Part shown: positions 1 through 64,000 of the stretch, in pieces | How the letters are laid out: every line of letters starts with the position of its first letter | Position numbering within the stretch: position 1 is the first letter of the stretch | Source: an uncultured Siphonobacter sp. | Lineage (GTDB): Bacteria > Bacteroidota > Bacteroidia > Cytophagales > Spirosomataceae | Assembly: GCA_913774715.1 (NCBI GenBank) | Contig: CAJYHS010000204.1 | Coordinates: 186,001 to 250,000 of the forward strand | Direction: 5' to 3' | Length of the DNA stretch: 64,000 nucleotides | Translations under genes and position numbers: made by a program | The notes under the pieces: generated by a model | Database searches by the model: none | Seen by the model: only the letters and a program-made list of their open reading frames with translations | What the model was told of the DNA's origin: nothing

Positions 1-202
1 TAGGCGTAGGGTACTCTCCCGTTCCACTGGCAAATAAAGGAGCAATTTTCTCAATGGGCTCCTCCGTCAACTCATGCAGTAACTGCACACTGATTTCCCG
101 AATTTCTTCATACCGTTCGAGATCATAGGCATGAGGTGAATAGGTTAACCCAGCCTGAGCCAGTGCATTCAGCCTTTTCGCAATTTCAAGTACATGATCC
201 AT
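1..202 (-). CDS. NUDIX hydrolase, N-terminal part (runs off the window)
   Basis: The reverse strand from an ATG at 202 reads without a stop to base 1, giving the first 67 residues of a protein. The segment MDHVLEIAKRLNALAQAGLT, followed by a YDLERYEEIREI stretch, matches the small helical N-terminal domain (Nudix_hydro_N type) found before the catalytic NUDIX fold in ADP-ribose or nucleoside-diphosphate pyrophosphatases. The NUDIX box itself would lie outside the window, so activity cannot be judged. It is divergent from the Wzi-like gene, and the two share a 133-bp upstream region that holds a repeated ACTTCAT element. Confidence 0.7.
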   Translation of the reverse strand, partial: MDHVLEIAKRLNALAQAGLTYSPHAYDLERYEEIREISVQLLHELTEEPIEKIAPLFASGTGEYPTP

Positions 203-251
203 AAGGTTCAGAAGCAAAACTAGGAGACAAAAATACGCCTTGGATTAAAAG

Positions 252-294
252 ACTTCATGTAAACTTCATAAACAACTTTCGTAATTATGAAGTT
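252..294. promoter_or_regulatory. Direct plus inverted ACTTCAT repeats between divergent genes
   Basis: ACTTCAT occurs at 252-258 and again at 263-269, 11 bp apart (one helical turn). It occurs inverted as ATGAAGT at 287-293. The second and third copies form a perfect inverted repeat with 10-bp arms (AACTTCATAA at 262-271, TTATGAAGTT at 285-294) and a 13-nt spacer. No T-run follows and the site lies between divergent start codons, so an operator is more likely than a terminator. The regulator is unknown. Confidence 0.4.
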
Positions 295-335
295 AGTTTA
301 CTGCCTTTACGTAATTTTTCATTACCTATCTATCT

Positions 336-1844
336 ATGACTTTCCGCCCCCACACTGTAAGGATTCTAATTTTTGGTTGCGGATTGCTTCTAATGGCAAT
401 AACTAATTCGTTTGCCCAAGTAAAAAAACCTTATTCCATCCATCTTCAGGCCGATGGATTAACCGCTGGAGATCTGCAAACTCCTTTCTGGTTAAGAGCT
501 AACGAGTTTGGGTTAATTCCACTGAAAGGCCCTGCTGCTCTGTTTCGGGCTGGGGCTTCGCTGGACTTTATTACTCCTCTTCCTGATTCCATCAAAGCGA
601 ATCGCCGCAAACTTGACTGGGGTTTAGGCGTGGAAGGAGTTCAGGTAACCGGGTCACAGAAAGCTTTTTTCTTACCCGAAGCTTACGCCAAATTACGCTA
701 CGGAAAAGTAGAGCTTTGGGGCGGTCGCCGGAAGGAATTCATTGGGATTACCGATACTACCCTTACTTCCGGGTCTATTGTCTGGTCCAATAATGCCTTA
801 CCCATTCCTAAAATTCAGATCGGTACAGCCGGTTTCATTCCTCTAAAATTCCTGAACAACTTCGTTGCATTAAAAGGAAGTTTTGCTCACGGCTGGTTTG
901 ATGTTCCTTATATACAGGGAGCTTACCTGCATTACAAATCTCTGCATGGCCGTTTCGGTAAACCCGACGGCAAGGTTGCCTTTTACTTCGGTATTAATCA
1001 TATGGTCCAATGGGGTGGTCATGCTGACTATCTAAAAAATTCTCCCGTAGCCGTTAACGGACATCTAACTACAGCTCCAAAGGATTTTTTATGGGGAATA
1101 TTATTGGGACAACTTTCCAGAGAGCGAGAAAATGACCGGTTTACTGGCTTTGACGGAGAAAATCGGGTCGGTAACCATTTGGGCAATTATGATATTGCCT
1201 TAACCGTAAAGGGCGATCACCAGTCTTTATTATTCTATCACCAGCACATTTTCGAAGATCTTTCTGGCTTATTATTCCTCAATCATTTTGACGGATTGTA
1301 CGGTTTGAGCTGGACGCTCCCGAATGCATTTACGAAATCATCCGGTCTTAATAAGTTACTCTTTGAATTTCTTACCACTAATGATCAGGCTGGATCTGTC
1401 TTTGATATTACGGCCCGTTATCAGGGAGGCGATAATTATTTCAACCATTCTCAATACGTTCAGGGTTGGTCTTATTACAACAAAGCCATCGGAACGCCCT
1501 TATTACCTGTTCATCAGGAGCTTGATCACGAAAATTTACCGCATACTGAAAATAATTTCCCCATCAACCGGGTTACTGGATTCCATCTTGCAGGAGATGG
1601 ATTAGTATTGGGGAAAATTCACCTCCAAGCTCGATTTACCTATACACTCAACCGCGGTACCTTTAGTTTTCCATTTCCATCTGATGTTAAGCAGTTTTCT
1701 TCACTCCTTAACATAAAAACTAGTCCAAAATGGCTACACGGGTTCTCTGTGGGTGGCAAAGTTGCTTATGATTCAGGAGAGTTGTACCGTTCCCGCTTTG
1801 GGGCATTCTTGTCTTTGTCCAAAACCTGGAGAAATGATAAGTAA
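336..1844 (+). CDS. Capsule assembly Wzi-like outer-membrane protein
   Basis: A 502-residue protein with an N-terminal signal peptide (hydrophobic ILIFGCGLLLMAITNSFA, cleavage near residue 28). The rest is rich in alternating aromatic and polar strands, as in an outer-membrane beta-barrel. Segments such as FWLRANEFGLIP and FYFGINHMVQWGGH fit the Caps_assemb_Wzi family of Bacteroidota. In Escherichia coli, Wzi is a barrel lectin that anchors capsule polysaccharide; in Bacteroidota the family is widespread and its exact role is less clear. The neighbours are not capsule genes, so the substrate cannot be inferred. Confidence 0.75.
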   Translation: MTFRPHTVRILIFGCGLLLMAITNSFAQVKKPYSIHLQADGLTAGDLQTPFWLRANEFGLIPLKGPAALFRAGASLDFITPLPDSIKANRRKLDWGLGVEGVQVTGSQKAFFLPEAYAKLRYGKVELWGGRRKEFIGITDTTLTSGSIVWSNNALPIPKIQIGTAGFIPLKFLNNFVALKGSFAHGWFDVPYIQGAYLHYKSLHGRFGKPDGKVAFYFGINHMVQWGGHADYLKNSPVAVNGHLTTAPKDFLWGILLGQLSRERENDRFTGFDGENRVGNHLGNYDIALTVKGDHQSLLFYHQHIFEDLSGLLFLNHFDGLYGLSWTLPNAFTKSSGLNKLLFEFLTTNDQAGSVFDITARYQGGDNYFNHSQYVQGWSYYNKAIGTPLLPVHQELDHENLPHTENNFPINRVTGFHLAGDGLVLGKIHLQARFTYTLNRGTFSFPFPSDVKQFSSLLNIKTSPKWLHGFSVGGKVAYDSGELYRSRFGAFLSLSKTWRNDK

Positions 1845-2225
1845 GAAATAAATTACTCATTTTAGACTTAAAGTCTGGTAAAATCCGCTGGTAAGATTTT
1901 TTATATAGAGATTTGGTAATTTTTTAATCCCTGACTTTCTATATAATGGTTGGCTAGGATGTGTGAATTATTTGTAAACTATTTGTTTTCAATAGCTTAC
2001 TACCACTGAAAAAATTCACAAAAATATATTTTGTTTTTTTTTTAAACTCCCAATCCAACCTTAAACATATTACGTACATCTTCGTACCCAATCATTGACA
2101 AATGTCAATTTTTATAATTTCAGTATCAGTAAAAGAAGTACAGTAGTTTTATTTAGTAGGTACAATTACTATTAACCCAATTAGTACATCGATTCATAAT
2201 TACTAATCCTTTTTCAATAAAATCT
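1845..2225. other. 381-bp AT-rich intergenic region
   Basis: No coding potential was found that stands out from noise. It holds a short dyad AGACTTAAAGTCT (1864-1876) just after the Wzi-like gene, a T-tract around 2030-2044, and a cleaner inverted repeat at 2094-2109 (listed separately). The promoter of the ferritin-like pair must lie here, but no convincing TTG/TAnnTTTG pair was seen. Confidence 0.5.
2094..2109. promoter_or_regulatory. Inverted repeat ATTGACA-AA-TGTCAAT upstream of ferritin-like pair
   Basis: Two perfect 7-bp arms flank a 2-nt centre, about 117 bp before the first ferritin-like start codon. The size suits a helix-turn-helix dimer site. No regulator gene is adjacent and function is inferred from position only. 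Confidence 0.3.
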
Positions 2226-2951
2226 ATGACAAGTTCATCCAACAAGTCTACCTCGCTACCAGGTACGACTTCGGAAAGCAAAGCGTCCTTAGGCCGCCGC
2301 ACCTTCCTTAAATCTGCCAGCTTAGCTTCTCTTTCTGCTGCTGCCATTTATGCCTCATCGTGTACTGATCACAATGGTAATCCCATTCCTGACGGTACGG
2401 TTGATTTAGGAGCAGGTGATGTAGGTATTCTTAACTATGCCTATGCACTTGAGCAATTAGAAGCCGCTTTTTACACCCAAATCGTAGCTACGCCTTATTC
2501 CGGTATCTCTTCACAGGAGCTGGCGATCATGACTGACCTTAAAAATCATGAAGTAGCACACCGCGATTTCTTTAAAACAGCGATTTCTTCTGCCGCTCCT
2601 AGTATGGTTATTCCATCACTGGAAGTTAATTTCTCAGCCATTGACTTTACGAGTCGTGCAAGCGTTTTAGCAACGGCAAAAGCTTTTGAAAACCTGGGTG
2701 TTGCAGCATACAACGGAGCTGGTAAATTTTTACAAACACCTATTTATTTGCTTTTAGCTGGTAAAATCGTTTCGGTGGAAGCTCGTCACGCAGCCATCAT
2801 CGGTACTTTACTGGAAGGTTTCAATGGTCAGTTTACGGGAGGCCAAGTTGATGCCAACGGTTTAGATAAAGCAATGACCTTTGCGGAGGTATTGCCTGTC
2901 GCTCAAACGTTTATCAAAACCAAAATTTCTGGTGCTAACTTACCTAAATAA
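2226..2951 (+). CDS. Exported ferritin-like lipoprotein, first of a tandem pair
   Basis: A 241-residue protein of the ferritin-like (Ferritin_2) type. The N-terminus carries a Tat-like RRTFLKSASLAS stretch (Arg24-Arg25), a hydrophobic segment and a lipobox-like ASSC ending at Cys46, so it is probably lipidated and exported folded. Four-helix-bundle di-iron ligands can be read: Glu76 or Glu79 in helix 1, Glu109 and His112 (ExxH) in helix 2, Glu155 in helix 3, Glu185 and His188 (ExxH) in helix 4. It is followed after 18 bp by a paralogue with the same ligand pattern, so the two are surely co-transcribed. The family is linked to stress and iron handling but has no defined substrate. Confidence 0.85.
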   Translation: MTSSSNKSTSLPGTTSESKASLGRRTFLKSASLASLSAAAIYASSCTDHNGNPIPDGTVDLGAGDVGILNYAYALEQLEAAFYTQIVATPYSGISSQELAIMTDLKNHEVAHRDFFKTAISSAAPSMVIPSLEVNFSAIDFTSRASVLATAKAFENLGVAAYNGAGKFLQTPIYLLLAGKIVSVEARHAAIIGTLLEGFNGQFTGGQVDANGLDKAMTFAEVLPVAQTFIKTKISGANLPK

Positions 2952-2969
2952 CTAACCCTACTTGCTGTT

Positions 2970-3755
2970 ATGAACTTATTTGAACTCTTCGCAAAAATCG
3001 GTGAACTTGATCCTGAATCAGGAGAACGTTTATCTTTCTATAATCGCCGTCATATCCTGAGAAATGGAGCTAAAGCTACTGCTTTGGCGGCATTACCTAC
3101 TCTTTTCAGCTCAGTTGTTAACAAAGCTTACGGAGCTGATTTACCCGCTCAAACTCGCGGTGTTCTGGAATTCGCTCTGACTTTAGAATACCTTGAAGCA
3201 GATTATTATCAAAAAGGTGTTCAGAGTGGTATCATTCCTCAAAATAACTATGAGATATTTGATACCATCAGCAAACACGAAACAGCACACGTTCGTCTGC
3301 TAGAAGGTGCGTTAGGATTAGCTCCTGATGCCAAAAAACCTAAATTTACTTACGCTGCTTATCCTGACGTATTCACGAATTACCAAACGTTCCTCACAGT
3401 ATCTCAGTCTTTTGAAGATTTAGGCGTACGTGCATATAAGAACGAAGCTGGTAACCTTATGGAATCTCCTGCTTTACTTCAGGTAGCTCTTCAAATCCAC
3501 GCGGTAGAAGCTCGCCACGCAGCAGTAGTTCGTAGTCTTCGTGGTCAAAAAGGCTGGATTGTTGGTAATGGTATGGAAAATGGCATGGCACCAGCAGTAC
3601 CTGCTATTTATGAAGGTGAATTAAACACTGTACAAGGTGGTGTGGAATTAGTAGGAGCAATTGCCGGACAATCTAAAGACGCGTTAAGCGAAGCTTTTGA
3701 CGAACCACTGGGTAAAGATCAGGTTCTGAACATTGCTAAATTATTTCTTGCTTAA
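2970..3755 (+). CDS. Exported ferritin-like protein, second of a tandem pair
   Basis: A 261-residue paralogue of the preceding gene. Its Tat-like signal sits after a 25-residue N-terminal extension (Arg26-Arg27, then ALAALPTLFSSVVNKAYGA). No lipobox cysteine is visible, so this copy is probably released to the periplasm while the first is membrane-anchored. Ligand candidates are Glu73 or Glu76, Glu104 and His107, Glu149, Glu180 and His183. A mixed di-iron oligomer of both products is plausible but is inference. A strong terminator follows at 3776-3804. Confidence 0.85.
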   Translation: MNLFELFAKIGELDPESGERLSFYNRRHILRNGAKATALAALPTLFSSVVNKAYGADLPAQTRGVLEFALTLEYLEADYYQKGVQSGIIPQNNYEIFDTISKHETAHVRLLEGALGLAPDAKKPKFTYAAYPDVFTNYQTFLTVSQSFEDLGVRAYKNEAGNLMESPALLQVALQIHAVEARHAAVVRSLRGQKGWIVGNGMENGMAPAVPAIYEGELNTVQGGVELVGAIAGQSKDALSEAFDEPLGKDQVLNIAKLFLA

Positions 3756-3775
3756 TACAACAGTAACTAGATAAT

Positions 3776-3804
3776 AAAAAAGGGGCTTGAAAGCCCCTTT
3801 TTTA
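3776..3804 (+). terminator. Terminator after ferritin-like operon
   Basis: An A-run, the stem AGGGGCTT with its complement AAGCCCCT and a short GA-type loop, then a run of T. This is a typical factor-independent terminator. Confidence 0.85.
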
Positions 3805-3818
3805 TTTGTCATCCAAAA

Positions 3819-3849
3819 GAAAAAGGAAGGTTTAAAACCTTCCTTTTTC
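3819..3849 (-). terminator. Terminator for the convergent alpha/beta hydrolase
   Basis: A hairpin with stem AAGGAAGG/CCTTCCTT, A-rich on its left and T-rich on its right, so it can work on both strands. It lies 23 bp past the stop of the minus-strand gene. Confidence 0.8.
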
Positions 3850-3871
3850 TTTACCCTATTATTTTCAGATT

Positions 3872-4729
3872 TTACCAGGTTGTCGTGGTAGTCACTGTTT
3901 CAGTTAACACAGGTGTTGCCAGGAAGTCCAGCAAGTCCTGATTTAGACGAGGCCATTCAGTATAGAAAAATCCGTGAGGAGCTCCTTCATAAGCAATCAG
4001 CTGAGCGTTAGAAATATTTTCCGCCAGTAGTTTACCAGAAATATCAAAGGGCACTACCTGATCGTTCGTGCCATGAATGATCAACGTAGGAACATTAATC
4101 AGGGGCAAATCGCTCCGAAGGTCGGCTTGGCTGAAGGTAAGAATATTTTCTACTGTAGCTTTCGGTGAAGCTTCCATAGCCAGACTATGGAACCAGTCAG
4201 CCAGTTTATTACTCACTGGATTGTTGAGAAGGCTAACGCCGAAGAATTGTTTCGAGAAATCCTCTATGAAAGCAGCCCGATCCTGAAGTGAGTTTTCGAT
4301 CATTTCATCGAATGTACTTTTATCAACACCGTCTGGAAAATCTTCTGTTTTTAACAAGTGAGGAGCCGCTGCTCCTAACAATACTAATTTAGAAACTCGT
4401 TTTCCCTGATGACGAGCCATGTAATGAATTGCTTCAGCACCTCCCTGAGAGAAGCCTACCAGCGTTACATCGTACAGATCTAAAGCTTCCAGAACAGCAG
4501 CTAAATCATCCGCTAACGTATCGTAATCGTACCCTTGCCAAGGTTTGTCAGATAAACCAAAACCCCGACGATCTATCATAATGCAGCGATAGTGATTCGC
4601 AATCTGGTTAACCTGATATTCAAACATTTTGTGATTTAAGGGCCAGCCGTGAAGAAACACGACGGGTTGTCCTTGTCCCCAGTCTTCTACAAAGACCTGA
4701 GTGCCGGGAGTGGTTTCAATATATGCCAT
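3872..4729 (-). CDS. Alpha/beta hydrolase (arylesterase / non-heme haloperoxidase type)
   Basis: A 285-residue alpha/beta-fold hydrolase. The start was set at the internal ATG (MAYIETTPGTQVF) because family members begin there; an ATG 33 bp upstream would add 11 unmatched residues. Visible features are the oxyanion motif HGWP (27-30), the nucleophile elbow GFSQG with Ser94, the acid Asp223 (HGTNDQVVP) and the catalytic His252 (GAPHGFF). This spacing matches bacterial non-heme chloroperoxidases and arylesterases. There is no signal peptide, so it is cytoplasmic. Substrate unknown. The C-terminus ends in an odd threonine run (TVTTTTTW). Confidence 0.85.
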   Translation of the reverse strand: MAYIETTPGTQVFVEDWGQGQPVVFLHGWPLNHKMFEYQVNQIANHYRCIMIDRRGFGLSDKPWQGYDYDTLADDLAAVLEALDLYDVTLVGFSQGGAEAIHYMARHQGKRVSKLVLLGAAAPHLLKTEDFPDGVDKSTFDEMIENSLQDRAAFIEDFSKQFFGVSLLNNPVSNKLADWFHSLAMEASPKATVENILTFSQADLRSDLPLINVPTLIIHGTNDQVVPFDISGKLLAENISNAQLIAYEGAPHGFFYTEWPRLNQDLLDFLATPVLTETVTTTTTW

Positions 4730-4908
4730 ACAAAGGTGAGTTGGGACCAAACAGATGGTCAATGATCATAATTAGCCGTATTATCAAAAAATGCGTTCCT
4801 ATCTACCTAAAAACCAGTCTCTCTAAAGTTGATGCACAGAATCCCCAGTGTTCAGATTATCAGCTAATAACTGGGGAAAGTATTAGCACAATTTACGTAA
4901 GTATTAAC

Positions 4909-4940
4909 AAAAAAAGCCCCGCTTCAGTAGAAGCGGGGCT
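4909..4940 (-). terminator. Terminator of carB
   Basis: A perfect 11-bp stem AGCCCCGCTTC / GAAGCGGGGCT with loop AGTA. On the minus strand it is followed by a run of seven T, 20 bp past the carB stop. Confidence 0.9.
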
Positions 4941-4959
4941 GGCAATAAAACGGAGTTAT

Positions 4960-7788
4960 TTATCGACTCAGATATAAGTTACGCTCGGCGTAAATCTTCT
5001 GAAAAACTTCGTCCGTCAGATCATCAATGAAGTAAATAGCTTCTCCCGTTGACTTCATCTCTGGCCCGAGTTCTTTATTTACTCCAGGGAATTTGTTAAA
5101 CGAGAATACGGGGATTTTAATCGCATATCCGTTTTTCACGGGATTAAAATTGAAATCCGTTACTTTCTTCTCGCCCAGCATCACTTTCGTAGCGTAATTT
5201 ACATAAGGCTCCTGGTAGGCTTTACAGATGAAAGGTACCGTACGAGACGCCCGTGGGTTAGCCTCGATGATGTATACTTTTTCATCCTTGATAGCAAACT
5301 GAATGTTCAGTAAGCCTTTGGTTTTTAAAGCAACCGCGATCTTCTTCGTGTATTCCTCAATTTGCTTGAGCACGTTTTCGCTCAAATCAAAGGTTGGTAA
5401 TACCGCATGAGAATCTCCTGAGTGAATACCTGCGGGCTCGATATGCTCCATAATTCCGATGATGTATACATTTTCACCGTCACAGATGGAATCGGATTCC
5501 GCTTCGATAGCGTTTTCGAGGAAGTGATCCAAAAGGATTTTATTACCTGGAATGTCACGAAGCGTATTCACCACGTGTTGTTCCAGCTCTTCTTCGTTGA
5601 TCACAATCTTCATCGACTGTCCACCTAACACGTAGCTGGGACGTACCAGCAGCGGATACCCCAAATTACGGGCTACTTCTACTGCCTGGTCTGCCGATTC
5701 AACCGTATCGAATAAAGGATAAGGAACATCCAGCTCACGCAGCAGACTTGAGAAAGCTCCGCGATCTTCGGCTAAATCCAGAGCTTCGAAGCTCGTACCG
5801 ATGATTTTGATGCCGTATTTCGAAAGTTTTTCAGCCAGCTTCAGAGCCGTCTGTCCCCCCAACTGAACGATTACCCCTTCAGGTTTTTCGTGCTGGATGA
5901 TATCGTATACGTGCTCCCAGAACACAGGTTCGAAGTATAATTTATCAGCGATGTCAGGATCCGTCGATACCGTTTCAGGGTTCGAGTTAATCATGATCGT
6001 TTCGTATCCTGCTTCTTTCGCCGCTAACACACCATGCACGCAGGAGTAATCGAATTCGATACCCTGACCAATCCGGTTGGGACCTGAACCCAGAATTACT
6101 ACTTTTTTCTTGTCTGAAACAACCGATTCGTTGTCTTCCGACTGTGCACCGCTCGCAAAGGTTGAGTAGAAGTAAGGTGTTTTTGCTTCAAACTCAGCGG
6201 CACAGGTATCTACACATTTGTAAACCCGTTTGATACCCAGCTCATTGCGTTTCTCGTACACCTGACTTTCCAGACAGTCGATCATGTGAGCAATCTGACG
6301 GTCAGCGAAGCCTTTTACTTTTGCTTCTTCCAGTAAATCCTTCGAAATGGTATCGAGTGTATGTTTCTCGATTTCCTTTTCCAGACGAACCAGATCCTCT
6401 ACTTGATATAGGAACCAGCGGTCGATTTTAGTCAACTGCTGAATTTTCTTAAAGGAAATTCCTAAACGGAAGGCATCGTAGATGTGGAATAAGCGATTCC
6501 AGGATGGATTAGCCAATGAGTGCAAAATAGCATCCTGATCCGTCAGTTCCTTCCCATCAGCTCCCATGCCATTACGCTTGATTTCGAGCGATTGACACGC
6601 TTTCTGAAGAGCTTCCTGGAAGTTGCGGCCAATACCCATGGCTTCCCCTACCGACTTCATCTGAAGACCCAGACGACGATCTGAACCTTTGAATTTATCG
6701 AAGTTCCAGCGGGGTACTTTAACGATCACGTAGTCAATGGCAGGCTCGAAGAACGCTGATGTACTGCCTGTAACGGGGTTGATCAGTTCGTGCAAACGAT
6801 AACCAATGGCCATTTTCGCGGCAATCTTCGCGATAGGATAACCCGTCGCTTTTGAAGCCAGAGCCGACGAACGTGATACACGTGGGTTAATCTCGATGGC
6901 GATGATGGCATCATTTTCGGGGTTAACCGAGAACTGAACGTTACATCCACCCGCAAACTTCCCGATGCCATCCATCATCATGATGGCCATATCACGCATT
7001 TTCTGATACAGAGTATCGGGCAGCGTCATAGCAGGAGCCACTGTCACGGAATCGCCCGTGTGAACCCCCATTGGGTCAAAGTTCTCAATCGAGCAAACAA
7101 TGATGAAGTTACCATCACCATCACGGAGTAACTCCAGCTCGTATTCTTTCCAACCCAAGATCGATTGTTCGATCAGCACTTCATGCGTTGGCGAAGCATG
7201 TAAGCCCCGATTCAGCATTTCATCAAACTCCTTGGGGTCATTTACGAAACCACCGCCCGTACCACCAAGGGTAAATGAAGGACGGATTACCAGCGGGAAA
7301 CCAACTTCCTGGGCAATTTCCTTACCTTCCAGGAAAGAGCGGGCGGTACGTCCTTTACAAACGCCCACGCCCAATTCCAGCATTTTCAGTCGGAATTTCT
7401 CGCGGTCTTCGGTCGTCTCAATGGCGGCAATATCAACCCCAATGATTTCCACCCCGTACTTCTTCCAGATACCGGCCTTATCACAGTCGATAGCTAAATT
7501 TAACGCCGTCTGGCCTCCCATTGTCGGCAAAACGGCGTCAACCTTGTGTTTTTCAAGAATCTCAATGATGGACTTTCGCTCCAACGGCTTTAAGTACACA
7601 TGATCGGCACTGATGGGGTCCGTCATGATGGTAGCGGGATTGGAGTTGATCAGAATGACCTCGATGCCCTCTTCTTTGAGTGAGCGGGCTGCCTGAGAGC
7701 CAGAGTAGTCGAACTCGCAAGCCTGACCGATGATAATGGGACCAGAACCAATGATCAGGACGGATTTGATGTCGGGATTTTTGGGCAT
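4960..7788 (-). CDS. carB: Carbamoyl-phosphate synthase large subunit, lacking the allosteric domain
   Basis: Makes carbamoyl phosphate from bicarbonate, ammonia delivered by CarA, and two ATP, for pyrimidine and arginine synthesis. The 942 residues begin with MPKNPDIKSVLIIGSGPIII and contain two ATP-grasp halves joined by an oligomerisation region; the second half starts near the KKVVILGSGPNRIGQG segment. The chain ends right after the second ATP-grasp domain, in YAERNLYLSR. The C-terminal MGS-like domain, about 130 residues that bind UMP, IMP and ornithine in E. coli CarB (1073 residues), is absent. carA is not in the window. A TAnnTTTG match lies about 120 bp upstream. Confidence 0.95.
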   Translation of the reverse strand: MPKNPDIKSVLIIGSGPIIIGQACEFDYSGSQAARSLKEEGIEVILINSNPATIMTDPISADHVYLKPLERKSIIEILEKHKVDAVLPTMGGQTALNLAIDCDKAGIWKKYGVEIIGVDIAAIETTEDREKFRLKMLELGVGVCKGRTARSFLEGKEIAQEVGFPLVIRPSFTLGGTGGGFVNDPKEFDEMLNRGLHASPTHEVLIEQSILGWKEYELELLRDGDGNFIIVCSIENFDPMGVHTGDSVTVAPAMTLPDTLYQKMRDMAIMMMDGIGKFAGGCNVQFSVNPENDAIIAIEINPRVSRSSALASKATGYPIAKIAAKMAIGYRLHELINPVTGSTSAFFEPAIDYVIVKVPRWNFDKFKGSDRRLGLQMKSVGEAMGIGRNFQEALQKACQSLEIKRNGMGADGKELTDQDAILHSLANPSWNRLFHIYDAFRLGISFKKIQQLTKIDRWFLYQVEDLVRLEKEIEKHTLDTISKDLLEEAKVKGFADRQIAHMIDCLESQVYEKRNELGIKRVYKCVDTCAAEFEAKTPYFYSTFASGAQSEDNESVVSDKKKVVILGSGPNRIGQGIEFDYSCVHGVLAAKEAGYETIMINSNPETVSTDPDIADKLYFEPVFWEHVYDIIQHEKPEGVIVQLGGQTALKLAEKLSKYGIKIIGTSFEALDLAEDRGAFSSLLRELDVPYPLFDTVESADQAVEVARNLGYPLLVRPSYVLGGQSMKIVINEEELEQHVVNTLRDIPGNKILLDHFLENAIEAESDSICDGENVYIIGIMEHIEPAGIHSGDSHAVLPTFDLSENVLKQIEEYTKKIAVALKTKGLLNIQFAIKDEKVYIIEANPRASRTVPFICKAYQEPYVNYATKVMLGEKKVTDFNFNPVKNGYAIKIPVFSFNKFPGVNKELGPEMKSTGEAIYFIDDLTDEVFQKIYAERNLYLSR

Positions 7789-7907
7789 TTTTTCAGGTAT
7801 CTGTTAACAGGCCTTCTTCCGTGAAATTCGCTGGTTTTCAACGTTGAGTTCACAACAAAGGACTAAGTAACGATCAACATCCCGGAAGTGGCCGGGCAAA
7901 ATTCGTG

Positions 7908-7915
7908 CAAAATTA
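7908..7915 (-). promoter_or_regulatory. Candidate -7 element for carB
   Basis: On the minus strand TAATTTTG exactly fits the Bacteroidota -7 consensus TAnnTTTG. No good TTG element lies at the proper spacing upstream, so this is only a candidate. It would give a leader of about 110 nt. Confidence 0.3.
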
Positions 7916-7979
7916 GGGGTTTGACATATATGGAGTATACTTTAAGTAAAAATTTAATGCAATCACCCTCCTTTCGGCT

Positions 7980-8903
7980 CTAGGCTAAGACCACAGGGTG
8001 AGGTATCAGAGCCGCCAGCTCTTGTTCGGCAAACCCATACTCATCTAGTAACTTTTGATAGGACTGCATTTCTGCTCTTTCGTATAAATCGGCGTTATTC
8101 TGCGTACTTAAACCTGAATTTTCTTCTCCTTCTATACCCGTCCAGACGTGCGTCGCGTATGGATCAATCGGAATATTTTTAAATGTTAATCCCTGGTTAT
8201 TTAGAAAACTAAACCATTTCGTTGCAATGTCTAAATCCATTTGGCCAAAAATGAGCTTTTTTACATAGGGCTTCACCTGAGTCAGGTCAATTAAGGCCGC
8301 CCATTCATTCAGACGACATTCCGGTAAAGGCCACGCAGTAGAGGAGCTTATAAAATGCGAATAGACTTCTTTTCGAGGAGCATAAAATTTTTCACTAAGC
8401 TCCATTAATTCCGTCCAGTCTGGTTGGTACTTATGATAGGTATCAGCTGTACATTTTTTAGCATACGAAGCCGGACAATTCCAGCATTGTCCAATTGGAC
8501 CAACACCTGCAAAATGTCCTGATTCTATTTGGGTTAAATACTCTCCTAAAATATCTTCGTGAAAGAGCATATCATTATGCATCGTGAATAGATAATGATT
8601 TTTACTCTTTTCAAACGCATATTGATACCTAATAGATCGACGGTAAGGGGTAAACCAGTGCAGGGACTTTCGGCTGGCCTTAAGCCCCATGTAAAACCTT
8701 GATTTAACATGAACAATGCGATCTTTATAATGCCTGATTAAATAAGAAAAATCAGCGTGATTAGGCTGAACCTTTTCTTCAATTAGGTATATTTTACCAA
8801 TCCACTTACCAGAATATTTAAGTAATGAACTAATCGCAACTCCAGTCATTAAGGGTTTTCCATATACTTGGATAACGATATCTACTGATTTTAAAGCAGG
8901 CAT
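7980..8903 (-). CDS. Putative GT-A-type glycosyltransferase
   Basis: A 307-residue soluble protein. It begins with a beta-strand typical of nucleotide-sugar transferases (VDIVIQVYGKPLMTGVAISS), followed by KIYLIEE. Near residue 115 it has HNDML, which could serve as the metal-binding DxD-like motif. A cysteine-containing segment (CWNCPASYAKKC) follows and might bind metal. No catalytic base can be assigned with confidence. It stands alone between carB and a divergent lipoprotein gene, so its acceptor is unknown. Distant similarity to GT2 is my best reading; a structural search would decide. Confidence 0.5.
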   Translation of the reverse strand: MPALKSVDIVIQVYGKPLMTGVAISSLLKYSGKWIGKIYLIEEKVQPNHADFSYLIRHYKDRIVHVKSRFYMGLKASRKSLHWFTPYRRSIRYQYAFEKSKNHYLFTMHNDMLFHEDILGEYLTQIESGHFAGVGPIGQCWNCPASYAKKCTADTYHKYQPDWTELMELSEKFYAPRKEVYSHFISSSTAWPLPECRLNEWAALIDLTQVKPYVKKLIFGQMDLDIATKWFSFLNNQGLTFKNIPIDPYATHVWTGIEGEENSGLSTQNNADLYERAEMQSYQKLLDEYGFAEQELAALIPHPVVLA

Positions 8904-9143
8904 GATATAAGGACATAAGGGGAAAAATCTTCTTTACAAAGATTAAAAAACCTCTTTAATTATCTGATCCATTCATAATAATTTTATTTCTATTTTGTTC
9001 CATAAACAGTGTTAAAATCACTTGTTATTGAATCCGTAATAAGTGTCTATGGAAATTTATTATTAAATATAATTTCAGGCAAGTGTTCCGGATTCCCTTA
9101 CAGAATGCTTTATTTTGATGCAAGTCCCACTAATCTATTGCGT

Positions 9144-10616
9144 ATGAAACATTCTTTTTCTTCTTTTTTCAGACTTGCTGTTATTCTAATCCTTCCATTA
9201 CTTATAGCCAGTTGTGATGATTTTAATTTCTTGACTTCCAAAAAACCTAGTTCGGGTCACATTAGTGGAGGTTCGGGCGGGGCGGAAGGCGTGCCTCATC
9301 CGCCTGTTGTTAAGCCTGCCTCCATGGTATATTTGTCGTCCAACAGGCTTAGAGTGGGTTTCAACATGTTGTACGGCGGAGCGATTACGCACCTCTCCGG
9401 AGACGGTCCCAACCTCATTAACAATTACGATTTAGGTCGCCAGTTGCAATATGCCTATTACTCGTTTCCAGTGGACGGGTATCTTCCCAACGGAAACGTA
9501 CCCCATCCTGCCTGGACCGCCATTGGCTGGGATCCTATTCAGGCTGGTGATGTATACGGAAATGGTTCGCAGGTAGTCGAGCAGCGGCAAAATGGGAATG
9601 AACTTTATTTCAAGGCGATTCCCAAGCAATGGGGTTATAACAATGTTCCCTGCGACTGTTACGTGGAAACGTATGCAAAGCTGACCGACAACGTACTGGA
9701 ATTACGCCATGTTCTGCAAAATAACCGCACCGATTCTTTCACCCCCCTGGCCCGGGGACAAGAGCTGGAGGTAGGCTATTATACCCCTCAATTCAATGGC
9801 TTTAAAACGTATTGGGGAGATAAACCTTTCAGTAATGATGCCATCACTGAATTTGATTTAATGAATTCGCCCGTTGGCGTTCCTGATTCCTATGGAGTAA
9901 AAATTGTAGAAGCCTATACGCCCGAATCCTGGACCTTTCTTCACGGGGATAACGGACAAGGGGTAGGCTTATTCGTGCCCACCTCTCATATGTTTGCTTC
10001 GCGGTTTGTAGGCAGAACCAAAAATGGTGGCGAGTTTGACTATAATACCTCTATTTCGGGAGGCAATACGACGGCGGTTCTTGATAAAAACATTCGTTAT
10101 GAAAGTAAGGCAGCCATCATTTTAGGCAATGTCAATGAGGTTCGTAAATACGCTTATGATCATAAGAGTGAGCTTATTCAGCCCGACTTTGATTTCTCTA
10201 CTGATCGGCAACACTGGACGTTCTATGAAACCGTTGACGACGGCGGCGTTCCTTTCAAAGGTGAATGGTCAATAAATCTCGATAAACATATTACTAATCT
10301 CTGGGGCCCACTAATAAGCTGGAGAGCAGCGGATGTTCCGAAGCTATACTTCAGAATTGCTTATAAAGGCAGCGGAACAAAAATGAATATTTTCTGGGAC
10401 GTAGCTCAGGCCAATGGATTGCAACACGATTCATATTCTCAAAACGTCAACCTGATTAATGATGGACAGTATCATACCTACGAAGTAGATCTGTCACAGA
10501 ACTCAGGATGGAAAGGACTTATCAAAAGAATTTCAATCACGCCAACCGTAGAATACAAAGTAGAAGCCGGCCAGTTTATGAAGATAAAATACATCTCAAA
10601 AACTAAGAAAGAATAA
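9144..10616 (+). CDS. Lipoprotein with galactose-mutarotase-like beta-sandwich (unknown function)
   Basis: The open frame begins at 9009, but the start was set at ATG 9144 because MKHSFSSFFRLAVILILPLL followed by IASC gives a proper lipoprotein signal with Cys24. The 490-residue product has a Ser/Gly-rich linker (SSGHISGGSGG) and then a beta-rich domain containing GGAITHLS and GRQLQYAYY, which resembles galactose mutarotase-like sandwiches found in polysaccharide-acting enzymes. The last 140 residues, beginning near DFDFSTDRQHWTFYE, look like a carbohydrate-binding jelly roll. I do not recognise a defined family or catalytic residues. Probably an outer-membrane or periplasmic sugar-related lipoprotein. 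Confidence 0.6.
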   Translation: MKHSFSSFFRLAVILILPLLIASCDDFNFLTSKKPSSGHISGGSGGAEGVPHPPVVKPASMVYLSSNRLRVGFNMLYGGAITHLSGDGPNLINNYDLGRQLQYAYYSFPVDGYLPNGNVPHPAWTAIGWDPIQAGDVYGNGSQVVEQRQNGNELYFKAIPKQWGYNNVPCDCYVETYAKLTDNVLELRHVLQNNRTDSFTPLARGQELEVGYYTPQFNGFKTYWGDKPFSNDAITEFDLMNSPVGVPDSYGVKIVEAYTPESWTFLHGDNGQGVGLFVPTSHMFASRFVGRTKNGGEFDYNTSISGGNTTAVLDKNIRYESKAAIILGNVNEVRKYAYDHKSELIQPDFDFSTDRQHWTFYETVDDGGVPFKGEWSINLDKHITNLWGPLISWRAADVPKLYFRIAYKGSGTKMNIFWDVAQANGLQHDSYSQNVNLINDGQYHTYEVDLSQNSGWKGLIKRISITPTVEYKVEAGQFMKIKYISKTKKE

Positions 10617-10617
10617 T

Positions 10618-10651
10618 AAAAAAGGAAGCCTGATCAAAGGCTTCCTTTTTT
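10618..10651. terminator. Bidirectional terminator between lipoprotein gene and gpsA
   Basis: Perfect 14-bp arms (AAAAAAGGAAGCCT and AGGCTTCCTTTTTT) with a 6-nt loop between convergent genes. The A and T tracts at both ends serve both strands. Confidence 0.9.
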
Positions 10652-10657
10652 ATTCCA

Positions 10658-11680
10658 TTAACGCAATAAATTTTTCAAAATCTCAATTTCAATAGCCGGT
10701 GAAGAACGTTCATATAATATAGAATAAACAGCATTGACGATAGGCATGTCTACTTCGTACTGTCGATTGATTTCATAAATGGATTTAACGGCATAATACC
10801 CTTCGGCAACCATGTTCATTTCCATCTGAGCTGAAGTAACGCTATATCCCCTTCCAATCATGCTGCCAAAGGTTCGGTTTCGGCTGAATTGCGAATAGGA
10901 TGTTACTAATAAATCGCCTAGATACGCCGATCCCATCAGATCCCGGTAATAAGGATAGATGACATCCAGAAATCGCTTGATTTCCTGCATCGCATTCGAA
11001 ACCAGTACGGCCTGAAAATTATCTCCGTAGCCAATACCGTGGCAAATACCGCAGGCCAGAGCGATAATGTTCTTCATGACCGCACAATATTCCACACCGT
11101 ATAAATCCGTAAGGGGCTGGGTGCTTACAAACCGGCAGGTCATTAAATCGGCAAAGGCCGTTGCCCGCTGAATATCGGGGGAGGCAATGGTTAAATACGA
11201 CTGTTTCTCTAAAGCGACCTCTTCAGCGTGGCAGGGACCGGCAATAACACAGAACTGATCCTGCGAAACGCCATAGTTTTTTTCAAGCCAGTCAGTTACC
11301 AGTAAATTTTCACCGGGAACCATGCCTTTGATGGCTGATACAATCGTTTTACCCGCAAAATCTTCCGGCTTTAATTCGGAGAGAGCTTCCGTGATAAAGG
11401 CTGCTGGGACCGCCAGAATAACAACCTGACTTCCCTTAATGGCTTCATGAAGACGCGTAAAAGGCTTTACACGTTTGGGGTGCAATACCACACCGCTTAA
11501 ATAGCGGGGATTGCTGTGAAATTTACGAATATGCTCGGCATCTTTCCGGTTTCTTAACCACCAACGGATCTTCACCTCGTTTTCTGAAAGGATGCGGATA
11601 ATGGCCGTCGCCCAGCTACCTCCACCAATAACCGTGATGGTGGTAGTATTTTTATGTGCTTCGTTCAATGCGACTATCAA
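10658..11680 (-). CDS. gpsA: Glycerol-3-phosphate dehydrogenase [NAD(P)+]
   Basis: Reduces dihydroxyacetone phosphate to sn-glycerol 3-phosphate for phospholipid synthesis. The 340-residue protein has the N-terminal dinucleotide fold (TTITVIGGGSWATAI), the VVILAVPAAFI strand, the SAIKGM segment and the substrate-binding region EYCAVMKNIIALACGI followed by GYGDN. The catalytic lysine is in VMKNI. Its length is typical. Gly-Gly-Gly-Ser-Trp-Ala replaces the more common GSWGTA. The upstream region carries two abutting palindromes at 11719-11753. Confidence 0.93.
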   Translation of the reverse strand: MIVALNEAHKNTTTITVIGGGSWATAIIRILSENEVKIRWWLRNRKDAEHIRKFHSNPRYLSGVVLHPKRVKPFTRLHEAIKGSQVVILAVPAAFITEALSELKPEDFAGKTIVSAIKGMVPGENLLVTDWLEKNYGVSQDQFCVIAGPCHAEEVALEKQSYLTIASPDIQRATAFADLMTCRFVSTQPLTDLYGVEYCAVMKNIIALACGICHGIGYGDNFQAVLVSNAMQEIKRFLDVIYPYYRDLMGSAYLGDLLVTSYSQFSRNRTFGSMIGRGYSVTSAQMEMNMVAEGYYAVKSIYEINRQYEVDMPIVNAVYSILYERSSPAIEIEILKNLLR

Positions 11681-11718
11681 AAAATGTTCAATGTCAGACG
11701 TTAAGGAATCGGAATAAA

Positions 11719-11753
11719 TCTATTTGAACAATCAAATAGACTGAAAATTTCAG
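11719..11753. promoter_or_regulatory. Two abutting dyads upstream of gpsA
   Basis: TCTATTTGA-ACAA-TCAAATAGA (11719-11740, perfect 9-bp arms) is followed without a gap by CTGAAA-A-TTTCAG (11741-11753, perfect 6-bp arms). They lie 39 bp before the gpsA start codon, and no T-run follows. Possible operator pair for gpsA. Confidence 0.4.
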
Positions 11754-11935
11754 ACTTTTCTTTTCCCCGGACTTACCATAACTAACGCTAACAACACGAC
11801 AGGTTTACTATTTCAGGTCGGTGAAAATACAGCATCTCCTTTAAAACACGCCCATTCGTAGACAAAAACGTAGAATACTTTCTAATTTCTAACTTATTTT
11901 CAATCTAACTATCGAACAAAACCCCGTTACATTCG

Positions 11936-11967
11936 TTTGGCAATCATCGAAAAAAACCCTTATTTTG
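11936..11967 (+). promoter_or_regulatory. Candidate promoter of the PpiD-like gene
   Basis: TTTG (11936-11939), a 20-nt spacer, then TTATTTTG (11960-11967), one mismatch from TAnnTTTG. Transcription would start about 15 nt before the ATG at 11989. Confidence 0.5.
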
Positions 11968-11988
11968 CGGTCCTAATAAAATGGTCGT

Positions 11989-14112
11989 ATGGCTTTAGTT
12001 AACAAAATCAGAGAACGTTCAGGAATTGCAATTACCATTATTGCCATCTCCCTCATCTTATTCATTGTGGGCGGTGACCTCCTCGGATCACGGGGACTTT
12101 TTGGAGGGAAGACTCAGAAAGTAGGTGAAATTGCCGGAAATAGCATTCTGGCCCAGGATTTCCAGAAAAAATTAGACCAGGCTCGTATGGAATACGAAGC
12201 TCAGTCTGGTCAATCCGCGAACGATCAGGTGATCGCACAGCTTCGCGAAAAGGTTTGGAATGATCTGTTAATTGATTATGCGTATCAAAAAGAATTTGAT
12301 GCCTTAGGACTTACGCTTTCCGAAACGGAAAAGCAAGATATGTTCTTTGGTAAATATATTGATCCAGCCGTACGTCAAAGCTTTACGGATCCGCAAACGG
12401 GAATCTTCGACATTAATCGGGTAAAGCAACAACGTCAGCAAATCATGCAAATGCCCGCTGGCTCGATTCAGCAATTAGGCTGGCAGGCTTTCGTTCGTGA
12501 CATTCAGCGTCAACACCTGATGACTCGTTACGTTAACCTGATCCGTATGTCGAGCTACGTAACTTCAGCGGAAGCGAAGAAAGATTACGAAGCCCAAACA
12601 GCTAAAGTGGATGCGAAGTATTTATACGTTCCTTTCTATTCCATGGCAGATTCAACCATCAAGGTGACGGATTCAGAATTGAAAGATTACCTGAACGCTC
12701 ACAAAGATGAGTATCAGGGTGCGAATACTCGTAGTATGGATTACGTTGCTTTCGGCGTCGTTCCTTCGAAATCAGACAGCTTAGCTCTGAAAAATACATT
12801 AACGCAATTAGCGAAAGATCTGGCGAAAGCTCCTAATGATTCATCCTTCGCTCGGATGAACTCTGATGTACCTCATCCGCTGTACTGGAGTCTGCGTGAC
12901 ATGGATGATCAGTTGAAAGAAGCCGTAAAGGATTTCTTCCCTGGTCAGATTGCCGGCCCTTTCCGTACCGACAACACCTATACCATTTACAAATATACGG
13001 GTATGAAGCGTGATTCGCTTTATACGGTTAAAGCCAGTCACATCCTGATTCGTCCTACGAATGAGTCTGACTCTGCTAAAGCTTCAGCCCGTGTTCGTGC
13101 GGATAATATCCTGAAAGAACTGAAAGGCGGAGCTGATTTTGCAGCCATGGCCGCTCAGTATGGTACGGACGGTACCGCTCAGCGTGGTGGTGACCTGGGT
13201 TACTTCCAGAACAATGGTTCGATGGTGAAACCTTTCGAAACGGCTGTATTCGCTTATAATGGCACGGGTCTGTTACCAAGTCTGGTTGAAACGGATTTCG
13301 GTTTCCATATCATTAAGGTTACTGAACCCAAGAATAACCTTCAGTACCGCGTAGTGGCGGTTTCGAAACAACTCGGACCCAGCCAGGCTACTCGTGACGA
13401 AGTATACCGCAAAGCTGATGAATTCGCTGCTGCAAATAAAACGCTGGAGCAAATGGAAGCCGCTACCAAGAAAGATAAGTCTATCGTTCTGCTGAAAGCC
13501 AACCGTATTCCTGAAGGTTCTACCAACCTGAACATGATGCAAAACGCTCAGCCTGTCATCCGTTGGGCCTTTGAAGATAAAACTGATGTAGGTGATGTTT
13601 CTCAGGTATTCGAAGTAAACGATGCCTATATCGTAGCTGCTTTGACGGGTAAAACTTCTGAAGACGAGGTGAAAGTAGACGACTTCCGCGATGAGTTAAC
13701 GGCGAAAGTACGTAACCAGAAAAAAGGTGAAGATATCCTGAAAAAACTGAGCGGATTAGCGGGTGCTGGTAGTTTGGAGCAGGTTGCTCAGAAATACGGT
13801 GCCGGTGCTTTAGTTGAAACGGCAAACGATCTGACACTAAACAGTGGATTGCTGAACTCAGCTGGTGCTGATCCTACCGCTTTAGGTAAAGCTTTCGGCA
13901 TGAAAGCCGGTCAGAAATCACAACCTTTCAAAGGCGAAAGCGGTGTTTTCATCATGGAAACGCTGAAGAAAACTGAAGCTCCTGCAATTGCTGATTACAG
14001 CCAGTATAAAAACTCAGCTTTACAAACTGAATTACAACGTTCAGGTTATTTCGTGAACGAAGCCGTTCGCGAAAAAGCGAAGGTGAAAGATTATCGGGCT
14101 AAATATTTTTAA
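11989..14112 (+). CDS. Membrane-anchored peptidyl-prolyl isomerase, PpiD/SurA-like
   Basis: A 707-residue periplasmic folding factor held by one N-terminal membrane segment (IAITIIAISLILFIVGGDLL, uncleaved, cytoplasmic side basic). A SurA_N-like helical region follows. A parvulin-type rotamase domain lies at about residues 345-445, recognisable from ASHILIRP, GGDLGYF and DFGFHIIKVT. The C-terminal part is a second helical chaperone region. The architecture equals E. coli PpiD, which helps newly exported proteins at the SecYEG exit. It is followed by a terminator and stands as a single transcription unit. Confidence 0.9.
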   Translation: MALVNKIRERSGIAITIIAISLILFIVGGDLLGSRGLFGGKTQKVGEIAGNSILAQDFQKKLDQARMEYEAQSGQSANDQVIAQLREKVWNDLLIDYAYQKEFDALGLTLSETEKQDMFFGKYIDPAVRQSFTDPQTGIFDINRVKQQRQQIMQMPAGSIQQLGWQAFVRDIQRQHLMTRYVNLIRMSSYVTSAEAKKDYEAQTAKVDAKYLYVPFYSMADSTIKVTDSELKDYLNAHKDEYQGANTRSMDYVAFGVVPSKSDSLALKNTLTQLAKDLAKAPNDSSFARMNSDVPHPLYWSLRDMDDQLKEAVKDFFPGQIAGPFRTDNTYTIYKYTGMKRDSLYTVKASHILIRPTNESDSAKASARVRADNILKELKGGADFAAMAAQYGTDGTAQRGGDLGYFQNNGSMVKPFETAVFAYNGTGLLPSLVETDFGFHIIKVTEPKNNLQYRVVAVSKQLGPSQATRDEVYRKADEFAAANKTLEQMEAATKKDKSIVLLKANRIPEGSTNLNMMQNAQPVIRWAFEDKTDVGDVSQVFEVNDAYIVAALTGKTSEDEVKVDDFRDELTAKVRNQKKGEDILKKLSGLAGAGSLEQVAQKYGAGALVETANDLTLNSGLLNSAGADPTALGKAFGMKAGQKSQPFKGESGVFIMETLKKTEAPAIADYSQYKNSALQTELQRSGYFVNEAVREKAKVKDYRAKYF

Positions 14113-14135
14113 TCTCCAAAAGAGATGAAAGCACT

Positions 14136-14167
14136 GAAAACCTGGCTTCGGTCAGGTTTTCGCTTTT
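14136..14167 (+). terminator. Terminator after PpiD-like gene
   Basis: A 9-bp stem GAAAACCTG / CAGGTTTTC with loop GCTTCGGT, followed by GCTTTTT. Confidence 0.8.
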
Positions 14168-14182
14168 TACAGCCTTGCTTAC

Positions 14183-14190
14183 TACTTTTG
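14183..14190 (+). promoter_or_regulatory. Candidate -7 element of prfB
   Basis: TACTTTTG is an exact TAnnTTTG match located 53 bp before the prfB ATG and after the preceding terminator. The upstream TTG element is not clear. Confidence 0.4.
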
Positions 14191-14242
14191 TATCTCTAAT
14201 CACTAATGACGAAAGGCTGTTTAGCCCAACGTCCAATCCGTT

Positions 14243-15335
14243 ATGACACAAGACAAGTTGAAAGACTTGAAGGCCAGCATAGAGGCCTTGAGGGGGTATC
14301 TTTGACTACGATGGGAAAAAGTACCAAATAGAAGAATTAGAACAAAAGACGCTCGACCCGGAATTCTGGAATGAACGTGAACGGGCGGAAAAAATTCTAC
14401 GGGAAATTCGGGGATTGAAGTTCTGGACGGATGGTTTCGATCAGCTCAATCAACATCTGGGTGATACCGAAACCATGATGGAATTTCAGGAGTTAGGCGA
14501 AGCTTCCGAAGCTGATGTAGATGCGGAAGCAGCGAAACTGGAAGCGAAACTGGCTGAAGTAGAATTCCGAAAAATGATGTCGGATGAGGGCGATAACATG
14601 GATGCCGTTCTGGAGATTAATGCCGGAGCGGGTGGAACCGAATCGCAGGATTGGGCCAATATGCTACTACGAATGTACACCATGTGGGCTCAGAAGAATA
14701 ACTTCAAGATCAACGTGGTTAACGTGGCCGATGGCGACGTAGCGGGCGTAAAGTCAGCTACCATTGAAATTCTTGGGGAATATGCTTACGGTAACCTGAA
14801 AGCTGAAATTGGCGTACATCGTTTGGTTCGGATCTCACCGTTTGACTCCAATGCCCGTCGCCATACTTCTTTCGCTTCGGTTTTTGCCTATCCACTGGTG
14901 GATGATACGATTGAGATTGAAATTAACCCCGCTGATATTGATTGGGATACGTTCCGAAGCGGTGGTGCTGGTGGACAAAATGTGAATAAGGTTGAAACGG
15001 CCGTTCGTTTGAAACACAAACCTTCGGGTATTATCATCGAATGTCAGCAGGAACGCAGCCAGCTTCAAAATAAAGAAGTGGCGATGCGATTACTGAAATC
15101 TCGTTTGTACCAAATGGAACTGGAAAAGCGTTTGGCTGCCAAAGCCGAGCTGGACGCAACCAAGCGGAAGATCGAATGGGGCAGTCAGATTCGCAGTTAC
15201 GTACTTGATGATCGCCGCGTGAAAGATCACCGCACGAATCATCAGACTTCTAACACGGACGCAGTGCTGGATGGGGAAATCAATGACTTCATCAAAGCTT
15301 ACTTGATGTCAGATGTTAGCGAAGAGCAAAGCTAA
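14243..15335 (+). CDS. prfB: Peptide chain release factor 2, with programmed +1 frameshift
   Basis: Terminates translation at UGA and UAA. The gene starts at ATG 14243. It reads 20 codons to CTT, meets an in-frame TGA at 14303-14305, and continues in the +1 frame with GAC TAC GAT to the stop at 15333-15335, giving 363 residues, the normal RF2 length. The in-frame part after the shift alone would lack the N-terminus. The SPF codon-recognition tripeptide is at residues 198-200 and the GGQ hydrolysis motif at 243-245. The first 20 residues ([20 protein letters not shown]) match RF2 N-termini. Flanked by terminators on both sides. Confidence 0.97.
14291..14306 (+). promoter_or_regulatory. prfB programmed frameshift site
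   Basis: AGGGGG TAT CTT TGA C: an internal Shine-Dalgarno-like AGGGGG three bases before the slippery CTT, then the UGA stop with C in the fourth position. This is the canonical RF2 autoregulation site: when RF2 is scarce the ribosome slips +1 and makes more RF2. It is notable because ordinary starts in this window show little Shine-Dalgarno use. Confidence 0.97.
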
Positions 15336-15353
15336 ACTCAGCCTATGTGATAT

Positions 15354-15388
15354 AAAAGGGACAAAGCCAGTTGGTTTTTGTCCCTTTT
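15354..15388. terminator. Terminator between prfB and the PepSY-TM gene
   Basis: AAAAGGGACAAA pairs with TTTGTCCCTTTT around a GC-containing loop. It serves prfB on the plus strand and can serve the convergent PepSY gene. Confidence 0.8.
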
Positions 15389-15410
15389 CATTTATGACTC
15401 GTTTGAATAC

Positions 15411-16694
15411 CTACTCTACTTCTGGCTCTACCGCCGCTGTTTCATCCGTAACCCTAACTAATTTTTTGCGTACCACCGGCCCCGGACGACGAGCCGGATT
15501 TGCTGTGGTTCTTTTTTGAACAGGCTTATTACTTTCTTCTTTTTTACCGCTTTTCTTTCTTCTGCCCCACCAGATCAGAAAGCCAGTAACGGGTAAGCTG
15601 GCTGAAATCAAACTGGCTAGAAAAGCCAGAATTTTTGTAGGTAAACCCATCACAGCACCCACGTGCAAATCATAATTCATCCGACGCAGCTTATCGCCCG
15701 CGGCAGCGTCTTCATATTTCCCACTAAAAGGTCCTTTTGATTGTATGGGCTTCAGCGTAAACTGATCGTAAGTATAGACGTCCGTTTTATAGAAAGTGCC
15801 CGGTTTAAGATATATCGTTACGTTAATTACATCTTTCGGCGTTTGGGGCAGGTTTATAAACATGGCCTTCCGGGCTTTTCCCTGACCTGTCAGGTGTAAC
15901 CATACTTTATCTACATTGGTGCTGGTAACTGGAAGATTTTGAGTCGTATCAGACACGGCCCTATTACGTTCAACTGATAAAATGTGACCGCCCGTGGTTA
16001 CCCAGTATAAGCCTTTACTAAACCATTGGAAACTGTACACCAAGCCAGTCAGTGAAATAATAAGCAGAAAAAACGTACTGTAAAAACCCCAGACGTTATG
16101 AAGATCATAATTCACGCGTTTGAAGGTTCCGTCCCATTTTACTTTGAAGCTCTTGTCCCGATTAGCCTTATTCCACTTTTTAGGCCACCAGAGAATCATT
16201 CCGCTAATTAATAGGATAACAAAAATCAGGACAGCTACACCAACAATAGGCCGGCCCATGTCATAAGGCATCCACAAAGCCCGGTGACCATTCAGTATAA
16301 AACGGAAAAAGTCAAAGTCTCCTTCTCCTTCCCCACGAGCAATGGATTTCACCTTCAATACCTCGCCTGTGTAAGGGTTTATGTATACCGAAGTGAACTT
16401 ACTACCCCGCTTTTTACGATCAAACTGGCCAACTACCGCAGCTTCGTTCGGCTTCGTATAAGTTAGCGAAGTAGCCTTTTTCCCTTCTAGTTTTTTCTCA
16501 GCAATAGCTATCAATTGCGAAGGAACCAGATATGAGTTAGGTTGTTCTTTTACAAAACGCCAGCTTTCGGTCATCGCACGGATTTCTTCCTGAAAGACGT
16601 AAATACAGCCCGTAATACTGACGATACATACAATGATCCCCGAGGCCAGGCCCAGCCAGAGGTGAATTTGTCCAATGGCTTTCTTAAAAGTCAT
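15411..16694 (-). CDS. PepSY-associated transmembrane protein
   Basis: A 427-residue inner-membrane protein with four membrane segments: one near residues 10-32 (LGLASGIIVCIVSITGCIYV), two central ones around 150-170 and 205-230, and one near 365-385. PepSY-type periplasmic regions lie between them. Histidines next to helices (GQIHLWLG, LNGHRALW, NYDLHNVWG, NYDLHVGAV) are typical of the PepSY_TM family. Family members often sit with TonB siderophore receptors and are thought to act in ferric-siderophore reduction or iron release; that role is inference here. The tail is basic and low-complexity (KKSGKKEESNKPVQKRTT). It follows the TonB/DUF4374 unit but is separated from it by a terminator. 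Confidence 0.85.
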   Translation of the reverse strand: MTFKKAIGQIHLWLGLASGIIVCIVSITGCIYVFQEEIRAMTESWRFVKEQPNSYLVPSQLIAIAEKKLEGKKATSLTYTKPNEAAVVGQFDRKKRGSKFTSVYINPYTGEVLKVKSIARGEGEGDFDFFRFILNGHRALWMPYDMGRPIVGVAVLIFVILLISGMILWWPKKWNKANRDKSFKVKWDGTFKRVNYDLHNVWGFYSTFFLLIISLTGLVYSFQWFSKGLYWVTTGGHILSVERNRAVSDTTQNLPVTSTNVDKVWLHLTGQGKARKAMFINLPQTPKDVINVTIYLKPGTFYKTDVYTYDQFTLKPIQSKGPFSGKYEDAAAGDKLRRMNYDLHVGAVMGLPTKILAFLASLISASLPVTGFLIWWGRRKKSGKKEESNKPVQKRTTANPARRPGPVVRKKLVRVTDETAAVEPEVE

Positions 16695-16784
16695 GGCTAT
16701 TTAAATCGATGGTTTCAGTCGTTGTGAGGAAAATCTATTACTCAGGAGCGGTGTCAGAAAAGCAATGTACAGGGATCATTAAAT

Positions 16785-16828
16785 AAAAAATCAGCTCATC
16801 ATTCCGTAGATTAATGAGCTGATTTTTT
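16785..16828 (-). terminator. Terminator after the TonB-receptor/DUF4374 operon
   Basis: Perfect 15-bp arms (AAAAAATCAGCTCAT and ATGAGCTGATTTTTT) 10 bp past the DUF4374 stop. Symmetric, so active on either strand. Confidence 0.9.
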
Positions 16829-16837
16829 GCCTAATAA

Positions 16838-18082
16838 CTAGTAAGAAAGAGCTTTGATCGAAGAGATTTTACCCCCTTCTACCTTCAGACCACGCGTACC
16901 TTTAGCGGTTGTAGCATCAATCTGATATACATAACTAGAACCGTCCGTGAAGGTAATACCTACATAACCTTTGCCATCTTTAGCGGAATAGTTACTGTTC
17001 GTAATACCCGTAATGGTGCTTTCTTCGGGCATATCGCTTACCCATTTGAAGGTTTGATTATGCACGTTGACGATACCAATACGTTTGCCAACAGCATAAG
17101 CACCTTTGGCAGAAACCGGATTCATTAAAACTACCAGGTTACCGTTACCTACATACAGGTGTGAAGTAACATGATAACCACCGGAAGCCTGTTCTACGTT
17201 AAAGAGGTATGACTTATCAAATTCGGAAGTACCTGCTTTAATACGCACATAAGCCGAAGGTTTTTTGGAAGTTGCCTGACCACTTGTCGTAGCGATACCA
17301 CCTGAGAAACCATAAATATCACCGCTTTCGTCAACGGCCAGACCGTCTTCGAAGTAACGTCCAATGTAGCTGATGCGGTTATCTTTAATTACTTTCTCTA
17401 CTTTCAAGTCTGGATAAGAAAGTACCGCTACCCAGGCACTATCAGGATAACTGGTTCCGAAAACGTCCGGCGAAACGCCTTTGATGCTCATGTATGGAGC
17501 AAAAACTTTATTACCTACCTGCGTAGCCCAGGTAAAGTGAGCTCGCTCGCCATTACCCGCCAGTTTTACAATATTGACCTGAGCCTCGCCTACCACTTTA
17601 GACTGCTCGGCATTGATCCGGTAGAAAGAAGCACTTTCATTACCACTACGGGGGATTTTGATGGTTAAGATGTCGTCGCCTACGGGAGCGAAGGCCTGTA
17701 CCGTTTCAGCCTGGAAATCAGAAACCTTTGATAAAGATCCCGTGGCATCCAGATTATAAGTTGTTACAGCACCAGGGTTATTTTGACCGTACAGCAAACT
17801 GAAGAATCGGTTTTTATGCGTCATATAATACCGATACGTTCCATCCTGCTCTTTGCCATTACCTAAAGTAGTAATGGTTCCAGAGGTCAGATTGTCGGAA
17901 GTAAGTAGATAATCGGCAATGCCCGTTGTACCTACAGGAAGGGCCGAAATTACATACTTCGTTTTTCCGGTAGTTCCACCATTACCATTGTCTGGCGTGT
18001 TAGGATCAGAAGCTTTATCGCAAGAGGCAAGAGTTAAGCCAAGACCTGTGGCAAGTAGCCAGGCCTGAGTGAAGTTTTTCAT
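16838..18082 (-). CDS. DUF4374 lipoprotein
   Basis: A 414-residue lipoprotein with signal MKNFTQAWLLATGLGLTLAS and Cys21. A low-complexity linker (DPNTPDNGNGGTTGKT) leads to a beta-propeller-like body with repeated YVISALP, YYMTHKNRFFSLLYG and FAPVGDDILTIKIP type strands. DUF4374 proteins in Bacteroidota are usually encoded directly after TonB-dependent receptors. Here the gap is 22 bp, so co-transcription is certain in practice. It probably works at the outer membrane with the receptor, binding or passing on its ligand. Exact function is unknown. Confidence 0.85.
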   Translation of the reverse strand: MKNFTQAWLLATGLGLTLASCDKASDPNTPDNGNGGTTGKTKYVISALPVGTTGIADYLLTSDNLTSGTITTLGNGKEQDGTYRYYMTHKNRFFSLLYGQNNPGAVTTYNLDATGSLSKVSDFQAETVQAFAPVGDDILTIKIPRSGNESASFYRINAEQSKVVGEAQVNIVKLAGNGERAHFTWATQVGNKVFAPYMSIKGVSPDVFGTSYPDSAWVAVLSYPDLKVEKVIKDNRISYIGRYFEDGLAVDESGDIYGFSGGIATTSGQATSKKPSAYVRIKAGTSEFDKSYLFNVEQASGGYHVTSHLYVGNGNLVVLMNPVSAKGAYAVGKRIGIVNVHNQTFKWVSDMPEESTITGITNSNYSAKDGKGYVGITFTDGSSYVYQIDATTAKGTRGLKVEGGKISSIKALSY

Positions 18083-18104
18083 GAAGAATGAGAATTAAGA
18101 TTGA

Positions 18105-20495
18105 TTATTTTTTGCTTACGTAATAGCGGAGTTTGAGGTAAATCCCGCGTCCGGGTTTTTGGAGGCTGAAGTTGTCGTAAAGCCGGGAGTCCAGTAAGTT
18201 TTTACACTCCAGACCAATATTGTATTTACCGTCGCTTAGTGTGTAGACAGCATTTATATCGTGGGATAGCTGCATAGGAATACCATATTTGCCCTCCGAT
18301 CTGCTACCTAAGCTTGGCCAGTATAAGTAATAGGCGTGTACATAAAGCATGTTATAACCAATGCTCAGAACATTACCGGGTTTGCCGATATTTTTCAGGA
18401 AAACTGAAGCATCAAAATTTCCAAAAAGAAAGGGCATATTCGGAATTCTATCCCGGTAAATCGGACTTTCGCCCGTATAACCGCCTTCGTACTTTGTATT
18501 ATTCCGAAGGTTCTGATACGTCAGGTTTGCACCAGCGGTAAAGAGTTTTCTGAAAGAATACCTAACCTCGCCATCTAGACCGAAATTGAAAACATTGGCC
18601 GCATTCGTCATTACCTGCCGGGTCTGATTCTGGTTTAGGCTGGGGCGAATAAAATCCCGGGCATCCCGATACAGAATGTTAGCCTCAATACTAAAGCGAT
18701 GATCTCTCTGAATATGCGTTTGATAACTTACGCCCAAGTTGTAGTTGAAGCTACTTTCCGGTCTCAGGTTGATATTACCTTCCAGATTGCCCGCGGGCCC
18801 GTCACCAAACATCTCGTCGGTTTCAGGTAAGCGGTAACTCTTTTCAAAAGAGCCTTTTAACTGAATATTTTTCTGAATAAAGTAAGTCGTTGCGATCCCA
18901 TATCCCAGCTTAGTATATCCATCCTTTTGATGCATATAGGCAATATCTCCGTAATTACCCGTGGGGTTATACGATACGGAATACTTGTTCTGCTGGTAAA
19001 AATTTTTGGCAAACAAAGAGGTGCTCCAGCGTTCACTGTAATCATATTTATAAGCCACACCGAGAATATTTTTAACATTAATGCGGGGTTGCTCATAAAG
19101 ATTACTGCCTGGATTCAACGGATCCGAACCTTTCCGGTTAAAGGTATTAAAGACGTTATTAATATTAATGGAGTGGTGTTGGCTCAACTGATAACTTAGG
19201 TTAGCGGTTGCCAAACCGTTATTATTCCGGAATTTATACAGCGTGCGGCTACGTTCGCTGCCCAGCCCTTCGTACTGCTTGTATTGCTGAAACCAGTTAT
19301 AACGACGGTATACCGTGTCTACACTTTGCTCCTGACCCAGGTTGAAATTTCCACTTAACCTCAGATCCAGGCCCTTAATAAAGAGATCTTTTTTCTGATA
19401 CTTGATGCTGGGCATGATGATATTACCGTGCCGGAATAGGTTTCCAAAAACCGAGACGGCACGAATACCCGTCTGCGTTTCTGAGTAGTTTTTACCAAGG
19501 GTAATTCCGACCGTTAAGCGATCCGCATATTTTTTCCCTACCACCCCTACGTTAGCAATCAGCGTTTCGTTATGATAGGTATCGTGAAAACGCCTTACCC
19601 TCTGATTTTTAAAGTATTCTCCCGTGTTTATGTCCGCCACATCGAGATTCATCCAATAGTTATTGTCAGAATAATTCTGGAAGGCGTTCAGCTGAACGGT
19701 GAAGCCTGATTGGGTGGTAAAGCCCGCATTCACGGTTGAACGGTGCGTATTAAACGAGCCGAAAGAATAGGACGCATCGAGGTAATTGTTAGGGCGGTTA
19801 CCAGTCACAATATTTACTGCTCCACCCAAAGCATCCGAACCTAACCAAATGGGTACTACGCCTTTATACACTTCAACGCGTTCGGCCAGGTTAATGGGAA
19901 TGTTGTTAATCTGAAAGGATGAACCAAAGTTATCCATCGGCACGCCATCAATAAAAAACTTCACCTGACGACCCGTAAATCCATTCAATGAGAAGTTAAA
20001 ACTGGAGCCAACGCCACCGCTTTCTCTTACACGAACCCCCGACACGCGATCCAGTGCGTGGGATAAATCCAGGGTGGTATTGTGCAGTTTCACGGCGTCA
20101 ATAGCCGTTACGTTAAAGGCCTGACGGCTTACTTCTTTGGTTTCACTACGACCCAGTACAGTTACATCCTGCATGTCCCGAGCGAGGTCTTCCAACTCTA
20201 CCGATAATCTGTGTACGTGACCTGCTTTCAGCGTCACTTCACGCATAACTTTTGAATATCCTACCGATGAAAACTGAACGGTATACTTACCTGGCTTAAC
20301 ATGGTCAATAGTAAAATGGCCGTTATGATCAGCTCCCTGACCTTTACTGATCTGGACAATCCAGACTGAAGCTCCCGGAATTCCGTTTCCTTTCGTATCC
20401 GTTACCTTTCCCTGTAAACTCGCCAGCTCCTGAGCATGAACTTCTGAAAAAAAGGCAATAAGAATCCCTATCAGTAAAAATTTACCAATTCGCAT
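18105..20495 (-). CDS. TonB-dependent receptor with carboxypeptidase-like regulatory domain
   Basis: Outer-membrane active transporter of about 796 residues. The start was set at ATG 20495 because MRIGKFLLIGILIAFFSEVHAQ is a clean signal peptide; the frame stays open 48 bp further up. A CarboxypepD_reg-like domain (SLQGKVTDTKGNGIPGASVW) comes first. The plug follows (LDRVSGVRVRESGGVG, NNIPINLAERVEVYKGVVP, LGGAVNIVT). Then comes a 22-strand barrel ending in KPGRGIYLKLRYYVSKK with a terminal aromatic-rich strand. With the DUF4374 and PepSY-TM partners, a ferric-siderophore or heme cargo is the likeliest guess. A Fur-box-like dyad lies about 200 bp upstream. Confidence 0.9.
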   Translation of the reverse strand: MRIGKFLLIGILIAFFSEVHAQELASLQGKVTDTKGNGIPGASVWIVQISKGQGADHNGHFTIDHVKPGKYTVQFSSVGYSKVMREVTLKAGHVHRLSVELEDLARDMQDVTVLGRSETKEVSRQAFNVTAIDAVKLHNTTLDLSHALDRVSGVRVRESGGVGSSFNFSLNGFTGRQVKFFIDGVPMDNFGSSFQINNIPINLAERVEVYKGVVPIWLGSDALGGAVNIVTGNRPNNYLDASYSFGSFNTHRSTVNAGFTTQSGFTVQLNAFQNYSDNNYWMNLDVADINTGEYFKNQRVRRFHDTYHNETLIANVGVVGKKYADRLTVGITLGKNYSETQTGIRAVSVFGNLFRHGNIIMPSIKYQKKDLFIKGLDLRLSGNFNLGQEQSVDTVYRRYNWFQQYKQYEGLGSERSRTLYKFRNNNGLATANLSYQLSQHHSININNVFNTFNRKGSDPLNPGSNLYEQPRINVKNILGVAYKYDYSERWSTSLFAKNFYQQNKYSVSYNPTGNYGDIAYMHQKDGYTKLGYGIATTYFIQKNIQLKGSFEKSYRLPETDEMFGDGPAGNLEGNINLRPESSFNYNLGVSYQTHIQRDHRFSIEANILYRDARDFIRPSLNQNQTRQVMTNAANVFNFGLDGEVRYSFRKLFTAGANLTYQNLRNNTKYEGGYTGESPIYRDRIPNMPFLFGNFDASVFLKNIGKPGNVLSIGYNMLYVHAYYLYWPSLGSRSEGKYGIPMQLSHDINAVYTLSDGKYNIGLECKNLLDSRLYDNFSLQKPGRGIYLKLRYYVSKK

Positions 20496-20894
20496 GAGTG
20501 TTGAAATGTGAGTATGTAGAAGCGATTCGCTAAAACGAATCAAGAAGATTCAGCCTGGCTGAATCGTGATCCAGGGAAGTAAAATCCTTTGGTGACTAAT
20601 TAAAATCAGGGCGGTTTAGTTAGTGTACTCACTTGGCAGTTTAATAAGTGCGGCCTCAAGCATGTTACCTCTTTTTGATGAGACAAAGGTATATTTTTTA
20701 TTTAGACTTAGTACAAATAAAAACAAAAATATAGGTGTACCGATCACAAGTTTGTAGAAATGAAGGCTTTGTAAATTTCACCAAAGATTAATAATGGACA
20801 TTTCTTAGGTTTGAATCCTAGGCATTTGAATACCAATGATCAACACTGTACATTTACTTCTTCCCATTTTGAAGATCAATGTGACCTTACTTGT
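20496..20894. other. Divergent intergenic region, TonB receptor / hydrolase
   Basis: About 400 bp once both starts are trimmed. It contains the AT-rich dyad at 20699-20719 and a run of A/T-rich sequence typical of a regulated promoter. Reading frames at its edges look like upstream extensions of the two genes rather than separate genes. Confidence 0.5.
20699..20719. promoter_or_regulatory. Fur-box-like dyad upstream of the TonB receptor
   Basis: TATTTAGACT-T-AGTACAAATA: two 10-bp half sites around one base, 8 of 10 positions symmetric. It lies within a larger TTTTTATTT ... AAATAAAAA inverted repeat (20695-20723). Size and AT-richness resemble ferric-uptake-regulator boxes. The link to iron rests on the receptor context and is inference. 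Confidence 0.4.
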
Positions 20895-21677
20895 ATGCAC
20901 ACGCTTACCTATACCAAATCAGGAAATGGCCCGGAACCTCTGCTCGCCTTTCATGGCATTGGACAGGATCACACTGCTTACGAATCGTGGATTAACTTAT
21001 TAGGGAATCAATACACGATTTACGCCTTTGATTTACCTTTTCACGGAAAGAACACAAAGCATCAGGTAAAGCCTTTGACTTTGCATAAGGGGCAATGGAA
21101 ACAACAAATTTCTGATTTCCTAAAAAAAGAAGGCATTACCCGCTTCAGTGTGGTAGGCTTTAGCATGGGCGGGCGTTTTGCCTTGGCCACCGTGGAGATG
21201 CTTACCGCTCAGGTAAATCAGCTTTACTTATTGGCTCCTGATGGGATCCTGAAAAATCCCTACTACACCTTTGCCGTCCGAAACCGACTGACCCGCCGGA
21301 TTTTTAAATATGTTACTTCTAATCCTTCTCTGGTGATGAAGTGGACGGGCATGGGCGAACGCATGAAAATCATTCATCCGAGCATGTCCCGCTTTGTACA
21401 TTGGATGCTGGATTCTCCTGAGAAGCGAAAACGTATTTTCCTGTCCTGGGTTTCATTTCGGCATTTTCATTTTTCACTTCCTTCGCTCATTACTCTTTTC
21501 AATCGCTATTCTTTACCCATTCAGTTTTTCATGGGTGAGTTTGATCGAATGATGCCCCCGGATTCGGTACTGCCTCTTACGACTAAAATTCCCACGGCTC
21601 AGCGATTCATCCTTAACTCAGGGCACAACCATATGATTGAAAAAACGGCCGAATATCTGGCTACTAAAAAGGCATAA
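20895..21677 (+). CDS. Alpha/beta hydrolase
   Basis: A 260-residue alpha/beta hydrolase starting at ATG 20895 (MHTLTYTKSGNGPEPLLAFH). The open frame extends 84 bp upstream with unrelated-looking residues. The oxyanion motif is HGIGQ (20-24) and the nucleophile elbow is GFSMGG with Ser90. A GEFDRMMPP segment carries the acid, and SGHNHMIE carries the catalytic histidine near the end. A basic lid region (RNRLTRRIFKYVTS) may face membranes or lipids. No signal peptide. Substrate unknown. Confidence 0.85.
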   Translation: MHTLTYTKSGNGPEPLLAFHGIGQDHTAYESWINLLGNQYTIYAFDLPFHGKNTKHQVKPLTLHKGQWKQQISDFLKKEGITRFSVVGFSMGGRFALATVEMLTAQVNQLYLLAPDGILKNPYYTFAVRNRLTRRIFKYVTSNPSLVMKWTGMGERMKIIHPSMSRFVHWMLDSPEKRKRIFLSWVSFRHFHFSLPSLITLFNRYSLPIQFFMGEFDRMMPPDSVLPLTTKIPTAQRFILNSGHNHMIEKTAEYLATKKA

Positions 21678-21678
21678 A

Positions 21679-21708
21679 AAAAGCTCTGGATCAACGTCCA
21701 GAGCTTTT
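21679..21708 (+). terminator. Terminator after hydrolase
   Basis: Perfect 11-bp arms AAAAGCTCTGG / CCAGAGCTTTT with an 8-nt loop, overlapping the end of the gene by a few bases upstream. Confidence 0.85.
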
Positions 21709-21763
21709 AAGGTTAATATATGTATCTATCAATTAAGGTTGATGTCCATTCTAGAAGTCAGAC

Positions 21764-21922
21764 TTAGGCAACATCAGTAGTTACGTCTGTCTTGATTTGC
21801 TGGATTACTTTTCCAAACGTATGCTGAATTCCTTCCCATGCTCCCGTCAGGATGCAAATTGGAATCAGAATAGGCGAAAAAATGATCCACTGCAAGAGCC
21901 GGTAATGGTTCAAATTTTTCAT
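21764..21922 (-). CDS. Small single-span membrane protein (52 aa)
   Basis: A short frame on the minus strand: MKNLNHYRLLQW, then a strongly hydrophobic stretch IIFSPILIPICILTGAW, then a polar tail of about 22 residues ending in TDVTTDVA. It has a Met start, basic-aromatic N-terminus, a single transmembrane helix and an acidic/threonine tail, which looks like a real small membrane protein rather than noise. It lies between two terminated or convergent genes in a region otherwise empty. No family recognised; coding status rests on composition only. Confidence 0.55.
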   Translation of the reverse strand: MKNLNHYRLLQWIIFSPILIPICILTGAWEGIQHTFGKVIQQIKTDVTTDVA

Positions 21923-22142
21923 TTCATTAGGGATTTAGGTGGTGCATTCTTCAACTCTCAAAGCCTTCAAAAAAAGTAATCATTATTCCAATCCAGTATC
22001 TTGTACTAAATGGTGCGTCTTGCTTACATATCGCTTTGAGTAAGGATTTCAAAGTTAAGACATTGGCTGAATAAAACAAAAAATTCTTGCCATAATTCAA
22101 TAAAATCTTCCTATTAATTCTAGCTATGCTAAGGATTAACCT

Positions 22143-23168
22143 TTAAAAAAGCTCCCCAGTTCGGTATTTTGGCAAAATTCCCAAGTGACTATACGCTTTT
22201 TCAGTGGCTTCTCTCCCTCTGGACGTACGTTTAAGGTATCCTTCCTGAATCAGGAACGGCTCATATACCTCCTCAATCGTTTCAGCTTCTTCTCCTACAG
22301 CCGTAGCAATGGTAGACAAACCCACGGGCCCACCTTTGAACTTTTCGATGATTGTGCTCAAAATGCGATTATCCATATCATCCAGACCGTTATGATCAAC
22401 ATCCAGGGCGGCCAGAGCCATTTCAGCAATGTCAACGGTGATATGGCCACCACCCTTCACCTGAGCAAAATCCCGCGTCCGGCGAAGTAGATTATTCGCA
22501 ATCCGTGGCGTACCGCGACTCCGACGAGCGATCTCAAAAGCCGCCAGATCTTCTACGGGCATATTGAGGATGCTACAGGAACGCTTAATAATGGAGGTCA
22601 GTAATTTAGCATCGTAATATTCGAGTCGGGCATTAATCCCGAACCTAGCCCGCAACGGAGAGGTTAGCAAGCCTGCCCGCGTAGTAGCTCCGATGAGCGT
22701 AAACGGATTCAGACCAATTTGAACACTACGAGCGTTAGGTCCTGAATCCAGCAGAATATCTATCTTATAATCTTCCATGGCCGAATACAAATATTCTTCC
22801 ACGACAGGATTCAGCCGATGAATTTCATCAATAAACAGTACATCGTGCGGTTGCAGGTTCGTCAGCAAACCCGCCAGGTCACTGGGTTTATCCAGTACGG
22901 GTCCGGAAGTGATCTTAATTCCAGCTCCTAATTCATTAGCAATAATGTTAGATAAAGTAGTTTTACCTAAACCCGGAGGACCGTGTAACAGCACATGATC
23001 CAGGGCCTCTTCACGCATTTTCGCCGCCGATACAAATATTTTCAGATTTTCCAGAATCTTATCCTGACCCGTGAAATCGCCAAAACTCAGGGGTCGCAGG
23101 GCTCTTTCGATCTCTCGATCATCTTTCGACAGGGCTTCTCTATCCCCTTTCAAATAATCTTCCCGCAT
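22143..23168 (-). CDS. ruvB: Holliday junction branch migration helicase RuvB
   Basis: Hexameric AAA+ motor that drives RuvA-bound Holliday junctions during recombination repair. 341 residues. Walker A GPPGLGKT is at 63-70, Walker B DEIH at 114-117, sensor 1 GATTRAG follows, then the arginine-finger region [10 protein letters not shown]-terminal winged helix ends the protein ([21 protein letters not shown]). Length and motifs are standard. ruvA and ruvC are not adjacent; ruvX is elsewhere in this window. Confidence 0.97.
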
Positions 23169-23337
23169 GCGTCATTCACAGTTTAACATCTACTAGTCAA
23201 AAGTAGCAGATTCTATGAGGCAAAAAGCCATTTCAGCTTCGGAATGTCAAAAATGATCGCTGAGTTCAGAAAGTAGTAGCCTATTGTTGCCAGACCCAAA
23301 GCTGGTAACGGGTAATTCATGAAAGCCTTTCAGTAGT

Positions 23338-23856
23338 TTAATTGGCAACCTTCTTTTCTCTCCGGGTCAGGAAAGGCAGCCAACTTTCGTCGTTGATACC
23401 CGAGAAATCGCGAATGAACATAATGAAGGAAGGTTTATAAGGCCGCTGCCGCAGCAGCATTCCAGCTTCTTCAGGGGTGAAATCGCCCTTACGCGAGTTG
23501 CATCGCTTACAGGCGGTGGTAAGGTTATCCCAACTAGATTTCCCACTTCTCGACTTAGGTAATACGTGGTCGAGGGTCAAATCATCCGATGTTCCACAAT
23601 ACTGACATTGGTGGCCATCCCGACGAAAAATATTCTGACGGGTCAACATCACTCCCCGATAAGGCAGGTACACGTACTTATGCAGGCGAATAACCGTCGG
23701 TAAAGGAAAAGATTGAGAAATGCTCCGAAGATTCTCTGTTTGAGACTCTGAAATCAAATCGGCCTTTTTAAGGTAGACCAGTAAAAAAGCTTTGGCGACC
23801 GAGCATATCGTCAAGGCTGAGTAATCTTGATTCAGCACTAATACTTTTCTGCCCAT
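23338..23856 (-). CDS. HNH endonuclease family protein
   Basis: A 172-residue protein with a compact zinc-stabilised HNH fold: Cys84-x2-Cys87, the DH pair Asp96-His97 (LTLDHVLP), Asn111 in WDNLTTAC, and Cys116-x2-Cys119. The N-terminal 75 residues (VLVLNQDYSALTICSVAKAF) are typical of a conserved, stand-alone HNH family found in many Bacteroidota and cyanobacteria. Its cellular role is not defined. No restriction or phage genes are nearby, so it is probably a housekeeping nuclease rather than part of a defence system. Confidence 0.85.
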   Translation of the reverse strand: MGRKVLVLNQDYSALTICSVAKAFLLVYLKKADLISESQTENLRSISQSFPLPTVIRLHKYVYLPYRGVMLTRQNIFRRDGHQCQYCGTSDDLTLDHVLPKSRSGKSSWDNLTTACKRCNSRKGDFTPEEAGMLLRQRPYKPSFIMFIRDFSGINDESWLPFLTRREKKVAN

Positions 23857-23923
23857 GGTATTGCGAGAGTTTTGACGCTAAGCAAGTTAGCGTTTTTACT
23901 TTACAATAACGGAGAGGACACAG

Positions 23924-23964
23924 AAAAATAATACACGCATAATAAAAGCTTTTCAGCGTGTATT
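23924..23964 (-). terminator. Terminator of the PAS histidine kinase gene
   Basis: On the minus strand AATACACGC pairs with GCGTGTATT (9 bp) around a loop holding the palindrome AAAAGCTTTT, then a T-run. It overlaps the stop codon. Confidence 0.6.
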
Positions 23965-24953
23965 TAGCGAAGCTGAAGTGGCAGGGAAATGTTCAGGGCG
24001 GTACCTTTTCCCGTTTCAGAATGAGCCGAAATTTTTCCCTGATGGGTTTCCACTATTTTTTTACTAAGAGCCAAACCCGCTCCACAACCCGGCGAATTAC
24101 GATTAAGCTGTTTAAATAATCGGAAAACGTCCTGACTATAAATTTCGTCGAAGCCTATACCATTATCAGTGAACTGAATGTCAACGGTTTGCTTATTGAC
24201 CTGGGCATTTACCTGAATTTGCAAAGGTCGGCCAGGTTCAGCGTATTTCGCAGAATTGTCCAGCACCTGATAAAAAAGCGTTTGTAACATCATACCCTGA
24301 CCGCGAATAACAGGTAGATGCCCTTTTATTAATACGGTTTCCTTAAGCCCATTTTCATCACATACGCGAAGCCAGCTCTTTTCCAGCACATCATTCAGAT
24401 TCACTGATTTTAGGCTTAGTTTCTCAGTGGCTGAAAAGGACGTATACTGGCGAATGGCATCCAGTAATTGTAAGGCCTGATAACTTTGATTGTTAGTTAT
24501 TTGCAGTAACATTAAGCTTTCGGGAGTAATCTGATTTTGGGTGTTTCCCCGAATCATATCAATGTAAAGCAGAATTTTACGCAAAGGCTCCCGCAGGTCG
24601 TGCGAGAAAATCTTGTTCATGAGTAACCATTCGTCATCCTTGTTCAGCATAGCATCTTCTTTCCTGCTTAGTACAAACTGACAAGCAGGCTGATTTTCTA
24701 CCCAAACCTCACGACTTTGGTAACGCCATTCAGGCAAAGAATTTTCTGCACTTAGAAAAGTAATAGCTCCGTCTGACTGCGTTTGCAGATGTTCCCAAGC
24801 AGAAGAAGAAAGGATCTGATCGAAGGGATGGCCAAGAATTTGAATAGCGGACTTTCCTGTTATCTGTAATACGTGATAACTGAAATCTAAGATGATACCG
24901 GAAGAAGATACAGTAATGAAGCCAAAAGCTCCCTTGGTATCGGGATGATTCAT
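23964..24953 (-). CDS. PAS-domain sensor histidine kinase
   Basis: A 329-residue soluble kinase with an N-terminal PAS-like sensor (residues 8-95, FGFITVSSSGIILDFSYHVL). The dimerisation helix has phospho-acceptor His118 (FSHDLREPLRK). The HATPase_c domain shows the N box DNSAKYAEPG, G1 DNGIGFD and G2 GCGAGLALSKKI. No membrane segment, so it senses a cytoplasmic signal. It is divergent from the bacteriophytochrome operon, sharing 327 bp of upstream DNA. The H-box type (SHDLREPL) is the one often seen in phytochrome-related kinases. It may feed the response regulator at 27522, but that is inference. Confidence 0.88.
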   Translation of the reverse strand: MNHPDTKGAFGFITVSSSGIILDFSYHVLQITGKSAIQILGHPFDQILSSSAWEHLQTQSDGAITFLSAENSLPEWRYQSREVWVENQPACQFVLSRKEDAMLNKDDEWLLMNKIFSHDLREPLRKILLYIDMIRGNTQNQITPESLMLLQITNNQSYQALQLLDAIRQYTSFSATEKLSLKSVNLNDVLEKSWLRVCDENGLKETVLIKGHLPVIRGQGMMLQTLFYQVLDNSAKYAEPGRPLQIQVNAQVNKQTVDIQFTDNGIGFDEIYSQDVFRLFKQLNRNSPGCGAGLALSKKIVETHQGKISAHSETGKGTALNISLPLQLR

Positions 24954-25280
24954 ATCTTAATTTAACTCCTACTCAAATGGTTACCAATTGGCCTTCTATG
25001 AAGAGTGCAATATACTTAATTAATAACCTAACCTTCTTAAGATAAGTTTGTGTTTTGTGATTCTAAAATTTATTCAACACAATTGAAAATCACGTTTATA
25101 TATTCAAAAAATTAAGAATCAATTGATTATAAGTCTACTCATTCACAATCTATTCTTAAAAAAAATGGTAAATTTAAAACTCCATACTTATTTATTTTGT
25201 TAGATATTCACCTTCTCCTTGTCTAGTAATTATTATAGCTTTACTACTGTTCAGCAAGACTTGATCAGTAATTCAAAGAC
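24954..25280. other. Divergent region between PAS kinase and bacteriophytochrome
   Basis: 327 bp, very AT-rich, with a 10-bp palindrome ATCAATTGAT at 25118-25127 and poly-A tracts. No ORF of note and no clear TTG/TAnnTTTG promoter; TAGCTTTA at 25236-25243 is the closest -7 match for the phytochrome gene. Confidence 0.5.
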
Positions 25281-27509
25281 ATGCAAAATATAGACATACA
25301 GGCTTGCGAGCACGAACCCATTCGGTATCTAGGCCATATTCAGGCCCATGGATATTTTCTGGCAGTAGACGCTGCTTCTTTTCAGGTACGCCAGCTTAGT
25401 ATAAACCTGGAGGAATTATTTTCTGAATCCGCTGAGAACATTATCGATAAACCTCTACAGTCGCTATCTATTAATGATTTAACCGGTACAGAACTGGTTC
25501 AATTAATTCAGATTGCAACCAAGCAGGGGATTGTGGAAGGTATGACACCGTTTAATGTGCATATCGACGGACGAGAATATTATCTGGTCATTCATCCTCT
25601 GGAAGGTTTATTTGTTCTTGAGTTCGAACCTAAAAATGAGGTTCTTTTTCCTGGTACGCTACAAACGTTAGTGAGCCGGGTCATGTCTAGCCTGCAACAA
25701 AGTAAGAGTATTCAGGAATTACTGGATCGCGTAGTAGTTGAGATGAAAGCCATTACGCAGTATGACCGCGTGATGATTTATCGTTTCGACGAAGACTGGA
25801 ATGGTGAAGTAGCAGCAGAAGCCAAAGAAGATCATCTGGAACCCTTTCTCGGCTTGCATTATCCGGCTTCGGATATTCCCCGGCAAGCTCGCGAATTATA
25901 TAAAACTAATTTAGTTCGAACGATTGTCGATTCCCACGCTCGTTCCGTGTCCATTTTTCCTGGAATGAACATGGAAACACGCGAGCCACTGGACCTAAGT
26001 CAATCTATTCTGCGGGCCGTTTCTCCGGTTCATATTGAATACCTGAAAAACATGGGGGTTCGTTCCAGCATGAGCTTTTCACTATTGTATAAAGGAGAGC
26101 TTTGGGGACTTATTTCATGTCACCAATATGATGAACCCCGACTGGTAGATTATACTTCCCGGATGTCTGGAAAGATGATCAGCCAGCTTCTTTCGGCTGC
26201 TCTGGAGTTCCGAAAAGATGAGGAAGATCAGACGATAGTTTCCCGCCTTTGGCGAAATGAACAGATCCTCTTCGAACAAATGCAACGTGACTGGAACGTT
26301 GTGCGGGGACTTACTCAGAAAGGTACTACGGCACTTGATATTTCGCTGGCCTCTGGCGTAGCACTGCTCTTTGAAGGAAAAGTGCATCGCGTTGGAACTA
26401 CTCCCGACGAGCCTCAGATTCTGAAAATCGTAGATTGGCTGAAAAACAATAAGGTTGATACCATTTTTCATACGAACCAATTCTCAAAAGTGTTCGGACC
26501 TGCGGTTGACTACCGCGATTCAGCTTCGGGAATGATGGCGATTGTTATCTCACGTCAGCTTGAAGAGTATCTTTTATGGTTTAAGCCTGAAGTAATGCAA
26601 CAGGTTAGCTGGGGAGGAAACCCGGAAGAAAAGCTAATGTGGACGGATGAAGCTGGAAGGAATCGTCTTAGCCCTCGGAAAAGCTTTGCTAAATGGACGC
26701 AGTTAGTAAGAAATACTTCAGAATCCTGGAAACCATCCGAAATTGAAACTGCTCTGAAACTTCGCGAGGATATTCTTCAGATTGTTAGTCAAAAAGCCAA
26801 TCAGATTCGGATTTTAAATGAGCAATTAAAGCTGGCTTATGAAGAGCTGGATACCTTCAGCTATACCGTTTCACACGATTTACGAACACCATTAGCATCG
26901 ATCAAGACTTACTCAGAAGTTCTGCTGATGGATTATGGCGATCGTTTGGACGAGGAAACAATTCCCCTATTTGAGAAAATAGTGTCTGCTAGTAATAAAA
27001 TGAGCGACCTAATTAGGGAAATTTTACACTATGCTCGTAGTGGTCGTACTGAGATGTCTACGGAACCGCTTCCGATGCAAGAGTTACTACATACGCTTAA
27101 AGACGAATTGCTAGTTACGAGTAAAAACCCAGCCTTAGTGGTTGAAATAGGCGAGACACCTCCCATCCGAGGAGACAAGACCATGATTATGCAGGTTTTT
27201 ACTAATTTATTAACCAATGCTATTAAATATTCCCAAACGGTAGCTGAACCCAAAATCACTATAAATGGCTCAAAAACGGATGAAGCCGTCGTATATGCCA
27301 TTTCCGATAACGGCATTGGGATTGATATGAATCAAAGTGGTAAGGTTTTTGATTTATTCAAACGGTTGGATAATGCACGGGATTATGAAGGTCATGGTGT
27401 AGGTCTTGCCATTGTGAAACGAATCATGCAAAGACATCATGGCAAAGTATGGTTTTATAGTGAACCTTCCCGTGAAACGACCTTCTATGTCTCATTTCCC
27501 CTGGCTTAA
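25281..27509 (+). CDS. bphP: Bacteriophytochrome, red/far-red light sensor histidine kinase
   Basis: A 742-residue photoreceptor kinase. PAS-GAF-PHY photosensory core: the N-terminal Cys9 in IQACEHEPIRYLGHIQAHGY is at the biliverdin-attachment position of bacteriophytochromes, and the GAF signature PASDIPRQAR lies at 195-204. The PHY domain follows to about residue 500. A coiled linker (IRILNEQLKLAYEELDTF) leads to HisKA with His532 (SHDLRTPLASIKTYS) and a HATPase domain with NLLTNAIKYS, DNGIGID and GHGVGLAIVKRI. All key residues are present, so it should bind biliverdin and signal. It is first in an operon with its response regulator and the heme oxygenase that makes its pigment. Confidence 0.96.
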   Translation: MQNIDIQACEHEPIRYLGHIQAHGYFLAVDAASFQVRQLSINLEELFSESAENIIDKPLQSLSINDLTGTELVQLIQIATKQGIVEGMTPFNVHIDGREYYLVIHPLEGLFVLEFEPKNEVLFPGTLQTLVSRVMSSLQQSKSIQELLDRVVVEMKAITQYDRVMIYRFDEDWNGEVAAEAKEDHLEPFLGLHYPASDIPRQARELYKTNLVRTIVDSHARSVSIFPGMNMETREPLDLSQSILRAVSPVHIEYLKNMGVRSSMSFSLLYKGELWGLISCHQYDEPRLVDYTSRMSGKMISQLLSAALEFRKDEEDQTIVSRLWRNEQILFEQMQRDWNVVRGLTQKGTTALDISLASGVALLFEGKVHRVGTTPDEPQILKIVDWLKNNKVDTIFHTNQFSKVFGPAVDYRDSASGMMAIVISRQLEEYLLWFKPEVMQQVSWGGNPEEKLMWTDEAGRNRLSPRKSFAKWTQLVRNTSESWKPSEIETALKLREDILQIVSQKANQIRILNEQLKLAYEELDTFSYTVSHDLRTPLASIKTYSEVLLMDYGDRLDEETIPLFEKIVSASNKMSDLIREILHYARSGRTEMSTEPLPMQELLHTLKDELLVTSKNPALVVEIGETPPIRGDKTMIMQVFTNLLTNAIKYSQTVAEPKITINGSKTDEAVVYAISDNGIGIDMNQSGKVFDLFKRLDNARDYEGHGVGLAIVKRIMQRHHGKVWFYSEPSRETTFYVSFPLA

Positions 27510-27521
27510 TTGAATAATAGT

Positions 27522-27944
27522 ATGATAGATGTATTGTATGTTGAAGACAACCCGGACGATGTAGACATCTTTAAACGGGTTATTGGAAAAATAAATCAGC
27601 CTCCGACATATAAAGTAATTACCACCGGCAGCGAAGCAATTGATTATGTTCTTAAACGGGGTAATTACGAAAGCCCGGAAGTCATTCTTCCAAAAATGTT
27701 ATTACTTGATTTAAATTTACCCGGTAACAACGGGTTTGAGGTATTACAACAGATTCGTTCAAACTCACAGGGACGCTATCTGCCGATCGTCGTGTACAGT
27801 ACCTCAGACAATCCTAAAGATATGCGGGAAGCTTTTGATCTGGGAGCAAATGCATATCTGGTAAAACCCGGAGGTTACCGTGAAGTAAGTGATATGTTGC
27901 GTAGGGCTCTGGATTTCTGGCTCGCACAAAAAGCCAATCAATAA
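27522..27944 (+). CDS. Single-domain response regulator, Rcp1-like
   Basis: A 140-residue receiver domain with no output domain. Start set at ATG 27522, 12 bp after the phytochrome stop; a TTG at 27510 is possible. The acidic pair is in YVEDNPDD, the phospho-acceptor Asp63 in LLLDLNLP, Ser/Thr in VYSTSDN and Lys115 in YLVKPGG. This subclass (as in cyanobacterial Rcp1) is the usual partner of phytochrome kinases and passes phosphate on or acts through protein contacts. Position directly after bphP makes it the likely cognate partner. Confidence 0.92.
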   Translation: MIDVLYVEDNPDDVDIFKRVIGKINQPPTYKVITTGSEAIDYVLKRGNYESPEVILPKMLLLDLNLPGNNGFEVLQQIRSNSQGRYLPIVVYSTSDNPKDMREAFDLGANAYLVKPGGYREVSDMLRRALDFWLAQKANQ

Positions 27945-27950
27945 GTATTC

Positions 27951-28508
27951 ATGGGAGAGATTTTGAGTCAGCTTAAAGAACAAACACGGGAGTTACACGA
28001 ACAGACCGAACAGTTATTTTATACCGATGCTTTGAAAGATGGGACATTAACCTCTGATCAGTATAAGCATTTATTACAAGCTCACCTGGCTTTTCATAAA
28101 GCTCTGGAAAATGCATTAAGTACAATTGAAGATTATCCACTGGAAGAACGTAGGAAAGCGGGCTGGATTGAAGCTGATTTAACGGCGATACATGAATCAC
28201 CCAAATTGGCACAAACGAGCACTTTTGCGGGTTGGGATACGCCAGAGTTACTAGGAGCCGCTTATGTAGCTGAAGGTTCAATGCTAGGAGGCCAGGTTAT
28301 CAAACGCTGGTTACAGGCACACCCCGAACTAGGTTCTTATGCCGGAGACTCGCAATTCTACGGCGGGTACGGTAAAAGTACTGGTGAACGCTGGAAAGCT
28401 TTTGGTTCTTACCTAGTAGATAAGTCTACAGGTCATGAACCTGCAATTGTAGAAGGAGCTAAAAAGGCATTTAAGGCCTATCAGGATATATTTAGAGAAG
28501 TAGCTTAA
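27951..28508 (+). CDS. bphO: Biliverdin-producing heme oxygenase
   Basis: Opens heme to biliverdin, CO and iron. 185 residues, all-helical heme oxygenase fold, with proximal ligand His16 in TRELHEQTEQ and the distal-helix signature AYVAEGSMLGGQVI, which supplies the flexible glycines over the heme. It starts 6 bp after the response-regulator stop, so the operon produces receptor, relay and chromophore together. Stand-alone heme oxygenases can also serve iron acquisition, but the operon context favours pigment supply. Ends at a very strong terminator. Confidence 0.95.
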   Translation: MGEILSQLKEQTRELHEQTEQLFYTDALKDGTLTSDQYKHLLQAHLAFHKALENALSTIEDYPLEERRKAGWIEADLTAIHESPKLAQTSTFAGWDTPELLGAAYVAEGSMLGGQVIKRWLQAHPELGSYAGDSQFYGGYGKSTGERWKAFGSYLVDKSTGHEPAIVEGAKKAFKAYQDIFREVA

Positions 28509-28520
28509 TTAAATGCCTTA

Positions 28521-28573
28521 TTAACAAAAAAGCGTCGGTTTCAATAGTATTGAAACCGACGCTTTTTTGTTAA
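28521..28573. terminator. Bidirectional terminator, phytochrome operon / metallo-beta-lactamase
   Basis: Perfect 24-bp arms (28521-28544 and 28550-28573) around the loop TAGTA, GC-rich in the centre (AGCGTCGG) with A6 and T6 tracts outside. Among the longest perfect hairpins in the window. Confidence 0.95.
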
Positions 28574-28584
28574 TAAAAGATGGA

Positions 28585-29337
28585 TTAGTGCCTAGACGCA
28601 TTATATTTTTTTACCAACTGCAAAGTGTGATTCAACGCTTTCTTATCTCCCCACTGATCATGCCCGGGAATTACCAACTTGGCAGAACCAAACCGGGTGA
28701 TCAAACGTCTGGTCGAATTTTCCCATTCCTTCAGATTTGCATCTGCAATGTTACCCATCCCGAAGACCCCTACACTTTTCACTAAACAACCCCCATGCAG
28801 AATTTTATACTTAGGTAACCATACCACAATATTGTCACTCGTATGACCTTCTCCCGGAAAAAAGCAACGAAAGGGCATTTCTCCTATGGTAAAGCTCGTA
28901 TCTGCGGGCAAAATAGCCTCAGGTGACTCGTATCCCTCTTTCGTTGATTTCTGAGCCGTGAGGGGCGTACTTATTACTCGTATACCAGCTTTTTTCAGTT
29001 CGCCGATTCCTCCTACCCGGTCATCGTGTGAATGAGTGACAATACAAAGCTTAACTGGCTGGTGTAAATGCTGATCTACCCACTGAAGTATCTGCCGGGT
29101 ATTATCGGTGTCGTCTTTGGTATCCCACCCCGTATCAATCAAGACTACTCCATCTTTCGTATTTACAATTAACCCATTAGAGGGAATCGCCTGATTTTGA
29201 TAGATGCCATACGTCACATGAACGAATACATTTTCATTCAGCTTTGTGATTTCGAGCTTAGGCTTCTGAATCGTTTGAGCCCAGCTTGTATTAACGATTA
29301 ATATTGAAAAAACAGATACAATCAATATTCGCAGCAT
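28585..29337 (-). CDS. Subclass B1 metallo-beta-lactamase
   Basis: A 250-residue periplasmic enzyme with signal peptide (LRILIVSVFSILIVNTSWAQ). All B1 zinc ligands are present: site 1 His102, His104 (THSHDD) and His165 (GEGHTSDN); site 2 Asp106, Cys184 (HGGCLVKS) and His226 (VIPGHDQWGD). Lys187 of CLVKS, which binds the substrate carboxylate in B1 enzymes, is kept, as is the DNIVVWLP strand shared with BcII and BlaB/IND types. Hydrolysis of penicillins, cephalosporins and possibly carbapenems is expected from the family, but spectrum cannot be read from sequence. Chromosomal context, no mobile element nearby: probably intrinsic. Confidence 0.93.
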   Translation of the reverse strand: MLRILIVSVFSILIVNTSWAQTIQKPKLEITKLNENVFVHVTYGIYQNQAIPSNGLIVNTKDGVVLIDTGWDTKDDTDNTRQILQWVDQHLHQPVKLCIVTHSHDDRVGGIGELKKAGIRVISTPLTAQKSTKEGYESPEAILPADTSFTIGEMPFRCFFPGEGHTSDNIVVWLPKYKILHGGCLVKSVGVFGMGNIADANLKEWENSTRRLITRFGSAKLVIPGHDQWGDKKALNHTLQLVKKYNASRH

Positions 29338-29456
29338 AAGCCTTTAGAGAAGATAATACCAAAGTAATAACAAGTTACTGAGAAAATTTAGAGTAGAAAA
29401 GCACTTAGATTCAGGAATACTATTCTCTTTCAACCCAATAGTTTAATATGGGCATA

Positions 29457-29495
29457 AAAGAAAAAAGCCTGACAAGCAATTGCTTATCAGGCTTT
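29457..29495 (-). terminator. Terminator of tRNA-Leu
   Basis: AAAGCCTGA pairs with TCAGGCTTT, and an inner AAGCA/TGCTT extends the stem. On the minus strand a T-rich run follows directly. Confidence 0.8.
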
Positions 29496-29497
29496 CG

Positions 29498-29582
29498 TAC
29501 CCGGGACGAGACTCGAACTCGTACAGGCATCACTGCCCAAAGGATTTTAAGTCCTTCGTGTCTACCATTCCACCACCCGGGC
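29498..29582 (-). tRNA. tRNA-Leu (anticodon TAA)
   Basis: The minus strand folds as an 85-nt class II tRNA. The acceptor is GCCCGGG paired with CCCGGGT, the D-arm has GTGGAATGGTAGACAC, the anticodon loop CTTAAAA gives TAA (reads UUA), there is a long variable arm, and the T-arm contains GAGTTCGAGTC. The discriminator is A. CCA is not encoded. Confidence 0.96.
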
Positions 29583-29587
29583 CTCAC

Positions 29588-29611
29588 AAAAAAAGCTCCG
29601 ACCTGCGGAGC
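29588..29611 (-). terminator. Hairpin between tRNA-Gly and tRNA-Leu
   Basis: GCTCCG / CGGAGC stem with a 5-nt loop followed by seven T on the minus strand. It looks like a terminator, but the 39-bp gap leaves no room for a separate tRNA-Leu promoter, so it may be leaky or a processing signal. Confidence 0.5.
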
Positions 29612-29621
29612 CTTCATGCTG

Positions 29622-29694
29622 AGCGAAAGACGGGGTTCGAACCCGCGACCTCGACCTTGGCAAGGTCGCGCTCTACCAGCTGAGCTACTTTCGC
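29622..29694 (-). tRNA. tRNA-Gly (anticodon GCC)
   Basis: A 73-nt cloverleaf on the minus strand: acceptor GCGAAAG with CTTTCGC, D-arm GCTCAGCTGGTAGAGC, anticodon loop TTGCCAA giving GCC, T-arm GCGGGTTCGAACCCCGT, discriminator T. CCA is not encoded. Confidence 0.97.
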
Positions 29695-30002
29695 TTGTGT
29701 TTTAATTTGCCGTGTTACCCGTCGTTTGGGAATGCAAATGTACGCTCGAAAAACGGGGTTTGTCAAGAGTCAAGTTAAAAAAAAGTGATTTTTTTTTCTT
29801 ATAAATGTTCTGCATTGGAAGCAACCCTCTACAAATCAATAATTTATGTCCCATATTTTTTTTAAAAAAATCTATTTAACTTTGATCCTAGTCATTTCAA
29901 TAATTCTCCATATAACTTTACACACTCATCATTTAGACGAGATGGGAGGTCTAAGTGGTGAGAGTTTCTACTGATGTTTAATGAATCCCATTTAAAAAGT
30001 AT
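29695..30002. other. Divergent region between tRNA-Gly and the DUF4293 gene
   Basis: 308 bp. The tRNA-proximal half carries the tRNA promoter (listed). The rest is AT-rich with T and A tracts around 29780-29800 and 29856-29870. TAACTTTG at 29877-29884 matches TAnnTTTG and could serve the DUF4293 gene, though no upstream TTG sits at the right distance. Confidence 0.5.
29735..29766 (-). promoter_or_regulatory. Promoter of the tRNA-Gly/tRNA-Leu unit
   Basis: On the minus strand TTGACA (TTG at 29764-29766), then 21 nt from the TTG to TACATTTG (29735-29742). Both elements and the spacing match the Bacteroidota primary sigma consensus TTG-N19-21-TAnnTTTG. The tRNA begins about 40 nt downstream. 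Confidence 0.75.
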
Positions 30003-30476
30003 ATGCTTCAGCGTCCCCAAACTTTATTCTTAGCTCTGATTATTGTATCAATGGGTTTGTTTTTAGGTTTACCCATCTGGGAAAAAACCATTGGCGAACA
30101 ATCTGCTACCCTGAGTGCTTTTTCTTTGACTTATACTGATGCTGCCAAACAGGTAGTAGAAGAATCTAAACTTTATTTGGCGGCCCTAGCTATTCTGGCC
30201 GGCGGATTGGCTTTATTTTCCTTACTCCAGTTCACTAATCGGGTTCGTCAGATGCTTTTGAATCTGGTCAATACGTTGGTGATGATTGCATTACTGGGCC
30301 TTTCAACGTACGAGTCTCACATTAAAGCCAATGCATTATTTAACCCCGAGACTCCCGGCAGCTTCAAAATTGGTTTTTTTGCTCTGACTATCGCTCTTCT
30401 TGCGAATGTAGCGGCAAACCGCTTCATTCGAATGGATGAGCGTAAGGTGAAAGATGCTTTTGAACGTCTTCGTTAA
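30003..30476 (+). CDS. DUF4293 membrane protein
   Basis: A 157-residue protein with four hydrophobic spans: near residues 6-24, 58-76, 84-103 and 121-139. It begins MLQRPQTLFLALIIVSMGLF and ends in a basic-acidic cytoplasmic tail (RMDERKVKDAFERLR). The MxQRxQT start and layout match DUF4293, a small Bacteroidota family of unknown role. It often sits near housekeeping genes. Here recQ follows after 180 bp with a possible weak terminator between. Confidence 0.8.
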   Translation: MLQRPQTLFLALIIVSMGLFLGLPIWEKTIGEQSATLSAFSLTYTDAAKQVVEESKLYLAALAILAGGLALFSLLQFTNRVRQMLLNLVNTLVMIALLGLSTYESHIKANALFNPETPGSFKIGFFALTIALLANVAANRFIRMDERKVKDAFERLR

Positions 30477-30527
30477 AGACTATCCTGGTGAAGATGAGTT
30501 AATGCGTTCAGAACTCTTTTCTGTCAT

Positions 30528-30562
30528 AACTCTAAAAGATTTTGGCTCTGTCCAGAGTTTTT
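30528..30562 (+). terminator. Weak terminator after DUF4293 gene
   Basis: AACTCT pairs with AGAGTT across a 20-nt loop that has its own short CTCTG/CAGAG pairing, followed by seven T. Stem is modest. Confidence 0.4.
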
Positions 30563-30585
30563 TTATTAATTTCAATTCTGATTGA

Positions 30586-30600
30586 TGACGTATATCGTCA
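30586..30600. promoter_or_regulatory. TGACG-N5-CGTCA dyad upstream of recQ
   Basis: A 5-bp perfect inverted repeat with a 5-nt spacer, 58 bp before the recQ start. Short enough to be chance; noted as a possible operator. Confidence 0.2.
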
Positions 30601-30657
30601 GAATTTATTTCCCCTTAATAGCATCTAACCATCAATTGATGTTGAAGAAAAGTACAA

Positions 30658-32973
30658 ATGGCCATGCTCGTTGATGCGTCGTTGAAGGAAAACCTTAAGT
30701 CAAAATTGAAAGAGGTTTTCGGCTTCTCACAGTTCCGGGGTGAGCAGGAAGACATTATTTGTAACCTCCTGGCAGGAAATCACACATTTGTTATCATGCC
30801 CACTGGGGCTGGTAAATCCATGTGTTACCAATTGCCGGCCGTCGTTAGCGAAGGCACCGCCGTTATTATTTCTCCTCTAATCGCCCTGATGAAAAACCAG
30901 GTGGATCAATTGAACGCGGTTGGAGTAAACGCTCAGTTCCTGAACTCTACGCTCAGCAAATCCGAGATGACGCAGGTCAAAAAGGATGTATTGAACGGAG
31001 AAATCAAACTTTTATACGTAGCTCCTGAGTCGCTTACGAAAGAAGAAAACCTGACTTTCTTACAAAAGGCTAATATCTCTTTTGTTGCCATTGATGAAGC
31101 TCACTGTATCTCGGAATGGGGTCATGATTTCCGCCCGGAATACCGCCGGATTCGTCACATCGTAGAAACCATTAATCCTGAATTACCTCTCATTGCTCTG
31201 ACGGCCACGGCTACGCCAAAAGTTCAGCAGGATATTATCAAAAACCTGCAAATGGAAGACGCCTGTGTCTATAAGTCTTCGTTTAACCGGAAAAATCTTT
31301 ATTACGAAATCCGGCCCAAAACGAAAGATGTTAACAAGCAACTCATCAAGTATATCAAAAGTCAGGCGGGTAAGTCAGGAATTATTTATTGCCTGAGCCG
31401 CAAGACAGTAGAAGAAATTGCGGAGTTACTGAACGTCAATGGCGTTAAAGCTTTGCCTTACCACGCTGGTTTGGACCCAAACACGCGGATGGGTAATCAG
31501 GATGCTTTTCTGAATGAAGAGGCTGAGGTAATCGTTGCTACCATTGCCTTTGGCATGGGTATCGACAAACCCGACGTTCGATTCGTACTTCATTACGATG
31601 CCCCTAAGTCTCTCGAAGGCTATTATCAGGAAACGGGTCGTGCGGGTCGTGATGGACTGGAGGGTAACTGCGTGATGTTCTATAGCTACGACGATATCGT
31701 TAAGCTGGACAAATTCAATAAGGATAAGCCTGTTACCGAACGTGATAATGCCAAAGCCCTGCTGATGGAAATGGTTAGTTACTCTAACCTTGGCCTTTGC
31801 CGTCGTCGTCAACTACTTGGGTATTTTGGTGAGTACTTCCCAAAAGATTGCGGATTCTGTGATAACTGTCTGAAGTCTACGCAGAAATTCAAAATGCAGG
31901 ATGAGGTAGAATGGGTTCTGAAGGCAGTCCAGTTAACCGGAAACCGATTCGACTGTAATCATATTGCAGATATATTACTGGGTGTTGAAAACCCCTATGT
32001 CGTTAGTCACGGTCATAACAAACTGGAAGTTTTCGGAAAAGGAAAATATAAAGTTGGTTTTGAGGAAGAGGGCGACGATGATGATGTTGAGGAAGAGGAT
32101 GAAGAGGGCAACGTAATTACCAAAGCGAAACCTAAAACTTCAGGCAAGAAAGATGATAGCTTACAAACGCCAGAATTTTGGCACTCGATCATCAAGCAAT
32201 TAACCGTTTTGGGTTTCCTCGATAAAGACATCGAAAACTATGGAACACTTAAATTAAGTGAAAAAGCTGCTCAGTTCTTAGAGGCTCCTTTCGTAGTTTC
32301 TCTGTCGAAAGATCACGACTATACCCAGCAAACCGAAGATAAAGAAGACGACAAAGAAGAGATTAACTCGAACGCGAAAGCATATGATGAGGCTCTCTTT
32401 GAAATGCTCAAAAACCTTCGGAAGAAGATTGCCAAGGAAAAAAACATCCCTCCATATGTAATTTTCCAGGATCCTTCGATGGAGGAAATGGCGACTACCT
32501 ATCCTTCAACCATCCAGGAGCTAGCTCAGATTACGGGTGTGGGTATGGGTAAAGCCGTTAAATTCGGTAAACAGTTTATTGAAGTTATTACTCGGTACGT
32601 TGAAGAAAATGAAATCGAAACGGCGACTGAAGTTGTAGTGAAAACGACTACGAATAAGTCCAAAGTGAAGATATTCATTATTCAGCAAATTGACCGAAAA
32701 ATCAATCTGGAAGAAATTGCTGAGGCGAAAGACCTGGGTATGACTGAACTGATTGAGGAAATTGAACACATTTGCTATTCGGGCACCAAACTCAATCTAG
32801 ACTATTACATCAATCAATTGATGGATGATGATCGTCAGGATGAGATTTATGAATACTTTATGAGTGCAGAAACGGATTCCATGGCCGTTGCCCTAAAAGA
32901 GCTGGGTGGCGACTACTCCGAAGAAGAGCTTCGCCTCATGCGTATTAAGTTCCACAGTGAATTAGGCCATTAA
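30658..32973 (+). CDS. recQ: ATP-dependent DNA helicase RecQ
   Basis: 3'-5' DNA helicase in recombination and replication restart. 771 residues. Walker A PTGAGKS is at 48-54, DEAH at 146-149 (IDEAHCISEWGHDFRPEY), and motif VI QETGRAGRDG. The RecQ zinc-binding region starts near residue 380 (CRRRQLL...DCGFCDNC). The RQC winged helix is interrupted by an acidic insertion at about 469-485 (EEGDDDDVEEEDEEGN) of unknown use. HRDC lies at about 576-645 (KNIPPYVIFQDPSMEEMAT), followed by a C-terminal extension of about 120 residues absent from E. coli RecQ (about 610 residues). purD follows 101 bp on. Confidence 0.96.
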   Translation: MAMLVDASLKENLKSKLKEVFGFSQFRGEQEDIICNLLAGNHTFVIMPTGAGKSMCYQLPAVVSEGTAVIISPLIALMKNQVDQLNAVGVNAQFLNSTLSKSEMTQVKKDVLNGEIKLLYVAPESLTKEENLTFLQKANISFVAIDEAHCISEWGHDFRPEYRRIRHIVETINPELPLIALTATATPKVQQDIIKNLQMEDACVYKSSFNRKNLYYEIRPKTKDVNKQLIKYIKSQAGKSGIIYCLSRKTVEEIAELLNVNGVKALPYHAGLDPNTRMGNQDAFLNEEAEVIVATIAFGMGIDKPDVRFVLHYDAPKSLEGYYQETGRAGRDGLEGNCVMFYSYDDIVKLDKFNKDKPVTERDNAKALLMEMVSYSNLGLCRRRQLLGYFGEYFPKDCGFCDNCLKSTQKFKMQDEVEWVLKAVQLTGNRFDCNHIADILLGVENPYVVSHGHNKLEVFGKGKYKVGFEEEGDDDDVEEEDEEGNVITKAKPKTSGKKDDSLQTPEFWHSIIKQLTVLGFLDKDIENYGTLKLSEKAAQFLEAPFVVSLSKDHDYTQQTEDKEDDKEEINSNAKAYDEALFEMLKNLRKKIAKEKNIPPYVIFQDPSMEEMATTYPSTIQELAQITGVGMGKAVKFGKQFIEVITRYVEENEIETATEVVVKTTTNKSKVKIFIIQQIDRKINLEEIAEAKDLGMTELIEEIEHICYSGTKLNLDYYINQLMDDDRQDEIYEYFMSAETDSMAVALKELGGDYSEEELRLMRIKFHSELGH

Positions 32974-33074
32974 ATTGGTTATAGTCTCTGTATTAGTCCA
33001 TATTTTCACTTTAAACGCTTTGATTATTTAGGCTTGAGCCTGGGTTATCTATAACAGCAGCAATATATTATCCG

Positions 33075-34352
33075 ATGAACATTCTCATCGTAGGATCTGG
33101 CGGCCGAGAGCACGCTTTTGCCTGGAAAATCGCACAGAGTCCTTTATGTCAAAAGTTGTTCGTAGCCCCCGGAAACGCGGGTACGGCTCAATTAGCCACC
33201 AACCTGTCCATTGGAGTAAATGACTTTGAAGCCATTGCTGCCGCTGTTCTGGAAAATAACATTTCATTGGTGATCGTAGGTCCCGAAGAACCGCTGGTAC
33301 GCGGTATTCGTGACTACTTTGAAAGCCGAGAAGACCTTAAAAAAGTATTAGTCCTGGGCCCTGATAGTAAAGGAGCTCAGTTAGAAGGATCGAAAGATTT
33401 TTCTAAAACTTTCATGGTAAAAAATCAGATTCCTACGGCAGCTTCACGGACTTTCGTGAAGGAAACGCTGGAAGAAGGTCTGGAATATATTACAAAGCAA
33501 CAGTTCCCGCTGGTGTTGAAAGCCGATGGTCTGGCGGCGGGTAAGGGCGTCATTATCGCTGCTAATGTGGAAGAAGCTCAAACTACGCTACGCGAAATGC
33601 TCGTGGATGCCAAATTTGGAGATGCTTCTCACAAAGTAGTAATTGAAGAGTACCTGCACGGAATTGAATTATCTGTGTTTGTGTTAACTGACGGCGAGCA
33701 TTACCACATTCTTCCGGAAGCTAAAGATTATAAACGCATTGGTGAAGGCGATACCGGTCCTAATACCGGAGGAATGGGGGCTGTTTCTCCCGTGCCTTTC
33801 TCAGACGATGCTTTTCAAAAAAAGGTAGAAGAGCGTATCGTTCGGCCTACCATGAACGGTCTGAAAGCAGAAGGTATTCGCTACGTTGGATTTATTTTTA
33901 TTGGATTAATGAACGTAAACGGCGATCCCTATGTGATTGAGTATAACTGCCGCATGGGTGACCCTGAAACGGAAGTAGTATTACCCCGAATTGATTCTGA
34001 TTTACTAGTGATCCTGAAAGCGGCAGCTGAAGGCAAACTTAAATACGTGAACTTCGCCGTCTCTAACAAAACAGCCGTAACTACGGTTGTGGTAGCTGGG
34101 GGATATCCCGGAGAATACGGCAAAGGGGATGTAATTCAAGTACCTGAAAAACAAAACTATACAACTATTTTCCACGCCGGAACGAAGCATTCGGATACGG
34201 GAGCAGTAGTTACTAATGGAGGTCGTGTACTAGCGGTAACCGCTTTAGGTACTTCCATTACTGAAGCCCGCCAGCGTTCGCAAACGGCGGCAGCCGCAGT
34301 CCAATACGAAGGCAAGTACTTCCGACGGGACATCGGCCTTGATCTTTTATAA
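33075..34352 (+). CDS. purD: Phosphoribosylamine-glycine ligase (GAR synthetase)
   Basis: Second step of purine synthesis: joins glycine to phosphoribosylamine using ATP. 425 residues, beginning MNILIVGSGGREHAFAWKI with the family N-domain. The ATP-grasp core shows LVLKADGLAAGKGVI and GPNTGGMGAVSPVP, and the metal site region is EYNCRMGDPETEVVLPR. Typical length. No terminator was seen before the ricT-like gene 90 bp downstream. Confidence 0.97.
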   Translation: MNILIVGSGGREHAFAWKIAQSPLCQKLFVAPGNAGTAQLATNLSIGVNDFEAIAAAVLENNISLVIVGPEEPLVRGIRDYFESREDLKKVLVLGPDSKGAQLEGSKDFSKTFMVKNQIPTAASRTFVKETLEEGLEYITKQQFPLVLKADGLAAGKGVIIAANVEEAQTTLREMLVDAKFGDASHKVVIEEYLHGIELSVFVLTDGEHYHILPEAKDYKRIGEGDTGPNTGGMGAVSPVPFSDDAFQKKVEERIVRPTMNGLKAEGIRYVGFIFIGLMNVNGDPYVIEYNCRMGDPETEVVLPRIDSDLLVILKAAAEGKLKYVNFAVSNKTAVTTVVVAGGYPGEYGKGDVIQVPEKQNYTTIFHAGTKHSDTGAVVTNGGRVLAVTALGTSITEARQRSQTAAAAVQYEGKYFRRDIGLDLL

Positions 34353-34442
34353 TTTTGGATGGTAGAATACCTGAATGAATGAAAGCTCTCTTGGGAGTCG
34401 CGTTCTAAATTTTCTATCATTCAAAAATTCTACATACAAAAA

Positions 34443-35651
34443 ATGGGATGTGCATCATGTGGAACGGGCGGCTGTGGAAGCATCCGGACCAAAGGTAATA
34501 AAGATGCCACCGTCGTATCAGGTTGTCAGAATAATGGAGCCTGTGGAACGGGTGGCTGTAATAAAATGAACGTATTCGACTGGTTGTCGGATATGGAAGC
34601 CCCAGGATTGGGATTACCAGTGAACCAGCGGAGTAATCTGGTGGAAGTAAAATTCAAGGGTGGCCGGAAGGAATATTTCCGTAATACGGCCCAGATTGAG
34701 CTTTATACGGGTGATCCGGTAGTAGTGGAAATGCAGAGCGGCCATCATTTGGGCTTTGTTTCCTTGCAGGGAGAACTGGTTCGTTTACAGATTGTCAAGC
34801 GGAGTATCAAAGACCCTGAGATCCGTCAGGTGTATCGTAAGGCTACGACTAAGGATATAGAAAAACACGAGCAGAGTGTTGCCCGTGATTTACCTACGAT
34901 GTATCGGGCCCGCGAAATCGTAAAGGAGCTGAATCTCAACATGAAGTTATCAGACGTTGAGTTTCAGGCCGACGGAACGAAAGCTACCTTTTATTACTCT
35001 TCGGATGAACGCGTAGACTTTCGGGAACTCATTAAAGTATTAGCCAGTGAGTTCAAGGTACGGATTGAAATGAAGCAGATCAGCCTGCGTCAGGAAGCCG
35101 CTCGTATTGGTGGCATTGGCGTGTGTGGTCGGGAGTTATGCTGCTCTACATGGTTAACAGATTTTAAAAATGTAACCACCTCAGCGGCTCGTTATCAAAA
35201 TCTTTCGCTCAATCCGGTAAAATTATCCGGTCAGTGCGGACGTCTGAAATGCTGTCTGAACTACGAACTGGAAACGTACATTGATGCCTTGCGGGATATT
35301 CCTACTCTGGATACTCCTATCAAGATTCAAAAAGGCGAAGCTAACCTGATCAAAACGGATATTTTCCGTAAAATTATGTGGTTTAGCTTCCGTGGGGATG
35401 ATAACTGGTATCCAGTGGCTATCCCTCAGGTAATGAAGATTGTGGCGTTGAATAGTCGTGGCATTATTCCAGCTAATTTTGAAGAACTGGACTCAATGCC
35501 TATAACTGAACCCAAATCCACAGGTATTAACAGCGATCTGGTTCGAATGGATAAGAAATTTCAGGCTCAGAATCGTCCTGCTCAAAAAAATAAGAAAAAG
35601 CGTTCCGGTGGCGGGGGTAATAACTCCAATCAGGGACGTCCTCAAAAATGA
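34443..35651 (+). CDS. ricT: PSP1/RicT-like iron-sulfur regulatory protein
   Basis: A 402-residue protein with the PSP1 C-terminal domain of Bacillus YaaT/RicT. The N-terminus is unusually cysteine-rich (CASCGTGGCGS and CQNNGACGTGGCNK in the first 41 residues). Two further cysteine clusters, GVCGRELCCS near 227-235 and QCGRLKCCLN near 264-273, are the conserved Fe-S ligands of the family. In Bacillus, RicT with RicA and RicF adjusts RNase Y processing; partners are not known in Bacteroidota. The C-terminus is a basic Gly/Asn-rich tail (KKKRSGGGGNNSNQGRPQK), possibly RNA-binding. gldH follows after 42 bp, a pairing common in the phylum. Confidence 0.85.
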   Translation: MGCASCGTGGCGSIRTKGNKDATVVSGCQNNGACGTGGCNKMNVFDWLSDMEAPGLGLPVNQRSNLVEVKFKGGRKEYFRNTAQIELYTGDPVVVEMQSGHHLGFVSLQGELVRLQIVKRSIKDPEIRQVYRKATTKDIEKHEQSVARDLPTMYRAREIVKELNLNMKLSDVEFQADGTKATFYYSSDERVDFRELIKVLASEFKVRIEMKQISLRQEAARIGGIGVCGRELCCSTWLTDFKNVTTSAARYQNLSLNPVKLSGQCGRLKCCLNYELETYIDALRDIPTLDTPIKIQKGEANLIKTDIFRKIMWFSFRGDDNWYPVAIPQVMKIVALNSRGIIPANFEELDSMPITEPKSTGINSDLVRMDKKFQAQNRPAQKNKKKRSGGGGNNSNQGRPQK

Positions 35652-35693
35652 TTTTGCTCCCGGAGATTTACCATCTCCGGGACTTTCATTCTT

Positions 35694-36158
35694 ATGCGAA
35701 TATTTCTCTTTTTTCTCGCCCTTGCTGCACTAACTTCCTGTGAAACAAACGCCGTTTTCAAAGATAATGTTGATTTGCAGGATGCGAAATGGCCCATTAA
35801 AACAGCTCCCAGCTTTACCTTTGAGATTCATGATATCTCAAAGACTTACAATCTTTATTATAACCTTCGCAATACGAAGTCTTACCCTTACTATAACCTT
35901 TACGTTACCCGCACACTTACCGGTCCGGATGGTAAAACAGTGGTCCGGAACCTGGATGAGTTAATTCTGGCTAACCCCACTACCGGTAAACCCACGGGAA
36001 ATGGATTAGGAGACATTTACGATCATAAGTTTCTAGCTATCAAGAATATGCGATTCCCTCAACCGGGGTCGTATACATTCAAAGTAGAGCAATACATGCG
36101 TCAGGATCCCTTACCAGAGATTCAGAGCGTGGGCCTGACTGTAGAAACAAACCCCTGA
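35694..36158 (+). CDS. gldH: Gliding motility lipoprotein GldH
   Basis: A 154-residue lipoprotein: signal MRIFLFFLALAALTS with lipobox Cys16 (ALTSC). The body is beta-rich with the family's conserved N-terminal W-P-I region after FKDNVDLQDAKWP and the tract YNLYYNLRNTKSYPYYNLY. GldH is needed for gliding in Flavobacterium johnsoniae and is widespread in Bacteroidota. Location is probably periplasmic/outer membrane. It is co-directional with the ricT-like gene and probably in one operon. Confidence 0.9.
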   Translation: MRIFLFFLALAALTSCETNAVFKDNVDLQDAKWPIKTAPSFTFEIHDISKTYNLYYNLRNTKSYPYYNLYVTRTLTGPDGKTVVRNLDELILANPTTGKPTGNGLGDIYDHKFLAIKNMRFPQPGSYTFKVEQYMRQDPLPEIQSVGLTVETNP

Positions 36159-36217
36159 TCGCATGGCAGGTAAGGCTATTCGTAGTTTCTTTAGTAGACT
36201 TTCATTTAATCATACGT

Positions 36218-36841
36218 ATGCCTTTCCTCCCACTCTTTCCTTTAAATCTGGTCGCTTTTCCAGGAGAAGCCCTGAATCTGCACATTTTCGAACCCAGATA
36301 TATTCAGCTCATTTCTGAGTGTATTACTGAAGATAAGCCTTTCGGTATTCCAGTATACTTGCCTAATCATGTGATGGATTATGGCACTTCCGTTAAAATT
36401 ATCCAGCAATCCCGACTCTATGATGACGGTCGCATGGATATTAAAACGCAGGGTTTAACTGTGTTTAGGATTACTTCTTTTGAGAATCCCGTTCAGGACA
36501 AATTATATGCGGGTGGAGAGGTTGAGTTTTTAAAAGAAACCACTAATCCCATTATTATTTCTGGATTGCTGGAACGTTTAAAAGAGCTCTATCAATACCT
36601 CCAGCTGTCTTTTGAATTTGATCATACTCCTTCGAACTTTTCTTTCCAAATTGGTCATAAAATCGGTTTGTCCGTAGCAGAAGAATATCAGCTCATTCAG
36701 ATTCCTTCTGAAACGGCTCGTCAGGAATTTATCTTACGTCACCTGAATCGTGTTATGCCCATTATGGACGAGTTGGAGCGAACCAAGGAACGCATTCGTT
36801 TAAATGGCCATTTTAAGAATTTTGATCCGCTGGACTTTTAA
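36218..36841 (+). CDS. Lon N-terminal (substrate-binding) domain protein
   Basis: A 207-residue stand-alone version of the LON substrate-binding domain, with the family opening LPLFPLNLVAFPGEALNLHIFEPRY. There is no ATPase or protease part, so this is not Lon itself but the widespread short protein (LON_substr_bdg). Role unknown. Its last 29 bases overlap, tail to tail, the end of the convergent permease gene. Confidence 0.88.
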   Translation: MPFLPLFPLNLVAFPGEALNLHIFEPRYIQLISECITEDKPFGIPVYLPNHVMDYGTSVKIIQQSRLYDDGRMDIKTQGLTVFRITSFENPVQDKLYAGGEVEFLKETTNPIIISGLLERLKELYQYLQLSFEFDHTPSNFSFQIGHKIGLSVAEEYQLIQIPSETARQEFILRHLNRVMPIMDELERTKERIRLNGHFKNFDPLDF

Positions 36842-38009
36842 AGTTATCCTCGTTCTGGGGTTGTTCTTCATTCGATAAAGCGTCTTCGACTTTATTTTTC
36901 CGTTTTCGTAAGCTATCCAGTTTGGGTAACCGGGTCGTCGGTTTTAACTCCCGGCTGTATTCAGGATCTCCCAGCAGAAAACCGTAGGGTTTCAGTCCAT
37001 CCACGTTATCACATATTACTTTCATAATAGCCGTAACGGGAAGAGCTAATACCAATCCTGAAATTCCCCATAACTGACCCCCTAAAATCAATACAACCAT
37101 TGCCGCCAATGGGTTAACGCTTACTTTGGAGCCGACGACATTGGGCGTGATGAAGTTACCTTCCAAGATTTGTACAAAACTGAATACGCCAATTACTCCA
37201 ACCGCATACATGGGAGAGTCTTTGGTAACCAGAGCATAAATCGTAGGTAACAAGGAACCCACCAGAATGCCGATGTAAGGGATCAGTAGTAATACGGCTG
37301 CTAGCGTTCCAAAAAACCAGGCGTAATCAATGCCCAGAATTAATAATCCTGCCGTATTTAAGCCTGCTACAATAGCAATGACCAATACCAAACCCGTCAG
37401 ATACCCTTGAACAACGACGTAAATTTTTCCCAATACATCATCCAGTCGATGACGGCGGGTCTTTGAAAAGAGCTTATAAAGAAAGCTTCGAAAGAAATCC
37501 CGATATAGAAGAATGAAGAAAACAAAAATAGGAACGAGTGATAAATCAGCTAAAGTAGAAGTAGTGGAAGAAAGAAAAGTACCAATGTAACTTCCACTGT
37601 TATGTAACACATCGTTCGTAATTCGTTTGATTTCATTATTCTGCCGCGTTTTATCCAAGCCAAACTGATCGTCCGCCATGCGTTGAGCCCGGTCGATAAC
37701 AGCGTTCATTTTATCCTGGAACTTAGGAAAATCATCCGTAAAATTGGCCATTTGCATAGAAACGAGCCAGACGATACCCACTATAACACCAATGAGAACT
37801 ACCAGACAAACGAAGATAGCGGCCACTCGAGGCACTTTCCAGCTTTCCAGTTTACGGCACAGCGGAAACAATAACATCGCCAGCAATAATGAAAAAAGTA
37901 ATAGCGTTACAATTCCCTGCAAAGCGTATAGTCCGTAGATAATCAGCAGTACACAAATCAGACTAGCGGCTAAACGAACGGGATAAGGGAAAGTAGGTTC
38001 TGAATTCAT
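36813..38009 (-). CDS. AI-2E family transporter
   Basis: A 398-residue polytopic membrane protein with about eight spans. Opening helices LAASLICVLLIIYGLYALQG and LLLFSLLLAMLLFPLCRKLE are typical. The long hydrophilic segment near residues 80-150 and the GIDYAWFFGTLAAVLLLIPYIG motif identify the AI-2E/PerM family. Despite the name, most members are proton-driven exporters of uncertain substrate. Start set at MNSEPTFPYPVRL (38009); an ATG 18 bp upstream adds MKDECT. The C-terminal tail is charged. Confidence 0.9.
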   Translation of the reverse strand: MNSEPTFPYPVRLAASLICVLLIIYGLYALQGIVTLLLFSLLLAMLLFPLCRKLESWKVPRVAAIFVCLVVLIGVIVGIVWLVSMQMANFTDDFPKFQDKMNAVIDRAQRMADDQFGLDKTRQNNEIKRITNDVLHNSGSYIGTFLSSTTSTLADLSLVPIFVFFILLYRDFFRSFLYKLFSKTRRHRLDDVLGKIYVVVQGYLTGLVLVIAIVAGLNTAGLLILGIDYAWFFGTLAAVLLLIPYIGILVGSLLPTIYALVTKDSPMYAVGVIGVFSFVQILEGNFITPNVVGSKVSVNPLAAMVVLILGGQLWGISGLVLALPVTAIMKVICDNVDGLKPYGFLLGDPEYSRELKPTTRLPKLDSLRKRKNKVEDALSNEEQPQNEDNFKSPADQNS

Positions 38010-38047
38010 AGTACATTCGTCCTTCAAAAGGTTGAACTTTTTTAAGT

Positions 38048-38893
38048 ATGCTTACAAAATTGATATTCTTTCTTTTCGGATTAAAAACAAACTTGTGTTC
38101 CTGTCAGCCCGATAGGCACCGCAATGGCTTCTCACGAGCCAAACGGCAGTATCGCATTGAACAGGCAGGAACCATGCCGCCGGTTGCCAATGAAAATTCA
38201 GGGCTTGCTACGGCCTCGGGTCGACCTACGTTCTGGACTCATAATGATTCGGGTGGGAAAGCCGAACTCTATGAAATTGACTCCGTAGGAAATTTACTTT
38301 CGACCTGGGCTTTGCCGGAACTTCAGAATAAAGATTGGGAAGAATTAAGCCGTGACTCGCAGGGAAATATTTACATCGGTGATACGGGGAATAATACCAA
38401 CACGCGTAAGGATTTATGCATTTATAAAGTCGCTGAATCTCAACCGTCAAGCCAAGCTCAAAAAATTACATACCATTACCCGGATCAGAAGGATTTTCCA
38501 CCCCAGAAATCCGAAAAAAATTTCGACTGCGAAGCCTTTTTCTATGCCAATGACAGTCTTTATCTTTTTTCAAAAAACTGGGGAAAGCCAACGGCCAAGC
38601 TATATACCCTCCCCGCCAAGGCTGGTGCGTATAAGGCCGTCTTAAAAGACAGCATTCGTCTCAACGGTATGATTACGGCCGCTGACATCAGTCCTGACCA
38701 GCAAACTTTCGCAGTGCTTACCTACGGAAAAATTTTTTTCTTTGCGATTAAAGACAAAGAAATCAATTTTAAACATCCACTTTCGTGTCTGAAAATTGGA
38801 CGGGGTCAGGTAGAGGCTTTGGTGTTCATTACTAACCATGAACTCCTGGTTACCAATGAAAAAGGTAAAATCTATAAAATAACCCGACGCTAA
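38048..38893 (+). CDS. Hypothetical exported beta-propeller-like protein
   Basis: 281 residues. A hydrophobic start (LTKLIFFLFGLKTNLCSC) looks like a signal with a possible lipobox cysteine. The body has repeats typical of propeller blades: PTFWTHNDSGGKAELYEID, GNIYIGDTGNNTN, FDCEAFFYANDSLYLFSKN, QTFAVLTYGKIFFF, LLVTNEKGKIYKI. It resembles extracytoplasmic YIGDTGNN proteins of unknown function in Bacteroidota. No catalytic residues can be named. Divergent from the permease with only 38 bp between starts. Confidence 0.65.
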   Translation: MLTKLIFFLFGLKTNLCSCQPDRHRNGFSRAKRQYRIEQAGTMPPVANENSGLATASGRPTFWTHNDSGGKAELYEIDSVGNLLSTWALPELQNKDWEELSRDSQGNIYIGDTGNNTNTRKDLCIYKVAESQPSSQAQKITYHYPDQKDFPPQKSEKNFDCEAFFYANDSLYLFSKNWGKPTAKLYTLPAKAGAYKAVLKDSIRLNGMITAADISPDQQTFAVLTYGKIFFFAIKDKEINFKHPLSCLKIGRGQVEALVFITNHELLVTNEKGKIYKITRR

Positions 38894-38975
38894 GGAACCT
38901 ATTGATACGTTTTAGTCATACAGTAGTACGTTTCAATAATTACTGATTGCTACACTTATATAAAACGAGCTTTAC

Positions 38976-39776
38976 ATGTTACCCCGCGACTTTCTGGAAA
39001 CTTTACATAAGATTCATTCGAATACGGATTCATTTCCTCCTACATCTTCGGTGGCTCGTCTAGTTACCCGGCTGATTCTTTTGCTTTTCCCCGAACAGAC
39101 CAAGATTCATTACAATTCAGTAGATAAGCTCGGAGACGCGTTTGTTCGGCTTGAAAAAGATTTGACTGATATGCTTCAGTCTATGAACAGTCATCTGCCC
39201 GATTCGCCAGCGAATCTGGCAGCTCAGTTTGTAGAGAAAATTCCAGAGATTTATTACCTCCTCCGCACGGATGTCTCAGCTATTCTGGCGGGAGATCCAG
39301 CGGCTACCAGCGAATATGAAATTGTACGAGCTTATCCTGGCTTTTACGCTGTCGCTTTCTACCGGATTGCTCATGCCTTTTATGATTTGAACATTCCTTT
39401 ATTACCCCGGGTATTAACCGAGTTTGCTCACTCCCGCACGGGTATTGATATCCACCCTTCCGCTGAAATCGATGAATATCTTTTTATTGATCACGGAACC
39501 GGTATCGTCATTGGTGAAACAACCGTTATTGGTCGAAATGTGAAGCTATATCAGGGAGTTACGCTTGGAGCTTTGAGCGTAAGCAAAGAGCTTGCTTCGC
39601 AAAAACGCCATCCAACGGTAGAGAATGACGTTGTGATTTATTCAGGAGCAACTATTCTGGGTGGCGAAACTGTCATTGGTCATCACAGCATTGTGGGCGG
39701 GAATGTATGGCTTACGCATAGCATTAAACCATACACTAAAATTTATCACCAGGAGCAGGTATTAATTAAAGGCTAA
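38976..39776 (+). CDS. cysE: Serine O-acetyltransferase
   Basis: Acetylates L-serine from acetyl-CoA, the first step of cysteine synthesis. 266 residues. An N-terminal alpha-helical domain (from MLPRDFLETLHKI) leads to the left-handed beta-helix formed by hexapeptide repeats from about residue 155. Active-site landmarks are the conserved Asp-His in FIDHGTGIVIGE and the following HPTVENDVVIYSGATILGGETVIG. Of the EpsC-like type with a long N-domain. It ends at a strong terminator. Confidence 0.93.
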   Translation: MLPRDFLETLHKIHSNTDSFPPTSSVARLVTRLILLLFPEQTKIHYNSVDKLGDAFVRLEKDLTDMLQSMNSHLPDSPANLAAQFVEKIPEIYYLLRTDVSAILAGDPAATSEYEIVRAYPGFYAVAFYRIAHAFYDLNIPLLPRVLTEFAHSRTGIDIHPSAEIDEYLFIDHGTGIVIGETTVIGRNVKLYQGVTLGALSVSKELASQKRHPTVENDVVIYSGATILGGETVIGHHSIVGGNVWLTHSIKPYTKIYHQEQVLIKG

Positions 39777-39795
39777 AACAATTTTATACATTTTT

Positions 39796-39834
39796 TGCTT
39801 CAATCTTGTGAAATTCAAGGTTGAAGCATTTTTT
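39796..39834 (+). terminator. Terminator after cysE
   Basis: TGCTTCAATCTTG pairs with CAAGGTTGAAGCA (13 bp with one G-T pair), loop TGAAATT, then a T-run. Confidence 0.8.
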
Positions 39835-39858
39835 ATACATTATATTTTTATTTCCAAT

Positions 39859-39873
39859 TGTAAATAATTTACA
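39859..39873. promoter_or_regulatory. Palindrome TGTAAAT-A-ATTTACA before ftsW
   Basis: Perfect 7-bp arms with a single central base, overlapping the -7 candidate TACATTTG at 39870-39877. A second overlapping dyad TTTAC-ATTT-GTAAA follows. Position suits a repressor site for the division cluster, but no regulator is known. Confidence 0.35.
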
Positions 39874-39877
39874 TTTG
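39870..39877 (+). promoter_or_regulatory. Candidate -7 element of ftsW
   Basis: TACATTTG matches TAnnTTTG exactly, 37 bp before the start codon and after the cysE terminator. The upstream element is unclear. Confidence 0.4.
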
Positions 39878-39913
39878 TAAACAAATCATTGTTCAACCTT
39901 CCTTGAAGTACAT

Positions 39914-41143
39914 ATGACTCTCGAAAAAATCCGTGCTTTTTTTCATCTGGAAGGAGATCGCACCATCTGGAACATCGTTTTTGCCTTACTGGCTATTGGA
40001 ACTATTGTCGTTTTTTCAGCTCGAGGAACGTATGCTTTTCAACATTTACCTGGCCGAGAGTCATTTCTATTTAAGCACCTAGGCAGTTTAATCCTCTGCT
40101 TAGGTATTATCCTGGTTTGCCACCGACTGCCCTTTGGTATGTACTCAGGACTTTCCAGGTTTTTGCTTTATCTATCAGTACTTTTACTCATTCTGGTTCA
40201 ATTCTGGGGCATTGAAAGCGGTGGAGCTAAGCGGGCTTTACCCATACCATTTTTCTCAGGTTTCATGCCTTCGGATTTGGCCAAATTTGCCCTTATAGCT
40301 AATCTGGCCTCTATGCTGGCCAAGCGATTAAAAGCCAATTACCGGGATCCGCTAGTATTCGTTCCACCCATTTTCTGGAGCGGATTTCTGAGTTTCTTGC
40401 TGGCCCTTAATTCCGGTAGTGCGGCATTGCTGCTGATGGCTCCCTGCTGGTTATTAATGTTCATCGGACAGGTTCCTCTCCGTTATCTTTTCTACTTGAC
40501 CATGGCGGGAATAATCGCCTTGAGTGTAGCCTATGCCTTCGGATCTCGGGGAACAACCTGGGAAGGACGTTTTAGCCGTCCAACGAACGTTATTTCGCAG
40601 GTTCTCCAAAAAATCAAACCGCCCGAACGTCTTACACCTGAAGATCGTCGTATTGATTCTCAGGAAGAATACAGTCTGGTAGCCGTGGCTTCCGGGGGTT
40701 GGGTAGGCCGTGGCTTGGGTAATAGTCTTCAGCGGAATTTTATGACGCAGGCTTATTCTGACTTTGCTTATGCTATTCTAATTGAAGAATGGGGTTTTCT
40801 CGGAGGAGTCTGTACCTTAGTGCTTTATCTATTCCTACTTTACCGCAGTGTACGTTACGTTGCTTTCCGAAAGCTGAAAAAAGCAGAAATCGAAAGTGGT
40901 CAGGCCTTTGGTTATTTTCTGGCCGCCGGCCTTGCTTTTAGTCTCGTTTTACAGGCCCTTGTACACATGGCCGTATCCGTTCAATTGATCCCTGTAACAG
41001 GTCAGAATCTTCCTTTGATTAGCTGGGGGGGCTCTTCTCTACTCTTCACAGGAATTTCCATCGGAGCCATTTTAAGCGTTAGTCGCGAAGCCGCAGAAGC
41101 GAATTCAGCAAAAGTCCTTGAAAAAGAAGCCTTTGCCGCTTAA
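39914..41143 (+). CDS. ftsW: Cell-division peptidoglycan polymerase FtsW
   Basis: A SEDS-family protein of 409 residues with about ten membrane spans. It polymerises lipid II at the septum together with a class B penicillin-binding protein. Family features: the GAKRALPIPF...PSDLAKFALI region, EEYSLVAVASGGWVGRGLGNSLQ, and AYSDFAYAILIEEWGFLGG near 275-300, followed by VTGQNLPLISWGGSS. Assignment to FtsW rather than RodA rests on its place just before murG. First gene of the dcw segment seen here. Confidence 0.93.
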   Translation: MTLEKIRAFFHLEGDRTIWNIVFALLAIGTIVVFSARGTYAFQHLPGRESFLFKHLGSLILCLGIILVCHRLPFGMYSGLSRFLLYLSVLLLILVQFWGIESGGAKRALPIPFFSGFMPSDLAKFALIANLASMLAKRLKANYRDPLVFVPPIFWSGFLSFLLALNSGSAALLLMAPCWLLMFIGQVPLRYLFYLTMAGIIALSVAYAFGSRGTTWEGRFSRPTNVISQVLQKIKPPERLTPEDRRIDSQEEYSLVAVASGGWVGRGLGNSLQRNFMTQAYSDFAYAILIEEWGFLGGVCTLVLYLFLLYRSVRYVAFRKLKKAEIESGQAFGYFLAAGLAFSLVLQALVHMAVSVQLIPVTGQNLPLISWGGSSLLFTGISIGAILSVSREAAEANSAKVLEKEAFAA

Positions 41144-41254
41144 TTTTATTGACTTATCAAGCAACACGTTGTTTTTTTGTGAGAATTTTACTGAGGCTGA
41201 ACGATTACCTACTATCCATAAGTCTTTTTTAGTAATCATTATCATTTAAACGAC

Positions 41255-42352
41255 GTGTCGAAACGCATCATCATCAGTGGAGGTGGAACTGGCGGGCATA
41301 TCTTTCCAGCCATTGCTATTGCCAATGCTTTAAAAGAGAACGATCCAACTACTGAAGTTCTCTTTGTTGGGGCGAATGGTCGTATGGAAATGGAGAAGGT
41401 TCCTCAGGCAGGATACCAGATTGTAGGCCTGGATATTGCAGGAATCAATCGTTCAAATCCCATTGCCAACCTCGGTTTTCCGCTGAAACTGGCCAAAAGC
41501 CTACTGGCGGCACGTCAGATTATCAAGGATTTTAAGCCTAATGCTGCCGTAGGTGTAGGAGGATACGCTAGCGGTCCTTTACTATTAGCCGCCGGGATGG
41601 CTGGCGTTCCTTACCTGATTCAGGAACAAAATTCATATGCGGGTATTACCAATAAGTTTTTAGCGAAGAAAGCCAGCAAAATTTGCGTAGCCTACCCGTC
41701 CATGCAGTCCTTTTTTTCAGCAGAAAAACTGGTCATGACGGGTAATCCCGTACGCAGCGACATTGGTAGTATTACCTCAGATAACCCAAAGGTTTGGGAG
41801 TATTTTAAGGGTCTTTCGCCAGAAATACCTACCTTATTAATTATTGGCGGCAGTCAGGGAGCTCGAACCATTAACGAAAGCATTGACGCTGGTTTGGAAC
41901 AACTGCTGGCAGCAGGTTATCAGATTATCTGGCAGACGGGTAAACTATACATTCATAAAGCCCGGCAGCGAGTACAAGCCATTGCCTCTAACCGAATTTG
42001 GGTTTCTGATTTTATTAACCAGATGCCCTACGCTTACGCAGCTTCGAATGTAGTCATTTCACGAGCTGGGGCTCTTTCCATTTCAGAATTATGCCTGGTT
42101 GGTAAGCCCGCTATTTTTGTTCCCTTACCTACAGCCGCAGAAGACCATCAGACTCAGAATGCGTTAGCTTTGGTTCGGGAAAATGCAGGCATTCTCGTAA
42201 AGGATGCGGAAGCTAGGCAGACACTCATTCATACGACCCTGGATTTGTTTAAAAACCCGGAAAAACTTCAGACTATGGGAAACCAAATTGAGAAGTTGGC
42301 TAAACCGCAGGCGGCCAGACAAATCGCTCAGGAAGTATTACAATTAACCTAG
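41255..42352 (+). CDS. murG: UDP-GlcNAc:undecaprenyl-PP-MurNAc-pentapeptide GlcNAc transferase
   Basis: Adds GlcNAc to lipid I, forming lipid II. 365 residues, GT-B fold. N-terminal glycine loop GGGTGGHIFPAIAIANAL, second G-loop VGVGGYASGPLL, C-terminal donor-site motif GGSQGARTINE and the SRAGALSISELCLVGKPAIF region. It begins with GTG at 41255 (no ATG nearby in frame). Confidence 0.97.
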   Translation: MSKRIIISGGGTGGHIFPAIAIANALKENDPTTEVLFVGANGRMEMEKVPQAGYQIVGLDIAGINRSNPIANLGFPLKLAKSLLAARQIIKDFKPNAAVGVGGYASGPLLLAAGMAGVPYLIQEQNSYAGITNKFLAKKASKICVAYPSMQSFFSAEKLVMTGNPVRSDIGSITSDNPKVWEYFKGLSPEIPTLLIIGGSQGARTINESIDAGLEQLLAAGYQIIWQTGKLYIHKARQRVQAIASNRIWVSDFINQMPYAYAASNVVISRAGALSISELCLVGKPAIFVPLPTAAEDHQTQNALALVRENAGILVKDAEARQTLIHTTLDLFKNPEKLQTMGNQIEKLAKPQAARQIAQEVLQLT

Positions 42353-42464
42353 TAATAAATTCTATCGTTATATCTGTTAATCAGTACTTTGAGTTTTTTT
42401 TAAAATTTGTGTAAACAAAAACTAAATCTCAGAGTCTCTTTTAAAGATTATTTCAGTTCGTTAC

Positions 42465-43874
42465 ATGATCCAGTCTAAGCCGATTCGCTCGTATAAGTCT
42501 ATTTACTTCCTCGGCATTGGGGGAATTGGCATGAGTGCCATCGCCCGATGGTTTCATGTAAATGGCTACCAGGTAGCGGGTTACGATAAAACACCTACCC
42601 GGCTTACGGCAACTTTACAGGAAGAAGGGATTACGATTCACTTTACGGATGAAGTTGCTGAGATAAACGAAAGTTATAAGAATCCGGAAGATACGCTGGT
42701 AGTTTTAACGCCTGCTATTCCCAAGGACCATACGGAGTGGGCTTATTTTCGTGAAAATGGCTTTACTATTCTAAAACGCTCACAGGTTCTGGGTTTGTTA
42801 ACGGAAGAAATGTTTCTGATTGCCGTGGCAGGTACGCACGGCAAGACAACTACTTCTTCTATGGTTGCTCATATTCTCAAGCATAGTGGTAAGAATGTAG
42901 CGGCTTTTTTAGGCGGAATTACTCAAAATTACCAGACCAATTTTTTACTTAATGAACCAACAGAACAGTTAAGGGACGTTTGGTGTGTAGTAGAGGCCGA
43001 TGAGTTTGATCGCAGCTTCTTAACCCTTCATCCTGATCTGGCTATTGTTACATCAACGGATGCTGATCACCTAGATATTTACGGCTCAGGTGAAGAAGTG
43101 CTAAAATCTTTTGGGGACTTTGTAAGTCAGATTAAGCCCGATGGGACTTTATTTTTGAGAAATGGTTTACCCCTAATCAATCAGACCAAGGCTCAGATTC
43201 GTACATACAGTTTTGAAGATGGCGATTATCACGTTAACAACTGCCGGATTGCTGATAATCGATTTAAGTTTTCAATCGTCTATCCCGGTGGTATTTGCGA
43301 GGATATTTCGTTAATGGTTCCTGGTTTTCATAATGCAGAAAATGCAGTAGCAGCTTTTGCCGTTTGTTTGAAAACAGGACTTTCGCCAGAAGAGATCCGG
43401 GAAGGTATCAATACGTATCGTGGTGTAAAACGAAGATTTGAATATCACTTACAGCATCCAGAAGCCGTTTATATTGATGATTATGCTCATCACCCTAGCG
43501 AGGTAGAAGCATTTTTGAAATCAGTAAAGGCTTTATACCCTGATCGAAAGGTAACGGCTATTTTTCAACCCCACCTGTTTACCCGTACCCGGGATTTTCA
43601 GGAAGGTTTTGCGGAGTCGTTATCACTGGCAGATCAAATTATTTTACTGGACATTTATCCGGCCAGGGAGTTACCTATTCCGGGCATCACCTCGGAAATC
43701 ATTTTTGAAAAGATTACTAGTGCTGAAAAAATTCGTTGTCAGAAAGACGACGTTTTAGAATTGCTCAAAACCATTCCGACCGAAATTCTGGTAACGATTG
43801 GAGCGGGTGACATTGATACCTTGATTGATCCCATCCGGTCTCATCTGGAAGATCAGATTACTGAGAAAAAATAA
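42465..43874 (+). CDS. murC: UDP-N-acetylmuramate-L-alanine ligase
   Basis: Adds the first L-alanine to UDP-MurNAc using ATP. 469 residues, three Mur-ligase domains: N-domain YFLGIGGIGMSAIAR (14-28), ATP-binding loop GTHGKTT (123-129), the VVEADEFDRSFL metal/UDP region, and the C-domain opening YIDDYAHHPSEVEAFL. Full length. Next in the dcw order after murG, 112 bp downstream. Confidence 0.97.
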   Translation: MIQSKPIRSYKSIYFLGIGGIGMSAIARWFHVNGYQVAGYDKTPTRLTATLQEEGITIHFTDEVAEINESYKNPEDTLVVLTPAIPKDHTEWAYFRENGFTILKRSQVLGLLTEEMFLIAVAGTHGKTTTSSMVAHILKHSGKNVAAFLGGITQNYQTNFLLNEPTEQLRDVWCVVEADEFDRSFLTLHPDLAIVTSTDADHLDIYGSGEEVLKSFGDFVSQIKPDGTLFLRNGLPLINQTKAQIRTYSFEDGDYHVNNCRIADNRFKFSIVYPGGICEDISLMVPGFHNAENAVAAFAVCLKTGLSPEEIREGINTYRGVKRRFEYHLQHPEAVYIDDYAHHPSEVEAFLKSVKALYPDRKVTAIFQPHLFTRTRDFQEGFAESLSLADQIILLDIYPARELPIPGITSEIIFEKITSAEKIRCQKDDVLELLKTIPTEILVTIGAGDIDTLIDPIRSHLEDQITEKK

Positions 43875-43965
43875 TTTCTCTATTAGTAAATAAAAGGTCA
43901 GCCTAGCCTGTGAAGGCCAATTAGCTGTGCCATACGATAAATTTTGAAAATCAGGCCCTAAGGAC

Positions 43966-44778
43966 TTGGAGAAGTTTTCTATCTTTCGGTTAAGAAACTG
44001 GGTAAAGGCCGTTTTAGGAATCATAGTAATGGTTCTTCTGGTGATTTTCGCCGAAAAATGGTACGCCTCACAGTCCTGTAAAAAGATTAGCATTGTGTTC
44101 AATGAAGAGCATCAACAAATGCCTTTGTTATCACAACAGGATATACGTAATTTATTATCAGAGTCTGGAAAAAAGCCCCTGGAAGGCAAGCCATTCGAAC
44201 AGATTGATTTAAATTTTCTGGAGAATCGAGTGGAATCAAGTCCTCTGGTAAAAAGCTGCCAGATTTCACGAAACCTGAGAGGGTGGCTGGAAGTACGCAT
44301 CGAGACGCATCGCCCCATTGCCCGGTTAGTCCAACCTGATTTGCCTGACAATGGATTAGACAAATACCTGAATGAAGAAGGCCGTTTCATGCCTTTATCT
44401 GATCGGTATACGGCTCGGGTATTATTACTCTCAGGTCCTTATTTTGATCGAAAAAATCATTTACGTGCCCGTCAGGATACGGCTCTGTTTAATCTGATAA
44501 AGTCTATTGAACAGGATTCTTTGTGGAAAGCTCAAATTGAATGGCTGGAGTTGGATACGCAGGGTGAGATTACCATGTGGCCTCAAGTGGGAGACACCCC
44601 CATTGAATTTGGTACAGCCAATGCAAGAGATCTCAAATTCCAGAAGATGAGCGTGTTTTTTCGAAATATTTTACCCTTACGAGGCTGGAATAGCTTCTCC
44701 AAAGTAAGCGTAAAGTATAAAAATCAGGTGGTTTGTACCCGTGCCTCATCAGATAGCATGGCCGTAGCTATACCCTGA
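43966..44778 (+). CDS. ftsQ: Cell-division protein FtsQ (DivIB-like)
   Basis: A bitopic division protein: short basic N-terminus, one membrane span (AVLGIIVMVLLVIFAEKWYA, residues 16-35), then a periplasmic region of about 235 residues with a POTRA-like part (SIVFNEEHQQMPLLSQQDIRN) and the FtsQ-type domain. Bacteroidota FtsQ is poorly conserved, so position between murC and ftsA is the main evidence. The only possible start that keeps the basic N-terminus is TTG 43966, because a stop lies in frame just upstream and the next ATG (44029) would cut into the membrane segment. Confidence 0.85.
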   Translation: MEKFSIFRLRNWVKAVLGIIVMVLLVIFAEKWYASQSCKKISIVFNEEHQQMPLLSQQDIRNLLSESGKKPLEGKPFEQIDLNFLENRVESSPLVKSCQISRNLRGWLEVRIETHRPIARLVQPDLPDNGLDKYLNEEGRFMPLSDRYTARVLLLSGPYFDRKNHLRARQDTALFNLIKSIEQDSLWKAQIEWLELDTQGEITMWPQVGDTPIEFGTANARDLKFQKMSVFFRNILPLRGWNSFSKVSVKYKNQVVCTRASSDSMAVAIP

Positions 44779-45043
44779 AGAAAAACGCGATCAGCATTCG
44801 TAAGTATTAAATTTATTTTGACTAATATTGAGTAGCCGTTATTTCCGTATTAAACTGTTTATTAGGCTTATATCTAAAAATATTTTTCTAATACCGGCAT
44901 AATAAGGAAAGCGAGTTGCTAGTCAATACCCTATTTTTTTCATTACTTTAAACCATAATCGGATTTACGTCCATTATGGATATCATTAATAGATAGGCTA
45001 AGTTGATGATTAGTATCACCAATCAACCCTAAAGCTGTGCCGT

Positions 45044-46582
45044 ATGGAGAAAAAGATTGTTTGCGGGATTGATGTAGGAACGACAAAGGTCTGCGTGGTG
45101 ATCGGTCAAAAAGATCACGACGACAAACTAGACGTGCGTGGCGTAAGTCGGGTTGAATTCAAAGACAAGAAATTCAAGAATCTTGTCACGAAGGGAGCTA
45201 TCCTTAACCCTGATTTTGTCAGTAAGTTTATAAAGAAAGCATTAGCCGAAGCTATTGAGCAGGCTGGTGTTACCCCAAATCAGTACTTCATTAGTGTAGC
45301 CAGTCATCAGGTTACCTGCATTCCTAAAATTAGTGACATCTCTCGCGATTACGTATCGGAGGGGGATGAAGTTCGTCATGACGATCTGCAACGCTTGCTG
45401 GCAAGCGTAGGACGTACCAAAATTGATGGTTCGGCTATTTTACACGTTTTGCCTCAGGAGTATAGTGTAGATGGCGATTCGGAAGAACACTACCACATAG
45501 TAGGCGTAACTGGAACTCACCTTCGGGGAAAATTCCAGGTGATTACCATGCCTTTAAAACCCCTCAGTACTTTACTAAAAAGTCTTGACTGGGCGGGTTT
45601 ACATGTTCCCCCCAAACACGTTTATTTATCATCGCTGGCTTCTACAATGGCCGTTTTAAGCGATGAAGAGAAAGAACACGGGGCGATATTGGTAGACATC
45701 GGTGCTGGCAAAACTGACGTCGTAATCGTTCAGGGTGAACTGGTACGTTATGTAGCTTCGTTCCCTGTCGGCGGCAGATCTATTACCAAAGATATTGAAA
45801 TTGGGTGCGACGTATCGGAAAGTGTAGCGGAAGATTTGAAATTACGCTTTGGCACTGCCACGCATAAAGAAGTTCGCATTAATGAGGTAGTTGCGGTTCC
45901 TAATGTTTTGGAAAGCCTCCCTCCTAAAAATGTATCGCTCAAAAACGTTGCTGTTATCATTGAGGCACGTGTCAAAGATATCGCCACGTTTGTAGCGGCA
46001 GTGGTTCGCCATGCAGGCTATGATCGCAAGATTAAAACGGGTATTGTCTTAACTGGTGGAGGAGCTCGTCTGGACAGTATTCAGGATGTATTCCGTACCG
46101 TTACAGGAATGCATGTACAAGTAGGACGTCCAAATCAGGGCTTTAATAAGCAAAAGCCTGAAGCAACCAATAACCTATCCTATGCAACGGCTTTGGGTTT
46201 AGTTCGCCTGGGCTTCCGCTCGCTTGATCCCCGTGACGAGTTATACGAATCGCTGGTATCGGTACCTAACCCAATTCAGCCTCCCGTTCAGCACACTCCG
46301 CACACGTATACTACCGGTCAGCACCATAGTCCTCAACCGACGAATGGCAATAATGGATATACCAATGGAGGTGGTTATTCAAATCCACCAGCTCCAGCTG
46401 CTCCTGAACCCGTAAGACCTCCTGAACCAAATAAGGAAAATGAACAACCGGAAAATGAGCAGGAATGGAAGTGGTGGCGTTTACGCATGGACCTGAATTC
46501 ATGGTACAAAGCCATTTTTCGAGATGAATTTGAATCAAGGGGTGGCCAGCGACCTGACGGCTGGGAACCTAAAACAGTATAA
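45044..46582 (+). CDS. ftsA: Cell-division protein FtsA, with long C-terminal extension
   Basis: Actin-like membrane tether for FtsZ. 512 residues against about 420 in E. coli. Phosphate and adenosine motifs: IDVGTTKVCVVIGQ (9-22), ILVDIGAGKTDVVI near 215, VLTGGGARLDSI near 345. After the actin fold comes a Pro/His/Asn-rich linker (about 410-470: HTPHTYTTGQHHSPQPTNGN) and then WKWWRLRMDLNSWYKAIFRD, a Trp-rich amphipathic segment that may be the membrane-targeting helix. A terminator separates it from ftsZ. Confidence 0.95.
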   Translation: MEKKIVCGIDVGTTKVCVVIGQKDHDDKLDVRGVSRVEFKDKKFKNLVTKGAILNPDFVSKFIKKALAEAIEQAGVTPNQYFISVASHQVTCIPKISDISRDYVSEGDEVRHDDLQRLLASVGRTKIDGSAILHVLPQEYSVDGDSEEHYHIVGVTGTHLRGKFQVITMPLKPLSTLLKSLDWAGLHVPPKHVYLSSLASTMAVLSDEEKEHGAILVDIGAGKTDVVIVQGELVRYVASFPVGGRSITKDIEIGCDVSESVAEDLKLRFGTATHKEVRINEVVAVPNVLESLPPKNVSLKNVAVIIEARVKDIATFVAAVVRHAGYDRKIKTGIVLTGGGARLDSIQDVFRTVTGMHVQVGRPNQGFNKQKPEATNNLSYATALGLVRLGFRSLDPRDELYESLVSVPNPIQPPVQHTPHTYTTGQHHSPQPTNGNNGYTNGGGYSNPPAPAAPEPVRPPEPNKENEQPENEQEWKWWRLRMDLNSWYKAIFRDEFESRGGQRPDGWEPKTV

Positions 46583-46587
46583 TACTA

Positions 46588-46623
46588 AAACTCAAACGGT
46601 TCAGTAACTGACCGTTTGAGTTT
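46588..46623 (+). terminator. Terminator between ftsA and ftsZ
   Basis: Perfect 13-bp arms AAACTCAAACGGT / ACCGTTTGAGTTT, 10-nt loop, then TCTCTTTTC. Suggests ftsZ has its own promoter or is attenuated. Confidence 0.75.
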
Positions 46624-46748
46624 CTCTTTTCTCCCCACCTATACTTTATACGGTAAGCTTATACCCATTGCTATTATAGTTCAGACTAACATATTACGAA
46701 GTTGGGTCAGCCATACCTACCCAACTCTTCGTAACCAATCTTAAAAAT

Positions 46749-48242
46749 ATGCTTCTTGACCATAATTATTCCTTTAGCTCTGTTAAACATTTTCGTTCCT
46801 ACATCAAAGTTTTTGGTGTAGGCGGTGGTGGCTGTAACGCCGTTCGTCACATGTTTAACCAAAACATTGAAGACGTAGATTTCATTGTTTGTAATACAGA
46901 TCGTCAGTCGCTTGATGAAAGTCCGATTGACTATAAAATTCAACTAGGAAATCAATCCGTTAACCAAAAGGGTATTGGAGCCGGAATGGATGCGGCTCAA
47001 GGCCGTTTGGCAGCGGAAGAAAGTGAAGCAGAAATTCGCAAAGTACTGGAGGATAACACCGAAATGTTATTCATTACAGCAGGTATGGGCGGAGGAACCG
47101 GTACAGGTGCCGCTCCGGTTATTGCTCGTATTGCGAACGATTTGAATATACTTACTGTAGCAATTGTGACCGCTCCTTTCGATGATGAAGGAGAAGATAA
47201 AATTGAACAAGCCCGCGAAGGAATTCGTGAATTGCAGAAGTACTGTGATACGGTTGTAGTGATTCTAAATGAAAAACTGCTTGAGCTGTATCCCGATATG
47301 ACGGTTGATGACGCCTACGCCAAAGCCGATGATGTCTTAGCTAACGCCGCTCGCTGTATCTCTGAGATTGTAACCAAGTCAGGTAAGATCAACTCCGATA
47401 TGAATGACGTGAAAACGATCCTTAAAGGTGCCGGACAAGCCGTAATTGGTCTGTACAGTGCTGAAGGAGAAGATCGTGCCGTCACTTGCGTGGAAGAAGC
47501 CCTGAGTTCACCTCTTTTAGATAACCGTGATATCAAAGGAGCCAAACGTATCCTGATTACGATCTCGTATAGCAAGGACAATCCAATGCGGATGATGGAG
47601 CAAAAGGCGATTACCAAATACATTGAGGACAAAATTGGTGGCAAAGCCCGACTGCTTAAAATTAGCCCCATTCCTGATGAGAGCCTGGGTAAAGCCATGC
47701 GTTTCACCATTATTGCAGCAGGTTTCGACTTACCCGGTAATTCGGTGTATCAGCGTCCCGTTGATGAGCCCTTGATTCAACAGCCTACTTCACGCCCGGC
47801 TGTAACAGGAGCTACGGGTAATGCACAGGCCACCACGCCTAAGCCGTCTACACCAAGTAGTTCGTCTCCTTATGGCTATGGCAGTTACCTTCAGGAAAAA
47901 ACGTCTCCTCAGTCGGTATTCACAATTCCTACTTCGTCTGCTTCCGTAGAAGACGACTCTGAAGTTCTTCCAGAATCTGAGACCGTTTTTGAAATTTCTA
48001 CACCGCTTGCGTTAGAGGAAGATGTGACTAAAAACCTGGAAAAAGAGATCTGGCAGGAAGAAGATAACTCCCTTCATAACGCTCGTATGATTCAGGAATT
48101 CATCGCTAAACTGGATCACCACGATCAGGGTTGGGAGGCGGATTTAGAGACACCCGCTTACATTCGCCAGAATATTCCTCTGGCTGACCTTGCCGTTATC
48201 TTGAGAGGTGAAAAAGTCAATCATTATAATCTGAACGATTAG
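46749..48242 (+). CDS. ftsZ: Cell-division GTPase FtsZ
   Basis: Tubulin-like GTPase forming the Z ring. 497 residues. GTP-binding loops FGVGGGGCNAV (22-32) and GGGTGTGAAP (114-123), T7 catalytic loop NSDMND (215-220). The globular part ends near residue 335. A long disordered linker rich in Ser, Thr and Pro follows, and then the short conserved end peptide TPAYIRQ (468-474) that docks FtsA. It has about 23 residues beyond that peptide. Followed by a strong terminator that closes the dcw segment. Confidence 0.97.
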   Translation: MLLDHNYSFSSVKHFRSYIKVFGVGGGGCNAVRHMFNQNIEDVDFIVCNTDRQSLDESPIDYKIQLGNQSVNQKGIGAGMDAAQGRLAAEESEAEIRKVLEDNTEMLFITAGMGGGTGTGAAPVIARIANDLNILTVAIVTAPFDDEGEDKIEQAREGIRELQKYCDTVVVILNEKLLELYPDMTVDDAYAKADDVLANAARCISEIVTKSGKINSDMNDVKTILKGAGQAVIGLYSAEGEDRAVTCVEEALSSPLLDNRDIKGAKRILITISYSKDNPMRMMEQKAITKYIEDKIGGKARLLKISPIPDESLGKAMRFTIIAAGFDLPGNSVYQRPVDEPLIQQPTSRPAVTGATGNAQATTPKPSTPSSSSPYGYGSYLQEKTSPQSVFTIPTSSASVEDDSEVLPESETVFEISTPLALEEDVTKNLEKEIWQEEDNSLHNARMIQEFIAKLDHHDQGWEADLETPAYIRQNIPLADLAVILRGEKVNHYNLND

Positions 48243-48254
48243 TTTAGATTGCAT

Positions 48255-48290
48255 AAAAAATCCCGTCAGAAGCCTCTGACGGGATTTTTT
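48255..48290. terminator. Bidirectional terminator ftsZ / porT
   Basis: Perfect 16-bp arms (48255-48270 and 48275-48290) with loop AGCC and A6/T6 tracts, between convergent genes. Confidence 0.95.
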
Positions 48291-48302
48291 ATATTCAGTC
48301 TT

Positions 48303-49109
48303 TTATTCGAACATTAAGTATAGTGTTACCGTGTGCGTAGTCATTCTGCTGATTCCGGCGTTGTAAATGCTATTGCTAGGTTGAATCATGTTCGCAATTC
48401 CGTGTGAGAAGTGAAGCTCAGGCGTGAATTTAAAGTATTCGAAAAAACGTTCCAGCCCTACCCCATATTCCAGAGCAAAATCAGCCGATCTGGTTGACAT
48501 TTGTCCATTGCCCCGATTGATATTTTGCCTTCTTCGTACGTTAGCTTCTAACCCAGCCCGAAACCCGGCAACGGCATACATTCTCGTATTACCACGCCGA
48601 ATCGATTTATATTTCAGCATAAAAGGAAATTCTACCCAGGTAGATTCCCGAATCAATTGCTGCTCACTGCCATTCGTAAACGTATAGTTCACCGGACGGC
48701 TATAGATCGAAATCGTCAATGGAGAAAAACGAAAGTCCAGTCGGGGGCTCATGTATACGTTCATCAGGAAACCCATTCGAAAACCAATCGAATTAGGAGT
48801 GTTCATTGAACGTACAGAATCCTGAACGGGCGATGCATTATAGGCGTTATCATGTTTGATTTGAAAACGCGTATTCGGAACGCCGAAAAAGAAGCCATAA
48901 TGCACCGATTTATCGTCGTAGAATTCCAGGTGCTTCCGCTTATAAAGTGTATTCTGAGCGAATGTTTTCGAAATCGTTACACTACAAAAAAACAAACTAA
49001 TTAAAACAGAAAGTTTACGGGTTTGGGAGAATCCTTTACTAGCATAAATCCCCACGGATCGTACATCCGTACCCTGTAAAAGCTCATTCGCTCGTAGCTT
49101 ACGCGTCAT
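48303..49109 (-). CDS. porT: Type IX secretion protein PorT (SprT)
   Basis: An outer-membrane beta-barrel component needed for type IX secretion. 268 residues with a signal peptide after a 30-residue N-terminal stretch (RKLSVLISLFFCSVTISKTFAQ). Strands such as HYGFFFGVPNTRFQIKH and TWVEFPFMLKYKSIRRGNTR, ending in THTVTLYLMFE, fit the eight-stranded PorT family. The ubiE-porT order, with porT 6 bp after ubiE, is conserved across Bacteroidota and supports the call. Start at ATG 49109 is kept because of coupling; a GTG at codon 18 would give a more usual signal peptide. Confidence 0.88.
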   Translation of the reverse strand: MTRKLRANELLQGTDVRSVGIYASKGFSQTRKLSVLISLFFCSVTISKTFAQNTLYKRKHLEFYDDKSVHYGFFFGVPNTRFQIKHDNAYNASPVQDSVRSMNTPNSIGFRMGFLMNVYMSPRLDFRFSPLTISIYSRPVNYTFTNGSEQQLIRESTWVEFPFMLKYKSIRRGNTRMYAVAGFRAGLEANVRRRQNINRGNGQMSTRSADFALEYGVGLERFFEYFKFTPELHFSHGIANMIQPSNSIYNAGISRMTTHTVTLYLMFE

Positions 49110-49115
49110 ACGTTA

Positions 49116-49847
49116 CTATTTCTTACCAATATAAATGGAACTAATGCCGAAGGTCAATGGAATAGCCCGGGTCTGCTTAAAGCCAGATTTTTGGTAAACG
49201 GCCAGAAAATCGTCACCATCTGGAAAAGCCTGCACCGACTCAGGCAAATATGTATAAGCAGCATTGTCTTTGGAAAACCAAGAGCCAATTACCGGCAAAA
49301 TACGGTTTGAATAAAAATTGTACAGATGCTTAAAGACAAAACCACGGGGTTTTGAAAACTCTAACACTACGCAGGTTCCACCAGGTTTCAGCACCCGATT
49401 CATGTCCGTTAGGCCTTTTTCGAGATTTTCAAAATTCCGTACTCCGAATGAAACGATCACAGCGTCGAAAGAATTGTCTGAAAACGGAAGCTTTTCTGAA
49501 TCACCCTTTTGTAACTCAATGATTCCCTCGAGTCCCATCTTCTTGATTTTCTCACGACCGTGAGCCAGCATTCCTTCCGAAATGTCCACGCCAACAATTT
49601 TTTTAGGCTTCAGGGCCAGGGCCTCTACTGCGAAATCACCGGTTCCCGTAGCAATATCAAGAATAGTCTGAGGCTTTTCAGGCTTGAGCAGGCTAATCGC
49701 TTTTTTCCGCCAGAGGATATCGATCCCCATACTCAAAAAGTGATTCAGGAAGTCATACCGATGCGAAATGTTATCAAACATTTTAGCAACCTGTTCCTTT
49801 TTACTACTATCCTGTTCTTCTTTATAAGGTAAGACCACGTCAGTCAA
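49116..49847 (-). CDS. ubiE: Demethylmenaquinone methyltransferase
   Basis: SAM-dependent C-methyltransferase of menaquinone synthesis (menG/ubiE). 243 residues. N-terminal FDNISHRYDFLNHFLSMGID, SAM motif I ILDIATGTGDFAVEAL, DAVIVSFGVRNFENLEKGL and the C-terminal FLAVYQKSGFKQTRAIPLTFG are all family hallmarks. Menaquinone is the quinone of this phylum, so the menaquinone function is expected. First gene of the ubiE-porT operon. Confidence 0.96.
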   Translation of the reverse strand: MTDVVLPYKEEQDSSKKEQVAKMFDNISHRYDFLNHFLSMGIDILWRKKAISLLKPEKPQTILDIATGTGDFAVEALALKPKKIVGVDISEGMLAHGREKIKKMGLEGIIELQKGDSEKLPFSDNSFDAVIVSFGVRNFENLEKGLTDMNRVLKPGGTCVVLEFSKPRGFVFKHLYNFYSNRILPVIGSWFSKDNAAYTYLPESVQAFPDGDDFLAVYQKSGFKQTRAIPLTFGISSIYIGKK

Positions 49848-49955
49848 AATTTATAGAGCCTGAAAACCACAGGCTTCGGTACTAAAAGTATACGATCTAT
49901 TCAACGAGAAAGTTCGGCAAAGGTACGTTTTGAGTGTCAATGAATAAGCTTCGTC

Positions 49956-49990
49956 AAAAAAAAACAGCGGCTTCAGAGAAGCCACTGTTT
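49956..49990 (-). terminator. Terminator of the small lipoprotein gene
   Basis: AAACAGCGGCTTC pairs with GAAGCCACTGTTT (one C-A mismatch), loop AGA; a T8 run follows on the minus strand. Confidence 0.8.
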
Positions 49991-50037
49991 AAACAATTTC
50001 TAATCGGAACCTCAGGTGTTCGCTCCAGTTGTTCTGA

Positions 50038-50583
50038 TTACTTGATTTCCACATCAAAATCGACGTTCGCATCATCTGAGCCCGGCGTAGCCGTTCCATC
50101 TTTCGTACCGTTTGGCTGATGGCGTAACTGTATCTTTAACTTACCCGTACCTGCAGTAGCCTGTGTCTGAATGGTTCCGGCTAACCCTACGTTAAGATTT
50201 TTACTGTCTTTATCCGTAACGGTAACGGTTAATAAACTGGCAGGACTTGGTGTGAAGAGAACCAGGTGTTCATCTTTTTTCTCCTGAATTTCTTCAGTAA
50301 TGTCTTCTACCGGAGATTTTGATTCATCCAGGAATCGAAGGGAATACGTATAGGTTTTACTTTTATCCAGACTGATTGGAGTGATAACCGGAGCATTGCC
50401 TCCGTCACCATCGGGATCTTTCCAGGTAAATACTTTTGCCGTTTCGTTACCAGCTTTCAACGTTAACTCAACGGTAGTAATCAATTCATTTTCATCGGGT
50501 TCTGGATCAGTATTATCTTTTTTACAGGAAGATAAAGTGGCCAGTGCCAGTAAGGGAAGATAAAGCCAATACTTACGTTTCAT
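50038..50583 (-). CDS. Small beta-rich lipoprotein of unknown function
   Basis: A 181-residue lipoprotein: signal MKRKYWLYLPLLALATLSS with Cys20, then acidic DNTDPEPDENELITTVELTL, Ig-like beta strands (KTYTYSLRFLDESKSPVEDI) and an acidic tail (GSDDANVDFDVEIK). Acidic Asp/Glu pairs could bind calcium or zinc, but no known site is visible. Similar small lipoproteins accompany outer-membrane receptors in Bacteroidota; here it stands alone. A 29-bp palindrome 70 bp upstream suggests tight regulation. Confidence 0.75.
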   Translation of the reverse strand: MKRKYWLYLPLLALATLSSCKKDNTDPEPDENELITTVELTLKAGNETAKVFTWKDPDGDGGNAPVITPISLDKSKTYTYSLRFLDESKSPVEDITEEIQEKKDEHLVLFTPSPASLLTVTVTDKDSKNLNVGLAGTIQTQATAGTGKLKIQLRHQPNGTKDGTATPGSDDANVDFDVEIK

Positions 50584-50652
50584 ACCTTTTTCAGTTATAC
50601 AGAAGCTTCAGCGTTCTGTCGTTCCATTGTCAGTTCTGATGGCAAATATATT

Positions 50653-50681
50653 CATTATTTGCAACAACGTTGCAAATAATG
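50653..50681. promoter_or_regulatory. 29-bp palindrome upstream of the small lipoprotein
   Basis: CATTATTTGCAAC - AAC - GTTGCAAATAATG: perfect 13-bp arms with a 3-nt centre. It sits in the promoter zone of the lipoprotein gene (start 50583) and past the mutL terminator (50723-50756); no T-run flanks it. Best read as an operator. Symmetry and size recall Fur-family (for example Zur) sites, but that is a guess. Confidence 0.5.
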
Positions 50682-50722
50682 AGATTTTAATCTTTCTTTA
50701 GCTTTCAAACCTTTTCATCAAC

Positions 50723-50756
50723 AAAAAAGACCTCTTTCAACGAAGAGGTCTTTTTT
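50723..50756 (-). terminator. Terminator of mutL
   Basis: Perfect 14-bp arms AAAAAAGACCTCTT / AAGAGGTCTTTTTT with a 6-nt loop, 24 bp past the mutL stop. Confidence 0.92.
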
Positions 50757-50779
50757 ATTGATGAAGAAGTAAAACCTGA

Positions 50780-52843
50780 TTACCGTAATAACCCAGCGAT
50801 TTTATCCAATCCTAGTATAGCAAAGGTAGGCTCTCCTCCAGGAGTATAAGAAGGATTGCTGGAAGCAAACAATTGGTCGACGAGAGCACTCATTTCTTCC
50901 GCAGCAAGCCGGGTCAGGTAACGAGCCGCCGAGCGTTTGGCAAACGAACGAGCCAGAGCTTCAGGACGATCCAGTTTCAGTTCTGAATAATGCTGACGAA
51001 ATTGCGAAAGTAGGCCTTCAAATAAGTCTTCTTCATTTTCGTCGGTAACATCCGCCGGAATACCGTAGAGGATAAATGCGTTCTTACCAATTTCCGCAAA
51101 ATCGAAACCCAACGCTTTAATCTCTTGCTCAATCTCTACTACCAATTGAAAATCAACGGGATTCAGAGTAACCGTTTTAGGAAACAATAACTGCTGGGAA
51201 GCGGCATTACGCTTCTCCAGCGAAGCCCGGTATTTATCGTACAGAATGCGTTCATAAGCCGCTTTCTGATCAATTACCATCAAGCCCGATTTTACTTGTG
51301 AAAGTACATAACGGTTATGCACCTGAAATAGCATCCGTTCGTAGTCCAGCAGGGAAGTTTTCGCTGAAGCTTTCGAAGGAACGGCCTTTGAACTAAAGGT
51401 CTGCTCCAAGGTAACGGATTCCTGTAGTTCAGGCTCTGGAGCCTTGGGTTCTTCCGAATAAACCTCTTCCGTCTGAATCCGATTGGCCTTACTCTGGAAG
51501 GTAATGCTTGAAGACGCAGGTAAAGATTCCTCTTCTTCAGAAACGGGCGGCGTAAATGGTTTCACCGTGGGTAATACTTCTTCGGGAAGATCAAAAATAC
51601 TGTGACGTTCTTTCTTCACGGGGCCTTCCAGCCCTTCAAATAACTTCTCCCAGCTATTGATATTACGTTTCGGAGCTGCCGAGCCTGCGTTGTGAGACGA
51701 ACGAGCAAAAGGGTCTTTTTCCTCATCGGTCATTTTTCGGTTTTCGTTGACAGAGGCTTCAAAGTGTACCGCATAGTCCTTTTTCTCGAAGGAAAGAGAC
51801 TTTGCGGGACTTAATAGATTCACGTCCATCTCGAAATCAATAGCTGGAGCGAGGCCGTAAACGCCCGTCGCCCGTTTCACCGCCGCCCGAACAATGGCAT
51901 AGACCGAACGTTCGTCGTCAAACTTAATTTCCGTTTTTGTGGGGTGAACGTTAATATCAATATGGGCCGGATCGATTTCGATGTTTAAAACATAGAATGG
52001 ATGGCTCCCATCGGGAATCAGCCCTTCAAAACCGCTTAAAACGGCATGGTGTAAATACGCATGACGAATGAACCGCTGGTTCACGAAGAAAAATTGCTCT
52101 CCCCTTACCTTTTTGGCAAACTCAGGCTTACCAATAAATCCACTTACCTTCACAAAAGGAGTTTCCTCGCGGGTGTCGGCCAGTTGTTCTCGATAGTTTT
52201 TACCGAATAAATCCACAATCCGGCGGGACATTTTTCCGGCGGGCAAGTTATATACTTCCGTTTCCCCGTGATGTAGCATAAACGTCACATCGGGATACGA
52301 AAGAGCTACCCGTTGAAATTCGTCCAGAATGTGACGCATTTCAACGGGATTTGATTTCAGAAAGTTACGTCGAGCGGGAACATTAAAGAATAAATTCTTT
52401 ACGCAGATATTTGTCCCCGTTAGCGTCTGACAGGGTTCATGAAGTTTGAGTTCGGAAGCTTCGATTTTCAGATGCGTTCCTAATTCGTCCGCATCCCGAC
52501 GCGTCCGCAATTCCACTTGAGCCACGGCAGCAATGGAAGCCATGGCTTCGCCGCGAAAACCCATGGTACGAATTTTGAAAAGATCTTCAGCCGTACGGAT
52601 TTTAGAAGTTGCATGACGTTCAAAACACATACGGGCATCCGTTTCCGACATACCAACGCCATTATCAATCACCTGAATCAGCGTTCGTCCTGCGTCTTTT
52701 ACCAACAGCTGAATCTGCGTAGCCTGGGCATCAATCGAATTTTCAAGCAACTCCTTCACCACCGAAGCCGGTCGCTGAACGACCTCGCCAGCCGCAATCT
52801 GATTCGCAATGGAGTCGGGTAGGAGTTGAATAATATCTTGCAT
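50780..52843 (-). CDS. mutL: DNA mismatch repair protein MutL
   Basis: Links mismatch recognition by MutS to repair. 687 residues. The GHKL ATPase domain is intact: ELLENSIDAQAT with catalytic Glu, DNGVGM, the FRGEA loop and PARRNFLKS. The linker (about 350-500) is long, acidic and low in complexity. In the C-terminal dimerisation domain the endonuclease motif DQHA(x)2E(x)4E reads D525-QKAAYERILYD, so the metal-binding His is Lys and the last Glu is Asp. The usual CPHGRP reads SYTPGGEP. Nicking activity is therefore doubtful. Confidence 0.96.
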   Translation of the reverse strand: MQDIIQLLPDSIANQIAAGEVVQRPASVVKELLENSIDAQATQIQLLVKDAGRTLIQVIDNGVGMSETDARMCFERHATSKIRTAEDLFKIRTMGFRGEAMASIAAVAQVELRTRRDADELGTHLKIEASELKLHEPCQTLTGTNICVKNLFFNVPARRNFLKSNPVEMRHILDEFQRVALSYPDVTFMLHHGETEVYNLPAGKMSRRIVDLFGKNYREQLADTREETPFVKVSGFIGKPEFAKKVRGEQFFFVNQRFIRHAYLHHAVLSGFEGLIPDGSHPFYVLNIEIDPAHIDINVHPTKTEIKFDDERSVYAIVRAAVKRATGVYGLAPAIDFEMDVNLLSPAKSLSFEKKDYAVHFEASVNENRKMTDEEKDPFARSSHNAGSAAPKRNINSWEKLFEGLEGPVKKERHSIFDLPEEVLPTVKPFTPPVSEEEESLPASSSITFQSKANRIQTEEVYSEEPKAPEPELQESVTLEQTFSSKAVPSKASAKTSLLDYERMLFQVHNRYVLSQVKSGLMVIDQKAAYERILYDKYRASLEKRNAASQQLLFPKTVTLNPVDFQLVVEIEQEIKALGFDFAEIGKNAFILYGIPADVTDENEEDLFEGLLSQFRQHYSELKLDRPEALARSFAKRSAARYLTRLAAEEMSALVDQLFASSNPSYTPGGEPTFAILGLDKIAGLLR

Positions 52844-53052
52844 GAAAGTGTGTTCGGAGCCTATAAAAACGAATTCCGATTTAAACTTATTTCTTCGGTA
52901 AGAATCTGAATAAATTCTAAACCGGGCGTGTTGGATAAAGTAGGAACGCGAATTTCGCCCAAATCCCCCGGAAAAGCGAGCCTATTTTTTTAAATATATG
53001 TGTTTTGATACAATTGTTTAGAGATAATTTCGCGTTCTCGTAGCAAGTATTG

Positions 53053-56000
53053 ATGATCAGGATGTTGAAGAATAAGTTAGTTTTCTTGGGAATGTGTGGC
53101 CTGCTGGCTCTGACAGCCTGGAAATCCCCGATATATACCTCTAGTTTCAGTAAAGTAACGCTTACCGATTCTACTCACGAAGTCCGCTCGAATGTTGATG
53201 CCACCAAAGTTTTGGCGGCTCAGCTTTGGGTAGACAGCACACTTTCGGGTATGAACCTGGACGAAAAAATCGGCCAGTTTTTTGTCATTGGAACGTACTC
53301 CAATCGCTATGAATCATATTATGCAACGATTGATCGGCTAATTAAGGCCTATCACGTCGGCGGCGTTATTTTCTTTCAGGGCGATCCTTACTCTCAGGCA
53401 GAGCTGAGCAATCGCTACCAGAACCTTTCCAAAGTGCCTTTACTCGTCTCCCTGGATGCCGAGAACGGATTAGGTATGCGGTTAGCTCTGGGAACTTCTT
53501 TCCCGCACCAGATGACGCTTGGTGCCATTCAGGATAATAACCTGATTTATGAAATGGGCATGGAAATCGGTCGTCAGTGCAAACGCATTGGTGTGCAGAT
53601 GAATTTTGCTCCGGTAGTGGATGTGAACTCTAATCCTCTTAACCCTATCATTGGCTATCGTTCCTTTGGAGAAGACCCGAATAATGTCGCTGAAAAAGGT
53701 AAAGCCTATGCTCGTGGATTGCAGGCAACGGGTGTACTGGCCTGTGCCAAGCACTTTCCCGGCCACGGTGATACCCAAACCGATTCACACCGCACTTTAC
53801 CCAAAGTAGGTCACGACCTTAGTCGTCTGAATCAGTTTGAACTACCTCCTTTCAAGGCCCTGATTGACGACGGCGTAGCTAGTATTCTCGTAGCTCACCT
53901 AGAGGTTCCGGCGTATGAATCCCGGCCCATTGCCTCTACCCTCTCCGCTCCGATTGTAACTGATTTGCTAAAAAACCAGTTGAAGTTTAACGGATTAGTG
54001 GTTACGGACGCCATGAATATGCGAGGCGTTACCAAGGGAAAACTTGCTCCGGAAGCCAATTTACAGGCCTTACTGGCGGGTAACGATCTTTTGTTACAGC
54101 CCGAAAGCGTAGCAGCCTCCATTCTGAAAATCAAACAGGCCATTACCGATGGACAGATTTCCGAGGATGAAATTAACCGCCGAGTGCAAAAGATTCTTTA
54201 TGCTAAGTATAATGCTGGTCTGGTTCCTTACCAATCTATTCCTGTAGATAAAAACCTGGTAAAAGAATTAAAAACGCCCCAATCAGAAGCCCTTCGGGAA
54301 CGCTTGTATGAAAATGCCGTTACGCTGGTCAAAAATGATCGAAAGCTAGTGCCACTCATGCAGCTGGATACGCTCAAGATTAGTGCCGTAGCCGTTGGAG
54401 AAAGTGACAACAACGTTTTTCAGAATACTTTACGAAAATACGCGGGAGTCAAGTGCTATACCAATGGTACAAAAACCGATGAACGTTTTTACGCTGAAAT
54501 GCTCAGCAAGCTTGATTCAAATCAGGTCGTTATTGTGAGTTTACACGAAATGCGGCAGAAAGTAGCTCAGAACTACGGCGTATCCTGGGCTTCGGTTGAT
54601 TTTGTAAAGAAGCTGGTCAAGCGAGGTAATCAGGTTATCGTTTGTGCATTTGGGAACCCCTACAGCCTTAAAAATTTCCCGGAAGTTCCTACTCTACTCT
54701 GTGGTTATGAGAGCGATCCTTTCGCCCAGAAAGCTACCGCCGAGGTGTTATTCGGGGCCTTACCTGCTTTGGGTAAGCTGCCGGTTTCGGTAGAAGGACT
54801 TTTCCCGGTTGGGCACGGTTTAACCACGCAGGCCATCGGACGATTAACCTACGGCTTACCCGAAGATGTCGGCATGAGCAGTGGGAAACTTCAGAGCATT
54901 GACAACATTATGAACGAGTCCATCCGAAAGGGGGCTTTTCCCGGTGGGCAAGTGGTGATCGCCCGAAAAGGCCGGGTCGTTTGGGAAAAAAATTACGGAA
55001 AACTCACCTACGCTCTTACGCCGTTCGAACCCGTACGAGACACCACACTATACGATCTCGCGTCCGTCACTAAGGTAGCTGCAACGTTACAGGCCCTTAT
55101 GCTGTTGAACGAAAATGGCGATCTGGATCTTAATCAAAAGCTTTCTTATTACCTACCTGATTTAAAGGGAACGACTAAAGAAAACCTCGTTGTTCGGGAT
55201 GTATTGATGCATCAGTCGGGCTTGTTAGCTTATTTACCTTTTTGGGAAAAAACGAAGCCTGAAGGTATTTTCAGTCCCGATTTTGATTTACGGGTTGATA
55301 CGCTGAACTATACTCTGATGGTTGCCCGCGAACTCTGGACGAAACCCGCCACCATTGATTCAGTCTGGAAGTGGGTCGTGCAAAGTCCTATGACTACGCA
55401 ACGGGATCGTAGTGGCCGATACAAGTACATTTATTCGGATTTAGGATTGATTATGCTCCGTCGTCTGGTCGAAAAAATATCTAACCAGCCCCTGGATGAA
55501 TTTGTACACCAGAACTTTTACGAACCACTGGGAATGTACAATACCATGTTCAGCCCTCTAATGCATAAGGTAATCGACTGGAAAATTGCTCCCACCGAAG
55601 ATGATCGCGTGTTTCGGGAAGAGCTGCTTCGAGGCACCGTTCACGATCAGAATGCTGCCATTCAGGGGGGCGTTTCGGGTCATGCTGGTTTGTTCAGCAC
55701 TGCAAATGATCTGGCCATTCTAATGCAAATGAACCTGCAAAAAGGCTATTATGGCGGCCGTCGTTATTTCCTGCCGAACACGGTTCCGATGTTTTCTTAT
55801 AACTACACTCTTCGTAGTTACCGCGGATTGGGTTGGGATCGGAGTCCTGATGGCAATGGTAATGCTTACATCTCTTCGTACGCCTCTAATCGAAGCTTCG
55901 GGCATTCAGGCTTTACAGGAACATTGGTCTGGGCCGACCCCGCTCAGGAGCTGGTGGTGGTCTTTTTATCGAATCGGGTGCATCCCAATGTAAATAATAA

Positions 56001-56085
56001 CCTCATTACCAGTCTTCGCATCCGTCGCCGGATTATGGATGCTGCTTACGAAGCCATTGAGAAAACGACGCTCTCGCAGAAGTAA
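53053..56085 (+). CDS. GH3 glycosidase - serine hydrolase (beta-lactamase-like) fusion
   Basis: An exported two-enzyme protein of about 1010 residues. Start set at ATG 53053; ATG 53062 is equally good before the hydrophobic signal (LVFLGMCGLLALTAW). Residues 60-400 form an NagZ-like GH3 TIM barrel with the catalytic His loop KHFPGHGDTQTDSH near 233-246 and the nucleophile Asp in VVTDAMNM near 318. A GH3 C-like region follows to about 610. The last 400 residues are a beta-lactamase/penicillin-binding fold with Ser671-x-x-Lys674 (LASVTKVAATL), YSDLG and HSGFTG. Probably cuts muropeptides and their peptide or ester parts in the periplasm. This fusion is typical of Bacteroidota. Confidence 0.9.
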   Translation: MIRMLKNKLVFLGMCGLLALTAWKSPIYTSSFSKVTLTDSTHEVRSNVDATKVLAAQLWVDSTLSGMNLDEKIGQFFVIGTYSNRYESYYATIDRLIKAYHVGGVIFFQGDPYSQAELSNRYQNLSKVPLLVSLDAENGLGMRLALGTSFPHQMTLGAIQDNNLIYEMGMEIGRQCKRIGVQMNFAPVVDVNSNPLNPIIGYRSFGEDPNNVAEKGKAYARGLQATGVLACAKHFPGHGDTQTDSHRTLPKVGHDLSRLNQFELPPFKALIDDGVASILVAHLEVPAYESRPIASTLSAPIVTDLLKNQLKFNGLVVTDAMNMRGVTKGKLAPEANLQALLAGNDLLLQPESVAASILKIKQAITDGQISEDEINRRVQKILYAKYNAGLVPYQSIPVDKNLVKELKTPQSEALRERLYENAVTLVKNDRKLVPLMQLDTLKISAVAVGESDNNVFQNTLRKYAGVKCYTNGTKTDERFYAEMLSKLDSNQVVIVSLHEMRQKVAQNYGVSWASVDFVKKLVKRGNQVIVCAFGNPYSLKNFPEVPTLLCGYESDPFAQKATAEVLFGALPALGKLPVSVEGLFPVGHGLTTQAIGRLTYGLPEDVGMSSGKLQSIDNIMNESIRKGAFPGGQVVIARKGRVVWEKNYGKLTYALTPFEPVRDTTLYDLASVTKVAATLQALMLLNENGDLDLNQKLSYYLPDLKGTTKENLVVRDVLMHQSGLLAYLPFWEKTKPEGIFSPDFDLRVDTLNYTLMVARELWTKPATIDSVWKWVVQSPMTTQRDRSGRYKYIYSDLGLIMLRRLVEKISNQPLDEFVHQNFYEPLGMYNTMFSPLMHKVIDWKIAPTEDDRVFREELLRGTVHDQNAAIQGGVSGHAGLFSTANDLAILMQMNLQKGYYGGRRYFLPNTVPMFSYNYTLRSYRGLGWDRSPDGNGNAYISSYASNRSFGHSGFTGTLVWADPAQELVVVFLSNRVHPNVNNNLITSLRIRRRIMDAAYEAIEKTTLSQK

Positions 56086-56093
56086 TAAACCGT

Positions 56094-56533
56094 ATGGATT
56101 ATTCAGCTTTACATAAACAGATTACTCATCAGGATTAACCATTTCGGTAGATCAGAAAGTGGATCAAGCTGGTTTTGTTCCTTGGACGGTAAAACAAAAG
56201 CAGTTTGCGGTACAACCGCCCCTTCCTGTTCTTGAAAACAACTTTACCATCCGCATTCACCTTGACGATACTAATGAGCAAAATGGAGCATTAAAAGTAA
56301 TTCCAGGATCTCATTTAAAAGGAATTTATCGCCCCCATTCAATTGACTGGAAACAGGAAACAGAAGTCGTATGCAATGTTAAAGCGGGAGCAGTTATGCT
56401 CCTGAAGCCTTTGTTACTACATGCTTCCGGCCGAACCACCAATCAACAGCGACGCCGGGTTATTCACATGGAATTCAGTAATACCTCTTTACCCGAATCC
56501 ATGCAATGGTCGGAACGAATGAATGCTTTGTAG
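56094..56533 (+). pseudogene. Phytanoyl-CoA dioxygenase (PhyH) family remnant, truncated and frameshifted
   Basis: The C-terminal half of a PhyH-type Fe(II)/2-oxoglutarate dioxygenase. From ATG 56094 the frame reads MDYSALHKQITHQD and stops at TAA 56136. From just after, in another frame, it continues ISVDQKVDQAGFVPW ... TIRIHLDDTNEQNGALKVIP to 56533. Intact relatives read HQDL-T-ISV here, so one lost T (GATTTAACC to GATTAACC) explains the break exactly. The HxD iron pair lies at the break and the distal His (LLLHASGRTTNQQRRR) remains. The N-terminal half of the family is absent. A GTG-start fragment (56159-56533) is unlikely to be active. Confidence 0.75.
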
Positions 56534-56538
56534 TACTA

Positions 56539-59500
56539 TTAAGGCCTTACCAACGTCACGCTCATCAGACCAATCACCACATCATTTGCCAGAGCTGTTA
56601 ACTTTAGTTCTTTCAACGTTTTTGAAGGATTTAAGGGAATATCCAGAACAGTGCCTGCTCCGCCTTCAATTTCCTTCCCGTTGAATTCTTTCGCTTTTTC
56701 TCCATAAACTATTTCACCTGTTTTCAGATGCAACCGGGGTGGATGAGTGGATCCGGTAGAAAAAGCGAAGCCGTCAGTCAGGTAATCTTTCTCAATTGGC
56801 CACCAGTTTTCCGGGTTTCGTAACGTCAGCTTTTCAGAAGTTCCATCCGTGTAATAAATTTCAACTGCTCCATTTTCAATGCGGCTTTGCATGGGATTCG
56901 TTGAGCCAGCCATCAACAAATAGGCCTGCGAAGCTTTTCCGGTCAAAGGAAGGCGGGCTTCGTTGGGATAATTATCCCAACGTGAAACGAACAGGATATT
57001 TTTGCTCGACGAATCTCCCGGCGACTCAAATCTAATTCCCTGCGGTGTGCTGAATTGGTTTTGATTACCTGCTAATTTTCGTAAGCCTGTGTCATCTATC
57101 CCGGCGATTAACTGCGGGTGCGTCCACTCCCCAATACCCTGGGTGGGTAACTGTAAGGTAGTGGTTTGCGGGCGGGGTGACAGGTATTTATTTTTGAAAA
57201 TTTGAGTAACCTGATCATTGAAATGAGTCGTCATACGTATCATTTCCTGCTTCTGACTAGAAAGCTTTTCGTCCCAATTCATCAGCGAATATTGAACCGT
57301 ATCCCCCTGAGCGGTGGTGAGAAGTAACGGGTTTGTTCCCAAGTGCAGAGCAGGAATTGTTAATTCAGAAGAACCCGCTTCTGCTTTCAGAGATAACTGC
57401 TGATTAGTATTATGCAGGCGATAGGTAACTTTCTGCTCCTGATTCGTGTGGTTTTTAATTTTAATTATCGCTGGATTTTCAGCGTTTGGTATCACGGAAA
57501 TAGCATTCCCCAATTGAAAACTCAGCGGATACCACCAGCGAAGATTCCCCTGCTGTAACTCTACAAAAGCCGTTCGTTCGCCCTGATGATTACTCATCTG
57601 AACACTCAGTTTACCTTTCTGATGACTGTGTTTACTGAACGTTCTCTGCGGATCAGAAACGGATAGAATTTTCGCCTTTCCAAAATCAAAATATTGACGG
57701 GATTTTTGAGCATAATAGGGTTTCAATATGGTGCGAGCAGGCTCCGCTCCTGCCCATTCAATCTTAATTTCATAGCCTGTCTGAGCTGGACTGACTATTT
57801 CAATTACGGGCTGACCAACTGCACTTTTGACTACCGTCCAGTCCGTCTTTTTACCATTTACTGTTACTTGCCTGATATTTTCGCGGAAAGCCTTTACTCG
57901 CAGAACCAGATTCAGTTTTTTCGGAAACCGGGGCGTTAATATGTACACATCCATCGTTCCCGTTCGCTTGAAATGGTAGGTTAAATCGGGCAAATTAATC
58001 GAAGCGAAATTCCAGTGTGAAGGTAATCCCGGACGAATGACCAAACGATCATTCAAAGCATCAGGCACAATACCAAACAGACCTTCGACGAGCGTTCGGG
58101 AGTTAATGCCCACGGGGTCACCAAAATCACGGTACGCCTCGTGCCGATTAGCATCGTAATGTGAAATCTGAACAAAATTACCCGGACTACCCCCTAGATA
58201 CATGGAGGCTAGTAACTCGCTTTTCCACAATTTAAAGGCCTCATCCGTCCGGCCTGCTTCCCAGTTAGCCAGAGCCAGATGAGCTGATTCGGCCAGAGCA
58301 ACGTTATTAATCGACCATTCGTAGGGCATCCAGTTACTCGTCGACAAGGTGTAATAACCTTCATCTTTTAAGCCTTCCGCTCGTATGGGAATGTGCGGAA
58401 TCTGCGTATCCGTATACCGAAGGCTCTGATAGGCCTGAAAGGCATCGGGGACGTCAGAATCCAGCGTATGGTAAATCGACCAGATCGCTGGAACATCGTG
58501 GAGTTTCTTAAGCCCCATTGCATCCTTAAACTCCGCGTAAACACCCTTACCCGGCATCCATAATACCCGCTGAATGGCTTTTAGGATTTTGTCGGCTTCG
58601 TGTTCGTAGGGTTGTGGATTTTCACCTAATAATCGAGCGATCGTCGCCGCCATTTTGTTCGAGCGATAATTATATGCCGACGTATGCGTGACTGAGCCAC
58701 CACTGTATTGGAGGGCATCGCTCGCCCAGATGGCGGCGTAGGCATCGTATAACCCATCATCATCGGGATCGAAGTTGCGTTTTTCCCAGGCCAGATGCCG
58801 CTGCAATACGGGCCACATGTCGCGGGCAAACGTTAGATCTCCAGTCCAGTTCAAATGCCACAGTAAGGCATCGATATATACCAGGTTCATGTCATAATGA
58901 TGCGGACGAATGGATTTCCCCTCGGGGTCGCGACTGATGTACCCACTGGTAAAAACGGCATTACCCATCTTCTCCTGCTGGCGGGCGAAGTTATTCGCCG
59001 TATCTGGTACCACGGGGCCGGAGTCAGGTGAGGGTACCTGTGATTTTGCATACGCCCGAAAATGGGTTTGAGCCCGATCGTGCCAACCCAGCGGATCAGC
59101 GGTATAGGCTCCCCGCCAGCCATTGAGTCGAATCCGCCAGCCAATGGCTCCGTGCAGATACGAAGGCGTTTCCCAGATGGCATCCGACGCGATACTCAGA
59201 GCCCCGCCAACGGTATTTAGGTAAGGATCCGGGGTTTGAATTTTGATTTGACTAGCGATTGCTAAGCGGGCTTTTTCAGCTTCCGCAAAGATTTGTTCGG
59301 CTTTTGTTACCTCTAACTCAGCCTTACTTTCAGGATTCTGTAAGGCAAGGTAAGAGGCCTGATTGTTAATAGCTTTTATTCTTCCTGCAATGACCGGAGC
59401 CTTTCCTTGTTTGGATTGAAATAAGCTAACAGGAGAAGTTAACGCACTGGCATCGGCAATGGTCACTGAGGTGTTTTCCGGGAAGAAGCCAATCAGTTTA

Positions 59501-60168
59501 TTCTCTTTTTTGGTTTGAACCGAACCATAACTTAGAGCAAACGTATGACGGTTAATTGAGAATTGATTGTCACTACAATTTTCGGGTTTAAGGTAGAAAC
59601 TGGACTCTGGATCGGGACCCATGTCACCGTTGCGATTAAATTTCTTACCGCTCGCTCCACCAAATGTCCAGAATAATTCTGCGGGAGTAGTCACATTTTT
59701 GAAAGTCGCTTTGACCATAAATCCTTCCGCATCGGCTAATGCCAATACCAGTAGCTCCAACCTGCCTTTTCCGAGCAACGAATCTTCGATTTCGTATAGC
59801 ATGGAACCGGGGCGATACCGAGCCGTTATTTTTGTCGCTTTATTCAGCCATTTACTTTGGTTTCCTGAAATGAGACCGAAACTCAGATTCCCACCCATAC
59901 CGGGCATGTACATGGCAAATTCGGGTAAATCACCCGCCTCCACCCGAAAGGCCGTATGGGTTCCGTATAAGGCACGGGTAAATCGGCGGTTACCGTTCAC
60001 GATTACAAAATCTTCTCCATCGGGTCTGTACCGTAGCGTCCTTGTTTCATTATGCCAGTTTGACTGGGGTAATTGAACGGGATATAACTCCTGAGCAGCC
60101 AACGGAAACGAAATTCCCGTATATAAGAACAAACTGAAGCGAAGAAATTGCTGATGTATTTTCGTCAT
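56539..60168 (-). CDS. DUF4450 protein with six-hairpin glycosidase-like core
   Basis: A 1209-residue exported protein (signal FSLFLYTGISFPLAAQ). The N-terminal DUF4450 region (RTLRYRPDGEDFVIVNGNRR, GTHTAFRVEAGDLPEFAMYMP) is beta-rich. The centre (about 310-760) is an (alpha/alpha)6 barrel as in rhamnosidase- or trehalase-like families: WRGAYTADPLGWHDRAQTHF, HHYDMNLVYIDALLWHLNWT, NFDPDDDGLYDAYAAIWASD, MPYEWSINNVALAESAH. Acid residues there could be catalytic, but none can be named surely. The C-terminal 430 residues are beta-sandwich modules. Likely an extracytoplasmic glycan hydrolase; no SusCD pair is adjacent. Confidence 0.8.
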   Translation of the reverse strand: MTKIHQQFLRFSLFLYTGISFPLAAQELYPVQLPQSNWHNETRTLRYRPDGEDFVIVNGNRRFTRALYGTHTAFRVEAGDLPEFAMYMPGMGGNLSFGLISGNQSKWLNKATKITARYRPGSMLYEIEDSLLGKGRLELLVLALADAEGFMVKATFKNVTTPAELFWTFGGASGKKFNRNGDMGPDPESSFYLKPENCSDNQFSINRHTFALSYGSVQTKKENKLIGFFPENTSVTIADASALTSPVSLFQSKQGKAPVIAGRIKAINNQASYLALQNPESKAELEVTKAEQIFAEAEKARLAIASQIKIQTPDPYLNTVGGALSIASDAIWETPSYLHGAIGWRIRLNGWRGAYTADPLGWHDRAQTHFRAYAKSQVPSPDSGPVVPDTANNFARQQEKMGNAVFTSGYISRDPEGKSIRPHHYDMNLVYIDALLWHLNWTGDLTFARDMWPVLQRHLAWEKRNFDPDDDGLYDAYAAIWASDALQYSGGSVTHTSAYNYRSNKMAATIARLLGENPQPYEHEADKILKAIQRVLWMPGKGVYAEFKDAMGLKKLHDVPAIWSIYHTLDSDVPDAFQAYQSLRYTDTQIPHIPIRAEGLKDEGYYTLSTSNWMPYEWSINNVALAESAHLALANWEAGRTDEAFKLWKSELLASMYLGGSPGNFVQISHYDANRHEAYRDFGDPVGINSRTLVEGLFGIVPDALNDRLVIRPGLPSHWNFASINLPDLTYHFKRTGTMDVYILTPRFPKKLNLVLRVKAFRENIRQVTVNGKKTDWTVVKSAVGQPVIEIVSPAQTGYEIKIEWAGAEPARTILKPYYAQKSRQYFDFGKAKILSVSDPQRTFSKHSHQKGKLSVQMSNHQGERTAFVELQQGNLRWWYPLSFQLGNAISVIPNAENPAIIKIKNHTNQEQKVTYRLHNTNQQLSLKAEAGSSELTIPALHLGTNPLLLTTAQGDTVQYSLMNWDEKLSSQKQEMIRMTTHFNDQVTQIFKNKYLSPRPQTTTLQLPTQGIGEWTHPQLIAGIDDTGLRKLAGNQNQFSTPQGIRFESPGDSSSKNILFVSRWDNYPNEARLPLTGKASQAYLLMAGSTNPMQSRIENGAVEIYYTDGTSEKLTLRNPENWWPIEKDYLTDGFAFSTGSTHPPRLHLKTGEIVYGEKAKEFNGKEIEGGAGTVLDIPLNPSKTLKELKLTALANDVVIGLMSVTLVRP

Positions 60169-60293
60169 TACTAGGAACTAATCGTTTTCAGAAATCAGGA
60201 AAGACGCCTCTCCAGTAGAAAGAAGGACGATGGTTTATACCTCGAAAACATAAATGCTCGTTTTTAGCGTTACATTACTTCAACCAACCTTAT

Positions 60294-60899
60294 ATGCTTC
60301 GACGTTTTCAATCGTTGGCCCTGTATTCGGCCTTCTCTTTAGGAATAGGACTGCTTTTGCAGGCCTGCGTCCCTGACTTTCTGGTGTCCAATCCGGATTG
60401 GGTGGTGATTGAGGCCTTCAATCATGAACCTACTTTGAAACGAAAAACGGGCGTTTTGATCAGTCCAAGGGAAGTTTCTGCTACCGTTACGTTTGATAGC
60501 TCCTGCATATACGATTTGCAAAGCGTAGATCAGAACGACTGGAACAAGGTCATTGGACTGGGATTTGTGGGTTCTAAGAATCAGAGTTTAGGTTCGGCAC
60601 CGCATCAGGTTGATGGGGCACGTGTGGGCTGGCGATGGAATCCTGAGACGCAAAAAATTGATCTGGCCTGCTATGCCTATGTGGACGGCCAGCGAACAGC
60701 TTTTAAGGTAGGAGAAACTTCAATTAATCAACCGGTTTATCTAAGCATCAAAATCGATTATAATAAGAAAGAATACCGCGTTATGGAGGGCGAACCCATA
60801 CGATTCACTCATAACAAGAAATTTGCGTACAAGACGGGATTATACTTTGGTGGCAACCGTCCCGCTCCGCACGCGATTCGGGTAAAAATTGTGGATTAA
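60294..60899 (+). CDS. Conserved lipoprotein, beta-sandwich type
   Basis: A 201-residue lipoprotein (signal FSLGIGLLLQAC, Cys25). The rest is almost all beta strands (VSATVTFDSSCIYDLQSVDQ, VGWRWNPETQKIDLACYAYV, VYLSIKIDYNKKEYRVM, YKTGLYFGGNRPAPH), as in a concanavalin-like sugar-binding fold. No family recognised with certainty. It is divergent from the DUF4450 gene (125 bp between starts), so a shared polysaccharide role is possible. Confidence 0.7.
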   Translation: MLRRFQSLALYSAFSLGIGLLLQACVPDFLVSNPDWVVIEAFNHEPTLKRKTGVLISPREVSATVTFDSSCIYDLQSVDQNDWNKVIGLGFVGSKNQSLGSAPHQVDGARVGWRWNPETQKIDLACYAYVDGQRTAFKVGETSINQPVYLSIKIDYNKKEYRVMEGEPIRFTHNKKFAYKTGLYFGGNRPAPHAIRVKIVD

Positions 60900-60923
60900 C
60901 TTATTAGTCGTTTTGGCAGTTTT

Positions 60924-60976
60924 ACAATTAAACGGCCCCTTAAAAGTTAAGCACTTTTAAGGGGCCGTTTAATTGT
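60924..60976. terminator. Bidirectional terminator lipoprotein / glycogen synthase
   Basis: Perfect 24-bp arms (60924-60947 and 60953-60976), loop TAAGC, core AACGGCCCCTTAAAAGT. It lies between convergent genes. T-runs outside are poor, but AT-tracts lie inside the stem ends. Confidence 0.85.
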
Positions 60977-60993
60977 GGAATATAGGTTTCTCA

Positions 60994-62823
60994 TTACCCG
61001 TGTTTCCGGCGTTTCAAAGCCAGATCGTGAGCGGTATCGTAATAGCTTCGCAGGTTTTTCCAGTCGAATACTTCGGAGATACTTTCAGTACGGTTCCGTT
61101 GCATAATCCGGTCGCGGCGAGACGTCCGTACAAATTTGAACAGCAACTCAGAAAGTGTCTCTGCTGCCTGATGGAAGTCTTGGTGGCTGCGATTCAGTAC
61201 ATATACTCCCCAGTTTTCCGGGTCGGCCATGATTTGGTTCATGTAATCCCCAAAACCAGATAAATCACTGGTAATGGTAGGAACGCCCCGAACCACACAC
61301 TCCAACGGCGTATAACCCCAGGGCTCATAATAACTCGGGAAAATTCCTAAGTGACAACCCCGTACGAAATGGCTGTAGTCCATCCCGAACAGCGGGTTCG
61401 TTGAAGCAATAAAATCGGGGTGATACACAATCTTCACGCGGTCACTTTCGTGATTCTGCATATTCGATTTCCGAAGAAAATCAACAATGGAATCCTCCTG
61501 CTTTAAGTAGTGCGTGACGGTTTTAGGTAACTGATGCGTTTTCCAGGATTGAATGGTACGACGCAGACGCAACTGCCAATATTCATCCACAAATTGATTA
61601 AGGTCGGGCATTTTAAGTTCATTACTCGTAGCCGAAGCCATGAATAATTGCTCCCCAATCTGCCGCTCAATGGCTTCGCAAGTCTGTCGAATCTCGGCCA
61701 TTACCGCACGTGTTTGCAGCACGTCGGCATCCATCGAATACACTGGATTTTTAGTAACGATGAACATTACCACCGTCATATCCGAATTTGTGGCCTGTAA
61801 CTTGGCATTCAGTCGGCTGAGGGCTTCGAGTGTTAAATCGTAGCCTTTGTTATTATACTCAAATCGTCCTGAAGTAAAGAAGTACAAGGTTCGATCCAGA
61901 TCAAAAGAATAATTCTGGAAAAAGTGACCCATCACAAACTGATGGATTTTTGCCTTGTACTGAACGTGCAGGTTCTGAAATTCGTGCGTTGCTGTAAAGC
62001 GAGTAACGTTCAGACCGTTGGGTAAAGTCAGGTCACATTTTCGTCCCAATAAAAACTCACATTCTTTTGCTGTAACGTCTGAAACCGTCGTCATAACGTG
62101 ACAGTTCTGAGCTGCCAGATACTCGATGGTTGCCTGCGTTTCAATGCCAAAATGCCTTGCCTGTTCCCGCCAGTTAAACGTGGGCAATAACTCGTAAAAA
62201 TTAGGAACGTTGGGAGCCATATAACGCCCCAGCATCGTAGCGTGCGTGGTAAAGACCGTCGCCAGTTTAGGGGATTCCTGAGCTAAATCGGGTAATGCCG
62301 TAGCGGCCATCCATTCGTGAAAATGGGCCGTAATGTCATAACGTCCACTATGATCACGAGAGAGTTCGTTCAGGAAAATGCGGGTACATTCCCCAAAAGC
62401 GATTACCTGATTAACCAGATCTTCTGTATTCAGCGTCGAAAGCTGATGTTTTTCCCAAAGATTATACTTTAACTGATCCAGCTGATTGAACAGCGTGTAA
62501 AAATTAAAAAGTACAATGCGGGGCTTTCCCGTAACCAGCCAGTATCCATACTGAACGTCAAAGCCCATTTCCCGCATTTTCCGTACGGTTTTCCCTAAAG
62601 CAGAATCATCCAGATCTGTAATAGGTTCGAACTCTGCCAAGGCTTTTTCCGGGAAGTAAGGCCCAATTAAAAAGTAATCATCGCCCCATTTCTCGACCAT
62701 CGCCGGAACTTTGGAACGGATTACCGTATAAATACCCCCAACCTGATTGCAGACTTCCCAGGCTATTTCAATCAGTAGGCGAGGTCGTATTTTGGGCTTA
62801 ATGGGTTCAACTTCGAAAGCCAT
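60994..62823 (-). CDS. Glycogen synthase, GT3 (eukaryotic-like) family
   Basis: Transfers glucose from a nucleotide sugar to glycogen. 609 residues. The opening LLIEIAWEVCNQVGGIYTVI, the ITAHFHEWMAATAL and FTTHATMLGRYMA segments, the ASATSNELKMPDLNQFVDEYWQLR region and the C-terminal FPSYYEPWGYTPLECVVRG with its catalytic Glu pair match GT3, the animal and fungal family, not the GT5 GlgA of most bacteria. GT3 enzymes are known in Bacteroidota. Donor preference (UDP- or ADP-glucose) cannot be read. Stands alone; no other glycogen genes in the window. Confidence 0.93.
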   Translation of the reverse strand: MAFEVEPIKPKIRPRLLIEIAWEVCNQVGGIYTVIRSKVPAMVEKWGDDYFLIGPYFPEKALAEFEPITDLDDSALGKTVRKMREMGFDVQYGYWLVTGKPRIVLFNFYTLFNQLDQLKYNLWEKHQLSTLNTEDLVNQVIAFGECTRIFLNELSRDHSGRYDITAHFHEWMAATALPDLAQESPKLATVFTTHATMLGRYMAPNVPNFYELLPTFNWREQARHFGIETQATIEYLAAQNCHVMTTVSDVTAKECEFLLGRKCDLTLPNGLNVTRFTATHEFQNLHVQYKAKIHQFVMGHFFQNYSFDLDRTLYFFTSGRFEYNNKGYDLTLEALSRLNAKLQATNSDMTVVMFIVTKNPVYSMDADVLQTRAVMAEIRQTCEAIERQIGEQLFMASATSNELKMPDLNQFVDEYWQLRLRRTIQSWKTHQLPKTVTHYLKQEDSIVDFLRKSNMQNHESDRVKIVYHPDFIASTNPLFGMDYSHFVRGCHLGIFPSYYEPWGYTPLECVVRGVPTITSDLSGFGDYMNQIMADPENWGVYVLNRSHQDFHQAAETLSELLFKFVRTSRRDRIMQRNRTESISEVFDWKNLRSYYDTAHDLALKRRKHG

Positions 62824-63033
62824 AGCCGAGTATTAATGTAAATGATGTGAATTAAAAAGCTGGTTCCCTGACCTATTTTGAACTGCCAAATATAGAATGG
62901 TATTTTTCAAGGGAATTATTCGTTTAAAATAATCCTAAAGTTTTATGCCAAACAAATCAAAATTTTACAAATAGACTCCGTTTGAATACTGCTGCACTTA
63001 CTGGGTAAAATCAATTCACACAGGGTTTACATG

Positions 63034-63453
63034 TTATTTAAGCGGTTGGCTATCTATAAAAGACTGTAAAATAATCGTTGCTGAAACTCGATCCACAACG
63101 CCTTTATCCCGACGGTCTTTCTTCGTAGTCCCCATGGCAATTAAAGACTGCATCGCCATAACCGAGGTAAAGCGTTCGTCGTGTTCATGCACGGGAATTT
63201 CAGGAAAAGTCTTACGCAGAATTCGTAAAAACCCTCGTACGTGTGGCGTGTTGGACGTGTCCGATCCGTCCAGATTCGTGGGCATTCCTACGACAAAAGC
63301 CTCCACCGATTCCCGTTGACAATAGGTCTTTAGAAAATTAATTACCTGCGTGGAATGGACCGTCTCCAGAGCCGTTGCAATAATTTGCAAAGGATCCGTT
63401 ACCGCGAGCCCGACGCGTTTAGTACCATAGTCTATAGCAAGAATTCGTGCCAA
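63034..63453 (-). CDS. ruvX: RuvX/YqgF-type putative Holliday junction resolvase
   Basis: A 139-residue RNase H-fold nuclease. Motifs: first acidic residue in ILAIDYGTKRVGLAVTD, VGMPTNLDGSDTSNT, the HEHDERFTS strand and a final acidic residue in KGVVDRVSATIIL. Essential in E. coli, where YqgF also acts in 16S rRNA 5' maturation. Normal length. No partner genes adjacent. Confidence 0.93.
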   Translation of the reverse strand: MARILAIDYGTKRVGLAVTDPLQIIATALETVHSTQVINFLKTYCQRESVEAFVVGMPTNLDGSDTSNTPHVRGFLRILRKTFPEIPVHEHDERFTSVMAMQSLIAMGTTKKDRRDKGVVDRVSATIILQSFIDSQPLK

Positions 63454-63667
63454 TAGTTTAAAAAATTATCAGATTAATTGAAATGAATCTTCTTATCCTC
63501 GTTTAAACAGGTTAACCGATTAAAGGTAAAAATTTGATTGATAATTGATTAAGTCGAGAGACTCGTTCTTTATCAATATGTCGTTTTTCTGACTTAATCT
63601 GTCTGAAAGTTCGAAAAGGTAACAAAGTTTCCGGGATTCTTACCAACGTATAAAGCTTCGTTTATTA

Positions 63668-64000
63668 TTAGGCTAAATCTTTCTTCCAATCCTTGTACCC
63701 CACCACGCAAAGAGCCAGATAAATAGTGTATAATAATACCGTCCAGTAAAGACTCTTATGCGCATAAACGAACACATAAATACCATCGACGAATAACCAT
63801 AGCCACCAGTTTTCTATAAACTTTTTTCCCAGCATCCACTGGGCAATCAAACTGATCGTGGTTGTAAATGAGTCCACGAGTGGTATACTGGCATCGGTAA
63901 ATCGACTGAGAATCCAGTTTAAAAAGGCCGTTCCGCCTACTGCAATGATCACGATCCAGCCGATGAGGCGGCGGGGAAGTTGCTGAACGTTCAGTTGTGT
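63668..64000 (-). CDS. pnuC: Nicotinamide riboside transporter PnuC, C-terminal part
   Basis: The reading frame continues without a stop to the window edge (TQLNVQQLPRRLIGWIVIIAV ahead of a GTG at 63952 that is only internal). Membrane spans and the family signature DSFTTTISLIAQWMLGKKFIENWWLWLFVD, followed by GIYVFVYAHKSLYWTVLLY and GYKDWKK, identify PnuC, a facilitator for nicotinamide riboside. The tryptophan-rich tract lines the substrate channel in known PnuC. Stop at 63668. Confidence 0.88.
   Translation of the reverse strand, partial: TQLNVQQLPRRLIGWIVIIAVGGTAFLNWILSRFTDASIPLVDSFTTTISLIAQWMLGKKFIENWWLWLFVDGIYVFVYAHKSLYWTVLLYTIYLALCVVGYKDWKKDLA

Follow-up and report, generated by a model that had tools for sequence, protein, structure and literature searches.

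A histidine kinase gene lay within 650 bp of the phytochrome, receiver, and heme oxygenase block in 56 of the 64 loci that carried, outside the window, the window's own phytochrome type (class A), and in none of the 33 loci examined that carried a second type (class B). The window is a stretch of 64,000 nt from an uncultured Siphonobacter sp., in which a PAS histidine kinase gene is transcribed divergently from a three-gene red-light operon (Table 1). On the evidence of gene neighborhood, the companion kinase is a recurrent neighbor of the class A phytochrome, and this recurrence supports, rather than demonstrates, the use of a single receiver by the two enzymes.

Table 1. Positions of the features discussed, numbered from the first nucleotide of the window
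Feature	Position	Strand	Details
Companion PAS histidine kinase, 329 aa	23964..24953	-	PAS ~11-97, HisKA His118 (SHDLREPLRK), HATPase_c
Intergenic region separating the kinase gene from bphP, 327 bp	24954..25280	.
bphP, bacteriophytochrome, 742 aa	25281..27509	+	PAS_2-GAF-PHY-HisKA-HATPase_c
Rcp1-like single-domain response regulator, 140 aa	27522..27944	+	likely phospho-acceptor Asp63
Heme oxygenase BphO, 185 aa	27951..28508	+	Pfam; EGSMLGG at 108
Inverted repeat, A/T-run flanks	28521..28573	.	read by eye

The red-light operon and its divergent kinase

All five domains of BphP (PAS_2, GAF, PHY, HisKA, and HATPase_c) scored above their Pfam cut-offs, and the protein contained Cys9, PASDIP at residues 195-200, SPRKSF from residue 464, and H532 within SHDLRTPLASI. 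We take Cys9, the DIP motif, the PRxSF tongue, and H532 to hold the corresponding phytochrome roles (biliverdin cysteine, tongue, and phospho-acceptor histidine). Domains and residues thus bore out the first-pass annotation, which had described a complete bacteriophytochrome with Cys9, PASDIP, and H532. The NCBIfam BphP equivalog model matched below its cut-off (307 vs. 1040 bits). The closest named relatives of BphP were on Siphonobacter contigs (86, 83, and 70% identity), and the window's genome (G000) contained one PHY match.

The receiver protein consisted of a lone Response_reg domain (Pfam, 58.9 bits). Its nearest PDB sequence was the phytochrome regulator RcpB (1k66, ranked first, E = 1.1e-23), with RcpA (1k68) ranked third (E = 2.8e-19), in agreement with the first-pass statement that such kinases use Rcp1-like regulators; the 140 aa held the receiver domain only, and the lack of a DNA-binding domain had been noted earlier. 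The receiver ORF also opens at TTG 27510. The ATG at 27522 is the likely start because three of five genus relatives (G083, G060, and G020) begin at the equivalent Met, and the gap between bphP and the receiver gene is therefore 12 bp; the gap between the receiver and heme oxygenase genes is 6 bp. With this start, the arrangement first proposed (a single-domain receiver and a heme oxygenase, spaced by 12 and 6 bp) was confirmed.

The heme oxygenase matched Pfam Heme_oxygenase with 67.6 bits (cut-off 23) and matched no NCBIfam model; His16 is presumably its proximal histidine, and we assume a role for its EGSMLGG motif. This linked enzyme was the sole Pfam heme oxygenase match in the window's genome, for which reason the biliverdin supply there is taken as the operon's own. 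The genes support the reading of the operon as a common kind of red-light two-component system, supplied with biliverdin in that genome by its own enzyme. The description of the locus as self-sufficient, made in the first-pass annotation, accordingly stood for the window's genome and failed for the genus, because three of six genus genomes (G072, G060, and G020) had no heme oxygenase at the locus and a different one elsewhere. The enzymes encoded elsewhere (L132, L133, and L134) were about 32-35% identical to that of the window; locus-linked orthologs were 84% and 56% identical.

The inverted repeat that follows the operon is read as a putative bidirectional terminator, which would close both the operon and a convergent beta-lactamase gene. 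It was absent from the output of the promoter/terminator scan, in which terminators were near chance (6 vs. a mean of 4.6 in shuffles). Promoter-like sites exceeded chance (22 vs. a mean of 12.1 in shuffles) but were left unused, because promoters in this phylum are expected to follow a consensus other than that of sigma-70. Genes were called mechanically; errors are possible in start codons and in small genes. The convergent gene (28585-29337, - strand) encoded a metallo-beta-lactamase of subclass B1 (279 bits to NCBIfam NF033088, cut-off 200), which was present in three of six genus genomes within the stretches examined; none of its plasmid-borne matches in PLSDB reached 60% identity (first-listed match, 41.7%).

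In the divergent kinase, HATPase_c scored above its Pfam cut-off, HisKA slightly below (22.8 vs. 26.9), and PAS below threshold (PAS_9, 18.8 vs. 27); of the three orthologs scanned, P0002 alone exceeded the PAS cut-off (29.9). Residues 11-97 appear to have a PAS-like topology, as judged from the order of strands and helices in an AF2 model that was weak overall (mean pLDDT 58.5). Foldseek searches with this model returned PAS/LOV kinases, and we count these matches as supportive because the model is weak. The nearest PDB sequence was the kinase domain of the phytochrome RpBphP2 (8f71). No REC domain was found by Pfam scan in the kinase, and no Cys was invariant among four aligned kinases. On the kinase's own side, an HNH gene and then RuvB were found and no receiver gene was seen, which fits its original description as a divergent PAS histidine kinase without a regulator of its own.

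The best match of the kinase adjoined bphP, divergently, in all six genus genomes, so that the conservation in relatives put forward as a check by the first-pass annotation was found. This adjacency argues only weakly for a link, because the HNH, RuvB, and hydrolase genes on the kinase side were equally syntenic in the six genomes. The same synteny favors another reading, a serious possibility that we nonetheless rate below an even chance, in which the kinase is an independent orphan that serves another short receiver and came to lie beside bphP through block inheritance. The HNH endonuclease, a stand-alone gene downstream of the kinase (23338-23856, - strand) kept in 6/6 genomes, gave a partial match to the HNH region of IscB (57 bits, below the cut-off of 175). 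The intergenic region between the kinase and bphP measured 176-323 bp in five genus relatives (mechanical starts) and was poorly conserved; short patches aside, its alignment within the genus revealed no clear common motif.

Identity to the kinase half of the window protein was 73, 71, 59, 58, and 39% in G083, G072, G060, G020, and G046, respectively, and identity to its PAS half was 50, 37, 31, 23, and 39%; in all but G046, the sensor thus drifts faster. Identity of the kinase within the genus ranged from 65% to 34%. Such fast divergence would be expected if the kinase were decaying and had no role, as would the loss of the first N-box Asn, which is Gln in the window, Gln or His in all six genus kinases, and conserved as Asn in 50 of the 51 other companions. 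Kinase activity may therefore be weak. Decay is nevertheless very improbable: the frames were open in 6/6 genomes, and the phospho-acceptor His, the Asp at H+1, and the second N-box Asn were invariant. Substitution rates also point away from it. Values of dN were 0.236 (dS about 2.1, near saturation; window vs. G083) and 0.118 (dS 1.06; G060 vs. G020, with mechanical ORF starts possibly extended), and dS was infinite for the window vs. G072. The excess of dS over dN therefore indicates purifying selection, though dS was near or at saturation.

Kinase adjacency and histidine-box residues in the family

Relatives of BphP were present in 106 of 200 genomes of the GTDB family. Class A comprised full-length phytochromes with a sensor score of at least 440 bits (64 loci besides the window), and class B comprised the second type, with about 30-36% identity (33 of 44 loci examined). 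Together with three class A-type fragments, 100 loci besides the window were surveyed. Heme oxygenase was encoded at the locus in 56/64 class A loci, and 19 of the 33 class B loci had the gene order R-HO-P.

The 56 class A companions were convergent downstream (42), tandem downstream (9), or divergent upstream (5, all in the genus of the window). An adjacent kinase also accompanied two of the three class A-type fragments. Eight class A loci had no companion within 650 bp (G029, G068, G120, G175b, G172, G042, G015, and G026); at the expected place, the contig of G068 showed only a 15-residue match to the companion's end. Each of the two or three class A modules of G130, G169, and G039 had its own companion, as did one of the two modules of G175. 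Nine genomes tested contained 68-105 HATPase matches each, and we estimate that a HATPase gene would be adjacent by chance in about 3% of cases. The 56 of 64 loci are not independent, most belonging to few genera, and no P value is claimed.

None of the 56 companions was a REC hybrid. No further short receiver was encoded within 1 kb of 54 of them, as judged with a modest query set (9 of 15 queries usable) that other receiver types could escape; the remaining two (G038 and G002) had a receiver-bearing ORF of 350 aa at 0.6-0.7 kb. The difference between the two phytochrome classes in kinase adjacency argues against an orphan kinase placed beside bphP by inheritance alone.

The histidine box also differed between phytochrome and companion. 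Class A BphPs (n = 65, window included) had Thr (59), Ser (5), or Val (1) at H+4 and never Arg at H+7 (0/65), the box being mostly HDLRTPL. All 57 companions (window included) had Glu at H+4 and Arg at H+7, in an HDLxEPLR box, and so did all class B BphPs that scored <300 bits (n = 30). Because the background kinases in the tree described below, picked by similarity to the window kinase, mostly carried both residues too (Glu at H+4 in 13/14, Arg at H+7 in 13/14), HDLxEPLR is a mark of the guild and not specific to companions. According to PMC8292422, the phosphatase activity of HisKA-family enzymes is controlled by the residue at H+4, and an Arg at H+7 contacts the receiver. The same source describes DrBphP, which has Glu at H+4, as a phosphatase (PMC8292422); H+4 and H+7 consequently do not distinguish an enzyme that loads the receiver from one that unloads it.

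The window's genome held 18 HDLxEPLRK motifs vs. 78 HATPase matches. Of the 17 motifs other than the window's, 4 had a short receiver within 0.8 kb and 13 had none at that distance (some contigs being short). Matches to short receivers totaled 23, with the window's counted. The kinase could thus have another partner, and these numbers count in favor of the orphan reading.

Possible receiver sharing and known circuits

Cph1 and Rcp1 exemplify a phytochrome kinase with a single-domain receiver, and bphP operons linked to heme oxygenase are known. Compared with phytochrome and single-domain receiver systems, the window has a linked heme oxygenase as well. We propose that this enzyme would supply biliverdin, to be bound at Cys9 of BphP, and that Pr/Pfr switching would change the kinase/phosphatase balance of BphP toward the adjacent Rcp1-like receiver. 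Judged from the anatomy of the genes and from the known families, this core is very probable. The divergent PAS kinase would, as the first-pass annotation suggested, provide a second input to the receiver of BphP, which would sum light and the signal sensed by the PAS domain. For such sharing of the receiver we see about equal chances of its being right or wrong, and the whole explanation, with a BphP-receiver core and the PAS kinase as second input, is likewise a balanced proposition.

The box residues suggest how labor might be divided. BphP has HDLRT, with the classical phosphatase residue Thr at H+4, and HDLREPLR of the companion (Glu at H+4, Arg at H+7) would correspond to the signature by which DrBphP is described as contacting its receiver. 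One enzyme would load the receiver and the other unload it; the residues do not say which. Since the receiver has no output domain, its output may pass through protein contact, or it may act as a phosphate sink. More speculatively, the phytochrome of this family, with HDLRTPL where HDLxEPLR would otherwise stand, may have ceded its receiver-contact surface to the companion, kinases of the HDLxEPLR type with interchangeable PAS inputs having been recruited to its side more than once. Phytochrome and companion would then be obligate partners, one loading and the other unloading a common receiver. We think this extension improbable; if true, it would make the pair a modular light AND/NOT gate in which lineages exchange the second input.

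Systems of the DrBphP/DrRR and Agp1/AtRR1 type (PMC8292422) resemble the window in pairing a phytochrome histidine kinase with a receiver. The window differs in that its BphP has the box HDLRTPL and not the HDLxEPLR of class B phytochromes, and a companion kinase is encoded next door. Convergence of two kinases on one regulator is described in PMC6932827 for Pseudomonas aeruginosa, where KinB and BphP act on AlgB in opposing kinase/phosphatase roles. The window resembles it by gene neighborhood, in which the genes for a phytochrome and for another histidine kinase accompany that for one regulator. AlgB, compared in that text with NtrC-family regulators, controls genes (PMC6932827), whereas the receiver of the window has no output domain.

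Rhodopseudomonas palustris, whose genes for the phytochromes RpBphP2/P3 cluster with those for the receiver LhfD and the kinase LhfE, combines light with redox through this system (PMC6879726). The Lhf system is similar to the window in that phytochromes, a receiver, and a further histidine kinase are encoded together. LhfE bears a redox cysteine as well as a REC domain (PMC6879726), whereas the window kinase has one PAS domain, no REC domain found by Pfam scan, and no Cys invariant in the alignment. The Lhf circuit also bears on an unlikely alternative, in which the companion acts on BphP itself or downstream of it, through a hetero-oligomer or a second relay step as proposed for LhfE, and adds no parallel input to the receiver. 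Deletion of LhfE in a bphP2 point mutant suggests that it works downstream of the phytochromes (PMC6879726); its REC domain could take the phosphate, and no such domain was found in the window kinase.

Because the KinB-AlgB-BphP and Lhf circuits are known, sharing of the receiver by BphP and the PAS kinase is plausible. Kinase exchange among phytochromes has been described (PMC4422448), and the downstream partners of phytochromes in nonphotosynthetic bacteria are called largely not understood in PMC6932827. Coverage of mostly open-access literature returned no treatment of the association between class A phytochromes and companion kinases in this family. The companion kinase, a repeated neighbor of class A phytochromes that was absent beside class B, makes a concrete candidate for integrating signals through a single-domain receiver. 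The companions also offer related kinase cores on which sensor domains have been exchanged in nature, useful for studying the kinase/phosphatase division of labor.

Companion phylogeny and loci outside the family

The kinase-domain tree comprised 88 rows, with 8 of 22 chosen background kinases and the companion L160 left out. Fifty of the 51 convergent and tandem companions formed one group (support 87, at an open fork), and the six genus kinases formed a separate clade (support 99). A single clade of all companions, which would make the genus kinase orthologous to the others, was disfavored (AU test, P = 0.011) in a quick tree of 57 rows, from which four long rows (G046's kinase included) and most convergent companions were omitted. 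That the genus kinases and the other companions do not form one clade suggests separate recruitment, a lean rather than a proof given the long branches. The position of the window kinase outside the group of other genera's companions agrees with the orphan reading.

Among other Bacteroidota, 40 regions were obtained, covering 41 of 42 nonfamily PHY matches in a sample of 395 genomes. A nonphytochrome kinase was encoded within 650 bp of the block in 8 of the 40 (L227, L228, L242, L243, L250, L251, L254, and L256); at L256 a receiver was also beside the kinase. L252 had a kinase with a receiver of its own, and 29 of the 40 regions showed no companion kinase. Two genomes of the same order as the window had the order BphP-REC-HK. 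Outside the 395-genome sample, Gillisia and Salegentibacter carried a tandem HK-BphP-REC-HO arrangement, with PAS kinases of 1227 aa (L065, 2998-6681) and 1213 aa (L079, 3079-6720) directly upstream of BphP; both are provisionally labeled CheB/CheR-like from the L065 translation. The pairing of kinase and phytochrome in flavobacteria, in a different architecture, argues against the window kinase being an orphan.

These loci rejected, as a general rule, that Thr at H+4 means a companion. Eight phytochromes outside the family had Thr at H+4 and no companion, seven with HDLGTPL and one with HDLRTPL (at the P-R-HO locus L233), and at two same-order loci a phytochrome with HDLKEPLRG had a companion.

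Further layouts were observed in the nonfamily regions. At L230 and L239, a phytochrome photosensory module of about 500 aa had no kinase of its own and was followed by a large kinase (1616 and 1513 aa, respectively); both are possible split phytochromes. At L236, one receiver gene lay between two phytochrome genes, followed by heme oxygenase, a layout of two kinases and one receiver.
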